Part shown: in pieces, positions 1-64,000 of the stretch
Layout: every line of letters begins with the position of its first letter
How positions within the stretch are numbered: the first letter of the stretch is position 1
Assembly: GCF_904067545.1 (NCBI RefSeq)
Contig: NZ_LR881183.1
Span: 1,430,277-1,494,276 of the forward strand
Direction: 5' to 3'
Length of the DNA: 64,000 bases
Origin: Thermococcus camini
Lineage (GTDB): Archaea > Methanobacteriota_B > Thermococci > Thermococcales > Thermococcaceae
The notes under the pieces: generated by a model
The model's input: the letters and a program-made list of their open reading frames with translations, nothing else
The model's database searches: none
Told to the model about the DNA's origin: nothing
Made by a program: the position numbers and the translations under genes

Positions 1-25
1 CCAGGTAAGAAATTATAAAGTTTGC

Positions 26-457
26 TCAGTTCTCCCTGAATTTCTTCAGCTTCGGCGCGTTCTCGTCTATGAAGCCAATTATCTCCTCAATCGGGCTGCC
101 GGGGCCAAAAACCCTTGCCACACCCATCTTCTCTAGCTGTTCCGCGTCGTCGGGCGGGATTATCCCGCCGGCTATAACGAGAACGTCCTCGTTAATCTTA
201 AGGCCGCGCTCTTCGAGGAGCCTGAGTATCTTCGGTATGAGGACCATGTGGGCCCCGGAGAGGATGCTTATTCCAAGGACATCAACGTCCTCCTGAACAA
301 CGCTCTCGGCTATCTGCTCGGGGGTCTGCCTGATTCCAGTGTAGATGACCTCAAAACCGGCATCGCGCAGGGCCCTGGCGACGACCTTGGCCCCCCTGTC
401 GTGACCGTCAAGTCCCGGTTTCGCAACGAGAATCCTAACCCTGGAGCGCTCGACCAT
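26..457 (-). CDS. mcmA2: Methylmalonyl-CoA mutase, cobalamin-binding small subunit
   Basis: A 143-residue B12-binding domain that acts as the small subunit of methylmalonyl-CoA mutase, interconverting methylmalonyl-CoA and succinyl-CoA in the cytoplasm. The cobalamin signature is visible: DGHDRG at residues 17-22, with His19 as the lower axial ligand, then SIL at 64-66 and GG at 97-98. The start ATG at 457 follows GGTGGTGAAG; a GTG nine bases upstream is possible. In bacteria this domain is fused to the catalytic barrel. Here it is separate, as in other archaea, and the matching large subunit lies at 34220-35908. Any partner genes to the left are outside the window. Confidence 0.93.
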   Translation of the reverse strand: MVERSRVRILVAKPGLDGHDRGAKVVARALRDAGFEVIYTGIRQTPEQIAESVVQEDVDVLGISILSGAHMVLIPKILRLLEERGLKINEDVLVIAGGIIPPDDAEQLEKMGVARVFGPGSPIEEIIGFIDENAPKLKKFREN

Positions 458-578
458 CTTCACCACCGCCCCACTTTTGTTTCCCGCGGTATTTAAAGAT
501 TGTCAAAACTCAAGGTTAAGCTTTACGTTGGATATTTTGTCCAGAAGGCTTTATAACGTACCCACGAGAGGATAGAGC

Positions 579-1235
579 ATGCTCAGGTTTCCCCACGACG
601 CCCACACCCACACCACATACTCGGACGGCATCGGGGAGATAGCCGAGAATATAGCGGCCGCCGAAGAGAAGGGGCTTAGACTGCTCGGGATAACCGACCA
701 CAGCCACTACTTCGAACCCGGAACCCTCAGCCGCTACGTCCGGGAGGTCCGGTACTGGGGCGAGGACGCGGGGCTGACGATTCTGGCCGGGGTGGAGGGC
801 AACATAACGGCCGGGGGTGTCGATGTCCCGGACTTTATGGCGGAGAAGCTTGACTACGTGATAGCGAGCGTCCACGAGTGGCTCGAGAGGCCGGAGGAAT
901 ACGTGGAGCTGGTGAAGCTCGCCCTCGAAGACGACAACGTTGACGTCATCGGCCACTTCGGGGCCAGCTTCCCCTACATAGGCTTCCCGTCTGCCGACGG
1001 ACTGGAGGAAATACTCGAGCTGGCGGAGAAGAACGGAAAGGCCTTTGAGATAAGCTCCCGCTACAGAGTACCGGACATCGACTTCATCCGTGAGTGCATA
1101 AGGCGCGGGATAAAGCTCACCTTCGCGAGCGATGCCCATTATCCCCCCGCCGTTGGGAGCGTCTCCTGGAGCGAAAAGGTCTTTAGGAAAGCAGGAGGGA
1201 AAAAGGAGGACCTGCTCTTCGGGGAGTTCCTGTGA
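579..1235 (+). CDS. PHP-domain hydrolase
   Basis: A 218-residue PHP-family metal-dependent phosphoesterase. The N-terminus has the HxH metal pair (DAHTHTTYSDG, residues 7-17), followed by GITDHSHY near residue 38 and FASDAHYP near the C-terminus, where the other metal ligands of this barrel fold sit. The family includes histidinol phosphatase and nucleases or phosphatases of unknown substrate; the substrate here cannot be deduced. The start ATG follows GAGAGGATAGAGC. The gene stands alone, running toward the trailer end of the CRISPR array. Confidence 0.85.
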   Translation: MLRFPHDAHTHTTYSDGIGEIAENIAAAEEKGLRLLGITDHSHYFEPGTLSRYVREVRYWGEDAGLTILAGVEGNITAGGVDVPDFMAEKLDYVIASVHEWLERPEEYVELVKLALEDDNVDVIGHFGASFPYIGFPSADGLEEILELAEKNGKAFEISSRYRVPDIDFIRECIRRGIKLTFASDAHYPPAVGSVSWSEKVFRKAGGKKEDLLFGEFL

Positions 1236-1255
1236 GCAGCAAATCTTGATCTTTC

Positions 1256-1285
1256 CTTTTAATCCTCCAGGAGTCTTATTGTCCG
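1256..1285 (-). repeat. Decayed CRISPR repeat beyond the trailer end
   Basis: This 30-base stretch aligns to the array repeat with about 22 identities, including an unbroken 12-base match (GGAGTCTTATTG), but its right four bases are lost. It lies 48 bases left of the first countable repeat. A short perfect hairpin, GGGGAC (1286-1291) with GTCCCC (1297-1302), immediately follows. It is probably the oldest repeat of the array, now drifting. Confidence 0.75.
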
Positions 1286-1333
1286 GGGGACGCTCCGTCC
1301 CCATACCCCTCGAACTTAAACGCATGAGAAACC

Positions 1334-2932
1334 TCCAGAATTCTCCTGGAGTCTTATTGCAACCCGATGATGATCGGGAAACGAAACCTCGTCTACGTCA
1401 TCGAGTTTCAATTCTCCTGGAGTCTTATTGCAACAGGTTTGGCGCTCCAAACCTTGACGGCGTCCTAATGGTTTCAATTCTCCTGGAGTCTTATTGCAAC
1501 CCGTCATGACCATGTAGATATTTGCGAGAACGGAAATTTGGTTTCAATTCTCCTGGAGTCTTATTGCAACGACATAACAGGTGCCTGTGTCAGAGTCCCA
1601 CTTCCCGCGTTTCAATTCTCCTGGAGTCTTATTGCAACGGTATCAATGTTGGAATCGCCTTGGGCCTTGTGTCAAGTTTCAATTCTCCTGGAGTCTTATT
1701 GCAACAAGCTCCAGTAGCTCATTATCCACTCTATGAGCTTCAGGTTTCAATTCTCCTGGAGTCTTATTGCAACCTATGAAACGCCTGTTCTTGAACTGCT
1801 GTTCACAGAGAAGGGTTTCAATTCTCCTGGAGTCTTATTGCAACTTGCATCGAAAAGCTCCTCGATGAGGTCCCTGGTAACCGTTTCAATTCTCCTGGAG
1901 TCTTATTGCAACGTAGTACCAAAGTTGGATAGACCTTACAAGAAACTGGCGTTTCAATTCTCCTGGAGTCTTATTGCAACGCTGTCCAAGAGGGCTTTGA
2001 GAAGTTCCCAAAAGTCGTTTCAATTCTCCTGGAGTCTTATTGCAACGGTTTAGGAGGAAAAAGAAGAAGCAGAGGGTGAAAGTCCAGATGTTTCAATTCT
2101 CCTGGAGTCTTATTGCAACTTGGCATAGTGGTGGGTGGAGGTTGTATCGCATCTACTCTGTTTCAATTCTCCTGGAGTCTTATTGCAACTACTCTGGGCA
2201 CCAGACAAAGAAGAAACCCCTGTTCGTTTCAATTCTCCTGGAGTCTTATTGCAACGGCGAAGTCCCCAATCTTGCCGAGGAGTGGTCCCCTCGTTTCAAT
2301 TCTCCTGGAGTCTTATTGCAACTTGAAGTTGTTTCTGACTACCTGCTGTGCCGGGCTCTTGTTTCAATTCTCCTGGAGTCTTATTGCAACTTGAAGAAGA
2401 CCCACCCGATTTGAGTTTATTAACACTCATGTTTCAATTCTCCTGGAGTCTTATTGCAACGGATGGCGACTACAATGACGCATACTTTATCATGTATTGT
2501 TTCAATTCTCCTGGAGTCTTATTGCAACAATAGAAATTGACCCCGAGGGATTGTTAGGCAAGTCCGTTTCAATTCTCCTGGAGTCTTATTGCAACTGACG
2601 ATAACAGAACAGGGCGATGTCAATATAACGTTGTTTCAATTCTCCTGGAGTCTTATTGCAACGAGCTTGACCTTATACGCGTCCAGCGCGACCACCACAG
2701 TTTCAATTCTCCTGGAGTCTTATTGCAACCTCTGCAATCTCCTGCTTGAGCTGCTTGTTTTCTTCAGTTTCAATTCTCCTGGAGTCTTATTGCAACTTCT
2801 TGTATTTGCGGTAGCTGACCACAAGCCCACCGGTTTCAATTCTCCTGGAGTCTTATTGCAACTCGTAGATGAGTACGTGGATGGTGATTAACATGTGGGG
2901 TCGTTTCAATTCTCCTGGAGTCTTATTGCAAC
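1334..2932 (-). CRISPR. CRISPR array, 24 repeats and 23 spacers
   Basis: Thirty-base repeats begin GTTTCAATTCTCC and end GTCTTATTGCAAC on the plus strand, at 1334, 1405, 1471, 1541, 1609, 1676, 1744, 1815, 1883, 1951, 2017, 2090, 2160, 2226, 2293, 2361, 2431, 2499, 2566, 2633, 2700, 2767, 2833 and 2903. Spacers are 36-43 bases. All repeats look identical except the first, whose left five bases differ. In Thermococcales the crRNA 5' tag is ATTGAAAC/G; that tag reads from the minus strand here, so the array is transcribed right to left with its leader at 2933 onward. The repeat centre is a CTCCTGGAG variant of the usual Thermococcus repeat. No cas genes lie in the window, so processing proteins must be encoded elsewhere. 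Confidence 0.98.
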
Positions 2933-3170
2933 AGGAGAGAATTTTCGTCCGTTCGCCCAGTAAAGTCCTAAAACGCTCCCAATATTTAAGCTTTTCTGGA
3001 AACCACTGGAAAAGACACCCGGATAGGGCTTGAATCGGGGGGCACCGCACGGGCGACGCCGGGAAAAATCCCATGGCCGCACTCCGGGAAGTTGGTGGAC
3101 AGAAATGTACACGTAATTTCCAGGGCCGTTAGATGCGCTTAAAACTCAAGAGTAGTGTCCATCCGGTCTC
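2933..3170 (-). promoter_or_regulatory. CRISPR leader with promoter
   Basis: No gene is visible between the array and maf (2933-3386). On the minus strand a BRE/TATA-like AAAAGCTTAAATATT lies over 2981-2995, which would start transcription near 2960, about 25 bases before the first repeat. Orientation is supported by the repeat tag and by decay at the opposite end. A direct repeat of CTGGAAA spaced by three bases lies near 2995. Short ORFs here have no coding character. The leader's right boundary is not visible. Confidence 0.6.
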
Positions 3171-3208
3171 GAAAAGAAAAAGAAGGGGTTTCGCCAGGGA
3201 TCAAACCC
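3171..3208 (-). terminator. Probable maf terminator
   Basis: On the minus strand a stem of GGGTTT (3203-3208) with AAACCC (3186-3191) is followed by a pyrimidine-rich tract, mostly T, at 3171-3184. It lies downstream of maf and upstream of the CRISPR leader, so it would insulate the array from maf read-through. An alternative overlapping hairpin uses 3195-3207 with 3214-3225. Confidence 0.45.
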
Positions 3209-3386
3209 AGAGGGGCTTGGTCCTGCCGCAATTCCACATTCAGAAAAAATTTCGTCATATTTTGACACAAAAATATAACAAAAAGTGGCAACCATGAAAA
3301 AGCGAAAATCGATTTCCAGACGTCTGCTGGGGCTTTATTTCAAGAGAACCCTGTCTACACGACCAAAAATCGCCAAGAAAGCATGC
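3209..3386. other. Non-coding stretch between CRISPR leader and maf
   Basis: No gene is seen. The right half is AT-rich and contains an inverted repeat, ATATTTT (3257-3263) and AAAATAT (3270-3276), around a six-base loop. It may be outer leader sequence or the maf 3' untranslated region. Confidence 0.4.
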
Positions 3387-3956
3387 TCATCGTGATGGCC
3401 CCATGAAAACGTCAAATCCCAGCTCCCTCAGCTTCCAGATTATCTCAATGGGGAACCCGACGACGTTGTAGTAATCCCCCCGGATCCACTCGATGAAGAG
3501 GCCCGCCTTCCCCTGTATGCCATACGCTCCGGCCTTGTCCATCGGCTCGCCGGTGTCGATGTAGGCCCGTATTAACCCATCGTCCAGCTCTCGGAACTTG
3601 ACCTCCGTAACGGCAACCCCCGAAATCTCCCGACCTTCGTGGATTATGCAGTAGCCCGTCGTGACCCTGTGGACCCTCCCGCTGAGGAGCCGGAGCATCT
3701 CGAAGGCCTCTTCCCTGCTCCCCGGTTTGCCGAGGATGTGGCCTTCTATGCTGACAACGGTGTCAGCACCGATAACGGTTCCGCCCACGCGGTCGTGCAC
3801 TTCCCTGGCCTTCCTCCTCGCCAGCTCGAGCGCGTACTCGGCGGGGTTTTCTATGCTGCACTCCTCGCTCGCATTGCTCGGAATAACCTCGAACTCCCGT
3901 ATGAACCTGGCGAGTATCTCCCGCCGCCTCGGTGAAGCCGATGCCAGAACCAGCAT
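3387..3956 (-). CDS. maf: Maf-family nucleotide pyrophosphatase
   Basis: A 189-residue Maf protein, a cytoplasmic nucleoside triphosphate pyrophosphatase that removes modified or non-canonical nucleotides. The family N-terminus LASASPRRREIL is intact, and GADTVV near residue 66 and the C-terminal GD-YYNVVGFP segment match the fold. Length is typical. The start ATG follows GGGAGGGGATACC, and a TATA-like TTTTTTAACC lies about 25 bases farther upstream near 3980. It is transcribed alone toward the CRISPR leader. Confidence 0.92.
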   Translation of the reverse strand: MLVLASASPRRREILARFIREFEVIPSNASEECSIENPAEYALELARRKAREVHDRVGGTVIGADTVVSIEGHILGKPGSREEAFEMLRLLSGRVHRVTTGYCIIHEGREISGVAVTEVKFRELDDGLIRAYIDTGEPMDKAGAYGIQGKAGLFIEWIRGDYYNVVGFPIEIIWKLRELGFDVFMGPSR

Positions 3957-4059
3957 GGTATCCCCTCCCGGAAAGGGTTAAAAAATCTTGCGAGACGGGT
4001 TCACTCCATCCTCTCAACCTTTCTCTCCAGCGCCTTTATCTCGCCCCCGGGTGGAGATA

Positions 4060-4293
4060 TCAGCCATCGGCGGCATTCCCCTGGCCTTTTAGGGATTTCA
4101 GCTCCGTCCTCAGGGATTCAAGCTTCTCGTTGAGCTCCCTCCTCATCTCCCCCATCTTCCAGACGACGGTGCCAAAGGCGATGACGATGAAACCAAGCCT
4201 CAGGGCACGGCCCCTGGTTATGAGAATACCCGCCAGCCCGAGGGCGCTCAAAACGGCACCGAGCGTTTCAAGGGGGTCGTATCTCTCCCCCAC
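4060..4293 (-). CDS. Small membrane protein with coiled coil
   Basis: A 77-residue protein with two hydrophobic segments (about residues 10-26 and 32-46) and a charged, heptad-like tail (RRELNEKLESLRTELKSL). The start is GTG with GGTGGTAAGCA upstream. It lies 46 bases downstream of the PIN-ATPase and on the same strand, so it may be co-transcribed. I do not recognise the family; function is unknown. The tail could mediate oligomerisation at the membrane. Confidence 0.6.
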   Translation of the reverse strand: MGERYDPLETLGAVLSALGLAGILITRGRALRLGFIVIAFGTVVWKMGEMRRELNEKLESLRTELKSLKGQGNAADG

Positions 4294-4339
4294 TGCTTAC
4301 CACCATAGAAAAGAAGAAAGCAAACTACAAAAAGTTTGC

Positions 4340-6148
4340 TCAGGCGGTCGCCCAGATGGGTATCCCAGCCTCAAGGAGCCTCTTGAGTTCCTTGCCTATG
4401 GGCGTGCTCTTGCTGACCTTCACGAGCCCTTTCTTGCTCGGCGTTGCCGTGAAGACGTACTGTTCTCCTCCGTAGAACTTGAGGGGTTTTTTGGCGTAGT
4501 CCGGCGAGACGCGTAGCACTATCGTTTTCTTCTTCTCCTCGATCTCCACGGGGAGTTTCTCCTTGGGCTTGGCTTCCTCGCGCTCGGCGAAGCTCTTGAC
4601 GTCTATGCTTATGCCTATCCTCTTCTCCAACTCAGTGATTCTCTTCCCTTTCTTCCCGATTATGGCCGGAATGTCGAACTCGTCCGCGTAGATAACCGCC
4701 TTGTGGGGACTGACTATCTCGACCTCCGCATAGACATCGGGCAGGAACTTCTTTATCTCCTGCTTGAGCCTCTTCTCGGCGAGTTTTAGTGCTGGGGCCT
4801 TCTCCTCCTTCTTTACCGGGACGACGCTTATCTCCTCACCGTAGGTGTAAATCTCGTACTCCAGCTCGCCGGTCTCAAAGTCGCGGACCTCGATGACGGG
4901 CCTGGCCAGGTCTTCTTCCCTCATGCCGCTCGGCACCTTGACGAGGTACTCCAGCGTGAGAACCTTCGCAACCTTTCCTGCCTTGATGAAAAGTACCGTA
5001 TCGACTATCTGGGGAATCATTCCCAGCTCGACCCTCCCGATGAACCTCTGGACGGCGTCTATCGGCTTCGTGGCGTGAACGACGCCAACCATACCCACCC
5101 CCGCCAGGCGGAGGTCGGCGTATATCTTAAAGTCGCTCGTCTTCCTCATCTCGTCGAATATCGTGTAGTCCGGCCTGACGAGGAGAAGTATATCGCCGGT
5201 CAGCTCCATCCTGCCGTTTAGAGCTGTGTATTGCGTTATCTCCTCACCCACCTGAAGGTCGCGGGGCTTCTCCATGGTCTTCACTATCTTGCCCATCCCC
5301 GCGTACCACTCGGCTAAGGCCTGGGCGAATGTTGTCTTGCCCTCTCCAGGGGCCCCGGCGATGAGTATGCCCTCGGCCTTGTCCGCCAGCCTCTCCAGGA
5401 GCTTTTCACTGAGCCCGTACTCCTCTATGCTGAGTTTCTTGACCGGCCTGACGGCGGTTATCTCAATCCTGTCCGCGAAGGGCGGCTTGGCGATGACTAT
5501 TCTGTAGTTGCGGAGCTGAACGACAGTTGCTCCAGGCTCGTCGAGCTCTATGAAGCTCTCTGGATCGCGCTTTGCCCTCTCCACTATGTCGTCCGCTATC
5601 TCCTCAAGCTCCCCATCGCTCAGAGCCTCATCGCGGACGGGCACAAGCCTCCATTCTCCTGGCCGTCCCTTCTTTGCGAACGGCCTCATTCCGCCCTTGA
5701 GGTGAACGCTCATGGTGGTCTCGTCGAAGAAATCCTCGAGACGGTGCTTTACTTCCTTCTTCGCGGTCAGATAGACCACGTCTATGCCCTTGGCGATGGC
5801 CACGTCCCTCTGAACCCTGTCGCCCGTGATGAGCGTCGCTCCGAGGGCCTGTGCGGCCTCGCGAACCATGCTGTCGATCTCGCCGGACTTAGCCCTACGT
5901 ATCTGCCAGAGCTCGGGCCTCTCGCCGTAGAACTCTAGGAGGATTCTGTCGCCCTCAGCCATCTCGCGGAGTTTTTTGAGCTCTTCAAGGCCTGTGTGCC
6001 CTATGGCCTTTCCCTCGTTGGCCTGGTGCTCTATCTCGGCGATGACGGCTTCGGGAACCACGACCTTGACCTTTTCGCCAAACGACGAAAGGAACTGCGT
6101 GAGCCTGCCATCGACGATAACGCTCGTATCTGCAACGAATACCTTCAT
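4340..6148 (-). CDS. PIN domain-ATPase-KH domain fusion (PilT-like)
   Basis: A 602-residue archaeal protein with three modules. Residues 1-130 form a PIN nuclease-like domain (acidic D7, E39, D92, D110). Residues about 230-430 form a GspE/PilT-type P-loop ATPase with Walker A GAPGEGKTT at 265-273. A KH domain with an IIGKKGKRI GxxG loop lies near residue 510. The domain mix predicts an RNA-directed, ATP-driven machine that binds RNA through KH and may cleave it with PIN. It is widespread in archaea and its substrate is not established. The ATG at 6148 follows GGGGTGGGAGAG; a GTG nine bases upstream is an alternative start. It is divergent from minD. Confidence 0.88.
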   Translation of the reverse strand: MKVFVADTSVIVDGRLTQFLSSFGEKVKVVVPEAVIAEIEHQANEGKAIGHTGLEELKKLREMAEGDRILLEFYGERPELWQIRRAKSGEIDSMVREAAQALGATLITGDRVQRDVAIAKGIDVVYLTAKKEVKHRLEDFFDETTMSVHLKGGMRPFAKKGRPGEWRLVPVRDEALSDGELEEIADDIVERAKRDPESFIELDEPGATVVQLRNYRIVIAKPPFADRIEITAVRPVKKLSIEEYGLSEKLLERLADKAEGILIAGAPGEGKTTFAQALAEWYAGMGKIVKTMEKPRDLQVGEEITQYTALNGRMELTGDILLLVRPDYTIFDEMRKTSDFKIYADLRLAGVGMVGVVHATKPIDAVQRFIGRVELGMIPQIVDTVLFIKAGKVAKVLTLEYLVKVPSGMREEDLARPVIEVRDFETGELEYEIYTYGEEISVVPVKKEEKAPALKLAEKRLKQEIKKFLPDVYAEVEIVSPHKAVIYADEFDIPAIIGKKGKRITELEKRIGISIDVKSFAEREEAKPKEKLPVEIEEKKKTIVLRVSPDYAKKPLKFYGGEQYVFTATPSKKGLVKVSKSTPIGKELKRLLEAGIPIWATA

Positions 6149-6231
6149 CTCTCCCACCCCTTTTTCTCTCTCAACGCCCTCTGCGGCTAAAGGTTCATAA
6201 AGGTTTAGCCGAAAATAGAATGGGTGGAACT

Positions 6232-6969
6232 ATGGGAAGACTTATCTCCATAGCGAGTGGCAAGGGGGGCACCGGAAAAACCACTACGACCGCGAATCTC
6301 TCCATAGCCCTCGGAAAAATGGGATACAAGGTCTGTGCCGTTGATGCGGATTTAACCATGGCCAACCTGAGTCTGGTTATGGGAATAGATGACGCTTACA
6401 CAACGATCCATGACGTCCTCTCCGGCAGGACAGATATAAACAACGCCATATACGCCACAACCTACGAGAACGTCCACGTTATTCCCGCCTCAATAGACTG
6501 GGAGCACGTCATCCGGGCGGATCCAAGGAAGCTTCCCGAGACCATAAAACCCCTCAAAAATAGTTTTGACTTCGTGATAATCGACTCCCCCGCGGGGCTC
6601 CAGATGGACGCCATGAACGCTATGATGAGCGGGGAGGAGGTTCTTCTCGTCACGAACCCTGAGATATCCTGCATCACGGACACGATGAAGGTGGGGATGG
6701 TTCTCAAAAAAGCCGGCCTCGCGGTCCTTGGCTTCGTCCTCAACCGCTACGGCAGGAGCGATAACGACATCCCGCCCGACGTGGCGGAGGAGGTCATGGA
6801 GATTCCCCTGCTGGCGGTTATTCCGGAGGACCCACCGGTAAGAGAGGCGACGCTTGAGGGAGTTCCAGTCGTCGAGTACAGGCCGAACTCTGCCGGTGCC
6901 CGGGCATTCATGGAGCTGGCGGAGAGGATAACGAGGATAGCTGGGTTCAAGGCAAGGGTGATGGGATGA
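6232..6969 (+). CDS. minD: MinD/ParA-family ATPase
   Basis: A 245-residue MinD-type ATPase with the deviant Walker A GKGGTGKTT at residues 10-18 and the switch motifs VDADL and IDSPAG. In bacteria MinD positions division with MinC and MinE; archaeal homologues organise membrane or polar structures and the role here is inferred only. I see no clear amphipathic C-terminal helix. The ATG at 6232 follows GGGTGGAACT; an in-frame ATG at 6220 lacks a site. Its stop overlaps the next gene by four bases (ATGA), so the pair is translationally coupled. Confidence 0.88.
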   Translation: MGRLISIASGKGGTGKTTTTANLSIALGKMGYKVCAVDADLTMANLSLVMGIDDAYTTIHDVLSGRTDINNAIYATTYENVHVIPASIDWEHVIRADPRKLPETIKPLKNSFDFVIIDSPAGLQMDAMNAMMSGEEVLLVTNPEISCITDTMKVGMVLKKAGLAVLGFVLNRYGRSDNDIPPDVAEEVMEIPLLAVIPEDPPVREATLEGVPVVEYRPNSAGARAFMELAERITRIAGFKARVMG

Positions 6970-7709
6970 TCCTGACCTTCATAGGCACCGCCGGAAGCGG
7001 AAAAACAACACTGAGCGGAGCCTTCGGACGTTACCTTGAGGAAAGCGGCTATTCCGTGGGCTACGTTAACCTGGATACCGGTGTTGAAGACCTCCCCTAT
7101 CCTCCAGATGTCGATGTAAGGGACGACGTTACCGCATGGGAAATAATGGAGGAGGGCTACGGGCCCAACGGCGCGATAGTGGAGAGCTATGACAGGCTTC
7201 TCCAGAAGGTGGATGCGTACGTTTCCGGAATAACAAAGCTCGCGGAGGAGATGGACTACGTCATCATTGACACCCCCGGACAGATGGAGACCTTTCTTTT
7301 CCATGAGTTCGGTGTCAGACTGATGGAGGGCCTGCCCAGCCCCCTAACGGTTTACCTCTTCAGTCCCGACATTCTGAAGAGGCCAGCGGATTTCTGCTTC
7401 TCGCGCTTCTTCAGTCTGATGGTGGACCTCCGGATCGGCACCACCACGGCTCCAGCGCTCAGCAAGATCGACACCGTCGAGAACCTGGACCGCTACCGGA
7501 GGTTCCTCGACGACATCGATTACCTCACCTCCCGCCTGAAGCTCGAGCCGTCCACCCAGGGGCTCCTGGCGTACAGGATGTGTTCATCCCTGCCGGAGCT
7601 CGCCCCGCCAACGAGGGTCCTCTACCTCTCGGCGGTGACGGGTGAAGGCTTCGATGAGCTCGAAACTCTGGCCTATGAGCATTACTGCACCTGCGGGGAC
7701 CTGACATAG
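6966..7709 (+). CDS. GPN-loop GTPase
   Basis: A 247-residue GPN-loop GTPase of the archaeal Pab0955 family. G1 is GTAGSGKTT at residues 7-15 and the family-defining GPN tripeptide is at 66-68 (GYGPNGA). The G3-like DTPGQME and an SKID element near the G4 position are present. Eukaryotic homologues help assemble and import RNA polymerase II; the archaeal role is unknown. It starts inside the stop of minD with GGTGATGGG as ribosome binding site, so it is likely in the same operon. Confidence 0.92.
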   Translation: MILTFIGTAGSGKTTLSGAFGRYLEESGYSVGYVNLDTGVEDLPYPPDVDVRDDVTAWEIMEEGYGPNGAIVESYDRLLQKVDAYVSGITKLAEEMDYVIIDTPGQMETFLFHEFGVRLMEGLPSPLTVYLFSPDILKRPADFCFSRFFSLMVDLRIGTTTAPALSKIDTVENLDRYRRFLDDIDYLTSRLKLEPSTQGLLAYRMCSSLPELAPPTRVLYLSAVTGEGFDELETLAYEHYCTCGDLT

Positions 7710-7831
7710 TTCAGCCATCCGGCACAAATTTGGACGGATGTTCAGAATTTCCAGCCGCTTTCTATCACTACCCCACCTCGAAAGCGGGAAGTCTTTTCTT
7801 AACGACGACCAACTTCCAGCGGTGGGAGAGC

Positions 7832-9274
7832 ATGTGCCTTGTGGCGGGTGGACTCGGTTCAAATCTCAGGGACAGGTTCATCGTTATGATAAACGCCGGA
7901 AAGCACAGGGGAGAGGACAGCTTCGGCGTCTGGACGGACGAGGGAGTACTGAAATCGAGCGATTTCTCAAAGGTTCCCGAAATGCCAGACGGGAAGATAG
8001 GCCTCATACAGTGCAGGCTCGCCATGACCGGCTCCATGGGCTTTACCCAGCCCTTCGTCAATGAGCTGGCCCTCGTCCACAACGGCGAGATATACAACCA
8101 CCGCGAGCTGAGGGCGTGGCTGGAGGGAAGGGGGGTATCCTTCGAGACGGACGTGGACAGCGAGGTGATCCTCAGGCTCATCGAGTTCTTCCTCGACCGC
8201 GGGCTGGATGTCTTTGGGGCGGTTCGGAAGGCGATGCTGATGATGGAGGGGGACTACGCCGTGGCCTTCTCCGACGGGGAGAGGATTCACCTCTTCCGCG
8301 ACCCGCTGGGTGTAAGACCGCTGTACCGCTCCCCGGAGGGATTCTTCGCGAGCGAGAAAAAGGTGCTGTGGGGCATCGGGCAGGAGGCCATTCCGGTGGA
8401 ACCAGGTGAGCTGGTCACAATCTCAAGGGGGGGCGTTGAAGTCAGAAAAGCCCTCCGGCTGGAAGAGCTGAGGAGAAAGCCCCTCGACCCGGAGAGGGCG
8501 GTTAAGGCCGTCGGCAGGGCCCTGACCTGCTCCGTCCGCCACAGGGTGGGGAAGAAAACCGGGGTTCTCTTTTCCGGGGGACTGGACAGCTCCCTCGTTG
8601 CCCTCATCGCCTCGGAGTACTCCGACGTCGTCCTCTACACCGCGGGGGTGGAGGGAAGCCCTGACATCGAATGGGCCAGAATGGCAGCGGATAAGCTCGG
8701 CCTGGAGCTCCGGGAGTACGTCTTCGACCTGGACGATGTGAAGGAGGCGGTTCCAAGGGTTGCCTTCGCGATAGAGGAGCCGAACCCCATGAACCTGGCC
8801 ATCGGGATACCCCTGTACTTCGCCACGGGGCTTGCGAGGGACGACGGTGTCAGGGTTCTCCTGAGCGGCCAGGGGGCGGATGAGCTCTTCGGCGGCTACG
8901 CGAAGTACCTGGAGAGGCCCAAGCTTATGGAGGACGACCTTAGGGGACTGGGCGAGAGGAACCTTGCCAGGGACGACAAGATAGCCATGATGAACTCGGT
9001 GGAGGGGCGCTTCCCCTTCCTGAGCCTTTCCGTCGTCTCCGCGGCTATCAACACACCGCTTGATGCGAAGATATCCGGGGGTGTGAGAAAGGCCGTTCTG
9101 AGAAAAGCGGCGCTGGAGCTGGGTTTGCCGAAGGAGATCGCCATGAGGGAGAAGAAAGCCGCCCAGTACGGCAGCGGTTCCCAGAAGCTCCTGGAGAAAC
9201 TCGCAAAGAGCGAGGGTCTGGGACTGAGGGAATACGCGGAGAAAGTCTTCAGGGAGATTTTTAAACGGGAATAA
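7832..9274 (+). CDS. asnB: Asparagine synthetase-like glutamine amidotransferase
   Basis: A 480-residue two-domain enzyme. The class II glutaminase domain needs an N-terminal Cys, and starting at 7832 gives MCLVAGG with Cys2 exposed. An upstream in-frame start at 7730 would bury it, and GGTGGGAG precedes the chosen ATG. The synthetase domain has the PP-loop SGGLDSS at about 247-253. The expected reaction is ATP-dependent transfer of glutamine nitrogen to aspartate. The short length and divergent C-terminus mean another amidation substrate is possible. It follows the GPN gene by 122 bases and ends at a hairpin terminator. Confidence 0.85.
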   Translation: MCLVAGGLGSNLRDRFIVMINAGKHRGEDSFGVWTDEGVLKSSDFSKVPEMPDGKIGLIQCRLAMTGSMGFTQPFVNELALVHNGEIYNHRELRAWLEGRGVSFETDVDSEVILRLIEFFLDRGLDVFGAVRKAMLMMEGDYAVAFSDGERIHLFRDPLGVRPLYRSPEGFFASEKKVLWGIGQEAIPVEPGELVTISRGGVEVRKALRLEELRRKPLDPERAVKAVGRALTCSVRHRVGKKTGVLFSGGLDSSLVALIASEYSDVVLYTAGVEGSPDIEWARMAADKLGLELREYVFDLDDVKEAVPRVAFAIEEPNPMNLAIGIPLYFATGLARDDGVRVLLSGQGADELFGGYAKYLERPKLMEDDLRGLGERNLARDDKIAMMNSVEGRFPFLSLSVVSAAINTPLDAKISGGVRKAVLRKAALELGLPKEIAMREKKAAQYGSGSQKLLEKLAKSEGLGLREYAEKVFREIFKRE

Positions 9275-9301
9275 ACGTTCCTGAACGTTCTTTAATAGTC
9301 C

Positions 9302-9331
9302 TGCCCCAAATGGGGCACCTCCACGTTTTTT
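9302..9331 (+). terminator. Hairpin and T-tract terminator
   Basis: A perfect stem of TGCCCC (9302-9307) and GGGGCA (9312-9317) with an AAAT loop is followed by a six-T run at 9326-9331. It sits just after the asparagine synthetase-like gene. A palindrome AACGTTC/GAACGTT (9274-9289) lies immediately before it. Confidence 0.6.
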
Positions 9332-9416
9332 CCTGCCAGAGGGGCTAACACTACCGAACGGTTTCGTGAAAAAGGCTTAAATAGGCCCTTTTCCAACGGT
9401 AAGCTGGTGAGAGAAC

Positions 9417-10622
9417 GTGGAGTTGAAAAAACCTGCCGTCATTTTCATCGGACTCATCTTCACCCTGGCCGTCCTTCCAGGGAGGAGCGCCGCGGACCCC
9501 GGCATCGTTATCCTCGTGACGGACAACGAGGCTGACGCGGCGCTGGCGTACAGCGTGGCCGCCCTGCTGGATGCCAGGGTTATCGTAAGTCCCTGGGGAA
9601 CGTACAGTCCGGAGATCAGCGCGGAGATTCTCAGCGAGGAGCCGGGGAGGGTGATAATAATCGGCGGACCCGTCGCAATCCCCGAGGACTACACGGGCGA
9701 CATGGACGACTTCGGAATCCCCTACGAGCGCTGGTACGGGGAGACAAGGTACGAGACAAATCTGGCCGTGATAGATGGGCTGAAGAAGGAGTTTCCGGAG
9801 GCTTTCAAGGGCATCGAAACCGTGGTAATCGCCAACGGCAGGGACGGACTCGCGCTGAGGGAGTACACCCGGACGGTTAAAATCGGACCCTCCGGGACGC
9901 ATGGAAGGCTCATCATCCTGACGGACGATGGGAAAACCAACGAAACCCTCGAGGCGCTGGCAAAGTTCAGCGGATTAAATGGAGTCGTGTACATGACAAC
10001 GTCGGACGGGGGAGAGCCCCTGTTCCCCCTGAACCAGGGGAGGGTTCTGGGATTTGCCCGGGAGCGCTTCGGAAACGACATAGGCACCGAGGAGAAGGCG
10101 ACCTCGCCGGGGCCAAGGGACACCCTCGAGGTTCTCACGGCAGTCCAGAACAAGACGAACCGGGCGGAGAAGCTGCTCGACGGCCTTCAGATACCCGCCG
10201 CCAGAAGGAAGCTCGAAACAGCGAAGGACCTGCTCGAGGAGGCGTGGAGTGCGTACAACGCGGGCGACTACTCCAGGGCGTACCTGCTGGCAGTACGTGC
10301 GGGGGGAGAGGCGGATTTTGTGATAGCGAGGACGTACGTGGAGATAAGAACTGTGTACCAGGGCTCGGCGGCGGTGAGGCTCCAGAGAAGGCTCTCACAG
10401 CTCGAGGTCATGGTAAACGTCCTCAGGGAAAAGGGCTACGATGTGGATGGGATAGAAAGCCTGCTCCAGCAGGCGGAGGATGCCCTCAAGAGGGGGGATT
10501 ACTCCGAGGTAATCAACGACCTCATACCCCGTATAAAGGAGATGCTGGCAGAAAAAACCGTCCGGAGGCACGGCGTGCCCCATCCACCTCGCCCCGGAGG
10601 ACGGGACAGGGGCAGACCATAA
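9417..10622 (+). CDS. Secreted protein with cell wall-binding-repeat-2-like domain
   Basis: A 401-residue exported protein. Residues 1-26 form a signal peptide (hydrophobic FIGLIFTLAVLP, then GRSAADPG). Residues about 28-220 resemble cell wall-binding repeat 2 domains, with VIIIGGPVAIPED and the GETRYETNLAVIDG block. Residues about 230-380 are helical and charged, possibly a coiled-coil or TPR-like module. It starts with GTG after GGTGAG, and a TATA element GCTTAAATAGG lies at 9375-9385. In Thermococcales such domains occur on surface proteins; the ligand is unknown. The downstream glycosyltransferase is on the same strand. Confidence 0.7.
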   Translation: MELKKPAVIFIGLIFTLAVLPGRSAADPGIVILVTDNEADAALAYSVAALLDARVIVSPWGTYSPEISAEILSEEPGRVIIIGGPVAIPEDYTGDMDDFGIPYERWYGETRYETNLAVIDGLKKEFPEAFKGIETVVIANGRDGLALREYTRTVKIGPSGTHGRLIILTDDGKTNETLEALAKFSGLNGVVYMTTSDGGEPLFPLNQGRVLGFARERFGNDIGTEEKATSPGPRDTLEVLTAVQNKTNRAEKLLDGLQIPAARRKLETAKDLLEEAWSAYNAGDYSRAYLLAVRAGGEADFVIARTYVEIRTVYQGSAAVRLQRRLSQLEVMVNVLREKGYDVDGIESLLQQAEDALKRGDYSEVINDLIPRIKEMLAEKTVRRHGVPHPPRPGGRDRGRP

Positions 10623-10660
10623 GTCTTTTTAACGCCTCCCCTCCATTCTTCCCGGTCAAA

Positions 10661-11707
10661 ATGAGGATTCTAATGGTCGGTCACTATCCCCCGCACCCCG
10701 GCGGCGTTGCCAGCCACCTCGATAGCCTTGTGAGGGAGCTCAGAAAACGCCACGAAGTTCACGTTCTGACCTACGGGCCGGTTGAGCCGAGGGAGTTCGA
10801 GCGGGAGTTCGTCCATCAGGTTAAGGTTCCTCCGATTTACGGACTGAGGGGGACGAGCTTCGCCTTTCTGGGTTCCAGGAAAATCGTCCGGCTCCACAGG
10901 GAACTGGGGTTTGATTTGATCCACGCCCACTTTGTTGGAACGACAGGCTTCGCGGGCGTTCTCGCGAAGGAGAAAACCGGCCTTCCCCTCGTCGTCACGG
11001 CCCACGGAAGCGATCTGGAGCACACGGCAAAGTTGGCCCTCGGAGGGTTTTACGTGAAAAAAACCCTCACCGAGGCGGACGCGGTGATAGCTGTCAGCCA
11101 CTGGCTGGCGGGGAAGGCGCTGGCCCTCGGGGCGGGGCGGGTGAGAGTCATACCCAACGGAGTGCGTGAACTCGAAGGGGCAGGGGAACCGGAGAACGGG
11201 AGGAGGCACATCACGTTCATCGGCGCCCTCCGCGAATACAAAAGCCCGGGGACTTTCATAGAGCTGGCGAGGGCCCTTCCTGAGAGGGAGTTTCTTGTGG
11301 TGGGTGACGGTCCGCTCAGGAGGAGTCTGGAAGCGAGTGCGCCAGAAAACGTGAGGTTCCTCGGGTACAGGCGTGACGTCGGAAAGATTCTGTCGGAAAG
11401 CGCTCTCCTCGTCCTGCCATCCAGGAGGGAGGGCTTTGGCCTCGTCGTCATAGAGGCCAACAGCCTGGGCGTCCCGGCGGTGGGCAGGCACGTAAGCGCG
11501 GTTCCCGAGCTGATCAGAGCGGGAAAGAACGGACTCACTTTCGAAACGTTCGATGAGCTCGTTGAGGCTGTGAGGATTCTCACCGAGCCGAAAAAGAACC
11601 GGAAAGCCGGGGCCGTTGCGAAGAGTGTCGCGGCACTCTACTCGTGGGAGGCCATCGCGGCGGCGGTCGAGGGGGTGTACTCCTCGGTGGTTGGGCAACG
11701 TTTTTAA
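10661..11707 (+). CDS. Glycosyltransferase family 4
   Basis: A 348-residue GT-B fold glycosyltransferase. The N-terminus HYPPHPGGVASH holds the acceptor-side glycine loop. The C-terminal donor domain has the retaining EX7E-like segment SRREGFGLVVIEANSLGVP near residue 265. It likely transfers a sugar from a nucleotide-sugar to a glycan or lipid at the cytoplasmic membrane face. The start ATG at 10661 is chosen because homologues begin with this MRILMVGHYPP strand; the longer in-frame ORF upstream overlaps the previous gene. A TATA-like CTTTTTAAC precedes it. Confidence 0.88.
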   Translation: MRILMVGHYPPHPGGVASHLDSLVRELRKRHEVHVLTYGPVEPREFEREFVHQVKVPPIYGLRGTSFAFLGSRKIVRLHRELGFDLIHAHFVGTTGFAGVLAKEKTGLPLVVTAHGSDLEHTAKLALGGFYVKKTLTEADAVIAVSHWLAGKALALGAGRVRVIPNGVRELEGAGEPENGRRHITFIGALREYKSPGTFIELARALPEREFLVVGDGPLRRSLEASAPENVRFLGYRRDVGKILSESALLVLPSRREGFGLVVIEANSLGVPAVGRHVSAVPELIRAGKNGLTFETFDELVEAVRILTEPKKNRKAGAVAKSVAALYSWEAIAAAVEGVYSSVVGQRF

Positions 11708-11742
11708 CCGCCCCGACTCCGTGAAGGCTGAGGGGTGAGAGC

Positions 11743-12762
11743 ATGACTGTAGTAATCAACATGCGAGACGGAGTAGATGAGAGGGGCATAAAGATAGCCG
11801 CCGGGTTCATACTGGAGGGGAAGCTGGTTGCGTTTCCAACCGAAACCGTTTACGGCCTCGGTGCAGATGCCCTGAACGCCCGGGCAGTAAAGAGAATATT
11901 CGAGGCCAAGGGCAGGCCCCCCGATAATCCGCTCATCGTTCACATAGCTGACTTCAGCGATCTGGGGCGGCTCGCGAGGGATGTTCCCCGTGAGGCAAGG
12001 CTCCTCGCCGAGAGGTTCTGGCCGGGCCCCCTGACGATGGTCCTGCCGAGGGATGAGAACGTCCCGGACGTCACCACCGGAGGCCTCGACACCGTGGCCG
12101 TTAGAATGCCGGCGCACCCCATAGCGCTCGCGCTTATAAGAGCGAGCACTCCCGTGGCGGCACCCTCCGCGAACATAAGCGGAAAGCCGAGCCCCACCCT
12201 GGCGGAGCACGTCATAGACGACTTCTACGGGAGGATAGAGTGCATAATCGACGGAGGCGAGACCAAGATCGGGGTGGAATCCACCGTGATAGACCTCAGC
12301 TCGGAGAGGCCGACCCTGCTGAGGCCAGGCGGCCTTCCACTGGAAGAAATCGAGAAGGTCATCGGGGGAATTGAGATACATCCTGCGGTCAGGGGCAAGC
12401 TCGTGGATGTCGCCCGCTCCCCCGGGATGAAGTACAAGCACTACTCTCCGAACGCCCAGGTTGTAGTGGTCGAGGGGAAGAGGGAGAACGTGAGGCGTAA
12501 GATAGCCGAGCTGGTGCACGAGTACCGCGCGGACGGCCTCACCGTTGGGGTGATGGCCACGGAGGAGTACGACGCGGACGAGTTCTTCCACCTGGGAAGT
12601 ACCGAGGAGGAAGTGGCGAGGAACCTCTTCAGGGCGCTCAGGGAGCTGGATAAACGCGGTGTGGACATCATAATCGCGGAGGGAATCGAGGAAAGAGGAC
12701 TGGGATTTGCGGTGATGAACAGACTGAGAAAGGCAGCGGGGTACAGAATAGTCTGGGCATAG
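11743..12762 (+). CDS. sua5: Threonylcarbamoyl-AMP synthase (Sua5/YrdC)
   Basis: A 339-residue Sua5-type enzyme that makes threonylcarbamoyl-AMP from threonine, bicarbonate and ATP for the t6A37 modification of ANN-decoding tRNAs. The YrdC domain (residues about 15-200) contains the KRIFEAKGRPPDNPL signature and the SANISGKPSP segment. The C-terminal Sua5 domain follows, making this the long two-domain form. The start follows GAGGGGTGAGAGC. A TATA-like TTTTTAAC overlaps the end of the glycosyltransferase gene. Confidence 0.94.
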   Translation: MTVVINMRDGVDERGIKIAAGFILEGKLVAFPTETVYGLGADALNARAVKRIFEAKGRPPDNPLIVHIADFSDLGRLARDVPREARLLAERFWPGPLTMVLPRDENVPDVTTGGLDTVAVRMPAHPIALALIRASTPVAAPSANISGKPSPTLAEHVIDDFYGRIECIIDGGETKIGVESTVIDLSSERPTLLRPGGLPLEEIEKVIGGIEIHPAVRGKLVDVARSPGMKYKHYSPNAQVVVVEGKRENVRRKIAELVHEYRADGLTVGVMATEEYDADEFFHLGSTEEEVARNLFRALRELDKRGVDIIIAEGIEERGLGFAVMNRLRKAAGYRIVWA

Positions 12763-12845
12763 ACAACGCTTAAATATCTGGAGGGCCAAGATTTAGGCAG
12801 CCGTCAGGACTTGAATCATATGGGGTGAGAAATTTGGTGGGTAGC

Positions 12846-14012
12846 ATGGGGCTGGAAGGGCCCGAGGACCTCGAACAGCTCGCCATCAAAAAAATCAACG
12901 GCGGTCAGGTGAAAGAGGGACTAAAACTCATGCTGCGGGCCGCGAAGGGATATGAGGAGGCCGGAATGAGCGAGGACGCGGCCAGGCTGTACAAATACCT
13001 CGGTTACGTTCTTCTGGAGAGAACGAAGTCCGTTGAAAAGGCTAGACCCTCCCTTCTGAAGAGCGCCTACCTCTATCTTGACCTTATAGACGGTGAGATA
13101 TCCAGACCAGAGGTTGACGTCGACCTTCTCGATGAGTACTGCTTCAGCGTCCTTGAGATATTCGCCACACTGGACGATCGTAAGAGCCTGACGAAGTACG
13201 CTGAGGAGTTCGCCGGAATCTACGAGGACCTTGGAGCGTCCTATCAGGATAACGACGATATAGAGATGGCGATAAAGGCGTACGAATCCGCCTACAGGTA
13301 CTACAAACTGGTGGACAACATCGAGGCGTACAGGAGGATAGCCGAGACGATGATAACCCTCTACGGCCAGCTCGCGGAAAGCCGGCTGGAAAGCGGAGAC
13401 ATCAGAAGGGCGGCGGAAGCGTTCTACCGTCTCGCCGGCTTTATACGGGCTCTTTTTGGCTACGACATACACTTCATCGAAATGATGGACACCGCCGCCA
13501 AGAACTTCGAGAAGGCAAGCAAGATAGCGTACTCGAACGGCGACCTGGACGGCACCACCACATGCCTCGTCAAGGCCCAGTACGCGTACCTGCTGGCGAG
13601 AAACTTCAACAGGGCCAAGCTGATCGGTCTCAACACTGCCAGAATACTCTACCAGGTCATAAGCTCCCACCGCTCCCGGGGCGACGATGAAATGGCCACG
13701 AGAAAGCTCGTGGAGCTGACAGAGGCCCTCATGGGGATAGGGAAGCTCGACGAGGCCATGGGGACTTACAAGAGCGCCCTTGAGACCAAAAGCAGTATGG
13801 AGTTCAGGGTGCGCGTGAGGCTCGCCGCACTCAAGCAGTTCGCCGCGTTAAACAGCCGCGGGGATGTGTTGGAAGACATCGAGAACATAGAGTACTACAC
13901 CAGCAGAGGGAAATACACGAAAGCCCTGGAACTCGGAGAGAACGCCATGAAGAGTGAGGGACTCGTTGAGGTTCTGGAGAAGATCCACGCGGCCGAAGGC
14001 GTCTATCGCTAA
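12846..14012 (+). CDS. TPR-like helical repeat protein
   Basis: A 388-residue protein built almost entirely of helix pairs resembling tetratricopeptide repeats, for example AARLYKYLGYVL, AIKAYESAYRYY and AAEAFYRLAGFI. No signal peptide or catalytic motif is seen, so it is probably a cytoplasmic scaffold. ATG 12846 is preferred because GGTGGG lies five bases upstream; an in-frame GTG at 12825 has no clear site. Promoter-like GCTTAAATATC lies just upstream. The gene appears monocistronic. Its partner is unknown. Confidence 0.72.
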   Translation: MGLEGPEDLEQLAIKKINGGQVKEGLKLMLRAAKGYEEAGMSEDAARLYKYLGYVLLERTKSVEKARPSLLKSAYLYLDLIDGEISRPEVDVDLLDEYCFSVLEIFATLDDRKSLTKYAEEFAGIYEDLGASYQDNDDIEMAIKAYESAYRYYKLVDNIEAYRRIAETMITLYGQLAESRLESGDIRRAAEAFYRLAGFIRALFGYDIHFIEMMDTAAKNFEKASKIAYSNGDLDGTTTCLVKAQYAYLLARNFNRAKLIGLNTARILYQVISSHRSRGDDEMATRKLVELTEALMGIGKLDEAMGTYKSALETKSSMEFRVRVRLAALKQFAALNSRGDVLEDIENIEYYTSRGKYTKALELGENAMKSEGLVEVLEKIHAAEGVYR

Positions 14013-14052
14013 CTCCCAAATAGAATGGCAGAAATCGGAGAAGTAAAAAGAG

Positions 14053-14472
14053 TCAGGACTTGACCTCAACCCTGGGAATGGGTATGTGGTACGGCAGGCG
14101 CATCTCCTTCGCGAGGAGCATCAGCATCGGGGAGACTTCCTTGGTTATGAAGTTCACGACCTCCGCGAAGGTGACGGGGTCTATCTTCTTCTCATCCTCC
14201 CAGAGGTTGAGTATCTCATCCATCTTCTCCTTCTGCGGCGGGAGATAGAGTATGACGCCCTCGATCGCACCGTCAGCAATCTTGGGGTTGTAATCTATCT
14301 CGTACCTAAAGAGGATCTCGATACCGTTCAGCTTGCCGGTTGGGGTCCTGATCTCACCGAGGCGCATCTCCTTGACCTTCGGCGAGAGCCTGACCTCTAT
14401 CTGGCCCCCAGGAACAGAAAGGGAAACCCTCTCCATTTCAACCTTGGTTATGTTGAACCCGAGTACTGGCAT
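14053..14472 (-). CDS. Conserved archaeal protein of unknown function
   Basis: A 139-residue protein with an alternating beta-strand N-terminal half and a helical C-terminal half (DPVTFAEVVNFITKEVSPMLMLLAKEM). The strand content and length recall SecB-like chaperones, but I cannot support that from motifs. The ATG follows GGTGGTGAAAGAAA, and a palindromic TATA (TTTATATAAA, about 14500-14509) lies upstream. It is divergent from the nucleotidyltransferase gene and converges on the TPR-like gene. Confidence 0.65.
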   Translation of the reverse strand: MPVLGFNITKVEMERVSLSVPGGQIEVRLSPKVKEMRLGEIRTPTGKLNGIEILFRYEIDYNPKIADGAIEGVILYLPPQKEKMDEILNLWEDEKKIDPVTFAEVVNFITKEVSPMLMLLAKEMRLPYHIPIPRVEVKS

Positions 14473-14553
14473 TTTCTTTCACCACCCCGAAGTCGATCGG
14501 TTTATATAAAACGCTATCGGTAGGGCTTTAAACTTTCCCCCCAACTTCCAGCG

Positions 14554-15258
14554 ATGGCCAGGGAAAAAGTCGTTAGGATCTGGGACGAGAGGGAGGTAAT
14601 CTATCCCCCCAGGAGGTGGCGCTACCTCCGGGAGAAGCGGGAGAAGGCACTTGAGATTATGGAACGCCTCAGTCACTTTGACCCACAGCTCTACGGCAGC
14701 GTCGCCAGGGGAGATGTAAGAAGGGACAGCGACATAGACATCTTCATCCCCTACCGTGTGTCGAGCTACCTAATCGAGCTCGCTCTTGAGGGGCTTGTGA
14801 GCAGGAGAAAAATAGTCATGGCGACCCCCTGGCACCTCATCAAGGGCATCATCGAGATAGACGAGGAAACGACGGTCACCTTCCCGTTGATCGACCCCAC
14901 CGACAGGGAGCTTGAGTTCTACAGGTGGGGCGGGATGATAGACATATGGGGCGTGAAGACAGAGGAGCGCGTCCCCGGGGTGAGCAAAAAGCTCATACTC
15001 ATAGTCCCCACCGAGAGGGGACACATCGAGAGGGAAGTCGTGGGAAGGGAGAGCGAGGTGGCAAAAATTCTCGGCGTGGGCATAGACATCGTTACCGAGC
15101 GCGTTCACGTTCTGATGAGAAGGGACAGCATCGGGAGAACAGGAATCTACATCAACGAGGAAGTTCCCGACTGGATGAGCTTCGAGGAGGCACTGAAGCT
15201 CATAGCCGACCGCGACCCAAACGTTAGGAGAAAGGTGAGGGAGCGGGGAGGGGTTTAG
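14554..15258 (+). CDS. Nucleotidyltransferase-domain protein
   Basis: A 234-residue protein with a minimal nucleotidyltransferase fold. The signature GSVARGDVRRDSDIDIFIP (residues about 49-67) supplies the GS loop and the DxD metal pair. The C-terminal 130 residues are unlike the short MNT antitoxins, so this is a longer archaeal family whose target is unknown. The mRNA looks leaderless: a TATA (CTTTAAACTTT, 14526-14536) ends 18 bases before the ATG and no ribosome binding site is visible. Confidence 0.78.
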   Translation: MAREKVVRIWDEREVIYPPRRWRYLREKREKALEIMERLSHFDPQLYGSVARGDVRRDSDIDIFIPYRVSSYLIELALEGLVSRRKIVMATPWHLIKGIIEIDEETTVTFPLIDPTDRELEFYRWGGMIDIWGVKTEERVPGVSKKLILIVPTERGHIEREVVGRESEVAKILGVGIDIVTERVHVLMRRDSIGRTGIYINEEVPDWMSFEEALKLIADRDPNVRRKVRERGGV

Positions 15259-15262
15259 CAAT

Positions 15263-15272
15263 CTTTATATTA
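15263..15272 (+). promoter_or_regulatory. Promoter of vapBC locus 1
   Basis: TATA-like CTTTATATTA, 30 bases upstream of the antitoxin GTG at 15302. GGTGAG at 15293-15298 is the ribosome binding site. Confidence 0.5.
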
Positions 15273-15301
15273 TTCGACGAGAAGATTGACACGGTGAGAA
15301 C

Positions 15302-15472
15302 GTGGAGACCGTTAACATGAGGGTCCCAAAGGAATTCGAGAAAAAAGTTAAGGCGTATCTTCAGGAACTTGAGAAACAGAGGGAGATTCTAAAAAAGACC
15401 AAGGGGATACTAAAAACGGAGAAATCTGCGAGAGACCTCAAGGTGGAGATTTATGAGGAGCTTTATGGTTGA
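15302..15472 (+). CDS. Putative VapB-type antitoxin
   Basis: A 56-residue charged, mostly helical protein starting at GTG (VETVNMRVPKEFEKKVKAYL) behind GGTGAG. It overlaps the PIN toxin gene by 20 bases on the same strand, which is typical for antitoxin-toxin coupling. The N-terminal strand followed by helices resembles a ribbon-helix-helix domain (METVNMRVPKEFEKKV), so it probably represses its own promoter and binds the toxin through its C-terminus. The identity rests on position and shape rather than on a strong motif. Confidence 0.7.
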   Translation: METVNMRVPKEFEKKVKAYLQELEKQREILKKTKGILKTEKSARDLKVEIYEELYG

Positions 15473-15911
15473 TTCAACGGTTTTCGTTGAGCATTTGAAG
15501 GGGAACCCCAAGGCCACAAACATCCTTGAGGCCCTTATCGAAGAGAGTGTGGCAGGATATATAAACGAAACCGTTGCTTCGGAGGTTATTTTCATATATC
15601 TGAAACTTAAAACCGGCAAAAGTTTTAGAACGCTGAAGAAAAAGCCAGAACTTGTCAGGGCAGTTCAAAAAGAGCCAGTTTACGAGCTTCTCTCACTCTT
15701 CAGATTCCTTGAAACGAATGAGTTCGTCTTCACACTGTCTAAAAAGCTTATTGAAGAATACGGCCTTCTTCCCAACGATGCCGCCATCGGCGCAACGGCC
15801 ATTTTCTACAACCTTGACGGGATAATAACCCTTGACAAAGACTTTGTCGAGATGGCTCAGAACGAGAACCTTTTGATTGTGTCTTCAAAAGAGGAACTGC
15901 TGAATCTCTAA
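15453..15911 (+). CDS. vapC: PIN-domain toxin (VapC-like)
   Basis: A 152-residue PIN-fold ribonuclease. Acidic active-site positions are visible: D7 (MVDSTVF), a Glu in TVASEVIF, the Asp in LLPNDAAIGA and the Asp in TLDKDFV. Known VapC toxins cut tRNA or rRNA when free of antitoxin. The ATG at 15453 has GGTGGA upstream; ATG 15465 is also possible. The upstream 56-residue gene is the likely antitoxin. AT content is higher than in neighbouring genes, which would fit mobile accessory DNA. Confidence 0.85.
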   Translation: MRSFMVDSTVFVEHLKGNPKATNILEALIEESVAGYINETVASEVIFIYLKLKTGKSFRTLKKKPELVRAVQKEPVYELLSLFRFLETNEFVFTLSKKLIEEYGLLPNDAAIGATAIFYNLDGIITLDKDFVEMAQNENLLIVSSKEELLNL

Positions 15912-15917
15912 TGGACA

Positions 15918-15964
15918 GCACACAGTACAATCCTCTATAAACCCTTGTACTGCACATAGTACAA
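15918..15964. repeat. GTACAA direct and inverted repeats between vapC and serS
   Basis: GCACACAGTACAA (15918-15930) and GCACATAGTACAA (15952-15964) form a direct repeat with one mismatch. TTGTACTG (15945-15952) is the exact reverse complement of CAGTACAA (15923-15930). The cluster lies between convergent genes, so it could be a bidirectional terminator structure or a protein-binding site. Confidence 0.6.
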
Positions 15965-15989
15965 GAGTACAGAAAAGGAAATGAGAGGC

Positions 15990-17357
15990 TCAGCCCTGAC
16001 AGCACTTCTCCTTCATGCTCGCGGGCAGTATCTCCTTGAAGCCCGTGTACTTCCACAGAGCTTTTGGAAGCTTCACGACGCCCTCTTCCGTCTGGTGGTT
16101 CTCGAGGATGGCAACGATTGCCCTCGAGGTTGCTATGGCCGTCGAGTTGAGGGTGTGGAGGAACTTGGGCTTCTCGTGGGTCTTGTCGCGGTAGCGGATG
16201 TTTAACCTTCTCGCCTGCCACTCGGTGCAGTTGCTCGCGCTTACAACTTCCCTAAACTTGCCCTGGCCGGCCATCCAGGCCTCGATGTCGTACTTCTTCG
16301 CAGCCACATAGCCTAGGTCGCCGGTGCAGATGTTAACAACGCGGTAGGGAATCTCAAGCTCCTGGAATATCTCCTCGGCGTTAGCTATGAGCTTCTCGTG
16401 CCACTCCCAGCTCTCCTCGGGCTTCGCATAGACGAACTGCTCGACCTTGTGGAACTGGTGAACGCGGAAGATTCCCTTGGTGTCCTTTCCTGCCGTTCCA
16501 GCTTCCTTGCGGAAGCAGGGGCTCACGCCGGCGTAGAGGAGCGGCAGGTCTTTGCCCTCGATTATCTCGTTGGCGTGAAGGCCAGCCAGTGGGTGCTCGG
16601 CGGTCGGGACGAGGTAGAGGTCCTCACCCTCAACCTTGTAGATGACGTCCTCGAAGTCGCCGAAGCTCGTGACGCCCTCCTCAACAAAGCGGCGCACCAT
16701 GTAGGGCGGTATGACCGGAGTAAACCCTTTCTCGATGAGCTTGTCGAGAGCGAAGCGGAGGAGAGCAAGGTCGAGGATGACAAGCTCGTTCAGGAGGTAG
16801 TAAAAGCGCGCACCGCTGACCTTCGCGGCCCTCTCAAGATCTGCTCCCCTCAGGAGATCCAGCATATCAACGTGGAGCCTCGGCCTCCAGTCGAGTACTT
16901 CATACTCCATCTTTCCGAGGCTCTGCTCCTTGAAGCTCTCAAGGAAGCCCTCCCATACTCTCGCCTTACCCCAGAACCTTATTGGAACGTTCTCGCTGTC
17001 GTCCTTGCCAACGGGAACAGTTTCATGGGTGATGTTCGGGAGACGCCAGAGGTAGTAGTCTATCTTTGCCCTCAGCTCCTCGACTTCCTTCTCAAGAGCC
17101 TCAATCTGCTTCACTATCTCGTTGCTCCTCGCGAGGAGGTCGTCTATCGGCTCGCCGGCCTTCTTGCGCTTGCCTATCTGAACCGCCAGCTGGTTGCGCT
17201 CCTTCCTGAGAGCGTTTATTCTCTTCAGGTTCTCGCGCCACTTCCTGTCGAGCTCCAGAATCTCGTCTATCCACTTGAGCTTCTCAAGCTCGCCGCGCTT
17301 TATGAGGTCGCCCTTAACGAGGTCGGGATTTTCACGGATGAGCTTTATGTCTAGCAT
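15990..17357 (-). CDS. serS: Seryl-tRNA synthetase
   Basis: A 455-residue class II aminoacyl-tRNA synthetase that charges tRNA-Ser. The N-terminal antiparallel coiled-coil arm (residues about 30-105), which grips the long variable arm of tRNA-Ser, is clear. The catalytic domain has TAEHPLAG, FRKEAGTAGKDTKGIFRVHQFHKVEQF (motif 2 area) and the C-terminal motif 3 segment LNSTAIATSRAIVAILE. Length is normal and this is the common, not the methanogen-type, form. The ATG follows GGTGAAGGACT. The gene is followed by moeA's neighbourhood upstream on the same strand. Confidence 0.97.
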   Translation of the reverse strand: MLDIKLIRENPDLVKGDLIKRGELEKLKWIDEILELDRKWRENLKRINALRKERNQLAVQIGKRKKAGEPIDDLLARSNEIVKQIEALEKEVEELRAKIDYYLWRLPNITHETVPVGKDDSENVPIRFWGKARVWEGFLESFKEQSLGKMEYEVLDWRPRLHVDMLDLLRGADLERAAKVSGARFYYLLNELVILDLALLRFALDKLIEKGFTPVIPPYMVRRFVEEGVTSFGDFEDVIYKVEGEDLYLVPTAEHPLAGLHANEIIEGKDLPLLYAGVSPCFRKEAGTAGKDTKGIFRVHQFHKVEQFVYAKPEESWEWHEKLIANAEEIFQELEIPYRVVNICTGDLGYVAAKKYDIEAWMAGQGKFREVVSASNCTEWQARRLNIRYRDKTHEKPKFLHTLNSTAIATSRAIVAILENHQTEEGVVKLPKALWKYTGFKEILPASMKEKCCQG

Positions 17358-17431
17358 AGTCCTTCACCTGGGAGAAAAAGGTGAAGGAGTTTAAAAAAGG
17401 TTTTGATGGGGTATTTGGGGGGACGACAAAC

Positions 17432-18634
17432 TCAGCCGAAGAACGTGACCTCTACCTCCTCTCCTGCCTCCAGTATCTCGACGTTCTCCGGTACCTCAAT
17501 GAAGCCGTCGGCCTCTATGAAGCTCGTGACCGCGCCGCTTCCCTTGAGTATGGGTATCGCTTTTTCGCCCTCTATCCTGACCGGCAGGAACTGACGCCTG
17601 CCCTTGACGGAGAAGACCTTGTGGGCGAGTCTCTTCCTGACCTTTCCGACCTCGCTCTCCCTTCCGAGAAGCTTTCTCAGGAGGGGTGCAACGAGCAGGG
17701 TGAAGTTGGTCAGGCAGCTGGTCGGATATCCAGGCAGGCCAAAGACGGGCTTTCCGTTGATCAGGCCGATTATCGTCGGCTTACCCGGCTGAATCGCTAT
17801 GCCGTGAATCCTCACTTCGCCGAGCTCCTCGACTATCGAACTGGTCAGGTCCCTTATTCCCCCGCTCGCACCGCCGCTGAGGATTACCATGTCGCAGCAC
17901 TCGATTCCCTTCTCGATGAGCGCTTTGAGGCTCTCGCGGTCGTCCCTGGCTATGCCGAGGAAAAGAGCCTCGCCACCGAGCTCTCTGACGGCATCTGCTA
18001 TGGCACGGCCGTTTATGTCGTAAATCTGGCCGGGTTTGAGTTCCTCACCGGGAAGAACCACTTCGTTTCCCGTGCTTATCACGGCAACCCGGGGCTTCCC
18101 GAAGACTTTGACTTCCGAGAAGCCGACCGCCGAGAGAAGTGCCGTGTCTTTAAAGGTCAGCCTCGTTCCGCGTTTGAGAAGGATCTTCCCCTTCGGGATG
18201 TCGGTTCCGGCCTTCATGACGCCGAGGCCTGGATATGCCGGCTTGTAAATGATGACCTCTTCCCCTTCCCCCTCCACGTCCTCGAATTGTATAACCGCAT
18301 CGGCATTCTTGGGCAGGGGTGCACCCGTGGAGATGTAAACGCTCTCACCGGGTTTAAGTTCTACCGCAGGAGTGTCCCCAGCGTTTATCTCCCCCACGAC
18401 CTTCAGCTTAACCGGTTCGCTCTCGCTCGCCATGAAGGTATCCTCTGCGCGAACCGCATAACCGTCAACGGTGGCGCGGTCGAAGGGCGGAACGTTTATC
18501 GGTGATGTCACATTCTCTGCCAAAACCCTGCCCAGGGCTTCGCTCAGGGGAACGGTTTCGATTTTTGGCTCCAGCGGGAATGAGTTTATGGCCTCAAGAG
18601 CCTTTTCCAGGGAAACGACCTTCAGGAACGCCAT
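17432..18634 (-). CDS. moeA: Molybdopterin molybdenumtransferase MoeA
   Basis: A 400-residue MoeA that inserts molybdate or tungstate into adenylylated molybdopterin. Domain order is canonical: the N-terminal region with PPFDRATVDGYAV near residue 48, the MoCF-binding domain with ISTGNEV and the SGGASGG loop near residue 255, and the small C-terminal beta domain. Thermococcales mainly need the tungsten cofactor for aldehyde:ferredoxin oxidoreductases. The ATG follows GGTGATGGA. A mobB homologue for the next step lies at 44668. Confidence 0.95.
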   Translation of the reverse strand: MAFLKVVSLEKALEAINSFPLEPKIETVPLSEALGRVLAENVTSPINVPPFDRATVDGYAVRAEDTFMASESEPVKLKVVGEINAGDTPAVELKPGESVYISTGAPLPKNADAVIQFEDVEGEGEEVIIYKPAYPGLGVMKAGTDIPKGKILLKRGTRLTFKDTALLSAVGFSEVKVFGKPRVAVISTGNEVVLPGEELKPGQIYDINGRAIADAVRELGGEALFLGIARDDRESLKALIEKGIECCDMVILSGGASGGIRDLTSSIVEELGEVRIHGIAIQPGKPTIIGLINGKPVFGLPGYPTSCLTNFTLLVAPLLRKLLGRESEVGKVRKRLAHKVFSVKGRRQFLPVRIEGEKAIPILKGSGAVTSFIEADGFIEVPENVEILEAGEEVEVTFFG

Positions 18635-18698
18635 TCCATCACCGGGAGAAAAGAGAACTCCGTTCTATAAATGGGTTGCGTAAAAGAAAACGTTTAAC

Positions 18699-18854
18699 TC
18701 ACCACTCCTCATCCTCTTCCCAGTCTTCATCCACCCACTCTTCCTCCCAGTCCTCGTCGAGCTCGTCCTCCTCCAGCTCCCACTCCGCCTCTTCCTCGAA
18801 AAGCTCTTCCCCTTCGAACTCCTCGACCTTCTTCTTTTTCTTAGGAGGCTGCAT
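18699..18854 (-). CDS. Acidic Trp-rich microprotein
   Basis: A 51-residue ORF on the minus strand that begins MQPPKKKKKVEEFEGEE and continues as an almost unbroken run of Glu and Asp punctuated by Trp at 25, 36, 40, 45 and 51. A TATA-like GTTTATAAGCC lies near 18885 and a G-rich GGGGATCGGG precedes the ATG, so expression is plausible. The basic patch followed by an acidic tail suggests an electrostatic partner such as a nucleic-acid-binding or ribosomal protein, but no function is known. A Ser-rich ORF on the other strand is its shadow. Confidence 0.62.
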   Translation of the reverse strand: MQPPKKKKKVEEFEGEELFEEEAEWELEEDELDEDWEEEWVDEDWEEDEEW

Positions 18855-18984
18855 CCCGATCCCCGTTTCTACCTGCGGATAATGGCTTATAAACTTTTTT
18901 CTACCAATTTAAAGCATTTCGTGGCCAAATTCTGTGATCCAGCCGGTTAGAAAGGTTTTTAATTGATGGGGCCAAGTGGAAATC

Positions 18985-19752
18985 ATGAGAGTAGCCATCG
19001 TAACGAGCGACGCCCGCGTTTACTACACCGCTACCAAAGTGTTGAGGGAGTACGGCATACCCTTCCACAGCCTCCAGGTGGGTGAGGAGATACCCTTCGA
19101 CGTTGAAGTGGTCCTGACGGGGGAAAGGGACTACAGGAGGGTCAGGTTCCCCGTAAAGGTCATTGTTAGGGACGAGAACTTCATAGACGAACTCCTGGCG
19201 AAGCTCGAAGGCAGGGAGAGGTTTAAGAGGATTTACATCGCCATAGACCCCGGTGAAAGGCCCGGCTTAAGCGTCGTCGCGGATAACCGTGTGCTCGAGG
19301 TTCACCACCTGAAGAGCCCGCGCGACGTTGGAATAATCCTCGACCTGCTGGATAAGTATCCCGGCGCTAAAATCAAAATCGGCCACGGCGCCAAGAGGCA
19401 GAGGGTGCTCATGCTCAAGGCCCTCGCGGACGTGCTCGGCTACGATTATCCCCTCATCGTCGTGAATGAGTCGAGGACCACCCCAAAGGTGGGCGGCATA
19501 GAGGTGTCCCAGGTGCAGGACATCGTGGCGGCCATAAACATAGGCCTGCGTGAGGGGAGGGAAGTTCCCATAGGCGAGCTGCTCGACGTTAAGGAGCCGA
19601 CAAAGCGTGAGATAGAAGATATAAAGAGACGGAGCCGTGAGCTGAGCGGTAACATCACGATATCCTCCAGACTGGCCCGAGAAGTTGCGCTGGGCAACCT
19701 GACGCTGGATGAGGCGATAGATAGGCAGAGGAAGAGGAGGCGGTCAAGATGA
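18985..19752 (+). CDS. RNase H-fold (YqgF/RuvC-like) protein
   Basis: A 255-residue archaeal protein. The N-terminal 75 residues look like a small Rossmann-type domain. From residue 83 the sequence follows the RNase H-fold order of YqgF/RuvC resolvases: a first strand [16 protein letters not shown] with D88, then [11 protein letters not shown] with E162 where YqgF has DERLTT, then [12 protein letters not shown] with D179. The three acids would form a metal site. It overlaps cdc48 by four bases (ATGA), so the two are co-translated. A TATA near 18955 suggests a short or absent leader; GTG at 18976 is an alternative start. The function is predicted only. Confidence 0.7.
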
Positions 19753-22262
19753 TCTTCGGTAAGGATGAGGAGAGGTACGAGAAGATTAAGCTCCGCGTTG
19801 CAGAGGCCCTGAAGAGGGATGTTGGCAGGGGAATAGTCCGGTTCGACAGGAAGTTCCAGAAGCAGCTTGGAGTGGAGCCGGGCGACATCGTGGAGCTGAT
19901 AGGCGACCGCACAACCGCCGCGATAGTGGCCAACCCCCACCCGGACGACAGGGGACTCGACATCATCAGAATGGACGGATACATCAGGAGGAACGCCGGG
20001 GTCAGCATAGGCGACTACGTGACGGTGGCGAAGGCCGAGGTGCAGGAGGCGAAGAAGGTTACTCTCGCCCCGGCCCAGAAGGGCGTCTTCATCCAGATAC
20101 CCGGTGATATGGTGAAGCAGAACCTCCTGGGAAGGCCCGTGGTGAAGGGGGACCTGGTGGTCGCCAGCAGCAGGGGGGAGACCTACTACGGCGGCTCGCC
20201 CTTTGACGAGCTGCTCAGGGGGCTCTTCGAGACAATGCCCCTCGGGTTCGGGGAGCTGAAGTTCGTGGTGGTCAGCACCAACCCCAAGGGCGTCGTCCAG
20301 ATAACTTACAACACCGAGGTCGAGGTTCTCCCGCAGGCAGTTGAGGTGCGTGAGGAGGCCATCCCGGAGGTCACCTACGAGGACATCGGCGGTCTGAGCG
20401 ATGCAATACAGAAGATACGCGAGATGGTGGAGCTCCCGCTCAAGCACCCGGAGCTCTTTGAGCGCCTTGGAATTGAACCTCCAAAGGGTGTTCTGCTTTA
20501 CGGCCCGCCCGGAACGGGTAAGACGCTCCTGGCTAAGGCGGTGGCAAACGAGGCAAACGCGCACTTCATAGCCATCAACGGCCCTGAGGTCATGAGCAAG
20601 TTCTACGGCGAAAGCGAGGAGCGTTTGAGGGAGATATTCAAGGAGGCTGAAGAGAACGCCCCCAGCATCATATTCATCGATGAGATTGACGCGATAGCCC
20701 CCAAGAGAGAGGAGGTTGTCGGGGAGGTTGAAAAACGCGTTGTCAGCCAGCTCCTCACGCTCATGGATGGTCTGAAGGGACGCGGAAAGGTCATAGTCAT
20801 AGCAGCTACCAACAGGCCGGATGCCCTGGATCCAGCCCTCAGAAGGCCTGGACGCTTCGACAGGGAGATAGAGGTCGGAGTTCCCGATAAGAAGGGCAGG
20901 AAGGAGATACTCCAGATACACACGAGGGGAATGCCCCTCGAGCCGGATTACGACAGGGAGACAGTCCTCAAGGTTCTGAAAGAGCTCCTCAAAAAGAAAG
21001 CCTTTGATGAGGAGGTTCTCAAAAAGCTGATGGAGCGCGTTGAGAAGGCCAGGAGCGACGACGAGGTGAAGGAGATTCTGAAGAGCGCGAGCGAGGTTTA
21101 CCCAGAGGTCAGAACCAGGCTCATCGAGGGGATGCTCGAGAGGATCGCGGAGAAGACGCACGGCTTCGTCGGCGCCGACCTCGCCGCCCTCGCCAGGGAG
21201 GCCGCAATGGTCGTCCTCAGGAGGCTCATAAACGAGGGCAAGATAAGCCCCGAGCACGAGAAGATACCCCCAGAGGTTCTCCAGGAGCTCCGCGTGAGGA
21301 AGGCGGACTTCTACGAGGCCCTCAAGATGGTGGACCCAAGCGCACTTAGGGAAGTGCTCATCGAGATGCCAAACGTCCGCTGGGACGACATAGGCGGCCT
21401 CGAGGAGGTAAAGCAGGAACTCAAAGAGGCGGTCGAGTGGCCGATGAAATATCCCAAGGCGTTCCAGAGGCTCGGCATTGAACCGCCGAGGGGTGTGCTC
21501 CTCTACGGCCCGCCCGGAACGGGTAAAACGCTCCTCGCCAAGGCCGTGGCGACGGAGAGCGAGGCCAACTTCATCGGCATCCGTGGTCCGGAGGTTCTCA
21601 GCAAGTGGGTGGGCGAGAGCGAGAAGCGCGTGAGGGAGATATTCAGGAAGGCTCGCCAGGCCGCTCCAACGGTGATATTCATCGACGAGATAGACGCCAT
21701 CGCTCCAGCGAGGGGAATAGAAGGCGACCGCGTAACCGACAGGCTCATCAACCAGCTCCTCACCGAGATGGACGGCATAGAGCGCAACAGCGGAGTGGTC
21801 GTTATAGCCGCGACGAACAGGCCCGACATACTCGACCCCGCCCTGCTGAGACCAGGAAGGTTCGACAGGCTCATACTCGTTCCGGCACCGGACGAGAAGG
21901 CCAGACTGGAGATACTCAGGGTCCATACGAAACGTGTACCCCTGGCAGAGGACGTCAACCTCAAGGAGCTCGCAAAGAAGACCGAGGGATACAGCGGTGC
22001 GGACATAGAGGCCCTTGTGAGAGAAGCGGCCCTGGTGGCGATGCGCAGGATAATGGGGGAGCTGCCGGCGGAGGTTGTTGAGGAGGAGAGCGAGGAGTTC
22101 CTTGAGAGGCTCAGGGTTTCCAGGAAGGACTTCGAGGCAGCCCTCAAGAAGGTACGTCCGAGCATAACACCCTACATGGTCGAGTACTACCAGAACTTCG
22201 ACGAGAACAGGAGGAAGAGGGGCGGAAAGAAAACAGAGGGACCCGACTACTACACCTTCTGA
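19749..22262 (+). CDS. cdc48: CDC48/VCP-type AAA ATPase (paralogue 1)
   Basis: An 837-residue double-AAA unfoldase. The N domain (residues 1-200) has the double-psi barrel, D1 has Walker A GPPGTGKT and Walker [13 protein letters not shown], and D2 repeats both ([20 protein letters not shown]). It would extract and unfold proteins in the cytoplasm, feeding the proteasome. A helical stretch of about 55 residues ([15 protein letters not shown] to the next THGFVGADL) is inserted in the D1 lid relative to Thermoplasma VAT. It is coupled to the RNase H-fold gene upstream. The second paralogue at 39959 is 795 residues. Confidence 0.96.
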
Positions 22263-22339
22263 TTTCCCTCCTCTTTTTGGAAAAAGTTTTATACGTTGGT
22301 GCCCAAGAACTTACACGATTAAACCGAGGGGTGGCGAAA

Positions 22340-22660
22340 ATGGTCAAGATAATGGCTTCCAAGCTTAGGGACGTGGAACTGATAACCGACACCGGTGTAA
22401 GGCTTGGCTGGGTCTACGACCTCAGCTTTGACGAGGAGACCGGCGATATTCTCGTGATAGTTGCCGAACCGGATGAGGACCTCGACACAGGCGAATTCGT
22501 CACGGATCACGAAGGTCTGCTCCTCATTCCCGTCAGTGCCGTTAAGAGTATCGGCGAGGTCATAATCATCGACTCGAGCAAACTCGCCGTCAAATCCAAG
22601 CTCAGGCGGCCACCTTCCCCCGTGAAGGTCTCAGGGGAATCTTCCGGCCTCGGGCAGTGA
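22340..22660 (+). CDS. PRC-barrel domain protein
   Basis: A 106-residue PRC-barrel protein (VKIMASKLRDVELITDTGVRLGWVYDLSFDEETGDILVIV), with a short proline-rich tail. PRC barrels are small beta domains in photosynthetic reaction centres and RimM; archaeal stand-alone forms are of uncertain function, some linked to cell division. ATG 22340 is chosen because GGGGTGG lies just upstream and a TATA (GTTTTATACG, about 22286) is 50 bases away; the longer ORF start at 22277 is upstream of the TATA. Confidence 0.82.
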   Translation: MVKIMASKLRDVELITDTGVRLGWVYDLSFDEETGDILVIVAEPDEDLDTGEFVTDHEGLLLIPVSAVKSIGEVIIIDSSKLAVKSKLRRPPSPVKVSGESSGLGQ

Positions 22661-22671
22661 TTTCCTCCTTT

Positions 22672-23379
22672 TCAATACCCGTCGTACAGCCTCTCCGCCA
22701 GGAAGCGGGGCAGGCCTGCATCGAGTATCTTTCTCGCCGCTTCCTGAACGTCGTACTCCACCCTGCGGAACTCAACGTTATCCGGCGGCTTCTCGTCGGT
22801 ATCGATCAGCGCATATGCAGCCCTCCAGTCCCCGTCCCTGGGCTGCCCAACGCCTCCGGGGTTGATGATCCTCCTGCCCCCCAGCACCTTCAGCATCGGC
22901 ACGTGGGTGTGGCCGACCAGGAGGTCATCCTGTCTGACGTAGCTCAGAACCGCTTTGAACTCCCCCTCCGGGAGCCATGGGAAGAGGTACTCGTCCAGGG
23001 GCGCGCGGGGCGAGCCGTGGATGAGAAGGTAGCTCCGTCCGGCGTCGTCCGTAAAGAGCTGCCGTACGGGGAGTCTTCTGAGAAATTCGAGGTTTTCCAC
23101 TGTCATGATTCTCTGGTGCCAGCGAACCGCCTGCCGCGCGTAGGGGTTGAAGCCCCACTCGGCGCCGAAGGCTATCGCGTTGTCGTGGTTTCCTCTGACG
23201 CAGAGGAAGGTTCTTTTCTCCATTTGCCGCTTTACGAACTCCACAACCTCGTTTGGACTGGCTCCATATCCGACCAGATCGCCCATGCAGAGAACGGCGT
23301 CGGCCTTTCTTACCTCCCGCCAGACGGCCTTCAGGGCCTCCAGGTTGGAGTGGATGTCCGAGATGAGGGCGATGAGCAT
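22672..23379 (-). CDS. Metallophosphoesterase (calcineurin-like)
   Basis: A 235-residue calcineurin-like phosphoesterase. The metal-binding blocks appear in order: ALISDIHSN (D8, H10), GDLVGYGASP, RGNHDNA, HGSPRAPLDEYLF and GHTHVP. The PHP-like spacing matches archaeal YfcE/MJ0936-type cyclic phosphodiesterases, whose natural substrate is uncertain. The start ATG 23379 follows GGGGAGTCCT, which places MLIALISD at the N-terminus as in homologues; the longer ORF adds an unlikely extension. It is convergent with the PRC-barrel gene. Confidence 0.88.
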   Translation of the reverse strand: MLIALISDIHSNLEALKAVWREVRKADAVLCMGDLVGYGASPNEVVEFVKRQMEKRTFLCVRGNHDNAIAFGAEWGFNPYARQAVRWHQRIMTVENLEFLRRLPVRQLFTDDAGRSYLLIHGSPRAPLDEYLFPWLPEGEFKAVLSYVRQDDLLVGHTHVPMLKVLGGRRIINPGGVGQPRDGDWRAAYALIDTDEKPPDNVEFRRVEYDVQEAARKILDAGLPRFLAERLYDGY

Positions 23380-23516
23380 AGGACTCCCCATAGTTATCTG
23401 AGAAGCGCACGTTAAAAACACTTGCCTGAGAACCGGATGACGTTTTTTCTTTTGCAAGCCTTGTCCTTCGGGGCAGGCGGAGGTCGGAAACCGAAGAATT
23501 GGAAGATGGAAGGAAA

Positions 23517-24911
23517 TCACTCCTTCCTCTGCCTGGCCTTCCAGTTGCTCCACCTGTAGAGGGCCGCGAGAGACTTGATGGCCCTCTCCGGCTCCGGATA
23601 GGCCGGAATTCCTTCCTCGTTAAGCATGTCGATGGCTTCCTTGGCCTCTATGCCGCCGACGATGGCAACGACGAGGGGCTTCTTCCTGCCGCTCTCGTTG
23701 TACTCGCGGATGACGATCTTGGCCAGGTCGCGCGGGTCGAGCACAGCCGTCTGGCAGTAGAGCACAGCCACGGCGTGCATGTTCGGGTTCGCGAGGGCGT
23801 CTCTGACGGCACCCTCGTAGCTCTCCGCGCCGGCCATACCTGTGAGGTCAACCGGGTTCTTGTAGCTTCCGAAGGGCGGCATGTGGTTGGCGAAGACCTT
23901 GAGCTCCTCGAGGTCGTCGTAGAGCTTAAGACCTTCTTCCTCGGCAGCATCGGTGGCCATAACTCCTATTCCACCGCCGTTGGTGAGGATGACGACGTTC
24001 TCCCCCTCCGGCTCCGGGAGGTTGCTCAGAGTCCTGGCCCAGTCGAAGGCCTCTCCAATGGTGAGGGCCCTGAGAACGCCGCTCTGCTTGAAGGCAGCGG
24101 TGTAGATGCTGTCAGCGCCGGCGAGCGAACCGGTGTGGGAAGCAGCTGCCTTGGCACCGCGCTCGCTCCTTCCGGCCTTGATGATGATTATCGGCTTCTC
24201 CTTGCTGACATCCCTGGCCACCTCCATGAAGCGCCTTCCGTCCTTGACGCCCTCCATGTAGATGAGGATGGCCTTGGTGTTGTCGTCCTCCTTGAAGAAC
24301 TCGAGCAGGTCGGCATCATCGATGTCGCTCTTGTTTCCGACGCTGACCACTGCCGAAAGACCGACCTTCTCAAGTATCGTCCAGCCCATGAGGGCTATTC
24401 CAAGCGCTCCGCTCTGGCTGATGAGGGCCAGGTTGCCCGGCATGACGTCGGTCGGGCCGAAGGTAGCGTTGAGCTTCTCGGGAGTGTACACAACACCAAA
24501 GATGTTCGGGCCGAGGATCCTCATGCCGTACTTGTGGGCAGTCTCGACTATCTGCCTCTCGACCTTCTTGCCCTCCTCGCCGAGCTCGCCGAAGCCCGAG
24601 CTGATGATCGGGAGAACCTTAACACCCTTCTGGCCGCACTCCTCAACGACCTGCGGGACGAACTTGGCAGGAACGACGATGACGGCCATGTCAACCTCGT
24701 CCGGAACGTCGAGGATGCTCCTGTAGGACTTGAACTTCTTCCCGTTTATCTCTATCTCAACACCCTTAACGTTGACCGGGTATATCTTGCCCTCGTAGCC
24801 GTACTCGACGAGGTTCTTCATAACAGCGTAGCCTATCTTGCCCGGCTTCTCCGAAGCGCCGATAACGGCGATGCTCTTCGGTCTGAAAAGTGCCTCAAGG
24901 TTCCTGTCCAT
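23517..24911 (-). CDS. acdA: ADP-forming acyl-CoA synthetase alpha subunit
   Basis: A 464-residue alpha subunit of ADP-forming acetyl-CoA (or acyl-CoA) synthetase, which converts acyl-CoA, ADP and phosphate to acid, CoA and ATP in peptide and sugar fermentation. The CoA-binding Rossmann domain starts with SIAVIGASEKPGKIG. The phosphorylated histidine lies in AASHTGSLAGAD, at about residue 259, and the succinyl-CoA-ligase-like loop ISQSGALG is present. ATG 24911 is set by a perfect GAGGTGAT. No beta subunit is in the window. Thermococcales have several alpha paralogues, so acid specificity cannot be assigned. Confidence 0.92.
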   Translation of the reverse strand: MDRNLEALFRPKSIAVIGASEKPGKIGYAVMKNLVEYGYEGKIYPVNVKGVEIEINGKKFKSYRSILDVPDEVDMAVIVVPAKFVPQVVEECGQKGVKVLPIISSGFGELGEEGKKVERQIVETAHKYGMRILGPNIFGVVYTPEKLNATFGPTDVMPGNLALISQSGALGIALMGWTILEKVGLSAVVSVGNKSDIDDADLLEFFKEDDNTKAILIYMEGVKDGRRFMEVARDVSKEKPIIIIKAGRSERGAKAAASHTGSLAGADSIYTAAFKQSGVLRALTIGEAFDWARTLSNLPEPEGENVVILTNGGGIGVMATDAAEEEGLKLYDDLEELKVFANHMPPFGSYKNPVDLTGMAGAESYEGAVRDALANPNMHAVAVLYCQTAVLDPRDLAKIVIREYNESGRKKPLVVAIVGGIEAKEAIDMLNEEGIPAYPEPERAIKSLAALYRWSNWKARQRKE

Positions 24912-25107
24912 CTCAATCACCTCACTCCGATGAGAGTCACATTTTCCCGTCCGTAAAAGCGGTTATAACCTTTCCCTTCTTGTTTTGACGATAGGAAACT
25001 CGACGGACGTTAAAGAACCGGGGGTTGGACACCGTTGATTCAGAACCCATGGGAACTTCGAAATACTTATTAGGCTCCTTGTCTAAATATACAGCCCAGG
25101 TGGTAAC

Positions 25108-25596
25108 GTGCGGACTTTTGGAAACAGGATAGAGCGCAGAGCCCTCCGCCTGTTGAGCGTTCTCTTCGACTTCGTCGTGATAGCCCTAGGCATCCTGACC
25201 ATGCTCTACGTCGTCAGGATGATACTGGATCTCACAGTAAATTCGCTCATCAATTTTGCTCAGGAGGAGGCGCTCCAGGGCATAGTTCTCATCCTGATAT
25301 TCCTGGAGATCTTCGAGATAATCGTCATGTACATCATCTACCACCACGTCCCGATGAAAAACGTCGTGGAGATAGGCGTGCTGGCGCTCGTGAAGGAGCT
25401 CCTAATAACACTCGACCTAACGGAACTCGGCTGGCAGGTGCTCCTTGGCATGGCCGCCCTTATAGCCGCGATGGGCTGGGTGTACACGCAGGAAAGGCAG
25501 CGGGAGGACAGCTACAACCGGTTCCTCATAGAGCGGGGTATCACTGAGAAGGACGTTGACGACCTGACCAAGACCCTGGGTGAGGCCAGGGAATAG
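25108..25596 (+). CDS. PsiE-like membrane protein
   Basis: A 162-residue protein with four hydrophobic segments (about residues 17-42, 55-76, 85-102 and 108-128) and a charged C-terminal tail. The sequence pattern matches the phosphate-starvation-inducible PsiE-like family (GIVLILIFLEIFEIIVMYIIYHHV). The biochemical role is not known. The start is GTG after GGTGGTAAC; a TATA (CTAAATATAC) lies near 25085. The next gene, FEN1, follows by 48 bases on the same strand. Confidence 0.75.
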   Translation: MRTFGNRIERRALRLLSVLFDFVVIALGILTMLYVVRMILDLTVNSLINFAQEEALQGIVLILIFLEIFEIIVMYIIYHHVPMKNVVEIGVLALVKELLITLDLTELGWQVLLGMAALIAAMGWVYTQERQREDSYNRFLIERGITEKDVDDLTKTLGEARE

Positions 25597-25644
25597 ACAA
25601 ACCCTAAATAGGTCCATGACTTTCTTTCTCCAAGGGGTGATTGT

Positions 25645-26670
25645 ATGGGTGTACAGATAGGCGAGCTCATTCCGAGGAAAGAGATAGAGCTGGAGAACCT
25701 GTACGGCAGGAAAGTTGCTATAGACGCTTTCAACGCCATCTATCAGTTCCTCTCGACCATAAGACAGCGCGATGGGACGCCGCTCATGGACTCCCGCGGA
25801 AGGATAACCTCCCATCTGAGCGGCCTCTTCTACAGGAACATCAACCTCATGGAGGCTGGGATAAAGCCCGCCTACGTTTTCGACGGAAAGCCGCCGGAGT
25901 TCAAAAAGAGGGAGATAGAAAAGCGCCGGGAGGCGAGGGAAGAGGCGGAGGAGAAGTGGTATGAGGCCCTGGAGCGCGGCGACCTTGAAGAGGCCAAGAA
26001 GTACGCGATGCGTGCAACCAGGGTCAACGAGGGCCTGATAAACGACGCCAAGAGGCTCCTTGAGCTGATGGGAATTCCCGTAGTTCAGGCGCCGAGCGAG
26101 GGTGAGGCCCAGGCCGCCTACATGGCCGCCAGAAAGAAGGTCTATGCATCGGCCAGTCAGGACTACGACTCACTTCTCTTTGGGGCCCCAAGGCTGGTGA
26201 GGAACGTCACGATAACCGGCCGGAGAAAGCTCCCAGGGAAGAACGTCTACGTTGAGGTCAGACCCGAGCTCATAGTCCTGGAGGAAGCTCTTAAAGAACT
26301 GGGCATAGACAGGGAAAAGCTCATCGAGATGGCTATACTGGTCGGCACGGACTACAACCCCGGCGGGATAAAGGGAATCGGCCCGAAAAAGGCTCTGACC
26401 ATAGTCAAGCGCAGCAAAGACCCGCTGAAGAAGTACAACAAGGAGGGTGAAGTTGACCTCTACGCGATAAAGGAGTTCTTCCTGAACCCGCCGGTCACGG
26501 ACGAGTACGAGCTCAAGTGGCGCGAACCGGACGAGGAGGGAATCCTCAGGTTCCTCTGCGACGAGCACGACTTCGGCGAGGAACGCGTTAAAAATGGTCT
26601 TGAGAGGCTGAAAAAGGCGGTAAAGGCGGGAAAGCAGGCCACACTGGAAAGCTGGTTCGGGAAGCGCTGA
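25645..26670 (+). CDS. fen: Flap endonuclease 1
   Basis: A 341-residue FEN1, which removes 5' flaps during Okazaki fragment maturation and long-patch repair. The N and I nuclease domains carry the active-site acids in [23 protein letters not shown] and [12 protein letters not shown] helix-two-turn-helix follows ([12 protein letters not shown]). The C-terminal QATLESWF is the PIP box that docks it on PCNA. Length is standard. It starts after GGGGTGATTGT. Confidence 0.97.
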
Positions 26671-26692
26671 ACTTCACCTTTTTATTTCAAAC

Positions 26693-27592
26693 TCAAACCG
26701 GGATCTTCAGGTTGAGCTTGTCCACGAGCTCTTTGTACCTGTTCCTGACGGTGACCTCGGTGACGCGCGCTACCTCTGCCACCTCGCGCTGGGTTCTCTT
26801 CTCGTCCTCCAGCAGGCCGGCGATGTAGAGAGCGGCCGCGACCAGGCCGGCCGGGCTCTTTCCGCTTGTGAGTCCGCGGTCGTAGGCCTCCTCCAGTATC
26901 GCGATGGCCCTTCTTCTGACACGTTCGCTCAGGCCCAGCTCGTCGGCGAACTTGTTGACGTAGTCGGTCGGTTTAACGAAGAGCTTCTTTGGAGTGAGGT
27001 TCAGGTTCCTGGCTATGAAGCGGAAGCTCCTTCCTATCTCCTTCTTGTCAACGCGGGATATGTCGGCTATCTCATCGAGGGTTCTTGGAACCTTCAGAAG
27101 CCTGCAGGATGCGTAAACGCACGCCGCTATTACGCTTTCAATTGAACGGCCCCTTATAAGCCCCTTTCTCACGGCCTCACGGTAGAGCCTTGCAGCTTCT
27201 TCCTCGACGTGCCTCGGGAGCTTAAGCTGGGAGGCGATTCTATCCAGCTCGCTCAAGGCGAAGGCAAGGTTACGCTCGGCGGCATCGCTGACGCGAAGGC
27301 GGCTCTGCCACTTCCTGAGCCTGTACATCTTCTCACGCATCAGTCCGGAGAGGTTTCTGTCGATGCCGATGTCGGTTGAGAGTCCCTTGTCGTGAAGGAG
27401 AATGCTCTCCGGAGCTCCAACGCGGGCACGCTTCTCCCTCTGACTGGCGTCAAAAGCGCGCCATTCCGGTCCAGTATCAACGACGTTCTCCTCAATAACG
27501 TAACCGCAAACCTTACAGATTATCTCCCCCCTCCCCGGATCATAGATAAACTCCGTCGAGCCGCAGACCGGGCAAACCCTACGATTGCTCAC
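26693..27592 (-). CDS. tfb: Transcription initiation factor IIB
   Basis: A 299-residue TFB. It recognises the TBP-promoter complex and recruits RNA polymerase. The N-terminal zinc ribbon has CPVCGS and CKVCG, followed by the B-reader/linker and two cyclin folds (about residues 110-200 and 205-299). The second fold ends in the helix-turn-helix that reads BRE (EVARVTEVTVRNRYKEL). It starts with GTG after GGGGGTGTTGGA. TATA-like GTTTATAAGG and CTATATAAAA motifs lie upstream near 27630-27640. Thermococcales often carry two TFBs; no second copy is here. Confidence 0.97.
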   Translation of the reverse strand: MSNRRVCPVCGSTEFIYDPGRGEIICKVCGYVIEENVVDTGPEWRAFDASQREKRARVGAPESILLHDKGLSTDIGIDRNLSGLMREKMYRLRKWQSRLRVSDAAERNLAFALSELDRIASQLKLPRHVEEEAARLYREAVRKGLIRGRSIESVIAACVYASCRLLKVPRTLDEIADISRVDKKEIGRSFRFIARNLNLTPKKLFVKPTDYVNKFADELGLSERVRRRAIAILEEAYDRGLTSGKSPAGLVAAALYIAGLLEDEKRTQREVAEVARVTEVTVRNRYKELVDKLNLKIPV

Positions 27593-27630
27593 TCCAACAC
27601 CCCCAACCGGCCGGCTATTTTATATAGCCC

Positions 27631-27909
27631 TTATAAACCTTCGCCTTTTTTAACCACATAGCGGAGTAACCAGGCGAGGTCCTCGCGCTTGAAGGTTATC
27701 CTCTCCAGAACCCGGACGTCCCAGTCCTCCTCAACGATGTTCGCGTAAATCCAGAGGAAGACCGGATCCTCATCCGTTCCAACGTGGAGGTTCTTGTAGA
27801 GAACATCAACGGTTCCGTCCTTGTTCTTTTTCACCGAGACAGCCTTCCAGGTGTCCAGACTAACCTCTCCCTTTTCGTCAAGAATCCCCACTATCTGCTT
27901 GGCGTCCAT
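27631..27909 (-). CDS. Conserved archaeal hypothetical protein
   Basis: A 92-residue acidic protein (MDAKQIVGILDEKGEVSLDTWKAV) with a strand-rich centre and a C-terminal helix. No catalytic motif or membrane segment is seen. ATG 27909 follows GGTGACCCA; the longer start at 27933 would overlap the PDCD5 gene. It lies 17 bases after that gene in the S19e cluster, so it may take part in translation or its regulation. The promoter of tfb seems to lie within its 3' end. Confidence 0.7.
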   Translation of the reverse strand: MDAKQIVGILDEKGEVSLDTWKAVSVKKNKDGTVDVLYKNLHVGTDEDPVFLWIYANIVEEDWDVRVLERITFKREDLAWLLRYVVKKGEGL

Positions 27910-27926
27910 TGGGTCACCTTCCGAGC

Positions 27927-28265
27927 TCACCACTTAATCGTGTAGTCCCTGCGCGTTCTCTCGTCTATCTGGGCCAGAATCCTCTTGAGCTTGGCGTCGT
28001 CGATGGGCTCCCTTATCTGGCCCGCCTGGTAGAGCTGGACCAGAACGAGCTCAACCTGTCTCGCAAGCTCTGGCTTGACGAGTTTAACCCTGCCGAGCCT
28101 CTCCCTGGCCTCGGGGGTAAGAATTCTCCGCATTATAGCATCGAGCTGGGCCTCAAGCTCCATCTCCTGCCTCAAAGCCTCCTCCTGGGCCTTCTGCTGT
28201 TCAAGATACTTCTTCTGGAGTTCCATGAGTTTGCGCTTTCTGATCTCCTCTATGTCCTCGGCCAT
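27927..28265 (-). CDS. PDCD5-like DNA-binding protein
   Basis: A 112-residue archaeal homologue of eukaryotic PDCD5 (TFAR19). It is a helical protein with a charged N-terminal helix (EEIRKRKLMELQKKYLEQQ) followed by a triple-helix core; archaeal members bind DNA and nucleosome-like complexes in vitro. ATG 28265 sits after GAGGGGTGAGAGG. It lies downstream of S19e, an arrangement I recall from other archaea, with the hypothetical protein just after it. Confidence 0.88.
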   Translation of the reverse strand: MAEDIEEIRKRKLMELQKKYLEQQKAQEEALRQEMELEAQLDAIMRRILTPEARERLGRVKLVKPELARQVELVLVQLYQAGQIREPIDDAKLKRILAQIDERTRRDYTIKW

Positions 28266-28371
28266 CCTCTCACCCCTCCATGATAAGGTCAGGCCTCCGG
28301 TTAAAAAGGTATTGGGTTTTGGGAACTGGAAAAGACCGGCAGAAATCAACAAGGGAAAAGGGCCAGAGCCC

Positions 28372-28824
28372 TCAGTACTTCTTGAGCTCGGGGATCTGCT
28401 CCTCAAGCTCCTTCTTGAGTTCGGTGGCAATCTTGTCGAGGAAGCTCTGTCCCTGCGGAGTGACGGTCCTTCCCTCACCCGGAACCTTCTGGACGAAGCC
28501 GGCAGCCTCGAGCTGCTGGAGGGCCTTCCTTATGATGCTTCCCCCAGCCTTGTAGAAGTGCTCCGGGGCGTGGCCGCGGTTCTTCCTGCCGCCGTACCAG
28601 GTCCTGAGCCTCTCGATTCCGACCGGGCCGTCGACGTAGACCTTCCTGAAGACGCTGGCGACCCTGTAGTACCACCAGTCATCCTGCTCCGGGATCCTCT
28701 CCTTGTGCCTGCCGGTCTTGACGAACGGGGCCCACTCAGGCGGCTTTATGGCCTCGATCTCCTTGAGAGCCTTTGCAACCCTCTCAACGAGCAAATCACC
28801 GGGAACGTCGTAAACAGTCGCCAT
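28372..28824 (-). CDS. rps19e: 30S ribosomal protein S19e
   Basis: A 150-residue S19e, an archaeal/eukaryotic-specific small-subunit protein needed late in 40S/30S maturation. Recognised from [74 protein letters not shown] and the C-terminal winged-helix-like part. Start ATG follows GGGAGGGATTGAAGG. It follows the YhbY-family gene by three bases, and together they form the start of the cluster. Confidence 0.98.
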
Positions 28825-28827
28825 CCT

Positions 28828-29244
28828 TCAATCCCTCCCCTTCTTGAATTTCCTCCTGAATTGAGCGATATCGAGCTTGACTTTCTTAACGGGCTTCTCC
28901 TCCCGCTTTTCCTTCGAAAGCTCCTTTCTCTGGAGCTTCCTTAAATACTTTTCCCAACCTTCCCTCGGTTTGAACAATATAAACCTTTTGCCGCGCACGT
29001 CGATGAGTTCGCTGTCGGTCATTTCCGCGACTTTTCTGGCCAGGGCCTGCCTGTCGAGTCCAGTGTTGATAAGGGCGCCCTTCCTTATCTCAACCTTGAG
29101 GATGCCGTCCTTCTCCAGCTGAGTCCTTATCTCTTCGATGACACCCTCATCAAGCCCTCGCTTGCCTATCCACGCCCGTGGAGGGATATCGTAGTATCTC
29201 GCCCGCACGGCGCGTCTCACCTTACCCGGTAAGCGTTTCTCCAT
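28828..29244 (-). CDS. YhbY/CRM-domain RNA-binding protein
   Basis: A 138-residue protein with a CRM (YhbY-like) RNA-binding domain, residues about 20-95 (AWIGKRGLDEGVIEEIRTQL, then GALINTGLDRQALARKVAEM), followed by a basic tail rich in Lys/Arg that would add RNA affinity. YhbY associates with pre-50S particles in bacteria and CRM proteins act in intron splicing in plants. An archaeal role in ribosome assembly is inferred from its place directly before S19e. ATG 29244 follows GAGGTGAGAG. Confidence 0.82.
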   Translation of the reverse strand: MEKRLPGKVRRAVRARYYDIPPRAWIGKRGLDEGVIEEIRTQLEKDGILKVEIRKGALINTGLDRQALARKVAEMTDSELIDVRGKRFILFKPREGWEKYLRKLQRKELSKEKREEKPVKKVKLDIAQFRRKFKKGRD

Positions 29245-29306
29245 CTCTCTCACCTCTAAGCCTCTCGCGGTTTGCTGAAGGGCTTATAAAGGTTGGCCTT
29301 TTAAAC

Positions 29307-29702
29307 CTATTTGCCGAAGCGCTCCATAGCTTCTTCCGGTGTGAGGACTTCCGGGAGCCACTCAAAGTGCTTCTTGTTGTAGGTGATCAGCGGGGCGTTG
29401 AGTTTCAGCGCCAGGGCACCTATCATGTAATCCCTAGCGTTTTTGGAGAAGTCCCAGCGGCCGATAGCTGAATTCACAGCGAGTTCAGCGCATGTTTCAT
29501 CAAATCCCATGACTTCAATTCTTAGGGAGTTAAAAATTGCCGTTAGCTTGCTCTTTGCTTCGGGCAGGCCTTTCCGTCGGACGTACCTGTAGAGCAGTTC
29601 CATGTAGACGACGGAGCTCGTAAAGGGTTCAAGGCTCGATTCCATCAACCATTCTAAAAAAGTACTGTTGTTGAAGGCGTTTGTGTCCAGGACTATCCTC
29701 AT
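29307..29702 (-). CDS. vapC: PIN-domain toxin (VapC-like)
   Basis: A 131-residue PIN ribonuclease with D6 (MRIVLDTN), a Glu in VVYMELLYR, an Asp in FSKNARDYMIGAL and the closing PLITYNKKHF segment. The usual final aspartate of the metal site is Asn in this last segment, but the other acids are in place. It overlaps the AbrB-type antitoxin gene by four bases (ATGA), which is the classic coupled arrangement. Cellular target is unknown. Confidence 0.88.
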   Translation of the reverse strand: MRIVLDTNAFNNSTFLEWLMESSLEPFTSSVVYMELLYRYVRRKGLPEAKSKLTAIFNSLRIEVMGFDETCAELAVNSAIGRWDFSKNARDYMIGALALKLNAPLITYNKKHFEWLPEVLTPEEAMERFGK

Positions 29703-29947
29703 TCCCCTCCCTCCAGCTCGCGGAGAGAGCGCTCTATGCCCCTCGCAAGTCCCTGCCTGACCTCTTCAACAGTCTCGTCTATGTCCTTTGTTATTTCGCT
29801 CAGCTCCTTAAGGAGGTCCGTTAGTTTCATCAGAACATACCTGTCCCCTTCACGAACGAAAACAACCTCGTCCCCGGCCCTTATCCCCAGTGCCTCCCGC
29901 ACCTCCTTGGGGATCGTGACCTGGTATTTCTTGGTGACGACTGGCAT
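29699..29947 (-). CDS. vapB: AbrB/MazE-type antitoxin
   Basis: An 82-residue antitoxin with an N-terminal swapped-hairpin AbrB domain (TKKYQVTIPKEVREALGIRAGDEVVFV) that binds operator DNA and a C-terminal helix (about residues 45-75) that would wrap the toxin. ATG 29947 is chosen because GGTGAAGGTA lies just upstream; an earlier in-frame ATG at 29962 lacks a clear site. It is divergent from the PP-loop gene at 30041. Confidence 0.9.
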   Translation of the reverse strand: MPVVTKKYQVTIPKEVREALGIRAGDEVVFVREGDRYVLMKLTDLLKELSEITKDIDETVEEVRQGLARGIERSLRELEGGE

Positions 29948-30040
29948 TACCTTCACCCACATTGTATTACATTCTTGGCCTAATAACCATTTTGGGGTGA
30001 GGTTAATAAGGAGCTCCGGACACTCAAAATGGGGATTGCC

Positions 30041-30646
30041 ATGATCGTCCATCATCTCTACTCCGGCGGCAAGGACTCAAGTTTGAGCGCGTGGATTCTA
30101 ACCAAGCTCGGCTACGAAGTGAAACTGATAACCGTCAGCTTCGGCCTCCTCGACAACTGGAGCTTCGCAAGAGAGACCGCGGAAAGGCTCGGCTTCGAGC
30201 ACCAGGTCGTCTATCTGCCAGGGGAGATTCTGGAGAAAGCCGCGGACATGGCGATCAAAGACGGCCACCCGAACAACGCGATTCAGTTCATCCACGAGAG
30301 GGCATTAGAAGCGCTGGCATCGCTTCCGGAGGTCGAGCGCGTGAGCGACGGGACGAGGAGGGACGACAGGGTTCCTTTCCTCGACCTGCCGAAGGCCCGC
30401 TCGCTGGAGGACCGCTTCAGCGTTGCGTACATAAGGCCCCTCCTCGGCCTCGGCTACAAGACGATACGGGAGCTGACAGAAAGGCTTTTCCTCGTTGAAA
30501 TCAGGGAGAGCGAGGAGTTAGAAAAGGCCGACTACGAGGTCGAACTGAGGCATCTCCTCCGCGAGAGGGGAATCGACCCGCTGGAGATATTCCCGAAGAG
30601 GCACTACCAGTCGAGGGTTCTCGGCTGGAGGGAGGGGGAGACCTGA
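30041..30646 (+). CDS. Archaeal PP-loop ATPase
   Basis: A 201-residue PP-loop (adenine nucleotide alpha-hydrolase fold) protein. SGGKDSSLSAW at about residues 8-18 binds ATP. The remainder, with GTRRDDRVPFLDLPKARSLEDR and ERGIDPLEIFPKRHYQSR, matches an archaeal family annotated as a predicted subunit of a tRNA-thiouridylating enzyme. The adenylated substrate is likely a tRNA base, but this is not shown. ATG 30041 is preferred (GGGGATTGCC precedes it); ATG 30029 is an alternative. Confidence 0.8.
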   Translation: MIVHHLYSGGKDSSLSAWILTKLGYEVKLITVSFGLLDNWSFARETAERLGFEHQVVYLPGEILEKAADMAIKDGHPNNAIQFIHERALEALASLPEVERVSDGTRRDDRVPFLDLPKARSLEDRFSVAYIRPLLGLGYKTIRELTERLFLVEIRESEELEKADYEVELRHLLRERGIDPLEIFPKRHYQSRVLGWREGET

Positions 30647-30718
30647 TCCCCTATCTTTTCCAAAATCCCCGCGAAGAAATCCCTGATTGGGCTCGGGCTG
30701 GGAGAAGAGAAAAGGAAA

Positions 30719-30949
30719 TCAGAGCCCGCTGAGCTTTCTGACTATCGGGTTCTCGGCCTCTTCGGGAGCTATTTCTTCCACGCTCTCGATCCATATCTTG
30801 TTTCTCGGAACGCGGTGCTTGCTGCCGACCTCGGAGTAGAGTATCTCGATGACGTCCTCTTTCTTAAGGCCGCGGTACTCCCTGGTGAACCTCTCCTTCT
30901 TTCCGTTCCTCTCAAAGATTCCCTTAACGCGGAAGACCTTAACCTCCAT
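30719..30949 (-). CDS. rpl18a: 50S ribosomal protein L18Ae (LX)
   Basis: A 76-residue L18Ae/LX, a large-subunit protein found in archaea and eukaryotes. Recognised by [33 protein letters not shown] and the [16 protein letters not shown] stretch. It is last in an operon with L39e, L31e and eIF6. The ATG follows AGGTGTGAGCT. Confidence 0.96.
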
Positions 30950-30966
30950 AGCTCACACCTCCATCA

Positions 30967-31653
30967 TCAGTCAAGGAAGCCTAGGGCTTCTTCAATCTTC
31001 ACTATCTCGGGTCCGGTCGTTAGATGTCCAACGACGACACCGTGAGAGTTGGCAAGCATGCAGGAGCCAACGAAGGGAACGCCCATGTTGGCGGTTCCAA
31101 CGTAAACATCGACCTTGAACAGGTCGCGGAGCCACTCGAGCTCCTCGTCGGTTGCCTCGGGGTGGACTAAACCGCCCCTGTTGGTGACCACTCCAACGCT
31201 TCCAACCGCGTGGAAGTCACCTATCATGCCCCTCTCGACCTCGACGCCGAGTACATCCTCGAGCCTCTTGGCCTCCTCGCGGCTGAACTTTGCACTCACC
31301 AGCGCCGCCCTGTCGTTGGCGAGGATTAGGTTGCCGAAGGCCGTGAGGGTGCTCTGGAACGGAACTATCTCGATGTCAATCCCCTGCTCCCTGAGCTGGC
31401 CGTTTATCTTCTCCAGCTCGGCGTCCCAGACGTACCACGGGACGACTATCGCGTTGGAGTTGCCGGCCGCGAATATACCCACTATGCGCGACTTCATTAT
31501 GCTTGTCTCAATGATAGGAACCTTGAGAACCTCCCTGAGAACCTCGAGCTTCTTCTCGCCGAGGCCCTCCCTGATAAGGGCTAGCCTGTCGGTGGCAGTG
31601 CCGTAAACGCCCAGATACGGGGAGTTCTCAAAATCGAGCCTTTCTATGTGCAT
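30967..31653 (-). CDS. eif6: Translation initiation factor 6
   Basis: A 228-residue aIF6, the anti-association factor that binds the 50S subunit at uL14 and blocks premature joining. Its five-fold pseudo-symmetric (pentein) repeats are visible: NSPYLGVYGTATD, IVGIFAAGNSNAIVVP, NLILANDRAALVS, VVTNRGGLVHPEATDEE and SCMLANSHGVVVG. Translation starts after GAGGTGACGAG. It is encoded between L31e and L18Ae, the conserved archaeal order. Confidence 0.98.
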   Translation of the reverse strand: MHIERLDFENSPYLGVYGTATDRLALIREGLGEKKLEVLREVLKVPIIETSIMKSRIVGIFAAGNSNAIVVPWYVWDAELEKINGQLREQGIDIEIVPFQSTLTAFGNLILANDRAALVSAKFSREEAKRLEDVLGVEVERGMIGDFHAVGSVGVVTNRGGLVHPEATDEELEWLRDLFKVDVYVGTANMGVPFVGSCMLANSHGVVVGHLTTGPEIVKIEEALGFLD

Positions 31654-31680
31654 CTCGTCACCTCGTTAAATTAAAAGGAA

Positions 31681-31950
31681 TCAGGCGAGGGAGACCTTGG
31701 CAATCCTCTTGCCCTCTTCCTCTTCAACAACAACCTTGACGCGGAGCTTGTTGGGCGGCTTCTCCGCCCCGCGCTCCCAGAGCTTCTCGTTGACGTCGGT
31801 GCCAATTATCACTTCATCGGCCTTGGCGTGCCTGGCTATCCACTCGCGGACGAACTTGGCAGCCCTCGGGGCCCTCTTCCAGCGCGGAACGCGCTTCTTT
31901 ATCTTCTTGATGGGAACGACGAATATGACTTCCTCTCCGGGCTTGATCAT
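31681..31950 (-). CDS. rpl31e: 50S ribosomal protein L31e
   Basis: An 89-residue L31e, a large-subunit protein at the peptide exit region. Recognised by [31 protein letters not shown] and the [24 protein letters not shown] block. The start ATG follows GAGGTGATTTAG. It lies ten bases after L39e, second gene of the L39e-L31e-eIF6-L18Ae operon. Confidence 0.97.
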
Positions 31951-31960
31951 CTAAATCACC

Positions 31961-32116
31961 TCACTCCTTGAGCTTGGTTCTCCTCCACATCCTTCTCTTC
32001 GGGTGGGTCATGACCTTCCTGTTGGTCTTGACGATGACCCAGACCGGAATGCGCCTGTTCTGCTTCGCGGCCTTGGCAAGTCTGAGCTTCTTCGCAAGCG
32101 GCTTGTTTCTCGCCAT
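31961..32116 (-). CDS. rpl39e: 50S ribosomal protein L39e
   Basis: A 51-residue L39e, a small, extremely basic protein that lines the ribosomal exit tunnel. The translation starts [20 protein letters not shown] and ends MWRRTKLKE, which is diagnostic. GGAGGTGTAGTT precedes the ATG. A longer ORF in another frame covers the same bases but is a shadow. It is the first gene of the four-gene ribosomal operon; a TATA-like CTTAAAAAAG lies near 32170. Confidence 0.97.
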
Positions 32117-32210
32117 AACTACACCTCCCGGGATTATCATGATGCCTGTTGATGCTTTGGGTATTCTTTTTTAAGCTTTTTCGTGGGGTTTTAAGGTTTT
32201 CCACCCGGAG

Positions 32211-34148
32211 CTATCCCCGGCGTTTTCCCCTCAGGAGGAGGGGGATTACCGAGAACCCGATTATCACGGCCGGACCGCAAACGCCCGAACCGCCTTCCCT
32301 GGGCAGGGTCTGAGTGGGCGTGCTTTCCTCCGGGAGCTCGGGGGAGACGTTGAGGGCGTTACCAGTATCAATATACGGAATGCCGAGTTTAACGCTCCAG
32401 TTCCCGACTGGCACCGTTACAACGGCGGTCTCGGCCTTCAGGGCGGAAGTTATTCTGCCGTTTAAGTAGTAGAATGCCAGGCAGGTATCGTCTAGTGTGG
32501 TGGGGGCGTTTGAGGAGTAGTCGCCCCAGACGGTTGCCCAGTCGCGCCCCTCGAGCGCGATTCCCGTAACGTAGAATGGATAATAAAAGAGCATCCCCTC
32601 CCCCACTTTAACCCCCCGGAGCATTGACGCAGCTTTTGAAGAGGGGACACACAGGGAGAGGTTTTCCAGAGAGATCCTGGAGATGTCGAGGGATGGCGTT
32701 ATGAAACTAACGGCGCTCCGGTTGGCCTTCCACGCACGGAACTCGTGGGAGGAGTCACCCAACGTGCTCACCTCAATAGGCCGGAGAATCCTACCAACGG
32801 GGTCGTATACGAAGGTTTCGTTGAAAGCTGGTTCCCAGTAATAGATGCAGAAGTTTCTGAACCCTCCACCGCTCAGCCTCCCGTACACCCACGAGCCATT
32901 GACGTTGAGGAACAGCCCCGGAAACGGTGTCTGGAGGAAGGACACCGATGACTCCCCAATCCGGGCATGGAGGATTTCCTCTCTGTTAACGCAGAGGTCC
33001 ACGAAAGTGAAGTTTTGGGGGGAGTAATGGGGTACGGTGCGGACGATGGAGATATAGACCCTGCCCTCACCTGGGGGAAGTTCCAGCTCGGGAACGGAAG
33101 AGTTTCCCCCAACCCGGACGGGGGTTTCGTTTGGAAGCTTCAGAACTGGCCGGGCACAGGTAAACGCCCCACCGGAACCGTAGGAGGCCCGGACATAGGT
33201 CTCAACCGAGAGGTTCAGAAGGGGACTGAGCTTTCCGTTGTGGTAGTACAGCAAAGGCGGGAAGAGCCGTCCCGTCAGGGGCGTCGCGCTGGCGTTACTG
33301 GGGGAGCAGACGAAATCGGAGTGCCCAACCCACATGTGGGGGAAGTAAACGCTGGACCTATTCCCAATGAGGAGGTATTCCCTGACGGAGTATGGCTCAG
33401 GAGTGTAGGCCTCAAGCCCGTAGCTTGGAAGGTAGAGTATGATTCCTCTGCGGAAGGGAACCGCCCGGAAGAGCTTCAGCAGGCTCTCCGCATTCAGGCC
33501 GCTGGAGTCGCTGAAGTTCAGGAGGCGGAGGTACTTCTCAAAGGCCTCAACCGGAACGGAATATGTTTCGTTGGCGTAGGGGAAGGAGAAGACCAGCGAG
33601 CCGTTGGAGATGGTTCCGCTCACGGCCATAACACCGGCCAGGTTGAAGAGAACGTCTGAGTCAATTTGAGAAAGGCGAACGGGCCTCCCAATCCGCCCCT
33701 CCTCCGGGAAGTACTCCATGACGGTGTAGCTTACGTTGGTGCAGACGTCGAACTCACAGGGGGAAAGGTGGCGGACACCGATGAGGAACCACTTCCTCCC
33801 CAGAGGAGCAGCTGAAAAGGCGGTAAAGTTAAACCCCGCCACCGAGTCCGTGAGGTTAACGTACTTCACGCCGTCACCGACTTCGAAGAGGAGATATTTC
33901 CTTCCGGAGAGCTCGCGGCAGCCGATGTAAGTGTTTGGGGAGTCTACCGGGCACATATAGTCGGGCAGTTTTCCGTACTCAGATAGGGTAATCCCAATAA
34001 GGGCGAAGCTTCCGTTGCTGGCGACGCTGAGGCGCATCATAACCGGATGGTCTGGAAACCGATACCCGGGTGCAGGTTCGGCAGTAGCCTGCTGGGGGAG
34101 AATGACACCGATGATGAGCAGAAGGACAATGAACCGGGAGGTTCTCAT
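32211..34148 (-). CDS. CGP-CTERM surface protein
   Basis: A 645-residue secreted protein. It has a signal peptide (residues 1-23, LLLIIGVILPQQATA) and a C-terminus GVCGPAVIIGFSVIPLLLRGKRRG, which is the Thermococcales CGP-CTERM pattern: a Cys-Gly-Pro, a hydrophobic helix and a basic end, predicted to anchor the protein after Cys processing. A Thr/Pro-rich linker (PEESTPTQTLP) precedes it. The body is beta-rich with many N-x-S/T sites, so it is likely glycosylated. Function is unknown; it may be an S-layer-associated protein or binding protein. Confidence 0.82.
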   Translation of the reverse strand: MRTSRFIVLLLIIGVILPQQATAEPAPGYRFPDHPVMMRLSVASNGSFALIGITLSEYGKLPDYMCPVDSPNTYIGCRELSGRKYLLFEVGDGVKYVNLTDSVAGFNFTAFSAAPLGRKWFLIGVRHLSPCEFDVCTNVSYTVMEYFPEEGRIGRPVRLSQIDSDVLFNLAGVMAVSGTISNGSLVFSFPYANETYSVPVEAFEKYLRLLNFSDSSGLNAESLLKLFRAVPFRRGIILYLPSYGLEAYTPEPYSVREYLLIGNRSSVYFPHMWVGHSDFVCSPSNASATPLTGRLFPPLLYYHNGKLSPLLNLSVETYVRASYGSGGAFTCARPVLKLPNETPVRVGGNSSVPELELPPGEGRVYISIVRTVPHYSPQNFTFVDLCVNREEILHARIGESSVSFLQTPFPGLFLNVNGSWVYGRLSGGGFRNFCIYYWEPAFNETFVYDPVGRILRPIEVSTLGDSSHEFRAWKANRSAVSFITPSLDISRISLENLSLCVPSSKAASMLRGVKVGEGMLFYYPFYVTGIALEGRDWATVWGDYSSNAPTTLDDTCLAFYYLNGRITSALKAETAVVTVPVGNWSVKLGIPYIDTGNALNVSPELPEESTPTQTLPREGGSGVCGPAVIIGFSVIPLLLRGKRRG

Positions 34149-34219
34149 ACCACCACCAGTTTAACTACGGCATGGAATTAAAAACGTTTTGGAAGGGAAG
34201 AAGAAAACGAAAAGCCGCG

Positions 34220-35908
34220 TCAGAACACCAGCGGCGCCCTGTACTCGCCCCAGACCTCGCGGAGGACGTCGGTGACCTCTCCGAGTGTTGCCAAATGGCG
34301 GTGGGCCTCGATGATGTAGGGCATGAGGTTCTCGTCCTCGGTTTCGGCAGCCTTCCTGAGCCTGTCCAAGGCCTCCTCGACCTTCTTGTTATCGCGCTCG
34401 GAGCGGAGCTTCTTGAGCCTCTCTATCTGCTTCTCCCTGATGCTCGGGTCCACCTTGAGTATCTCAACGTCGAGAGGTTCATCAACTATGAACTCGTTCA
34501 CGCCGACGATGATGCGCTTCTTCTCCTCTATCTCCTTCTGGACCTTGTAGGCGCTCTCGGCAATCTCCTTCTGGATGTAGCCCCTCTCGATGGCCCTCAT
34601 CATGCCGCCCATCTTCTGGATCTTCTCGATGTACCTGAGGGCCTCCTCATAGATGTGGTCGGTGAGCCACTCGATGTAGTACGAGCCTCCGAGCGGGTCT
34701 ATGGTGTCCACAACGCCGCTCTCGTAGGCGATGATCTGCTGGGTTCTAAGGGCTATCCTGACGCTCTTTTCGGTCGGCAGTGAAAGGGCCTCATCGTAGG
34801 AGTTGGTGTGTAAGCTCTGGGTTCCGCCGAGAACCGCCGCGAGGGCCTGTATAGCGACCCTAACTATGTTGTTCTCCGGCTGCTGGGCGGTGAGGGTTGA
34901 GCCTGCCGTCTGGGTGTGGAAGCGCAGGAGCATTGAGCGCGGGTTCTTGGCGTTGAACCACTCCTTCATTATGTAGGCCCAGAGCCTTCTGGCAGCTCTA
35001 AATTTCGCAATCTCCTCAAGGAAGTTGTTGTGAGCGTTAAAGAAGAAGCTCAGCCTTCCGGCGAACTTGTCAACGTCCATGCCCCTATCTATGACAGCCT
35101 TGACGTACTCTATACCGTCCGCCAAAGTGAACGCGACCTCCTGGACGGCGTTGGCGCCGGCCTCACGGATGTGGTAGCCGCTTATCGAAATCGGGTTCCA
35201 CTTGGGGACGTTCTCGGCGCAGTACATGATGATGTCGGTCGTAAGGCGCATGCTCGGCTGGGGCGGGAAGATGTAGGTTCCCCTCGCTATGTACTCCTTG
35301 AGGATGTCGTTCTGGACCGTCCCGCGGAGCTGGTTCTGGGAAACGCCCTGCTCCTCGGCAACGAGGATGTACATGGCGAGGAGGTTCGCCGCGGTCGAGT
35401 TTATGGTCATTGAAGTGGAAACCTTGTCAAGGGGGATTCCATCGAAGAGAATCCTCATGTCCCAGAGGGAATCAATGGCAACTCCGACCTTTCCAACCTC
35501 GCCCTCGCTCATCGGGTGGTCGGAGTCGTAGCCTATCTGGGTGGGCAGGTCGAAGGCGACGCTGAGACCGGTCTGTCCCTGCTCGAGGAGGTACTTGTAG
35601 CGCCTGTTGGACTCCTCAGCGGTTCCGAAACCGGCGTACTGCCTCATCGTCCAGAACCTGCCGCGGTACATGGTAGCGTAGACGCCCCTAGTGAAGGGAT
35701 ACTCACCGGGGAAGCCGAGCTTTTCTAGGTAATCCCAGTCCTCGCCGAGGTCCGCTGGAGTGTAAACGCGCTTTATCTCAAAGCCATCATCGGTCATGAA
35801 CTTCTCCTTTCTCTCGGGCCTTTTCTCGATGAACTTTTTAACCGTCGTTTCGTCCCAGCGCTTTTCCTCCTCCCTAATCTTCGCGAGCTTCTCCTTATCG
35901 AAGGTCAT
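34220..35908 (-). CDS. mcmA1: Methylmalonyl-CoA mutase, large (catalytic) subunit
   Basis: A 562-residue catalytic subunit that forms the substrate barrel of adenosylcobalamin-dependent methylmalonyl-CoA mutase. Characteristic blocks are [62 protein letters not shown] and the [22 protein letters not shown] segment with the substrate-binding residues. It lacks the B12 domain, which is the separate gene at 26-457. Length fits the archaeal split form. The ATG at 35908 follows GGTGGTAGGC. Confidence 0.95.
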
Positions 35909-35995
35909 GCCTACCACCTGCCCCTATTTGGGCGCCGGCCTATAAAAAGCTTTTACATAACTAAAGGTTGTGCTTGACATCGGATAAATTATCCA

Positions 35996-36811
35996 TCAGT
36001 CGGGGAAGTCGCGGTTTATGAGAACCGCCCAGGTGCCGGCGAGAAACAGCAACACCACTGCACCGAAGAAGACGGCCGTATGGGAGGAATTTCCAACGAA
36101 GGTACTCAGGTCAATCCTATCGAATCCAGCCTTCAGCAGAACCACAGCCTGATAGCCGAGGGTGTAGCGCTCCGGGTTTTTGATGTAGGGGATCTGGGGC
36201 AGGAGGAACTGGAGGAGGAACACGACTCCGAAGGTGGCCAGCGAGGCGTAGAGCGGGCGCGTTATGATGACCGAGACCAGCATGGCCAGGGCACCGAGGA
36301 GAGCTAAAACGAGGAGCGTCGCCCCCAGGGCAAGGAGAAAGTCGGACAGACCTTCCCAGAGGCCCTTCGCGCCTGCACTGTAAACGACCGGGCTGTAGAG
36401 CCAGATAACGGCGTAAGGAACCCCGAAGAGAACCGCGAGGGAGCTGAGTCCGGCGAGAAACTTAGCTATGACAACCTCGCTCAGTCTCACCGGCCTCGCG
36501 AGGAGAAGCCTTATCGTCCCCCTGTCTATCTCGCCCGCGAGGAGGTCGCTCATGAGGATTATCGCGATGAGCTGGCCGATTATGCCGAGCCAGTAGTTGG
36601 GGATCAGGTCGAGCATGAGTGCCTGGAACGCCTTGAGCATTGCATTGACGCCGGTTCCTGACGCATTCGGGCTGAGGAGGTAGATGAACGCGGGAAAGAA
36701 CGTGGCCAAGAAGAGAACCTTGAGCTTCCTTGAGCGGATCAATCTCCTGAACTCGCTCTCAAAGACCACCCAGAGGGCGCTCTGAAATGGATTCATGCTT
36801 TCATCGCTCAT
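35996..36811 (-). CDS. ABC-2 type transporter permease
   Basis: A 271-residue integral membrane protein with about six hydrophobic segments. The segment AGEIDRGTIRLLLARPVRLSEVVIAKFLAG is typical of ABC-2 exporters. ATG 36811 overlaps the end of the ATPase gene by four bases (ATGA) and follows GGGGTGGAAAGA. With the ATPase it would form an exporter for an unidentified lipid, drug or polysaccharide; no substrate-specific neighbour was seen. Confidence 0.87.
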   Translation of the reverse strand: MSDESMNPFQSALWVVFESEFRRLIRSRKLKVLFLATFFPAFIYLLSPNASGTGVNAMLKAFQALMLDLIPNYWLGIIGQLIAIILMSDLLAGEIDRGTIRLLLARPVRLSEVVIAKFLAGLSSLAVLFGVPYAVIWLYSPVVYSAGAKGLWEGLSDFLLALGATLLVLALLGALAMLVSVIITRPLYASLATFGVVFLLQFLLPQIPYIKNPERYTLGYQAVVLLKAGFDRIDLSTFVGNSSHTAVFFGAVVLLFLAGTWAVLINRDFPD

Positions 36812-37746
36812 TCTTTCCACCCCACGCTGAAGCGCTTCATCAGGATTCTCTCCAGCGGACTCGTATGGGACTTGAAGAGCTTGAGCGCCAGCTCGTTCTC
36901 GGCCAGAAACATCGGGAGCTCTAAAAAGAACTGCTCCGCGAACCTCTCGTCGAGCTTCACTCGGAGGATTCCCTCTTCTTCCCAGGCCTCCCTGACGTAG
37001 ACCTTATCCTTCAGAAACTCCAGGAGCTTCCCGTTGTCCGAGACAAGGACGTCGTAGTCAGTCCCCTCGACGTTCACCAGGTCCCTAACGCGCCCCTGTT
37101 CGATGAGCTGGCCGTCCTTGATCAGGCCGACGTGGTTGCAGGTCCTCTCTATCTCACTGACTATGTGAGAGCTTATGAAGATGGTCTTCCCGGCCTTGGC
37201 CAGCTCCAGAACCTTGCCGATGAACTCCATCCTCCCGAGGGGGTCGAGGTTGCTCGTGGGCTCGTCGAGGATTAGAAGCTCAGGGTTTCCGAGGAGGGCC
37301 ATGGCAAAGCTGACCCTCTGCCTCTGACCGCTTGAGAGCTCCCTTATCCTGTTAAATGCCAGCTTTCCAACTCCCGTGTAGGCCATCAGCTCCCTCGCCT
37401 GCTTTATTGCCTCCCCCTTAGGAAGCCCAATGAGACGACCCATGTACGTCAGGAACTCGAAGATCGTCATGTCTTCATACGCGAGGGGCTTTTCGGGCAT
37501 GTAGCCAACCTTCCGCATTATTTCAACCCTCTCGCGCGGCATATCGAGGTCAAAAATCCTTATCTCACCGTAGGTCGGCTTCAGAGCCCCGGTCAGCATC
37601 TTTATCGTGGTGGTCTTCCCGGCACCGTTGGGGCCGAGGAAGCCGTAGACTGCACCTCTGGGAACCTTCAGGTTGAGATGGTACACAACGTTCATCCTGC
37701 CGAAGAACTTGGTGAGCTTTTCGGTCTCGATAATGTAGGTGGACAT
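36808..37746 (-). CDS. ABC transporter ATP-binding protein
   Basis: A 312-residue ATPase of the drug/multidrug exporter class. Walker A GPNGAGKTT near residue 39, signature LSSGQRQRVSFAMALLG near 137, Walker B LLILDEPTSNLDPLGR and the switch His in IFISSHIVSEIERTCNHVG are all present. The C-terminal 80 residues are the usual variable domain. It is translationally coupled to the permease. It starts after GGGTGTTGAG. Substrate is unknown. Confidence 0.93.
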   Translation of the reverse strand: MSTYIIETEKLTKFFGRMNVVYHLNLKVPRGAVYGFLGPNGAGKTTTIKMLTGALKPTYGEIRIFDLDMPRERVEIMRKVGYMPEKPLAYEDMTIFEFLTYMGRLIGLPKGEAIKQARELMAYTGVGKLAFNRIRELSSGQRQRVSFAMALLGNPELLILDEPTSNLDPLGRMEFIGKVLELAKAGKTIFISSHIVSEIERTCNHVGLIKDGQLIEQGRVRDLVNVEGTDYDVLVSDNGKLLEFLKDKVYVREAWEEEGILRVKLDERFAEQFFLELPMFLAENELALKLFKSHTSPLERILMKRFSVGWKE

Positions 37747-37810
37747 CTCAACACCCAGAGGGATATCGAAACGAAGCTAAATAAGGGTTTCGGGGGTTTA
37801 TATTCAAGTA

Positions 37811-38689
37811 ATGATAATAGGGAAAGTTGGCCTCGACAGCTCCGCAAAGCTCGCCTTCCAGAGCCACGCTCACACCGACCACTTCGTCAGCGGTGAGGTC
37901 ATCTACTCCACCAGGGCGACCAAGTTCCTCAGCCACCTCCGGAAGGGCGGCTTCTACAGGGAAATCGAGTTCGGGAAGGTCTTTTATATCGGCGACTTCA
38001 AGGCGAAGCTCTATCCGGCCGGACACATGCTGGGCTCTGCCGGGATAAAGCTCTGGCTCGAAAACGGCACGCTGTTCTACACAGGAGATACAAAGCTGTT
38101 CAAGCTGAGGACTGCAGAGAAAAGCCGCTTTCCGAGGGCGGACTTCCTAATAGTCGAGGCCACTTTCGGCGTCCCAAGCTTCACGTTTCCAACGCCGAGA
38201 GAAGCAGAGAAGAAGCTGATAGCCTTCGTCGAGGAGGCCCTTGAGAGGGACAAAAGGCCCGTTCTCTACGTCAACCAGACCGGAAAAGCCCAGGAGGTCA
38301 TGAAGATACTCGACCTTCACGGCTACACGGTCAAAGCATCGAGGGAAATACTCAAGGTGGCGCTCGTTTATTCGAAGTTCGGGGTTAGGTTCGGCAACAT
38401 CTCGGCCGACGGCGAGGTCGTCCTTCGCTCCTACCGCTCGCCCCGGGTTGAGAACTCCATCTCACCCTGGGAGCTTACGGTTTCCGGTTTTGGAAGGCTG
38501 AAACTCAGCAACCACGCCGACTTCTGGGAGCTGGTCCGAATAGTGGAGAAGGTGCACCCGGAAAGGATTTTCACTGTTTATGGCTTTGCAGAGGAGTTCG
38601 CGAGGATTTTGAGGGGACTCGGCTACGATGCTCAGCCAGTATCCCAGAATTCCGTCATAGAGCCGGTGGACATGATGACAAAAACCTAG
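37811..38689 (+). CDS. Metallo-beta-lactamase fold exonuclease-like protein
   Basis: A 292-residue MBL-fold protein related to the mRNA 3'-end-processing/DNA-ligase-associated exonuclease group. SHAHTDHF (residues about 18-25) is the zinc-binding HxHxDH motif, and YPAGHMLGSAG and FYTGDTK carry further ligands. No beta-CASP domain insertion of full length is evident, so RNA versus DNA specificity is open. No ribosome binding site precedes the ATG and a TATA-like GCTAAATAAG lies at about 37775, so it seems leaderless or short-leadered. Confidence 0.8.
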   Translation: MIIGKVGLDSSAKLAFQSHAHTDHFVSGEVIYSTRATKFLSHLRKGGFYREIEFGKVFYIGDFKAKLYPAGHMLGSAGIKLWLENGTLFYTGDTKLFKLRTAEKSRFPRADFLIVEATFGVPSFTFPTPREAEKKLIAFVEEALERDKRPVLYVNQTGKAQEVMKILDLHGYTVKASREILKVALVYSKFGVRFGNISADGEVVLRSYRSPRVENSISPWELTVSGFGRLKLSNHADFWELVRIVEKVHPERIFTVYGFAEEFARILRGLGYDAQPVSQNSVIEPVDMMTKT

Positions 38690-38771
38690 CTCTGACCGGA
38701 ACAAAAACTCAAACTTTTCCCTTTGAAAGCCATTTAAACAGATAAATCTTCCAAAAAATTGGCCAAAAATC

Positions 38772-38910
38772 TAATATTTTTTAAACTCGTATGAGTTTGA
38801 TGGGCCCACTGTGAGTTATGGACAGCGCGGCAGTGCCTTGAATCCGCCCCGGAAATAGGTCGGTCGTGTCAACAAGCCAAAGGGGGTGGTAGCCAAGCGC
38901 CCCTTTCCTT
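38772..38910 (+). ncRNA. Candidate structured non-coding RNA
   Basis: A 248-base gap contains a strong TATA-like AATATTTTTTAAAC (about 38774-38787) with no ORF after it until 38938. Downstream, CACTG (38808-38812) pairs with CAGTG near 38831. A perfect seven-base stem AAAGGGG (38879-38885) with CCCCTTT (38900-38906) holds an inner TGG/CCA pair and ends in a pyrimidine-rich tail. This looks like an independent RNA with its own promoter and terminator, but I could not match it to a C/D or H/ACA class. Confidence 0.4.
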
Positions 38911-38937
38911 CTTCTCCCATTATCCGGGGGTGAACCC

Positions 38938-39222
38938 ATGGAGGCCCTAACCAGACGAAGGTTTCGCCCAAAGTGGGTTACCGGGTTAAGGCCCAGGCTT
39001 GAGGAGATTATGAATAAGGGCATCAGCAGGGGTTCTCTTCTTGGAAGAGCCCGAATAGTCAGCGACATGCTCGAAGTCACGGAGCTCACATTGGTAAAAG
39101 AGCCCAGAGAGATGGAGGTCAGGGTGGACGGAAGGGAGGTCAGGTTCGTTTATCCCCTCCGAGGAAACGAGAGCTTCGATGACATCTACTACCCGCTCGT
39201 TCGTATGTTGAGCAACCTTTGA
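38938..39222 (+). CDS. Small hypothetical protein
   Basis: A 94-residue protein that starts at ATG after GGGGGTGAACCC. The N-terminus is basic (MEALTRRRFRPKWVTGLRPRLEE), followed by a strand-rich stretch (MEVRVDGREVRFVYPLRG) and a C-terminal helix. There is no signal peptide or membrane segment. I do not recognise it. It sits between the candidate RNA and hsp20; it could be translated from the same transcript as the candidate RNA. Confidence 0.6.
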   Translation: MEALTRRRFRPKWVTGLRPRLEEIMNKGISRGSLLGRARIVSDMLEVTELTLVKEPREMEVRVDGREVRFVYPLRGNESFDDIYYPLVRMLSNL

Positions 39223-39278
39223 TCTTTCCACCTTCTTTTCAGATTTTAGTCACCGATGCACATTAAAAGACGGAAAAC

Positions 39279-39320
39279 TTTATAAACCCCAAACTTTTAG
39301 TTACTACTGGTAACCAAAAG
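39279..39320 (+). promoter_or_regulatory. hsp20 promoter with Phr-like operator
   Basis: TATA TTTATAAA lies at 39279-39286. The inverted repeat CTTTTAGTTAC (39294-39304) and GTAACCAAAAG (39310-39320), one mismatch between arms and a TACTG spacer, covers the expected start site near 39308. Position and sequence fit the site used by the heat-shock repressor Phr of Pyrococcus furiosus, which blocks hsp20 and an AAA ATPase. Confidence 0.7.
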
Positions 39321-39335
39321 GTTGGAGGTGGGAGT

Positions 39336-39824
39336 ATGGTCTGGAGGAGGGACCGCTACTGGGACCCCTTCGACCTGATGAGGGAGATTCAGGAGGAGAT
39401 CGACGCCATCTTCAGGGACGTCTTTAGGGGCCCGAGGCTCTGGAGCTACCGCGAGCCAAGCGAGCGCTACGAGTTCGTCAGCGAGACCTGGCGCGAGCCC
39501 TTCGTGGACATCTTCGACAGGGGAGACAGGTTTGTCATAACGGTTGAACTGCCAGGAGTGCGCAAAGAGGACATCAAACTCCGCGTTACAGAGGACACAG
39601 TCTATCTTGAGGCCCAGGTGAGGCGCGAGAAGGAGCTTGAGACCGAGGGGGCAATAAGAATCGAACGCTACTACAGTGGTTACCGTAGGGTCATTCGCCT
39701 TCCAGAGGAGGTCATTCCAGAGAAGGCGAAAGCCAGATACAACAACGGCGTCCTTGAGATAGAGATACCCAAGAAGGCCCCGAAGAAGGAGAAAGGCGAG
39801 GGCTTCGAGGTCAAGATCGAGTGA
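39336..39824 (+). CDS. hsp20: Small heat shock protein Hsp20
   Basis: A 162-residue small heat shock protein that binds unfolding proteins and keeps them soluble without ATP. The alpha-crystallin domain runs from about residue 50 (FVDIFDRGDRFVITVELPGVRKEDIKLRV) to 150 (ARYNNGVLEIEIPKK). The C-terminal extension carries an I-x-I-like IEIP. The N-terminal arm is charged and short. It starts after GGAGGTGGGAG and is likely repressed by Phr at 39294-39320. The downstream cdc48 paralogue lies 134 bases away. Confidence 0.97.
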   Translation: MVWRRDRYWDPFDLMREIQEEIDAIFRDVFRGPRLWSYREPSERYEFVSETWREPFVDIFDRGDRFVITVELPGVRKEDIKLRVTEDTVYLEAQVRREKELETEGAIRIERYYSGYRRVIRLPEEVIPEKAKARYNNGVLEIEIPKKAPKKEKGEGFEVKIE

Positions 39825-39958
39825 CCTTTCGTTGTTTTCCATCTTGGCTTCGCCCCACATTGATTTAATACCGGGCTCCGCCCCCTGCAACCCCCAAGTA
39901 AAATGAAAACGTTAAATCTCACGATCATCGGTCATGAAAAGTATGGAGGTGGTAAAAG

Positions 39959-42346
39959 ATGACCGAAAAGAGGGAAGTTAAGCTCAAGGTCGCCTCTGCT
40001 TACCAGAGGGACGTTGGAAGGGGAATAGTTAGGATAGACCGCAAAGCCATGCGCGAGATCGGTGTCCAGAGCGGCGACATCATCGAGATAATCGGAACCA
40101 AGAACACAGCAGCAGTTGTCTGGCCGGCCTATCCAGAAGATGAAGGACTGAGCATCATCAGGATGGACGGAACAATCAGGAAGAACGCCGGCGTCGGCCT
40201 CGGCGATGAGGTTACCGTGAGGAAGGCCGAGGTCAAGGAGGCGAAGAAGGTCATCGTTGCACCAACCGAGCCAATTCGCTTCGGCCACGACTTCGTTGAG
40301 TGGTTCCACAGCAGGCTCGTCGGAAGGCCCGTCGTTAGAGGAGACTACATCAAGGTCGGAATCCTCGGCCAGGAGCTGACCTTCGTGGTAACCGCGACGA
40401 CCCCGGCTGGAATAGTTCAGATAACCGAGTTCACCGAGTTCCAGGTCAGCGAGAAACCCGTTAAGGAGGTCTCCAAGACCGCCGCCCTCGGCGTCACCTA
40501 CGAGGACATCGGCGGCCTCAAGGACGTCATCCAGAAGGTCAGGGAGATGATTGAGCTCCCGCTCAAGCACCCGGAGATATTCGAGAAGCTCGGCATCGAG
40601 CCGCCCAAAGGTGTCTTACTCTACGGCCCGCCGGGAACCGGTAAGACCCTCCTGGCAAAGGCCGTTGCCAACGAGGCAAACGCGCACTTCATAGCCATCA
40701 ACGGGCCGGAGATAATGAGCAAGTACTACGGAGAGAGCGAGGAAAGGCTTAGGGAGGTCTTCAAGGAGGCTGAAGAAAACGCGCCGGCGATAATCTTCAT
40801 AGACGAGATCGACGCGATAGCTCCAAAGAGGGAAGAGACCCACGGCGAGGTCGAGAAGCGTGTCGTTTCACAGCTGCTCACGCTGATGGACGGTCTGAAG
40901 AGCCGCGGAAAGGTCATAGTCATCGGCGCAACCAACAGGCCAGACGCCATTGACCCAGCCCTGAGGAGGCCAGGAAGGTTTGACCGCGAGCTTGAGGTCG
41001 GCGTTCCCGACAAGACCGGCAGGAAGGAGATACTTCAGATACACACCAGGGGAATGCCCATCGAGCCGGAGTTCAGAAAGGGCAGGGTAATGGAGATACT
41101 GGAGGAGCTTGAGAGAAACGACGCCTACCGCGAGAGCGCAGAGAAAGCTTTGATGAAGGTCAGAAACGCGAGGGACGAGGAGATTCCGGAGATACTCAGG
41201 GGCGTAGACGAGAAGCTCTACGACGAGGTCAAGGCCAGGCTCATCGATGGACTCCTCGAAGAGCTGGCCGAGGTCACCCACGGCTTTGTTGGCGCTGACC
41301 TCGCGGCTCTGGCAAGGGAAGCTGCAATGGCCGCACTCAGGAGGCTCATCAAGGAGGGCAAGATTGACTTCGAGGCCGAGCACATACCCAAGGAGGTCCT
41401 TGAGGAGCTCAGGGTCACCAGGAAGGACTTCTACGAGGCCCTCAAGATGGTCGAGCCGTCGGCTCTGAGAGAGGTGCTCCTTGAGGTTCCGAACGTCCGC
41501 TGGGACGACATAGGTGGCCTTGATGAGGTCAAGGAGGAGCTGAAAGAGGCGGTGGAGTGGCCGCTCAAGTACCCGGAGGCCTTCCTCGGGCTCGGCATAA
41601 CCCCGCCGAAGGGCATACTCCTCTACGGTCCGCCGGGAACCGGCAAAACGCTACTCGCAAAGGCCGTCGCCAACGAGAGCGAGGCCAACTTCATCGCCAT
41701 CAAGGGCCCAGAGGTGCTCAGCAAGTGGGTTGGCGAGAGCGAGAAGAACATCCGCGAGATATTCAGGAAGGCGAGGCAAGCTGCTCCGACGGTGATATTC
41801 ATAGACGAGATAGACGCAATAGCACCGCGCAGGGGAACCGACGTGAACAGGGTTACCGACAGGCTCATCAACCAGCTCTTGACAGAGATGGACGGAATTC
41901 AGGAGAACAGCGGAGTGGTGGTAATAGCGGCAACCAACAGGCCCGACATCATAGATCCGGCCCTGCTCAGGCCTGGGCGCTTTGACAGGCTCATACTCGT
42001 TCCCGCTCCAGACGAGAAGGCCAGACTGGAGATATTCAAGGTGCACACCAGGAAAGTTCCGCTGGCAGAGGATGTCAGCCTCGAAGAGCTTGCCAAGAGA
42101 ACCGAAGGCTACACCGGTGCCGACATTGAGGCGGTGGTGAGAGAGGCCGCTATGCTCGCCATGAGGAGAGCGCTCCAGGAGGGCATAATAAGGCCCGGCA
42201 TGAAGGCCGACGAGATAAGGGGAAAGGTCAAGGTGACGATGAAGGACTTCGAGGAGGCCATGAAGAAGATAGGCCCCAGCGTGAGCGAGGAAACCATGGA
42301 CTACTACAGGAAGATTCAGGAGCAGTTCAAGCAGTCCCGCGGTTGA
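39959..42346 (+). CDS. cdc48: CDC48/VCP-type AAA ATPase (paralogue 2)
   Basis: A 795-residue double-AAA unfoldase, closer in length to the hsp20-linked AAA protein of Pyrococcus than is paralogue 1. N domain residues 1-180, then D1 ([20 protein letters not shown]) and D2 ([20 protein letters not shown]) ATPase modules. The same lid insertion of about 60 residues is seen ([15 protein letters not shown] to THGFVGADL). Position after hsp20 fits the Pyrococcus heat-shock pair. The start follows ATGGAGGTGGTAAAAG. It probably supplies unfolding during heat stress. Confidence 0.96.
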
Positions 42347-42430
42347 CCACAATTCCCAGCGTTCGTGCAGAGCGGGGGCTGAACCCCTCAACCTTTTAAC
42401 TTTTGAGACCGACTCTTCTACGGTGACCCC

Positions 42431-42928
42431 ATGAACGTTAGAAGGCTTGAGCTTCTTTTCGCGCTCACTCTGGTTCTGATGATGTACGTCTACCCGCTGG
42501 CCCTCGTGGGCCTCTGGCTCCTCATGGAGGAGCTCGTGGAGTATAGGGAGAGCATCAGAAGGTCGCTCATCGTTTTCATCGCTTCACTCCCCCTCTACGG
42601 GGCAAAGATAGTCCTCGGGATCTCGGGATGGAGCAGAACACTCAGAATAACTCCCGTGGAGACCAGCCCCGCGGTGATAAACGCCGTCCATGTAGTCTTC
42701 CTGACCCTGCAGTTCCTCAGCCTGTACTTCCTCTACCGCGCCCTCTCCCTGATGTCCGACGACACCGGTGCGGAGATGCTGAAGACCGGCGGGCTCATGC
42801 TTCTCGTTGCCATACCGCTCCACTTCGTCGCGATAACAGCCTACTTTATTGCGACGTGGATGGGACTCATCCTGATAATCTACAGGCTTGAGCAGACGGT
42901 CGGTCCTCCCAATATCGGAAGGGCGTAG
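42431..42928 (+). CDS. Membrane protein of unknown function
   Basis: A 165-residue integral membrane protein with about four hydrophobic segments (residues about 8-30, 45-62, 82-102 and 118-150). No catalytic or transport motif is seen. The start follows GACCCC only weakly, and a TATA-like CTTTTAACTTTTG lies near 42395. Its stop is one base before the stop of the convergent 49-residue gene. Confidence 0.65.
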   Translation: MNVRRLELLFALTLVLMMYVYPLALVGLWLLMEELVEYRESIRRSLIVFIASLPLYGAKIVLGISGWSRTLRITPVETSPAVINAVHVVFLTLQFLSLYFLYRALSLMSDDTGAEMLKTGGLMLLVAIPLHFVAITAYFIATWMGLILIIYRLEQTVGPPNIGRA

Positions 42929-42929
42929 C

Positions 42930-43079
42930 TCAGGCCACCCACTCGAGCTCATACCCCCTCGCGCGAAGCTTTTCCATTTCTTCTCTTGCTATCCTCTCCG
43001 CCTTCTTTATGTCGTTGGTGACGACTATCCTCTCCCTGGGGAGGGTGTTGTTCATGTAGTAGACGATCCTCACGAGCAT
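42930..43079 (-). CDS. 49-residue microprotein A
   Basis: A 49-residue ORF (MLVRIVYYMNNTLPRERIVV then TNDIKKAERIAREEME). The pattern is beta strand, strand, long amphipathic helix and a final strand ending ELEWVA. GGTGAT lies just upstream of the ATG and a TATA (TTTTTAAATCC) near 43130. Its fold pattern matches microprotein B at 43273-43422, with the helix ARRFA/AERIA and an ELE end. This suggests a small alpha-beta domain family, function unknown. Confidence 0.62.
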   Translation of the reverse strand: MLVRIVYYMNNTLPRERIVVTNDIKKAERIAREEMEKLRARGYELEWVA

Positions 43080-43272
43080 GCCATCACCCCAGTATATCAC
43101 TGCGAGTGATGAAGAAATTCAAAGGATTTAAAAACATTGTTGCATCCATTTTGACATCAAAGTACATGATAGTCCATACTAAAACATACCTTGTTGTACA
43201 TACTTGTCCCGATAGCCACAAGCGTCGCCCCGCCGCAGAGAGTGCCAGAAAGAATAATTTGGGAAAGGAGAA

Positions 43273-43422
43273 TCACTCGATCTTCTCCAGCTCGAAGACC
43301 CTTGCGTCCTTCCGCTTTAATTCCCGAACCGCGAAACGCCTTGCCTCGTCAGCAGTGTCGGTTTCGAATATTATGGTTTCGCCGTGGTTTTCTCCACCGT
43401 GAAGGGTAAGGGCCCATTTCAT
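43273..43422 (-). CDS. 49-residue microprotein B
   Basis: A 49-residue ORF (MKWALTLHGGENHGETIIFE then TDTADEARRFAVRELKRK), ending ARVFELEKIE. It follows the same strand-helix-strand plan as microprotein A. GGTGAT precedes a double ATG, the second of which is used here for spacing. It is divergent from the JAMM gene and shares its TTATAA-centred promoter element, so the two may be co-regulated. No function is recognised. Confidence 0.62.
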   Translation of the reverse strand: MKWALTLHGGENHGETIIFETDTADEARRFAVRELKRKDARVFELEKIE

Positions 43423-43456
43423 CATATCACCGACAGAACTTCGTCACATCTCCAAG

Positions 43457-43465
43457 CTTTATAAG
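43457..43465. promoter_or_regulatory. Shared bidirectional TATA element
   Basis: CTTTATAAG with a palindromic TTATAA core. It lies about 26 bases from the JAMM gene ATG on the plus strand (leaderless) and about 35 bases from microprotein B on the minus strand, so one TATA may serve both divergent genes. Confidence 0.5.
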
Positions 43466-43486
43466 TCTAACGGGGGAATTTTAACT

Positions 43487-43891
43487 ATGAGGCTGATAAT
43501 CCGACAAGTGGATTTAAAAGAGATCATCAAAATGACAGAAAAGAGCGACGTCGAAATATGCGGCTTCCTCTTCGGCCACAGGGACGGGGAGCGGATTGAA
43601 GTCGAGGAAGTCCGCTTCGTCCCCAACAGGTTGAGTGGAGATGCCTTCGAGATGGAGCCGCTCGAGATGGTGAGGGCAATCGACGAGGCCGAGGAGAAAG
43701 GACTTGAGGTGGTAGGCATCTTCCACTCCCACCTGAAGTGTCCGCCGAGGCCGAGCGGCAGGGATTTAAGGGGCATGAGGCTCTGGCCGGTCGTCTGGCT
43801 GATAGTCGACGAGAAGGGAAACTACGGGGCGTATGTGCTGGAAGGGGACAAAATCCGAGAGGTAGAGGTTGAGGTCGTAGGGACAGAATAA
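43487..43891 (+). CDS. JAMM/MPN+ metallopeptidase
   Basis: A 134-residue JAMM-domain protein. All zinc-site residues are present: E23, then H80, H82, S90 and D93 in the H-x-H-x7-S-x2-D array (IFHSHLKCPPRPSGRD). Archaeal JAMM enzymes remove ubiquitin-like SAMP modifiers from proteins or process the SAMP C-terminus; Bacterial ones act on ThiS-like carriers. The nearby CDC48 and MoeA/MobB make both roles plausible, but no SAMP gene is in the window. Transcription seems leaderless from the CTTTATAAG element at 43457-43465. Confidence 0.9.
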   Translation: MRLIIRQVDLKEIIKMTEKSDVEICGFLFGHRDGERIEVEEVRFVPNRLSGDAFEMEPLEMVRAIDEAEEKGLEVVGIFHSHLKCPPRPSGRDLRGMRLWPVVWLIVDEKGNYGAYVLEGDKIREVEVEVVGTE

Positions 43892-44006
43892 ACATTGTTA
43901 TTTTCAGACACAGCTTCTTCGGATGAGATATTTAAGGTGTTGATGGATTAAAGTCATTAAATGTTTTAAGCATTTACAACCAATTACTGACTAGGTGAAT
44001 GAGAGT

Positions 44007-44195
44007 ATGGAAGACATCACGATAAAAAAACTCATTGGGGAACTGGATATTAGGACGGTCCGAGAGCTGCTTGAGGCCGAGGAAGTAAAGCGGGAGATAA
44101 AGGAGCTGACTAAGACTGTAAGACGGGGAATGTTTGGGGAAGGGGGAACAAACGAGGAATTCAGGAGACTTAGATCCGAGGTGAACGAGCAGTGA
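44007..44195 (+). CDS. Putative antitoxin
   Basis: A 62-residue charged, helical protein (MEDITIKKLIGELDIRTVRELL) that overlaps a PIN-domain toxin at TGATG. No DNA-binding fold is obvious, but the C-terminal RRGMFGEGGTNEEFRRLRSEV could wrap the toxin. ATG 44007 follows GGTGA at 43994; GTG 43995 is an alternative. Identity rests on the coupled order with the PIN gene. Confidence 0.62.
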   Translation: MEDITIKKLIGELDIRTVRELLEAEEVKREIKELTKTVRRGMFGEGGTNEEFRRLRSEVNEQ

Positions 44196-44671
44196 TGTTC
44201 GTTGATACAAACGTCTTTTACCATTATGTGACCAACGGCGAGTTTGCGGATCTCGCTGAGGAAATCCTAACATCAAAAGAACCCAAGATAACTTCAGATA
44301 CAGTTGTTGATGAATTTCTCTTCATTGTTATCAGGCGAGAGGTCCGAAGGAACTTCGGCATAAATTCCACACTCAACCTTAAGGAGAAACTTGCAAAAGA
44401 TGGCTCCCTTTTAGAATTTGTTTACAAAACAGGAAAGCGAGCACTTGCGGTTTTCGAGAGCTTTGATGTCATGATCGTTCCGGACTCCCGTGATTGGGCG
44501 AAGATTTTGGTTCTCATGAAGTACTACAGAATGCTACCCCACGATGCGAGGATAATAGCCACTGCCCTCGAATATGGAGCGAAGAAAGTGGCAACCTTTG
44601 ATACCGACTTTAGGGAAGCTAAAGAAATAGTAGAGCTCTCTCCGGACGCTTTCTGGGAATCTAAGTCCTAA
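44195..44671 (+). CDS. vapC: PIN-domain toxin (VapC-like)
   Basis: A 158-residue PIN ribonuclease starting MFVDTNVFYHYVTNG, with the first metal Asp at position 4. Further acidic positions appear in DTVVDEFLF, LPHDARIIATAL and ATFDTDF. It overlaps the upstream antitoxin. A GTG three bases upstream is also usable. The base composition is more AT-rich than in the flanking housekeeping genes. Confidence 0.86.
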   Translation: MFVDTNVFYHYVTNGEFADLAEEILTSKEPKITSDTVVDEFLFIVIRREVRRNFGINSTLNLKEKLAKDGSLLEFVYKTGKRALAVFESFDVMIVPDSRDWAKILVLMKYYRMLPHDARIIATALEYGAKKVATFDTDFREAKEIVELSPDAFWESKS

Positions 44672-45402
44672 TCGTCCCTAATCACTATCTCTATCCTCCT
44701 TCCCTCGCGGTAGCCCTTCATCGCCGAGAGCATGCCTTTGATAGTTTTCTCGACGAGCTCCTGCACCCAGTCCTTCATGGGCAATGGTTGCCCGTCTATC
44801 TTAACGGTCACCTTGGGCTTTGAGCTGAGGACAACGCAGTCCCTCAGCGTTTTCTCGCCGCTCACTATCATCCTCGCCATTTCCGCACAGCGGAAGCTGC
44901 AGAGGCCGCAGTCTATGTTGGGGAGCATGAAGGCCCTCGTCTCCACCAAATCGGCGAGCTTTTCCGGCTCTTTGGTGGCATCTATAACTTGGAGACCATC
45001 CACCTCATCAACGCCGGCTGAGGCAATGACCCCACTCACCGCTATCGCGAGGCCGTCGTTGAGCTCCCTCACATCCTCCTCGTTCCTCGCGCATATAACC
45101 TTGGGGACGTGCTGAAGAGATTTAAACCCCTCGAGCAGGAGGAAATCGGCGGAGACCATCGAGAAGAGAGCGTTGATGTCCTTGGCGTTGAAGAGCAGTG
45201 CATCGGTATCGTTCGCCCTGAGGAGGACGGTATCGGCGACCTTTGAGAAGCGCCACGTATCGCTCCCCTCTCTGTCGAAGTCGGTGTGCATGCTCTTAGC
45301 TACTGCCACCCGGTAGCCGCGTTCCTTCAAAACCCTCGCGACGGCCTCAACCGTCGTCGTTTTCCCGCTCTTCTTGAAGCCCACGAAGGCAATGCCCCTC
45401 AT
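44668..45402 (-). CDS. mobB: MobB-like molybdopterin-guanine dinucleotide protein
   Basis: A 244-residue P-loop GTPase. Walker A is GFKKSGKTT at residues 8-16, and LLLEGFKSLQ near residue 90 is the characteristic MobB block. It assists in adding the nucleotide to molybdopterin. The C-terminal extension has four cysteines (CGLCSFRC... C) of [Fe-S] type, found in archaeal MobB-like fusions and absent from bacterial MobB. It overlaps the PIN gene's stop by four bases on the opposite strand. Start follows GAGGGATTCGG. Confidence 0.88.
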   Translation of the reverse strand: MRGIAFVGFKKSGKTTTVEAVARVLKERGYRVAVAKSMHTDFDREGSDTWRFSKVADTVLLRANDTDALLFNAKDINALFSMVSADFLLLEGFKSLQHVPKVICARNEEDVRELNDGLAIAVSGVIASAGVDEVDGLQVIDATKEPEKLADLVETRAFMLPNIDCGLCSFRCAEMARMIVSGEKTLRDCVVLSSKPKVTVKIDGQPLPMKDWVQELVEKTIKGMLSAMKGYREGRRIEIVIRDD

Positions 45403-45411
45403 CCGAATCCC

Positions 45412-45627
45412 TCACAGGAGCATTATCCAGTTGAGGTCGTCTATCTTCACCATGAGGGCCTTGGCCTTGTTTCCGGCTATGTCCACCACGTCCCTCAGGA
45501 GTATGGCCTCCTCATCGAAGTCCTCCAGGATTCCGGTGAAGGAATGCTCGTTGCTCACAGCTAAGGCCACCCTCTTCCCCTTCCAGGTCTCAAGGGTCTT
45601 ATCGAGCAGGTACTGCTTCTCGCCCAT
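45412..45627 (-). CDS. LSm/Sm-like RNA-binding protein
   Basis: A 71-residue Sm-fold protein: LETWKGKRVALAVSNEHSFTGILEDFDEE is the Sm1 motif, and KALMVKIDDLNWIMLL the Sm2 region. Such proteins form six- or seven-membered rings that bind U-rich RNA. ATG 45627 follows GGAGGTGAGCGC. It lies ten bases upstream of mobB, and could be co-transcribed with it. Confidence 0.86.
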   Translation of the reverse strand: MGEKQYLLDKTLETWKGKRVALAVSNEHSFTGILEDFDEEAILLRDVVDIAGNKAKALMVKIDDLNWIMLL

Positions 45628-45689
45628 GCGCTCACCTCCAGAAACCAAAAGCCTATAAGGCTTTTAACCGTTTCCGGTTCGGTGATAGA

Positions 45690-46517
45690 ATGAGGTTCGT
45701 CACGAAGAGTGAGGCTGTGAAGAAATCCTTTTTCGAGGATCTGAGGAAAGCTGGAATAAAGTTCGAGCTTCATGAGAGACTTGGATACGAGGCGTTCGTG
45801 GGGTACCTGCTCGAGGGGACCCTTGAGGAGATAAGCGCGCAGATAGACGTCATAGAGGGGGCAGACAGGGAGGCCCTCAGGGAGGGCTTCGTCTCCTTCA
45901 GGGAGAGTCTCAACCACATACTTGAGCACATCAAGGTCGGCGAGAGGTTCGAGACGCTCCTTCAGGAGGGCCCATGGGTGGCTGAACTCCTCGACCAGCT
46001 CACAAGGAACGGGGCAATAGACTACAGCGACGGCGTCATCAAGCTGAAGGAAGGAGTTGACGTCACGAAGCTCCGCTTCGAGTTTAAGTTCCCCTTCAAC
46101 CTCGTCCACAGCCCGGAGAGCGCCGAGAGGATAGCCAAGCAGTTCGCGTTTACAGACCTCACCATGGAGTACGAGTTCGAGATACTCGAGCTGGACATAG
46201 GCAAAATAAACGCCCTCGGAAAGATCGCAGCGCGCTATTTCCCTGAGGACTACCTCCTCAGGGTCTACTTCGCGCTGATAGGCCGCTCGATTCTTTCTGG
46301 GGAGATACTCAAGTCCCTCGGCAACGAGAAGGTTCCTGAGGAAGACCTGGTCAAGGGATTCGTTAGGGCCTCACCTATCTCGATACCCACGGAGAAGGGA
46401 ACCCTCGTCATCAACTACTCCCCAAAGGCCGTCGAGGAGGTTCTCCGCTTCCTCAAGAGGGCAGGCTACATCGAGATAAAGGCCGGAAAGGTGAAGAAGC
46501 TCAGGGATCTGGTGTGA
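45690..46517 (+). CDS. Conserved hypothetical protein
   Basis: A 275-residue, mostly helical, soluble protein with no signal peptide. The C-terminal 60 residues (VINYSPKAVEEVLRFLKRAGYIEIKAGKVKK) look like a winged-helix element, so DNA or RNA binding is possible. The N-terminal part (FFEDLRKAGIKFELHERLGYEAFVG) is not assigned. It is divergent from the LSm gene. Its last 17 bases overlap the convergent mptE. Confidence 0.6.
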   Translation: MRFVTKSEAVKKSFFEDLRKAGIKFELHERLGYEAFVGYLLEGTLEEISAQIDVIEGADREALREGFVSFRESLNHILEHIKVGERFETLLQEGPWVAELLDQLTRNGAIDYSDGVIKLKEGVDVTKLRFEFKFPFNLVHSPESAERIAKQFAFTDLTMEYEFEILELDIGKINALGKIAARYFPEDYLLRVYFALIGRSILSGEILKSLGNEKVPEEDLVKGFVRASPISIPTEKGTLVINYSPKAVEEVLRFLKRAGYIEIKAGKVKKLRDLV

Positions 46518-47208
46518 GGTACTCTATCCTCGCCTTCCCATTTTTCTTCAGCCATTCCAGCAGTTCCTTTGCGAACTCAAACTTCTTCCTCTTGCTCTCC
46601 CAGACCGGAACGTGCTGCCTCAAGCCGGGCTTGCTCCACCTCCCCACGGTCTCGCCGAAGTCGAAGCCGACGAGGATTATTTCCCTCGCGCCCAGCTCCT
46701 CGGCCAGAAAAGCGGCCCTGTCGCCGTCGGTGAAGCCGCCGAAGTTGTAAACTATGTCCAGCGGTTCAGCCTGGGTCGTTCCCAGTATCCTAGAGAAGAG
46801 CGGCACGTAGGCGGTCAGTTTATCCACGTTGTCACCGTGCGCATGGATCACCATGAACGCTCCTCGGTCGTTTGCCAGCTTTAAGTCAGGAATCCTGCCG
46901 TCGAGGTCGGAGACGATGATGTCGGGCATCATATCATGCTCGAGGAGTGCAGAAGTTGCCCCATCGGCCGCTATCAGCGTCCCATCGGAAAAGTCGTGCT
47001 CCGCCAAAGCATTCTCCAGACTTGGACCACAGCCAAAGACGTAGACCCTTTTCCCGACGATGGTAGCTAACTCATCCCTCAGGATGTACTCATCACCCTC
47101 AAGGAGCAGTGCCCTCAGGATTCTGGCGGATCTTCTGTCTCCCTCCACCGAGTACCCCATCTCCCGAACGATGCGGAGGTAGAAGGGCCTCCATTCTTCC
47201 CAGTCCAT
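46501..47208 (-). CDS. mptE: 6-hydroxymethylpterin diphosphokinase (MptE-like)
   Basis: A 235-residue protein of the archaeal MptE family that diphosphorylates 6-hydroxymethyl-7,8-dihydropterin for pterin cofactors. The family blocks are VYVFGCGPSLENAL near residue 55, LIAADGATSALLE, DIIVSDLDG and VIHAHGDN with its catalytic-site acids. It is unlike bacterial FolK. No ribosome binding site is visible; a TATA (TGATATATGC, about 47227-47236) lies about 25 bases upstream, so it is probably leaderless. Confidence 0.88.
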   Translation of the reverse strand: MDWEEWRPFYLRIVREMGYSVEGDRRSARILRALLLEGDEYILRDELATIVGKRVYVFGCGPSLENALAEHDFSDGTLIAADGATSALLEHDMMPDIIVSDLDGRIPDLKLANDRGAFMVIHAHGDNVDKLTAYVPLFSRILGTTQAEPLDIVYNFGGFTDGDRAAFLAEELGAREIILVGFDFGETVGRWSKPGLRQHVPVWESKRKKFEFAKELLEWLKKNGKARIEYLTPDP

Positions 47209-47285
47209 GGGGAGAAATTGGGTGGAGCATATATCAACTTTGCCCTTGGTTCATGTATGGACTTCGTCGATTAGATAATGAACAC

Positions 47286-47316
47286 TACGAAAGATTTAAA
47301 TGCATAAATGTTCGTA
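47286..47316 (+). promoter_or_regulatory. Promoter and palindromic operator of the ABC importer
   Basis: TACGAA (47286-47291) and TTCGTA (47311-47316) are a perfect inverted repeat around the TATA element GATTTAAATGC. A bound repressor would cover the TATA box. The first gene starts at 47338 behind GGTGACACC. Confidence 0.5.
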
Positions 47317-47337
47317 AGTATCCATTGGTGACACCTT

Positions 47338-48894
47338 ATGCGACGGCAGTACGCGACATTGGCTCTGGTGTTTTTGGTTGTTTTTTCTGTGGTGGCAAGC
47401 GGATGTATAAGCGGCGGTGGTGGTGGAGAGGAAGAGACAGCGACGATAGTCATAGGAGTCACTGACAAGGTGACTGACCTCGATCCGGCCAACGCCTACG
47501 ATTTCTACACCTGGGAGGTCCTCAACAACGTCATGGAGGGCCTGGTGAAGTACAAACCCGGAACCCTCGAAATCGAGCCGGCTTTGGCCGAGAGCTGGGA
47601 GGTCAACGAGGACTCTACCGTTTGGACCTTCCACCTGAGGAAGGACCTTAAATTCGCGGACGGAACTCCGCTAACGGCTAAGGACGTTGTTAGGAGCATT
47701 GAGAGGGTAATGACCATCCAGGGTGACCCATCCTGGCTCGTTACGGACTTCGTGGACAGGGTTGAGGCCAAGGACGACTACACTGTTGTCTTCTACCTCA
47801 AACAGCCCACCGCGTACTTCCTGGCCCTTCTCACAACTCCTCCCTACTTCCCGGTCCACCCCAACTACGCCCCAGACCAGATACAGAGCGACCAAACAGC
47901 TGGCGGTGCGGGTCCCTACAAGATAACCAAGTGGGTGCGCGATGAGGAGCTCGTCCTCGAGGCCAACCCGAACTACTACGGCGAGAAGCCCAAGACGGAA
48001 AAGATAATCATCAAGTTCTACCGCGACGCGTCAACTATGCGCCTCGCCCTCCAGAACGGCGAGATAGACATCGCCTGGAGGACGCTCAGGCCGAGCGACA
48101 TAGACAGCCTGAAGAAGGGCGGAAACTTCAACGTCATAGAGGTGCCGGGCGGATTCATCCGCTACATCTGCCTCAACACCAAGAACGACCCAACGAGCAA
48201 CGTCAAGGTCAGGCAGGCGCTTGCCGCAGCAGTTAACAGGCCCGAGATAGCCCAGAAGGTCTTCATGGGAACGGTCGAGCCCCTCTACAGCCTGGTTCCG
48301 AACGGGATGTGGAGCCACAAGGACGTCTTCAAGGAGAAGTACGGCGACGGCAACCTGGAGCTGGCAAAGAAGCTCCTAAGCGAGGCCGGCTACTCCGAGA
48401 GCAACCCGCTGGAGATACAGCTCTGGTACACGCCGACCCACTACGGCGACACCGAGGCGGACCTCGCCCAGATACTCAAGGAGCAGTGGGAGAAGACCGG
48501 AATGATAAAGGTCACCATCAAGAGCGCCGAATGGGGAACCTACACAGACTACGCCAGGAACGGCCAGATGCAGGTCTACCTGCTCGGCTGGTATCCGGAC
48601 TACCTCGACCCCGATGACTACACCACGCCGTTCCTCAAGACCGGCGCCAACAAGTGGGCGGGAACCGGCTACTCCAACCCGACGATGGACGACCTCCTGA
48701 GCCAGGCCCAGAGGCTCAGCGACCAGAACGAGAGGACGAAGCTCTACGAGCAGGTTCAGGACATACTCGCCCAGGACGTTCCGTACATACCGCTGATACA
48801 GGGCAAGCTCTTCGTGGTGACCCAGAAGAACGTCAAGGGAGTGACCATAGGTCCGGACATGATATTCCGCTACTCGACCCTCTACAAGGAGTGA
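47338..48894 (+). CDS. Oligopeptide-type ABC transporter substrate-binding lipoprotein
   Basis: A 518-residue solute-binding protein of the SBP family 5 (dipeptide, oligopeptide or oligosaccharide). Signal peptide with lipobox VVASGCISG anchors it at the outer face of the membrane. The family signature TLEIEPALAESWEVNEDSTVWTFHLRKDLKFADGTPLTAKDV is clear. It is the first gene of a five-gene importer. Substrate is unknown; in Thermococcales such systems carry peptides or sugars. A palindrome over the TATA box suggests repression. Confidence 0.93.
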   Translation: MRRQYATLALVFLVVFSVVASGCISGGGGGEEETATIVIGVTDKVTDLDPANAYDFYTWEVLNNVMEGLVKYKPGTLEIEPALAESWEVNEDSTVWTFHLRKDLKFADGTPLTAKDVVRSIERVMTIQGDPSWLVTDFVDRVEAKDDYTVVFYLKQPTAYFLALLTTPPYFPVHPNYAPDQIQSDQTAGGAGPYKITKWVRDEELVLEANPNYYGEKPKTEKIIIKFYRDASTMRLALQNGEIDIAWRTLRPSDIDSLKKGGNFNVIEVPGGFIRYICLNTKNDPTSNVKVRQALAAAVNRPEIAQKVFMGTVEPLYSLVPNGMWSHKDVFKEKYGDGNLELAKKLLSEAGYSESNPLEIQLWYTPTHYGDTEADLAQILKEQWEKTGMIKVTIKSAEWGTYTDYARNGQMQVYLLGWYPDYLDPDDYTTPFLKTGANKWAGTGYSNPTMDDLLSQAQRLSDQNERTKLYEQVQDILAQDVPYIPLIQGKLFVVTQKNVKGVTIGPDMIFRYSTLYKE

Positions 48895-48916
48895 TTTCCT
48901 TCTTTCACTCCTTTTT
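48886..48916 (+). terminator. Hairpin with T-tract after the binding-protein gene
   Basis: A nine-base perfect stem AAGGAGTGA (48886-48894) with TCACTCCTT (48905-48913) overlaps the stop codon and ends in a T-run (48912-48916). It lies inside the operon and would reduce permease expression relative to the binding protein, or protect the upstream mRNA. Confidence 0.6.
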
Positions 48917-48941
48917 GTCTCAACTTTAAAGGGGTGATAAC

Positions 48942-49961
48942 GTGGCCAGGGGACTTGGGCAATACATAATAATCAGGGCGCTGATGATAATCCCCACGAT
49001 CCTCATTCTCTACACCCTCGTGTTCTTCTTCCTGAGGATCCTTCCCGGAAACCCCGTTATGGCAGTCGTGGGAACGAAGAACATTCCCCCGGAGCAGCTG
49101 GAGCACCTGATGCACATGGCCGGGCTGGACAAACCCCTCTACGTCCAGTACTTCGACTACCTCAAGGGCGTCCTCCACGGTGATTTCGGCGTTACTCTGG
49201 CGTTCCCGATGGGGAAGCCCGTGTGGGACTACATAGCCCAGCGCTTTCCAGCGACGCTTGAGCTGGCCCTCTGGGCCTTCACCGTCAGCGTTCTCCTCGG
49301 CCTCCTCACAGGAGTGATAGGAGCAACGAAGAAGGGGACGAAGACCGATAGTGCCATGAGGGTCTACAGCATCGTCGCTTACACGCTCTTCATACCCTGG
49401 TTCGGCATGATGCTCCAGTACCTCTTCGGAATCCACCTGCACTGGCTGCCCACTTCGGGCCGGCTCGACCCCGGAATAAACCTCCACGCGGTAACAGGCC
49501 TCTACGTCCTGGACAGCATAATAACCGGGAACTGGGACGCGCTGGTGAGCTCGGTGAGGCACCTGATTCTGCCCGCTCTGACACTCGGAATCGTTCTCAG
49601 CGGTGCCTACACGAGACTGGTGAGGAACAACATGGTTGACGTCCTCAGCCAGGACTTCATAAGGGCCTACCATGCGAGGGGAGTGGCGGATAGAAAGGTC
49701 ATGTGGTACGCGCTGAAGAACGCCTTCATACCCGTCGTTACCCTCATGGGGCTCCAGTTCGCCATACTCCTCGGCGGTGCGGTTCTTACCGAGACGACCT
49801 TCAGCTGGCCGGGAATGGGAACGTTCCTCGTGGACAGGATAGACTACCGCGACTACAACGCCATACAGGGCGCGGTGATATTCTTCGCCTTCTTCGTAGG
49901 GATCATCAGCCTCATAGTGGACATAGTCTACGCACTCCTCGACCCGAGGGTGAAGTACTGA
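48942..49961 (+). CDS. ABC transporter permease (DppB-like)
   Basis: A 339-residue inner-membrane permease with six to seven hydrophobic segments. RLVRNNMVDVLSQDFIRAYHARGVADRKVMWYALKNAFIP holds the EAA-like loop that contacts the ATPases. The N-terminal helix and the PGNPVMAVVG loop are typical of DppB/OppB. It begins at GTG after GGGGTGATAAC. Partner is the permease at 49972. Confidence 0.92.
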   Translation: MARGLGQYIIIRALMIIPTILILYTLVFFFLRILPGNPVMAVVGTKNIPPEQLEHLMHMAGLDKPLYVQYFDYLKGVLHGDFGVTLAFPMGKPVWDYIAQRFPATLELALWAFTVSVLLGLLTGVIGATKKGTKTDSAMRVYSIVAYTLFIPWFGMMLQYLFGIHLHWLPTSGRLDPGINLHAVTGLYVLDSIITGNWDALVSSVRHLILPALTLGIVLSGAYTRLVRNNMVDVLSQDFIRAYHARGVADRKVMWYALKNAFIPVVTLMGLQFAILLGGAVLTETTFSWPGMGTFLVDRIDYRDYNAIQGAVIFFAFFVGIISLIVDIVYALLDPRVKY

Positions 49962-49971
49962 GGTGGTGGAG

Positions 49972-50820
49972 ATGGAGATAGCAGGAAAAATTACCGAGTT
50001 CGTCTTTGGAAAGAAGCCCGGCAGGGGCATGCTCATCTTCGGCATAATCATCGTCCTCATCGTGGTCATGATGGCCCTCTTCGCCCCCTGGATAGCACCC
50101 TACGACCCAACGCAGAGCAGCGACGACGTTTTCGCCCCGCCAAGCTGGAACCACCTCATGGGCACCAACAGGCTCGGCCAGGACATGTTCTCCAGGATAG
50201 TCTGGGGCTCAAGGGTCGTCCTCTACGTCGTATTCATAGCGACGCTGCTCTCGATGGCGATAGGAATTCCCCTCGGACTGCTATCCGGCTACCACGGTGG
50301 AAAAATCGACAGAACGCTGAGCGTGATAATGGACAGCATCTATGCCTTCCCCGCTCTGATCCTTGCGATGGTCATCGCGGTGGTTCTGGGCCCGAGTCCG
50401 ATAAACACGGCCATAGCGATAAGCTTCGTCTACGTGCCGACCTACTTCAGGATGGTTCGCGGGCAGACCCTCAGCTTCACCGGCCAGCTCTTCGTTGAAG
50501 CAGCTCACGCGATAGGAGCGAGGGACAGGGAGGTCATGTTCAAGTACATCCTGCCCAACCTCGCACCGACGATACTCGTCGTCTTCACCCTGAGTGTAGC
50601 AGATGCCATACTGACGGAGGCCGGCCTGAGCTTCCTCGGCCTGTCGGTAACACCCCCAACCCCGGACTGGGGATACGACCTGCGCGTCGGCCAGCCGTTC
50701 CTGCTCGACGGCTACTGGTGGCTGGTCTTCTTCCCGGGAATAATGATAATGCTCCTGGCCATGGCCTTCGCGCTGATAGGAGAGGCCCTCAGCGAGAGGC
50801 TCTCCCTTGGAACGAGGTGA
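49972..50820 (+). CDS. ABC transporter permease (DppC-like)
   Basis: A 282-residue permease with about six transmembrane segments. The EAA loop lies in FVEAAHAIGARDREVMFKYILPNL, and NRLGQDMFSRIVWGSRVVL is typical of DppC/OppC. The start ATG 49972 follows GAGGTGGTGGAG, just after the DppB stop. Pairs with DppB-like to form the membrane channel. Confidence 0.92.
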   Translation: MEIAGKITEFVFGKKPGRGMLIFGIIIVLIVVMMALFAPWIAPYDPTQSSDDVFAPPSWNHLMGTNRLGQDMFSRIVWGSRVVLYVVFIATLLSMAIGIPLGLLSGYHGGKIDRTLSVIMDSIYAFPALILAMVIAVVLGPSPINTAIAISFVYVPTYFRMVRGQTLSFTGQLFVEAAHAIGARDREVMFKYILPNLAPTILVVFTLSVADAILTEAGLSFLGLSVTPPTPDWGYDLRVGQPFLLDGYWWLVFFPGIMIMLLAMAFALIGEALSERLSLGTR

Positions 50821-50825
50821 TGTGA

Positions 50826-51797
50826 ATGTTACTTGAAGTCAAAAACCTTAGCATCTACTACTACACCCTCGCCGGGGTTGTCAAAGGGGCCGAAAAAGTT
50901 ACGTTCAGCATAGGCAGGGGAGAGTGGGTCACCTTCGTCGGGGAGAGCGGAAGCGGAAAATCTACCGTCGCCCACGCGGTAATGAACCTGGTTCCTTCCT
51001 CTGGGAAGATAGTCTCGGGAGAGGTCATCTTCGAGGGAAAGGACCTCCTCAAGCTCAGCAAGGACGAGCTCAGGCAGATCCGCGGAAAGGACATCAGCAT
51101 GATATTCCAGGACCCGATGACCAGCCTCGACCCCCTCAGGAAAGTCGGCGACCAGATGGTTGAGGTCATGACCGTCCACGGTATCGAGGAGGATGAAGCT
51201 AAAGAGAGGGCGAAGGAGCTCCTCGAAAAGGTCAACCTCCCCCCCGACAGGCTAGACTACTACCCCCACCAGCTTTCAGGGGGGCAGAGGCAGAGGATAA
51301 GCATAGCGATGGCGATGGCCTTCAACCCGAAGCTGCTCATCGCAGACGAGCCGACTACTGCCTTAGACGTTATCGTGCAGGACTCCATAATGGACCTCAT
51401 AGATGCACTCAAGGCCGAGGGAACGAGCATCTACTTCGTTACCCACGACATCTCGCTTGCAGCCGAGAGGAGCGACAAGATAGCCGTAATGTACGCGGGG
51501 AAGCTCGTTGAGTTCGGAACCGTTGAGCAGATAGTCGAGAACCCGCTCCATCCGTACACGAAGGCTCTCATCGAGGCGGTTCCAGACCTCTGGAAGGAGA
51601 GCGAGGTCAGGGCGATTCCCGGCTATCCGCCCGACCTGAGGAACCCGCCGCCGGGGTGCAGGTTCCACCCGAGGTGTCCGGTTTTCAGGGAGCGTTCTGC
51701 TCTCAAGGGCCTCTGCGACTCCAGAGAGCCCGAAATGATAGAGTACGAGAAGGGTCACTTCGTGGCCTGCCATCTCTACGGGGGTGCGGGGGAATGA
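50826..51797 (+). CDS. ABC transporter ATP-binding protein (DppD-like)
   Basis: A 323-residue ATPase with Walker A GESGSGKST, signature LSGGQRQRISIAMAMAF and Walker B LLIADEPTTALD. The C-terminal extension with cysteine-rich PGCRFHPRCPVF (and a further Cys pair) is the typical oligopeptide-ATPase iron-sulfur-like motif. It starts after GAGGTGATGTGA, and ends overlapping the next ATPase gene by four bases (ATGA). Confidence 0.94.
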   Translation: MLLEVKNLSIYYYTLAGVVKGAEKVTFSIGRGEWVTFVGESGSGKSTVAHAVMNLVPSSGKIVSGEVIFEGKDLLKLSKDELRQIRGKDISMIFQDPMTSLDPLRKVGDQMVEVMTVHGIEEDEAKERAKELLEKVNLPPDRLDYYPHQLSGGQRQRISIAMAMAFNPKLLIADEPTTALDVIVQDSIMDLIDALKAEGTSIYFVTHDISLAAERSDKIAVMYAGKLVEFGTVEQIVENPLHPYTKALIEAVPDLWKESEVRAIPGYPPDLRNPPPGCRFHPRCPVFRERSALKGLCDSREPEMIEYEKGHFVACHLYGGAGE

Positions 51798-52783
51798 GCG
51801 GGCCACTGCTTCGCGTTGAGAATCTGAAGAAATACTTCCCGATCAAGAGGAACATCCTGGAGACCCTTAGGAAGGCCCCGGTCCGGTACGTCAAGGCGGT
51901 TGACGGCATCAGCTTCGAGATAGCCAGGGGGGAGGTTTTAGCCCTCATCGGCGAGAGCGGTTGCGGTAAAACGACCGCCGGAAGGACGGTTCTGAGGCTT
52001 ATAGAACCAACCGACGGCAGGATAATCTTCGACGGGACTGATATAACGAAGCTCTCCCGCGAGGAGATGAGACCCTTCAGGCGGAGAATGCAGATAATCT
52101 TCCAGGACCCCTACGCCAGCCTGAGCCCCAGGATGAAGATCGGCGATGCGATAGCCCATCCGCTCCTCGTCCACGGACTGGCCGAGAAGGAGGAAGCGAG
52201 GGAGTTTGCCCTAAAAATGCTCAAACGCGTTGGTCTAACGCCAGAGGATGAGTTCTACGACCGCTATCCCCACCACCTGAGCGGCGGCCAGAGACAGCGC
52301 GTTGTTATAGCCAGGGCGATGATACTCAAACCGGAGTTCGTGGTGGCTGATGAAGCTGTTTCGATGATAGACGTTTCCATGAGGGCATCGATCCTGGAGC
52401 TTCTCGAATCGTTCAGGAAGGAGTACAACCTGAGCCAGCTCTTCATAACCCACGACATAGCGGTCGGCAAGCTCATAGCGGACAGGATAGCGGTGATGTA
52501 CCTTGGAAAAATAGTCGAGATCGGCCCGACCGATGAGGTTCTGAAGAACCCGGCGCATCCCTACACCATGGCCCTCATCCAGGCGGTTCCATCGATAGCG
52601 CGCAGGAAGAAGGAGAAGAAGCTCAAGATAACGGGGGAGGTTCCCAACGCCGCCAACCCGCCGAGGGGATGCCGCTTCCATCCCAGGTGTCCATTCGCGA
52701 GTGAGACCTGCATAGCCCACGAGCCGGAGCTGGTGGAGATAAGCCACAACCACTTCGTTGCCTGCCATCACCCGCTCCGCTGA
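51794..52783 (+). CDS. ABC transporter ATP-binding protein (DppF-like)
   Basis: A 329-residue second ATPase: Walker A GESGCGKTT, signature LSGGQRQRVVIARAMIL and Walker B FVVADEAVSMID. It has the same C-terminal CRFHPRCPF and Cys segment as DppD-like. ATG 51794 overlaps the previous stop, so the longer in-frame ORF start at 51656 is rejected. Last gene of the operon; a six-T run follows. Its end overlaps the convergent Mut7-C gene by 16 bases. Confidence 0.94.
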   Translation: MSGPLLRVENLKKYFPIKRNILETLRKAPVRYVKAVDGISFEIARGEVLALIGESGCGKTTAGRTVLRLIEPTDGRIIFDGTDITKLSREEMRPFRRRMQIIFQDPYASLSPRMKIGDAIAHPLLVHGLAEKEEAREFALKMLKRVGLTPEDEFYDRYPHHLSGGQRQRVVIARAMILKPEFVVADEAVSMIDVSMRASILELLESFRKEYNLSQLFITHDIAVGKLIADRIAVMYLGKIVEIGPTDEVLKNPAHPYTMALIQAVPSIARRKKEKKLKITGEVPNAANPPRGCRFHPRCPFASETCIAHEPELVEISHNHFVACHHPLR

Positions 52784-53247
52784 TTTTTTCTTAATTTCCG
52801 GTCTATTTTCAGCATCTCCCGCCACTGCCTCCCGGGCCAGTATATCTGACCGCAGTTCTGGCAGACGTAGAACTCGTCATAGCGCTCGTAAACGCTCTCC
52901 GGAACCCTACCTTCAACCTCCCCCTTAGAGGCCGGCCTTATCGGTCCGTTGCATTTGGGACAGCGTGCATTCGCTGGAAAGAGCTCCCTGAACTCCACAC
53001 CAAAACGCCTGAGTTCCTCAACCTGCCCCTCAAGGGAATTCGAGTTGAGGAGGATTGACTTAATCCCCAGCTTTTCGGCCCTCTTTGCGAGGGCAGAGTC
53101 CCTTGTCAGGAGAACCCGGTTCTCAGCCAAGGCAACCCGGAGTATCTCATCGTCGTCTTCCACCCCATAAAGGGTATCGTAACCATACAGCCGGAGCCAC
53201 CTCGCGAGTCTTCCAAGCATCATGTCCGCTATGAACCTCATCTCCAT
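52768..53247 (-). CDS. Mut7-C domain RNase-like protein
   Basis: A 159-residue protein with a Mut7-C (PIN-like nuclease) domain: FIADMMLGRLARWLRLYGYDTLYG, then VLLTRDSALAKRA, with acidic residues D8 and D50 type positions. A C-terminal zinc ribbon follows (CPKCNGP, CQNCGQIYW). Predicted to act on RNA, but no substrate is known. The gene appears leaderless: a TATA-like CTTTAATGG lies near 53270. ATG 53241 is an alternative start. Confidence 0.82.
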   Translation of the reverse strand: MEMRFIADMMLGRLARWLRLYGYDTLYGVEDDDEILRVALAENRVLLTRDSALAKRAEKLGIKSILLNSNSLEGQVEELRRFGVEFRELFPANARCPKCNGPIRPASKGEVEGRVPESVYERYDEFYVCQNCGQIYWPGRQWREMLKIDRKLRKNQRSG

Positions 53248-53292
53248 CGAAAGGTATTAAGGGAAAACCATTAAAGTAGTTCCGGTGGTGGA

Positions 53293-53709
53293 ATGCACTA
53301 CGAAGAAGTTGAGACGCTCTTAAGACGCTCTGAGGACTACCTTGAGCTGGCAAATGAAGCCTTTGAAAGGGAGAAGTACGATACGGCTGTTTTTCTAGTC
53401 GAGCAGGCCCTTCAGCTCTACCTCAAGGCGGTGATAATAAAGTACTCCGATGTGAGGCTCAGAACCCACTCGATAAGGGAATTATTGAAGGGAGTTGGCG
53501 ATGCGCTGGAAGCGGAGGATGAGATCGCCGAGTTCATAAGGCAAAACAGGGGACCCCTCAGGGAACTGGAAGATGCCTATACAAAGGCCCGCTACGAGCC
53601 GAGAATCTACTACCGCGAAGACGCCCAGGATTTGATGGAATTCGCACTGAAGGTTAGGGACTTCGTGGAGGGACTTGTTGATGCGTTCGAGAGAAGAATT
53701 GAGGAGTAA
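53293..53709 (+). CDS. HEPN-domain protein (toxin of HEPN-MNT pair)
   Basis: A 138-residue helical HEPN protein. The characteristic ending is FALKVRDFVEGLV and the core pattern is AVFLVEQALQLYLKAVI, then RTHSIRELLK, then AYTKARYEPRIYY. In HEPN-MNT pairs the HEPN member is the RNase toxin and the nucleotidyltransferase inactivates it by adenylylation. It overlaps the MNT gene by 29 bases. It starts after GGTGGTGGA. Confidence 0.85.
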   Translation: MHYEEVETLLRRSEDYLELANEAFEREKYDTAVFLVEQALQLYLKAVIIKYSDVRLRTHSIRELLKGVGDALEAEDEIAEFIRQNRGPLRELEDAYTKARYEPRIYYREDAQDLMEFALKVRDFVEGLVDAFERRIEE

Positions 53710-54058
53710 GCTTATCAGGCGGGGCAGAAAACGCTACCTCGTGATAAAGAACTACCGGAAGTATTTGCCCTCCATAAAGCGGGCCTGTGAAGAGGTCTTT
53801 GGAGAGTGCGAGGTCTATGTCTTTGGGAGCGTTCTGACCGGAAGGTTTACCGCCGGAAGCGACGTTGACCTGCTGATAAAGGTGGAGAAAGTCCCCGAGA
53901 GCCTGAAAGAGCGGGCGAGACTTGAAATCGAGATTGAAAAGCTCGCAAATCTGCCGGATTACCATCCCTTCGAGTTCCACATCGTTGATGAGAAGGGGTT
54001 CAGAAGATACGTCGAGGTTTTAAAGGTCAGCCCAGTCAAAGTCGAGGAACTTTTATAA
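53681..54058 (+). CDS. MNT nucleotidyltransferase (antitoxin of HEPN-MNT pair)
   Basis: A 125-residue minimal nucleotidyltransferase. GSVLTGRFTAGSDVDLLI supplies the GS loop and DxD catalytic pair. ATG 53681 follows GGAGGG with eight bases spacing and lies inside the HEPN gene. Type VII antitoxins of this class AMPylate their HEPN partners. The extra N-terminal 40 residues are basic. Confidence 0.85.
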   Translation: MRSREELRSKLIRRGRKRYLVIKNYRKYLPSIKRACEEVFGECEVYVFGSVLTGRFTAGSDVDLLIKVEKVPESLKERARLEIEIEKLANLPDYHPFEFHIVDEKGFRRYVEVLKVSPVKVEELL

Positions 54059-54091
54059 CGCCCCCTTTCACGCCATAAAACAAGTGGTTGA

Positions 54092-54841
54092 ATGATAGTT
54101 TACTTCATCGGTACCGGCGGAAGCGAGGGCATTCCAGCTCATCTCTGCACCTGTCAGACCTGCAACGAAGCCAGAAAGTTCGGTTTTGCCCAGAGAAGGC
54201 CCTCAACGCTGGCCATCATAACCGAAAGGGGAAAAGCGGTTCTCTTCGACGTTGGAACCGACATAAGGGACTTCCTGAACGTCCCGTTGGAGGCTATTTT
54301 CCTCACCCACTGGCACCACGACCACATCTACGGCCTCTACAAGCTCAGATGGATGGCACTTGAAACCCCGCTCTACGCTCCAGAGGGACACGCAGACGCG
54401 TTAATCCTCAACGAACCCAAGAACCTTCAGCCAAGAACGATAAAGCCCTTCGAGAGGGTTGAACTCGACACCCTTAGAATCACCGCCCTAAAGCTCAACC
54501 ATCAGGTTGAGACCCTCGGCTACCTCATCGAGGAGGACGGAAAGAGCGTTGCGATACTCTACGACACCAAGGGCCTTCCGGAGGAGACGTGGGAGTTTTT
54601 AAAAGCCAAGGCCCCGCTCAGGCTTGCCGTAGTTGATGCCACCTATCCGCCGGGCTTTAATGACCCGTATCACAACAACGTTGATGAAGCCGCAGAAATC
54701 GGCATCAAGCTCGCCGAGAGAACCGTCCTCAGCCACATCTCCCACAAGAACCTGCCGTTCCTCCAGCTAACCGAGTACGTAAGGAAGAGGTGGAGGAACA
54801 AAGTCCTCGTCGCCTACGACGGCATGGTGTTCTACGTCTAA
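54092..54841 (+). CDS. MBL-fold metallohydrolase (PhnP-like)
   Basis: A 249-residue metallo-beta-lactamase fold hydrolase. TGGSEGIPAHLCTCQTCNEAR is the PhnP-like Cys-rich insertion that binds a zinc, and THWHHDHIYGLYKL carries the HxHxDH active site. Further ligands appear in the DTKG and SHISHKN segments. PhnP acts on cyclic phosphodiesters; the substrate here is unknown. The start follows GTGGTTGA. Confidence 0.86.
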   Translation: MIVYFIGTGGSEGIPAHLCTCQTCNEARKFGFAQRRPSTLAIITERGKAVLFDVGTDIRDFLNVPLEAIFLTHWHHDHIYGLYKLRWMALETPLYAPEGHADALILNEPKNLQPRTIKPFERVELDTLRITALKLNHQVETLGYLIEEDGKSVAILYDTKGLPEETWEFLKAKAPLRLAVVDATYPPGFNDPYHNNVDEAAEIGIKLAERTVLSHISHKNLPFLQLTEYVRKRWRNKVLVAYDGMVFYV

Positions 54842-54882
54842 ACGTTTTTATCGGCTTTTGTCCAAAAGAAACCGGTGATGCC

Positions 54883-55446
54883 ATGCGCGTTCTTGAGCTG
54901 GCGAAGAGGAGGAAGACAGTGAGACAGTTTCTCCCGGATAAGCCTCCAAAGGATGATTTAATGAAGGCCATCGAAGCCGCTAAGGAAGCGCCGAGCGGGG
55001 CAAATCAGCAACCCTGGAGGTTCGTAGTCATAGACGACGACTGGCTGAAGGGGAAGATAAGGGAGCTCTGCGAGGAGGAAGAGAAAAAGTTCTACTCAAG
55101 GACGAAGGGCGACCTGATGGCCTGGTTGAGGGAGAAGGGCTTCAAGCCGGAGAAGCCATTCCTCAGCGAGGCTCCCTACCTAATCCTTGTCTTCGGACAC
55201 ACCAAGGCCCCCTACTGGCTCCAGTCAACCTGGATAGCGGTCGGCTACCTCCTCCTTGCTCTCGAAGAGCTCGGCCTTGGAACCGTCACATACACGCCCC
55301 CGAACCCCAAACCGGTCGAGGAGCTGTTGAACGCACCGAAGGACTACAAGCTCCAGACGATACTGCCCGTCGGCTACCCCGCAGACCCGAAGCCGAAGTA
55401 CGAGAGGAGAAAGCTGGAAGAGGTGGTAAGCTTCAACGGCTTCTGA
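54883..55446 (+). CDS. Nitroreductase-family oxidoreductase
   Basis: A 187-residue FMN-dependent nitroreductase-fold protein. The FMN-contacting RRKTVRQFLPDKPPKDDL and APSGANQQPWRFVV segments and the C-terminal GYPADPKPKYERRKLEEVV are family hallmarks. Physiological substrate is unknown. ATG 54883 follows GGTGATGCC. It is the last plus-strand gene before the minus-strand cluster. Confidence 0.88.
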   Translation: MRVLELAKRRKTVRQFLPDKPPKDDLMKAIEAAKEAPSGANQQPWRFVVIDDDWLKGKIRELCEEEEKKFYSRTKGDLMAWLREKGFKPEKPFLSEAPYLILVFGHTKAPYWLQSTWIAVGYLLLALEELGLGTVTYTPPNPKPVEELLNAPKDYKLQTILPVGYPADPKPKYERRKLEEVVSFNGF

Positions 55447-55882
55447 GGAGCCTTTCAAGTTCTTTCAAAACTCCCATCTGCTCGCGGGTCTCGACGGCAC
55501 AGGGCCTCAGGGAGCGGACCTTTCTCAAAGCTTTCTCCAGGGAGAGGCCCTTCGAGTACATAAGCCAGGCAGTGGCTATCGTCCCACTCCTCCCACAGCC
55601 GCCGAGGCAGTGGATAAGAACCTTTTTGTTCTCCAGAGTTTTCGCCTCAATCCAGCGGAGGATTCCGAGGAGCTGGTTCAAGCCCGGAGCTGAGAAATCC
55701 TGAATGGGGCTGTGAAAGACCTCAACGCCCCGTCTCCGCCATTCGTCCAGGCTGTAGGGGAGCTCGAACCCCTCGACGAGAACCACCACCGCATCGAAGG
55801 TTCCGGCAACTTCGTCCATTTCTTCCAAAGCGGGCATCCGCGAGAATGCAACGTTATCGTCGACGAATCTGGCTGAGGGCAT
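55433..55882 (-). CDS. Dual-specificity protein phosphatase-like protein
   Basis: A 149-residue cysteine-dependent phosphatase. The P-loop HCLGGCGRSG gives the nucleophile C92 and R98, and D62 (IQDF) would be the general acid. The family removes phosphate from Tyr and Ser/Thr in proteins or from RNA ends. It directly follows the MetRS beta-like gene with no gap and starts after GGTGTGGTAG. It also overlaps the nitroreductase end by 14 bases on the opposite strand. Confidence 0.87.
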   Translation of the reverse strand: MPSARFVDDNVAFSRMPALEEMDEVAGTFDAVVVLVEGFELPYSLDEWRRRGVEVFHSPIQDFSAPGLNQLLGILRWIEAKTLENKKVLIHCLGGCGRSGTIATAWLMYSKGLSLEKALRKVRSLRPCAVETREQMGVLKELERLLRSR

Positions 55883-56212
55883 CTACCACACCCTTGTTCC
55901 CGGTAGAACTTCATCAGGGACCGGGATGAGGTAGACCCTTCCGTCCTCGTTCTCCGCAACCAGGAGCATGCCCTCGCTTTTAACACCCGAGAGTTCCCTG
56001 GGCTTAAGGTTGAGGAGGAATATGAACTTCTTACCTTCGAGTTCCTCCGGGTCGTACTGGTCGGCTATGCCGGTTATTATCGTCCTTAGTTCACTTCCGA
56101 AATCCACGTCGAGCTTTATCAGCTTTCTAGTGCGCCTCAGCTTTTCCGCCTTCCTTACGAGGCCGACGCGGAGGTCGAACTTCCAGAACTCGGAGACGTC
56201 GTAGAGCTCCAT
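55883..56212 (-). CDS. tRNA-binding domain protein (MetRS beta-subunit-like)
   Basis: A 109-residue OB-fold tRNA-binding protein of the EMAP-II/MetRS C-terminal family (FDLRVGLVRKAEKLRRTRKLIKLDVDFG, then LKPRELSGVKSEGMLLVA). In archaea it is separate from the catalytic MetRS and adds tRNA affinity and dimerisation. The catalytic subunit is not in the window. It starts after GGGTGATCCC. Confidence 0.88.
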   Translation of the reverse strand: MELYDVSEFWKFDLRVGLVRKAEKLRRTRKLIKLDVDFGSELRTIITGIADQYDPEELEGKKFIFLLNLKPRELSGVKSEGMLLVAENEDGRVYLIPVPDEVLPGTRVW

Positions 56213-56239
56213 GGGATCACCCGAAGGAGTGAATGGAGC

Positions 56240-56920
56240 TCATGACTTAAGGGTTTCGATGCTCACCACCAAACTCCTGTCCATCTTCGATGACGCCACC
56301 AGCGTCCCGTTCTTCTCGAAGACCCAAGCCCCGCCCGGCGGGTAGCTGTTGACTATAAACGTCCTAACACCGAGGAGTTCGGCCCGCTCGGACATTGCCT
56401 TCACATCCTCCTCGTTTGGCTCGCCGTAGTCCGGGGAGTACTCCATCGGCACGAAGATGAAGTCCGGTCTCTTTTTCTGAACCCACTTCGCTATCCTCTT
56501 GTTGTACAGGTCGCCGCAGATGATTATCGAGACCTTCCCGAACTCGGTTTTAACCGTTCTGACGGTGTTGCCGGTGTAGAACCTCATCGGCTCTTGGAAC
56601 TTGCGGTGCCTCAGCAGAACCTCACCGTTCCTGCCTATGAGAAGGGCAGAGTTGTAGACGCAGTTTTTGTAGGGTTCGAGAAGACCAAAGACGACGTAAA
56701 CGCCCGCCTCCCTGGCAAGCCCGCTCACCCTCTCCAGGATTTCGCCGTAAAGTTCTGCCCCGCTGAAGTCCCACTCCTCAAAACCCGTCAGGCAGTACTC
56801 CGGGAAGACAACGAAGTCCGGGTCGTGTTGCAGGGCCTCCTCAAAGCGCTTCTCAAACTCCCGCCAGTTGGCCTCGAAGTTCCCAACCTCAACCTTCATC
56901 GGGATTAGAGCTACCTTCAT
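56240..56920 (-). CDS. Carbon-nitrogen hydrolase (nitrilase family)
   Basis: A 226-residue nitrilase-superfamily amidase. The catalytic triad is intact: E41 (FPEYCLTGF), K107 (HRKFQEP) and C135 (IIICGDLY). It hydrolyses an amide or nitrile; no substrate can be assigned. Start follows GGAGGGAGAAAA. It overlaps the end of the upstream membrane protein gene by 32 bases. Confidence 0.9.
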   Translation of the reverse strand: MKVALIPMKVEVGNFEANWREFEKRFEEALQHDPDFVVFPEYCLTGFEEWDFSGAELYGEILERVSGLAREAGVYVVFGLLEPYKNCVYNSALLIGRNGEVLLRHRKFQEPMRFYTGNTVRTVKTEFGKVSIIICGDLYNKRIAKWVQKKRPDFIFVPMEYSPDYGEPNEEDVKAMSERAELLGVRTFIVNSYPPGGAWVFEKNGTLVASSKMDRSLVVSIETLKS

Positions 56921-57230
56921 TTTTCTCCCTCCTTGAGATGTATCCCTTCAAGCCGTCCAACGCAACCACCAGGATTCCAACCGCCACGAAGTTCCAGGGA
57001 TCTCCTTCTTTTCTCCCAATGAGGTACAGAACCACAAACAGGAAAGCCAAGGAAATTGCCCTCTCGGCAGCTTTGCCAAGTTTGAGTTTATCAGAGGCAG
57101 CTAACGCCATTAGGTAGAGAGCCACAAGGAGGAAGTAGAACCTGCCAATGAAATAAGCCGGGAGGAAGAAGATGGCTATCAAGAAGACTGCTCCAAAAAC
57201 TGCGAGGGCGTTTCTGAGGGAATTCTCCAT
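56889..57230 (-). CDS. Small membrane protein of unknown function
   Basis: A 113-residue protein with four hydrophobic segments (about residues 5-30, 33-46, 53-68, 78-94) and a charged tail. No family is recognised. ATG 57230 follows GAGGTGTACGGG; the longer start at 57260 is less supported. It overlaps the nitrilase gene by 32 bases, suggesting one transcript. Confidence 0.6.
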   Translation of the reverse strand: MENSLRNALAVFGAVFLIAIFFLPAYFIGRFYFLLVALYLMALAASDKLKLGKAAERAISLAFLFVVLYLIGRKEGDPWNFVAVGILVVALDGLKGYISRREKNEGSSNPDEG

Positions 57231-57307
57231 CCCGTACACCTCGTCTGAATTTTGACTCACATGTAACTTTAAAAACTTTTTCCGGTTGTAATTCTGGAGG
57301 TGCCCAG

Positions 57308-58230
57308 ATGAGAACCCACTCCTTCGGCGCTGAGACCGTTCCAGTCGCTATGGCCGGCGATTTGCTCGTTGGAAGCGTCCACGACGGGAGAAACTACAAA
57401 ATAATGCTGACGAGGATTAACGGAGAGGAGATAGTTGAGACTCGTTTTATATCTGGAGAAAATGACGGGGAGGACCACAGTATAGCGGAATTCAGAGATG
57501 GATATCTAATCGGCGGGGCCGTCGAAGGCGCTGCAACGCCCGACGGCGGCGAGGGCTGGAAGGCCTATCTGGCGGGGCTCGACGAAAGCCTAAACGTCCT
57601 CTGGGAGCTGAAGCTTAACGTTAGAAACAACGGGGCGGTCTATTCTATTCTTCCCGGGAGAGACGGGTTTTTCATTGCAGGTGAAACCGGAAAGCCCGGC
57701 GATAAGGGTTCTTCATCGGAAAGGTTTCCCCTGAGGGCGAGCTCCTCTGGCTGAGAGACTTCGGGAGCTGGGAGGATGCCGTCTTCACCACTCTGCTTCA
57801 GTCCGAGGATTCCCTTCTCATTATCGGGAGCGTTAAAGAGAACGGCTGGCAGGTTAAGTCATTTGATTTTGACTCCGATGGAGGGCTTCGCCACGAGGAA
57901 ATCCTCACGGAAGGAATAGCCCTCACCGCCTGCCGCTGGCAGGAAAAGCTCGTCTTAGCAGGCTACCGTGGAGAAAACTTCCGGGTTCAGGTTGGAGAGC
58001 GGGAAATTCAGCTCGGCGAGGGAAGCGCCACCTCACTGCTGCCCGCAAAAGATAGACTCCTCGTTGGTGGTGAGCTCGCTGGAAAGGCCGTCCTGGTCGA
58101 GGTTTCCGGGGAAGGGGAGCCAAAGGTAAAGGAGCTCTGGAACGACGGCTGGGTGGAGGTGCTAAGGGAGGACATCGCCACCGGTGTGAGGAAAGGAGAG
58201 AAGATTGAGATGATATTTCAGTCAATCTAA
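57308..58230 (+). pseudogene. Frameshifted beta-propeller-like protein
   Basis: Two frames together encode about 307 residues. The first runs from ATG 57308 (after GAGGTGCCCAG) through GGAVEGAATPDGGEGWKAYL to about 57706; the second continues as FFIGKVSPEGELLWLRDFGS from 57709 to the stop at 58228-58230. Restoring one G in the GGG at 57706-57708 rejoins them. Repeated GDLLVGSV, DGYLIGGAV, DGFFIAGET and SLLIIGSV blocks suggest propeller blades. Either a pseudogene or a sequencing error in a homopolymer. Confidence 0.8.
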
Positions 58231-58321
58231 GGCCGATACGCGTTCCATTTATTCTTAAATCAAAACAAAGAAGTCCATGTTTTCGTATGGTTGCTCAGTA
58301 TGATCCTGTGAGGTGATGCCC

Positions 58322-58858
58322 ATGCGTCCGATAGTGTTGAAGGGCGAAAAGGTTTCGCTTGGCGTGCTCCTGAAGGAGGATATGGAAAAGATATGGATGT
58401 GGAACAACGACCGTGAAGTCGTCAGGACACTTGCGGATCCCTCGGACGTCTCAACGCTTGAGGAATGGCACAGGTGGTACGAAAACCTGTCCCTAAAGAA
58501 GTCTTCAAAGAGGGCCTTTGCGATACTGAACGAGGGGAACAACCTCGTGGGGACCGTGATAGTGAGCAGGATAGACCTTCGGAATGGGACGGCGGAGATT
58601 GGCTACTTCCTGGGAAGGGAGCACTGGGGGAAGGGCTACGCCACCGAGGCCGTCAGGCTGACCCTTGAGTACTGCTTCCGGTACCTGAACCTGCGCAAGG
58701 TCTACGCCAAGACGTACGAAAACAACACAGCGTCAATCCGAGTTCTCGAAAAGAACGGCTTTAAGCTCGTTGGTAGGCTGAGGAAGCACGCACATACACC
58801 CGACGGATATGTTGATGTGCTCTTCTATGACCTGCTCAGGGAGGAATGGGAGAAATGA
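58322..58858 (+). CDS. GNAT acetyltransferase (tandem copy 1)
   Basis: A 178-residue GNAT protein of the RimJ/RimL type. It has the acetyl-CoA-binding stretch GYFLGREHWGKGYATEAVRL and the NLRKVYAKTYENNTASIRVLEKNGFKLVGRL block. Substrate may be a ribosomal protein N-terminus or small molecule. ATG 58322 follows GAGGTGATGCCC. The next gene is a tandem paralogue overlapping by four bases (ATGA). Confidence 0.9.
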   Translation: MRPIVLKGEKVSLGVLLKEDMEKIWMWNNDREVVRTLADPSDVSTLEEWHRWYENLSLKKSSKRAFAILNEGNNLVGTVIVSRIDLRNGTAEIGYFLGREHWGKGYATEAVRLTLEYCFRYLNLRKVYAKTYENNTASIRVLEKNGFKLVGRLRKHAHTPDGYVDVLFYDLLREEWEK

Positions 58859-59460
58859 GACCCGTAATCCTAAAGGGTGAGAAGGTTTCCCTAGCTATAC
58901 TCCTCCGTGATGACCTAAAGAAGAGCTGGGAGTGGTTTAACGAGAGGAGCACGGTTAGGAATCTCTTCAACTCGTCCTACTTCACGCTTCCCGAAGAGGA
59001 AGAGGAGTTCTACGAGGAGCTAAAAAAGAACAAGGAGAAAAGTCCCACTTTTGCGGTGATAGAAAACGAGAGCGGAAAGCTGGTGGGCATAGCCGGCTTC
59101 AACTGGATCAACTGGCAGGCAAGGTGGGGAGAGATACTCTACTACCTCTCGCCGGAGGAGAGGTGGAAGGGCTACGGGACGGAGACCGTTAAGCTCCTCT
59201 GCGAATACGCCTTCGCTCATCTCAACCTCCGTAAGGTCTGGGCGAAGGTTCACGCCAACAACAAAGCATCGATCAGAGTTCTTGAGAAAAACGGCTTTAC
59301 TCTCGCCGGCAGGCTGAGGGAGCACATCTGGAGCGATGGGAAATACCTCGACGAGCTGATTTACGAGAGGTTTAGAGGAAATACGAACACCCTTCAAAAC
59401 AACCCGAACAGGAAAACTATTTATAACTCAAATTCCAAAAATCACCGGGGTTTCCCATGA
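58855..59460 (+). CDS. GNAT acetyltransferase (tandem copy 2)
   Basis: A 201-residue paralogue of the upstream gene, sharing MRPxxLKGEKVSL at the start, EERWKGYGTETVKLL, and NLRKVWAKVHANNKASIRVLEKNGF. It ends with about 30 extra residues (GNTNTLQNNPNRKTIYNSN) of low complexity that overlap the promoter of the lipoprotein gene, so the original stop may have been lost. Start 58855 is chosen by alignment to copy 1. Both probably arose by local duplication. Confidence 0.88.
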   Translation: MRPVILKGEKVSLAILLRDDLKKSWEWFNERSTVRNLFNSSYFTLPEEEEEFYEELKKNKEKSPTFAVIENESGKLVGIAGFNWINWQARWGEILYYLSPEERWKGYGTETVKLLCEYAFAHLNLRKVWAKVHANNKASIRVLEKNGFTLAGRLREHIWSDGKYLDELIYERFRGNTNTLQNNPNRKTIYNSNSKNHRGFP

Positions 59461-61346
59461 GGCACGTCGAAATTATTGTTCCATTCCTCATTATACTTCT
59501 GATCACGATGTCAGGCGGATGCATCAGCAGCCCGCAGGGTGAGAAAACAGAAAGCCCGGTTATTGAGACGACCCACGAAGGCGTGGACGAACACATCCCC
59601 GAAAACACGTCCCCGCTGGAAGAAGCAAAAGCCACGTTCCCCTCTGGAACGTTCAAGCCGAAACGAGTGGACTGGTTCTCGTATTCTCCAGATGGCTCAA
59701 TCAGCGAAGTGGTCTCCAGAATTTCAAAGAAATACAACGTTACTGAAAGCCCCGTGGACATGCCCCGGCCCCCTGGGAGCCTCTCAAGCTTTACCGGAAC
59801 AGCTAATGGCATCGAGTTCGGCCTCTTTGCCTATCCCAATTCAACGGCAGCCAAAGAAGCCATGAAGTACGTGGTGGAACTCCTGAGGGAGAACGGCTTC
59901 CAGCAGGGAGCTGGAACCTTCTGGGAGAGGGGAAACGAGAGCTATACTGCCTTCTACACCTACGAGCGCTACTTCTACGTCCTGTTCGTGGCGAAAATCA
60001 CAGGAGGGGACTCGGAAGAGAGGGCAAAGCTTCTCTCGGAATTCGCTTGGAGCATCATCACCATGGGGCCAAGCCCGGGCAAGGTTCTCGGCCTCTTCCT
60101 GCCGGTCAAAGTGGCCGAGGGCAGCTGGAGCGAGGAGAGGGGTTTGAGGTTCTCCGGCTACCTGGACGCCCTGGAGGGAACCGTTGAGGGAACCAACGTG
60201 AGTGCAGTTTTCCTTGTTTACCGGCCCCATGAGGGGAGGGAGGTTTACCTCCAGCTCAAGGAAGCTTTCCTAAATAACGGCTGGGTTGAGAGGGAGTACG
60301 TCAGCACATACACCCAGAACCCTGCTGGGAGCATGATGGCCGGCGACTACTTCGGGGCCGATGACACCGGGATCTACATCGAGCTGGCAAGAATTGCCGG
60401 TATGGAGCGCGTTACCCTGCTGTCCGGGAACCCGGAGGATGTCAAAGACCTCGTGGGCGCATTGTGGGAATGGTATGACCCTACTGGGGGGCTTTCCTTC
60501 GAGCGGGGAGATGACTTACCAAGGGGAGTGTTCAAGCCGGTCAGCGAGAGAGGTGTGAGGCCGGGAACGGTAATATCGATGGTCCTCGATGACCTCCGGA
60601 AGGACTTCAACATCACGACCGACTTCGTCGATATTCCCGAAGTCCCTGCGGCGGCCTGGTACACAGGCAGAACTGGCGACGTTGAGTTCATGCTCCTCGT
60701 TTATCCAAACGCTACAGCCTACCTCACCGCGCTCGACGAGCTGACCAAAAAGCTCCTGGCCGAGGGCTGGGAGAGAACCGACGACGGAAGGGAACCCTAC
60801 GCGAGAACCTTCGCCCGGGATTCAGACACCCTAACGGTGTTCGTCCAGTACCGCTACAACCACTACCTCGCGATCGTCGTCAAGAAGCCCAAATACTCGA
60901 CTAGCGATTTCTTCTGGCATGTGGTTGGCACGGGCGGAGCCAGTCCCGGTGAACTGCTCTCCTTTGGCAAACTGAGGAACGACGTGAAGCCCTGGAACTG
61001 GACGGCGGAGGAGGAACTAAGGTTCGACGGATACATATACAAGCTGGAGGGAAACGTTTCCTCCGGAGGCGCAAGGGCTGCGGTGCTGTTCTACCCCCAC
61101 GGCCTCGGCCGGGAGGTCTATCTCCAGTTAAAGAAAGCGTTCCTTGAAACGGGATGGGTCGAGAGGGACTACGTCGAGCTTCCGTCCCACGATGAGAGGA
61201 GACACCTAGTGACCAACGACCTCTTCGAGAAAAACGGAAAAGCGGTTTACATTGAGATTTCCACCTACGGGGACATGGACGTACTGATACTGCTCTACGG
61301 AGACAAGTCAGGCGTTAAAACCTCCGCCAGGGCAATGTGGGAGTGA
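59457..61346 (+). CDS. Large lipoprotein with internal duplication
   Basis: A 629-residue secreted lipoprotein. Signal peptide with lipobox ITMSGGCISS, then a low-complexity linker and two homologous halves of about 270 residues. The second half repeats FDGYIYKLEG (FSGYLDALEG), SPGELLSF (SPGKVLGLF) and REVYLQLKKAFLETGWVERDYV (REVYLQLKEAFLNNGWVEREYV). No known enzymatic motif is seen. It sits on the outer face of the membrane. A TATA (CTATTTATAAC) at about 59420 lies inside the previous gene. Function is unknown. Confidence 0.72.
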   Translation: MRHVEIIVPFLIILLITMSGGCISSPQGEKTESPVIETTHEGVDEHIPENTSPLEEAKATFPSGTFKPKRVDWFSYSPDGSISEVVSRISKKYNVTESPVDMPRPPGSLSSFTGTANGIEFGLFAYPNSTAAKEAMKYVVELLRENGFQQGAGTFWERGNESYTAFYTYERYFYVLFVAKITGGDSEERAKLLSEFAWSIITMGPSPGKVLGLFLPVKVAEGSWSEERGLRFSGYLDALEGTVEGTNVSAVFLVYRPHEGREVYLQLKEAFLNNGWVEREYVSTYTQNPAGSMMAGDYFGADDTGIYIELARIAGMERVTLLSGNPEDVKDLVGALWEWYDPTGGLSFERGDDLPRGVFKPVSERGVRPGTVISMVLDDLRKDFNITTDFVDIPEVPAAAWYTGRTGDVEFMLLVYPNATAYLTALDELTKKLLAEGWERTDDGREPYARTFARDSDTLTVFVQYRYNHYLAIVVKKPKYSTSDFFWHVVGTGGASPGELLSFGKLRNDVKPWNWTAEEELRFDGYIYKLEGNVSSGGARAAVLFYPHGLGREVYLQLKKAFLETGWVERDYVELPSHDERRHLVTNDLFEKNGKAVYIEISTYGDMDVLILLYGDKSGVKTSARAMWE

Positions 61347-61359
61347 GAAGGGAAAGTGG

Positions 61360-61572
61360 CTATCTCATGGAAAACCTGAAAAGCATCTCCCTAAGCGGCG
61401 TGGACGGGTTGAAGTAGTTAACCAACTCCTCAACAATCTCATCCGGAAGGCCGCTCTCCACAAGTTCCCTCCTGAACCGCCGCTTCGCCCGATTTGATAC
61501 CCTAACTATACCAGCCATCCTGAACGCCAGCACTGGCAGTCGAAGAAAAAAGTGAAAGAGCCCCAAGCTCAC
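61360..61572 (-). CDS. Small basic hypothetical protein
   Basis: A 70-residue protein. Residues 1-20 are hydrophobic (LGLFHFFLRLPVLAFRMAGIV), followed by a basic helix (SNRAKRRFRRELVESG) and a segment LPDEIVEELVNYFNPSTPLREM. It starts at GTG overlapping the previous stop by four bases, and GGAG precedes it. Membrane association is likely. Function is unknown; third gene of a regulator-led operon. Confidence 0.55.
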   Translation of the reverse strand: MSLGLFHFFLRLPVLAFRMAGIVRVSNRAKRRFRRELVESGLPDEIVEELVNYFNPSTPLREMLFRFSMR

Positions 61573-62057
61573 TCCTCCTTTCCATCATCTCCCCCCTGTC
61601 CCCCTGGGGGGCCCGGGAAGGTTATGTTTCCGAAGCCACCCTTCCCAAAGCTGGCCAAAATCTCCATGAGCTTCTTGCCGGGGTTTATCGCATCCATGTA
61701 CTCCTTCGTCAGCTCAAGGGCCGCATCCCTGTCCATTCCAGCCTCGGCCAGGTTCTTGTAGAACTCGGCCACGCTCCTGCCCATCGCCTGAACCCTCTCC
61801 GGGCTGTAGAGCTCGTTAAGGAGCTCCTTGAGCGGCACGAGGATGTCCTCTATCATGTCCCCTACCTTGTCCATGATGGCCGGGATTTTCTCAAGGTCCT
61901 TGTCGCCCTCGTAGGCCTCGATGAGGTCTTCCACGATCTCGGCCTTCTTTTTGAGGAGCTCGACCTCCTCCTCGGTCTTTGCGTTCCTTATCCCCTCGAC
62001 CAGCTCGCCGAGGAGCTCCTCCAGCTTCTTCGGGGTTCCCATCTTTTCGTCCACCAT
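61569..62057 (-). CDS. Helical protein with Gly/Pro-rich tail
   Basis: A 162-residue acidic, helical protein (GTPKKLEELLGELVEGIRNAKTEEEVELLKKKAEIVEDLIEAYEG) with a Gly-Pro-rich end (GFGNITFPGPPGGQGGDDGKEE). ATG 62057 follows GAGGTGGTTGAG. It lies ten bases after the HTH regulator and overlaps the next gene by four bases, so it is probably in the same operon. No family is recognised. Confidence 0.6.
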   Translation of the reverse strand: MVDEKMGTPKKLEELLGELVEGIRNAKTEEEVELLKKKAEIVEDLIEAYEGDKDLEKIPAIMDKVGDMIEDILVPLKELLNELYSPERVQAMGRSVAEFYKNLAEAGMDRDAALELTKEYMDAINPGKKLMEILASFGKGGFGNITFPGPPGGQGGDDGKEE

Positions 62058-62067
62058 CTCAACCACC

Positions 62068-62508
62068 TCAATAATCGTTAGTCTGATCAAACCTAATCGG
62101 CATTCCGATCATTTCGAGCCACTTTTTGACCACTTCGCGGGAGAGTGCATAGACCTTTCCCCTCTCACCGGGAACCTCGACAACGATGCCGAGCTCCATG
62201 AGTTCCTTCAATTTGACCCGAACGGTATTTCGCGAGGCCTTTCCGCGCCTGCCCTTCAGCTCCCGCGCTATCTGGCTCACGTTGGCCCTCTTCAGGTCGA
62301 AGAGAATCTGGACGATTTCACGCGATATGGGGTCATGCTTTATCTCAGGGACGGCAACTTCTATGCCAAGCCCGCCGTACTGGGCGTAGAGGTTGATGAG
62401 CCTCAGATAGGCCTGTGCCATCTGAGAAACCACCGCGAAGCTCTCCCTGAGCTCCTCAAGTGCCTTCCTGAGCTCCTGAACTTCCCTGGCAAGGTCTTCA
62501 TCGGGCAT
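62068..62508 (-). CDS. Winged-helix transcriptional regulator
   Basis: A 146-residue DNA-binding protein. The N-terminal half is a coiled coil (EVQELRKALEELRESFAVVSQMAQAYLRL) and the C-terminal half has an ArsR/MarR-like winged helix (DPISREIVQILFDLKRANVSQIARELKGRRGKASRNTVRVKLKELMELGIV). Likely a dimeric repressor of its own operon with the two genes at 61360-62057. No ligand motif is seen. It lacks an upstream Shine-Dalgarno and may be leaderless. The stretch at the end, EMIGMPIRFDQTND, is charged. Confidence 0.75.
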   Translation of the reverse strand: MPDEDLAREVQELRKALEELRESFAVVSQMAQAYLRLINLYAQYGGLGIEVAVPEIKHDPISREIVQILFDLKRANVSQIARELKGRRGKASRNTVRVKLKELMELGIVVEVPGERGKVYALSREVVKKWLEMIGMPIRFDQTNDY

Positions 62509-62533
62509 GATTGTCCATAGAGTGGTCAATCAT

Positions 62534-63135
62534 TTAGTCTTTCCGGTCAGGGGTGAGCATCTCGGTAATCCAGACGTAGCGGTTCGCCCTCTCGAACCGG
62601 CACTCCATCCCGAGCTTTTCACAGATTTTCCTCAGCCCCTCGAAGGTCGCAAAGTACTCGTCCTTTATCTCCTCGGTTATGTCGTCCTCCTCGGATATAC
62701 GCCTCTTTTCCTCCTCAGATTCGAACATCACGTCGGCGATAAGGATCTTCCCCAGGGCTTAAGAACGCGAAGCATCTCCTTTATTGCGTCCTCCTTCTCC
62801 TCATTCGGCACGTGGTGAAAGGCGTAGGTGGTTATTACGGTGTCAGCTACTCCATCCTGCAGGGGAAGTGCCAGGAAGTGGCTGTCGAGCGGCTCGAAGC
62901 CGTGTTTCTCCCTGAACCTTTCGCGCATCCCGGCGGAGGGCTCAACGCCTACGTAGCTCTCAGAGTTGAGAAAGCGCAGGATGTTTCCGGTTCCGCAACC
63001 GACGTCAAGGACAAGTCCTTTAACCCGCTCGGCCACGAGTTTCAAGACCTTCCAGTAATCCTTGTGTATCCAGTCCTCCGCTGTTACATCCTCGTCGTAG
63101 CTTTCGGCCCAGTTGTCAAAGTCCCAGCGCTCCAT
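62534..63135 (-). pseudogene. Frameshifted SAM-dependent methyltransferase
   Basis: A class I methyltransferase split into two frames. The first runs from ATG 63135 (after GGGGGTATCCTC) with LVLDVGCGTGNILRFL (SAM motif I) and TYAFHHVPNEEKEDAIKEMLRVLKPWG to about 62757. The second continues as KILIADVMFESEEEKRRISEEDDITEEIKDEY to the stop at 62534. Adding one G to the CCCC on the plus strand at 62751-62754 joins them as LKPWGKILIADVMFESEEEKR. Substrate is unknown; the enzyme may be real if this is a sequencing error. Confidence 0.85.
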
Positions 63136-63158
63136 GAGGATACCCCCAAAACCTCGCC

Positions 63159-63662
63159 TCAGCTTGATAGCCTCTGCGTCAGGTTGAACAGCCTCTCCGC
63201 GCGGGCGGGGGACAGTTCACCCACCCCTCCGTTTTCGAGCACCGCACCCAGTTCTCTTGAGATTTCATTGAGGAGTTTCACGTCGTCCGAGAGCACTTCA
63301 TCGGGATTTGGACTGTTCATGGCCGTGTGGAGGTAGACCTCCAGATTACTGGCCGCCACATGGAGCCTCCAGTACCTCTCATCTTCATTCAGCAGATAGA
63401 GGGAGAACGCTGCCTTTTCCATCATTACGGAGCAGTAGGCATACCGGCTCACCCTTTCCCTAAGGACGTCTTTGCTTACGTTGTTTTCGAGCATGATTCC
63501 GAGGGCATTCATCTCTTCAAGGCAGAACAGGGCGGTGTTGGAGATGGCCATTAAGCCCCTCTCAGCATCATCAACCTCTGTCTTCTTCTCGTGGTATGCG
63601 TAGCCGAGGGAGGCGGAAACGATGAGGAGCACTGAGATGATGATTAACGCGAGATGCCTCAT
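63159..63662 (-). CDS. Secreted or membrane-anchored helical protein
   Basis: A 167-residue protein with an N-terminal signal or anchor (ALIIISVLLIVSASLGYAY) followed by an all-helical domain. Two cysteines (LFCLEE and YAYCSV) could form a disulfide outside the cell. ATG 63662 follows GGTGGTGTTA. Function is unknown. It lies just upstream of the frameshifted methyltransferase on the same strand. Confidence 0.6.
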   Translation of the reverse strand: MRHLALIIISVLLIVSASLGYAYHEKKTEVDDAERGLMAISNTALFCLEEMNALGIMLENNVSKDVLRERVSRYAYCSVMMEKAAFSLYLLNEDERYWRLHVAASNLEVYLHTAMNSPNPDEVLSDDVKLLNEISRELGAVLENGGVGELSPARAERLFNLTQRLSS

Positions 63663-63731
63663 TAACACCACCAAACGTAATAACGAAAGGTGCTTAAAAG
63701 GGTTTTTCCAAATGAGGCAACGGGTGGTGGT

Positions 63732-64000
63732 ATGGAACCTCTCATAAGGGAAGCCAGACCTGAGGATAAACCCTTCATCGAGGAGATTGCACAGCTAACA
63801 TGGGGTGGTGAGGATTACCTTGCGAGGGTCTTCGACGAGTGGCTCGGAGATAACTTCTACGTCCTTGAGCTTGATGGTAAGGTCATCGGGACGGCAAAGC
63901 TCACGCTTTTGCCTGGAAAGGTCGGCTGGCTCGAAGGCCTCAGGGTTCATCCGGACTACAGGGGCAGGGGCTACGGGAGGAAGCTCCACGGCTTCATGCT
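63732..64000 (+). CDS. GNAT acetyltransferase, partial
   Basis: The first 89 codons of a GNAT protein, cut by the window edge. It starts MEPLIREARPEDKPFIEEIA and reaches the acetyl-CoA loop VHPDYRGRGYGRKLHGFM. The ATG follows GGGTGGTGGT. The family acetylates amino groups; the substrate is unknown. It is not a close copy of the two tandem GNAT genes at 58322-59460. Confidence 0.9.
   Translation, partial: MEPLIREARPEDKPFIEEIAQLTWGGEDYLARVFDEWLGDNFYVLELDGKVIGTAKLTLLPGKVGWLEGLRVHPDYRGRGYGRKLHGFM

Follow-up and report, generated by a model that had tools for sequence, protein, structure and literature searches.

Two 49-residue microproteins, A and B, encoded side by side next to a JAMM peptidase gene in Thermococcus camini, are paralogues, and comparison of their promoters among related genomes shows that a predicted TrmBL1/Tgr operator is conserved over the predicted transcription start of A, whereas B has none. 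Judging from this regulatory signal, A is most likely a sugar-induced microprotein. The TrmBL1/Tgr regulon itself is already known; what is new is a family of microproteins, one of which appears to belong to the glycolytic regulon. Positions are those of the window, the whole 64,000-nt stretch of DNA that was analysed, and the features discussed are listed in Table 1.

Table 1. Positions and properties of the features discussed (window coordinates)
Feature	Position	Strand	Details
Cdc48-type AAA ATPase	39959..42346	+	adjoins A and B more constantly than any other gene
Microprotein A	42930..43079	-	49 aa; strand-strand-helix-strand; 62/94 genomes; dN/dS 0.11; AF2 pLDDT 92.4
A ribosome-binding site GGGGTGAT	43083..43090	-	kept ahead of ATG 43079 in relatives
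Thermococcales Glycolytic Motif (predicted TrmBL1/Tgr operator)	43095..43111	-	CATCAC-TCGCA-GTGATA; one mismatch; in 55/60 A promoters
A TATA element TTTTTAAA	43127..43134	-	kept ~27 nt upstream of motif centre
Microprotein B	43273..43422	-	49 aa; paralogue of A; 53/94 genomes, one genus only; dN/dS 0.15; AF2 pLDDT 94.1
B ribosome-binding site GGTGAT	43426..43431	-	
TATA element common to B (-) and JAMM (+)	43457..43465		
JAMM/MPN+ peptidase	43487..43891	+	P. furiosus JAMM1 orthologue; Prok-JAB E 4e-17; PDB 5LD9 E 5e-41; 134 codons

A and B are genuine protein genes

The preliminary description had placed two 49-aa open reading frames on the complementary strand, A at 43079-42930 and B at 43422-43273, and had named a lack of conservation in other genomes as evidence against them. 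Both frames are present at these positions, and of the 94 Thermococcaceae genomes searched for conservation, 62 contain A and 53 contain B. For sequence pairs with unsaturated synonymous sites, the median pairwise dN/dS in the proposed frame was 0.11 (A) and 0.15 (B), indicating strong purifying selection, compared with 1.0-2.4 in the other two forward frames and 0.24-2.2 in the antisense frames. The mean entropy at codon third positions was 1.25 bits (A) and 1.27 bits (B), versus 0.42-0.65 bits at the other two positions. Because both genes are kept across the family and are under frame-specific purifying selection, their conservation is far above chance. GGTGAT-type ribosome-binding sites lie ahead of both genes, the conserved start of A is the ATG at 43079, and no Rfam element was found. 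Since A and B are short and intergenic, they might be regarded as chance readings within a conserved non-coding region; we give this practically no credence, given that dN/dS is low only in the proposed frame, that third-position entropy is about twice that at the other positions or more, and that both genes have ribosome-binding sites, confident predicted folds and no Rfam match. These comparisons show that A and B are genuine protein genes. Neither is mentioned in the main texts of the transcriptome papers on T. kodakarensis and T. onnurineus.

A and B are paralogues with a common predicted fold

Pairwise BLASTP gave no alignment between A and B, and profile methods were needed to compare them. 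The two profiles gave an ungapped alignment spanning columns 15-48 (hhalign probability 88%, E = 3e-6), in agreement with the similar helices and endings pointed out in the preliminary description. The decisive test of relatedness was a position-blind search of whole genomes with the A profile, in which the sole second match was the adjoining B gene (twelve genomes, E < 0.01). The relationship proposed earlier is thus borne out by both profile comparisons, on which we conclude that A and B are paralogues. A joint A+B profile matched exactly two places in the T. camini genome up to E = 10, namely A and B, and there is therefore no third detectable copy in this genome. Positions A27, A31 and E44 are invariant in both proteins and A40 is nearly so; the invariant residues of A are R4, Y7, P14, E16, A27, A31, E44 and E46.

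AlphaFold2, with only the window and seven database loci as input, modelled A and B with the same fold (mean pLDDT 92.4 and 94.1, respectively), consisting of a strand at residues 2-8, a strand at 15/16-20, a helix at 24-37/38 and a strand at 42-48, which agrees with the order of strand, strand, helix and strand previously read from the letters. A and B are therefore predicted with high confidence to share a three-strand, one-helix fold. In Pfam and NCBIfam, no family exceeded its curated cut-off for either protein and only sub-threshold matches were seen; the two proteins thus make up a family that lies outside every model of these two collections. A match of the A profile to FtsH (E = 0.001) covered 20 residues of a single helix and was judged to be a chance helix match.

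Foldseek found no significant structural match for either model. The closest neighbours of similar size, phage Dmd antitoxins in the case of A (TM 0.76-0.77) and T7 Gp2 in that of B (TM 0.73) (PDB 5HY3, 5I8J and 4LK0), resemble A and B in size and in their strand-strand-helix-strand order, and are stoichiometric binders of a larger enzyme. However, A and B have no sequence similarity to them; their genes are chromosomal and conserved, the searches revealed no viral relatives, and the matches have E > 1, indicating a common small architecture and providing no evidence of homology. We do not class A as a Dmd-like antitoxin: the match had a Foldseek E of 1.1 and a probability of 0.92, with no sequence match and no toxin partner identified. 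Searches for relatives found none of A or B in viral contigs, none of B in plasmids, none of A in phages and none outside Thermococcaceae in the phylum sample; extra matches to B in genome contigs came from Thermococcus MAGs only.

The helices of B are basic and the A model weakly matches ribosomal protein LX (6skf_BT, TM 0.58), and on this ground A and B could be small RNA- or DNA-binding proteins whose target is nucleic acid or the ribosome. We regard this as unlikely: A is acidic to neutral at its conserved positions, the invariant residues hold no conserved basic patch, and the LX match is not significant.

A conserved predicted glycolytic operator in the A promoter

The sequence TATCAC-N5-GTGATA is the Thermococcales Glycolytic Motif, which is bound by TrmBL1 in P. 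furiosus and by Tgr in T. kodakarensis (PMC4158304, PMC4706686), and a TrmBL1 operator located downstream of the TATA element confers repression when sugar is absent (PMC4706686, PMC4158304). In the A promoter, the motif sits between the TATA element and the ribosome-binding site and overlaps the predicted transcription start. This site, the strongest of the clues, had escaped the preliminary description. When 60 A promoters were compared, 18 contained a perfect motif, 25 had one mismatch and 12 had two (55 of 60 with two or fewer), and the motif nearly always started 28-36 nt before the A ATG; dinucleotide shuffles of the A promoters reached this level in 0.5% of cases. By the same threshold, the motif occurred upstream of B in only 1 of 53 promoters, which is little above shuffles, and the best site of the T. 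camini B promoter has four mismatches. At least one match with two or fewer mismatches was also present in 54 of 100 shuffled windows; a motif in a single window is therefore unremarkable alone, and the evidence is comparative.

In an alignment of 36 diverse A promoters, the core half-site positions carried 1.5-2.0 bits and the middle of the N5 spacer 0.1-0.3 bits. As this alignment was anchored on the motif, its independent parts are the contrast with B and the position of the TATA element, which emerged unprompted ~27 nt upstream of the motif centre. Against control of A through this site, no good motif was seen in the A promoters of G026, G036, G069, G078 and G087, although all five genomes have TrmBL1.

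The T. camini genome contains 21 motif sites with at most one mismatch, compared with four for the reversed pattern, and many of the sites inspected precede genes for ADP-dependent phosphofructokinase, glucan phosphorylase, GH57 amylases or maltodextrin functions, names that were assigned by reading translations. A TrmBL1 orthologue is encoded in this genome, where it adjoins glycogen-synthase- and pullulanase-type genes, and in 83 of 94 relatives. TrmBL1 is nearly universal in Thermococcus, and its presence therefore does not separate carriers of A from non-carriers. Several high-quality genomes, such as G013, G020, G028, G040 and G042, retain TrmBL1 and lack A, indicating that A is dispensable.

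With an operator in the repressing position downstream of TATA that is kept across four genera, A resembles the members of the TrmBL1/Tgr regulon; unlike these, which are mostly enzymes and transporters, it has 49 residues and no catalytic signature. Judging by its promoter, A appears to belong to the archaeal glycolytic regulon as a small, non-enzymatic protein. The published ChIP-seq of P. furiosus could not have revealed A if this species falls in the A-less genus g3. Elsewhere, at locus L165 (564-833, + strand), a small protein MVEFKLRFGDRKWYVRRLVEASSVEEAEEKAKRYAELMNRGEVKWEFSYV with a strand-strand-helix-strand look lies near a weak match to the glycolytic motif; the A+B profile misses it.

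JAMM is a neighbour of A and B

The JAMM gene encodes a complete catalytic motif, HxH-x7-S-x2-D in the HSH form (HSHLKCPPRPSGRD), together with an upstream glutamate in VEICGFLFG. It is the orthologue of the P. furiosus JAMM1 desampylase (PDB 5LD9 and 5LDA), a system of which A and B are not part and to which they are not obligately linked; its product scored 65.6 bits against the NCBIfam model for haloarchaeal desampylase, below the cut-off of 130.

B is divergent from the JAMM gene and has its TATA element in common with it, as the preliminary description had noted: the gap between the two genes is 64 bp and holds a single TATA element, and in about 40 genomes 58-65 nt separate the two start codons. 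With only a single TATA element in so short a space, the B and JAMM promoters overlap and JAMM is probably leaderless. The B promoter, including a CCGTTA element, is kept even where JAMM is gone. B promoters also contain, just downstream of TATA (43433-43456, - strand), a TTTG...TGACA-like element, often as a TGACA direct repeat with an 8-nt period, which is possibly the operator of some regulator.

The close divergent layout, the fixed spacing and the common TATA element, together with the direct divergence of A and JAMM seen in genera g2, g4 and g5, would fit A and B being dedicated partners of the JAMM desampylase, that is, inhibitors, adaptors or substrates. However, A and B are kept in G018 and G041, in which no JAMM gene was found; G019, G029 and G069 have an intact A-B pair but carry JAMM at a distant site, close to an ABC protein; and A, B and JAMM are each in a separate place in G023 and G027. 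Conversely, JAMM is present in nine high-quality genomes that lack both A and B. Among 74 high-quality genomes, presence was not associated (Fisher tests that ignore kinship: A/JAMM, P = 0.10; B/JAMM, P = 0.64; A/B, P = 0.17). Furthermore, the predicted regulation of A follows sugar genes, and the shared intergenic region gives JAMM no such operator. The earlier proposal that A and B modify, inhibit or serve as substrates of the JAMM protein is therefore not upheld, as both persist beside cdc48 without JAMM and their presence is uncorrelated with it; we consider a dedicated partnership quite improbable. The link is weak, and JAMM is probably a neighbour of A and B and not their dedicated partner.

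Like SAMPs and other ubiquitin-like modifiers, A and B are small and lie beside a desampylase-type gene, and they partially resemble half of a beta-grasp fold (protein G B1, TM 0.6-0.7). They differ in having 49 residues, three strands and no C-terminal diglycine, which was absent from all 113 sequences (A ends in VA or I, and B in a single residue such as E, D or G); the previous judgement that they are not typical SAMPs therefore holds.

In six genomes JAMM is located away from the cdc48 site, and in five of these it lies near an ABC protein gene (L113, L119, L121, L123 and L129). The distant-site copies form one clade in the JAMM tree, as would be expected if JAMM had been relocated or replaced once, within one group.

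The cdc48-mobB interval

The constant setting of A and B is not JAMM but the interval between cdc48 and mobB, and further neighbours include genes for a membrane protein with weak similarity to DUF996, for a PIN-domain protein and for a MobB-FeS protein. The constancy of cdc48 as a neighbour, even where JAMM has left, would be expected if A and B were adaptors or regulators of the adjoining Cdc48 ATPase in protein unfolding and turnover. We hold this to be decidedly unlikely: cdc48 and A are convergent genes on opposite strands, in G023 both A and B are more than 2.7 kb from cdc48, and genera that lack A and B do well with Cdc48. The shared position may reflect inherited gene order only.

A 66-aa open reading frame followed by a PIN-domain protein (43995-44671, + strand; E = 1.6e-17) resembles a VapBC toxin-antitoxin pair and is found between JAMM and mobB in some relatives only (G001, G031, G042, G053 and G070). 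Beside mobB, a 78-aa protein (45412-45648, - strand) gave a weak, sub-threshold match to the RimP C-terminal (SH3-like) domain.

Distribution and history

B is confined to genus g1 (Thermococcus), whereas A is found in g2, g4 and g5 as well, where B does not lie between it and JAMM. Given that A is directly divergent from JAMM in the genera with A and without B, A is likely the older copy, and the simplest reading of the gene orders is that B is a tandem copy placed between A and JAMM. Alternatively, B may have been lost outside g1. B is kept alone in G020 and G059. In genus g3, which we take to be Pyrococcus, JAMM is mostly present and both A and B are absent. Among the genomes named here and above, G018 is presumably T. 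gammatolerans and G023 T. kodakarensis; G025 is presumably T. onnurineus.

Proposed function of A and B

Our preferred reading, to which we assign a probability of about 0.5, is that A is a sugar-induced stoichiometric modulator of one protein and that B is a differently controlled paralogue. In the absence of sugar, TrmBL1 would occupy the operator and block A; when maltodextrins are present, TrmBL1 would leave and A would be made alongside the glycolytic enzymes. By stoichiometric binding, A would then modulate a single partner protein, most likely one of sugar metabolism. The contact might be made by the sheet face with the invariant R4, E44 and E46, which the alternation of residues along the strands suggests should be exposed. 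B, which lacks the operator and has its TATA element in common with JAMM, would bind in the same manner to a related or a different partner. We favour binding and modulation by A because it has no catalytic signature and its similar-sized structural matches, Dmd and Gp2, are stoichiometric binders; against this, these matches are weak (E > 1) and generic. The place of A beside cdc48 might also hint at a different role.

A more elaborate possibility, which we rate as a long shot, is that A and B form a sugar-switchable pair competing for one partner, which might be the JAMM1 desampylase, Cdc48 or an enzyme of central metabolism, with B constant and A sugar-induced. If so, a protein of 49 residues would let TrmBL1 pass carbon status directly to enzyme activity or protein turnover. 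Metabolic tuning by small proteins is well known in bacteria and little studied in archaea. T. kodakarensis, taken here as G023, is amenable to genetics and has both microprotein genes as well as the regulator, and the idea of a sugar switch is therefore directly testable in this species. In G023 the A-B-JAMM cluster is fully dispersed, with no cdc48 within 2.7 kb of A and with B ~200 kb away.
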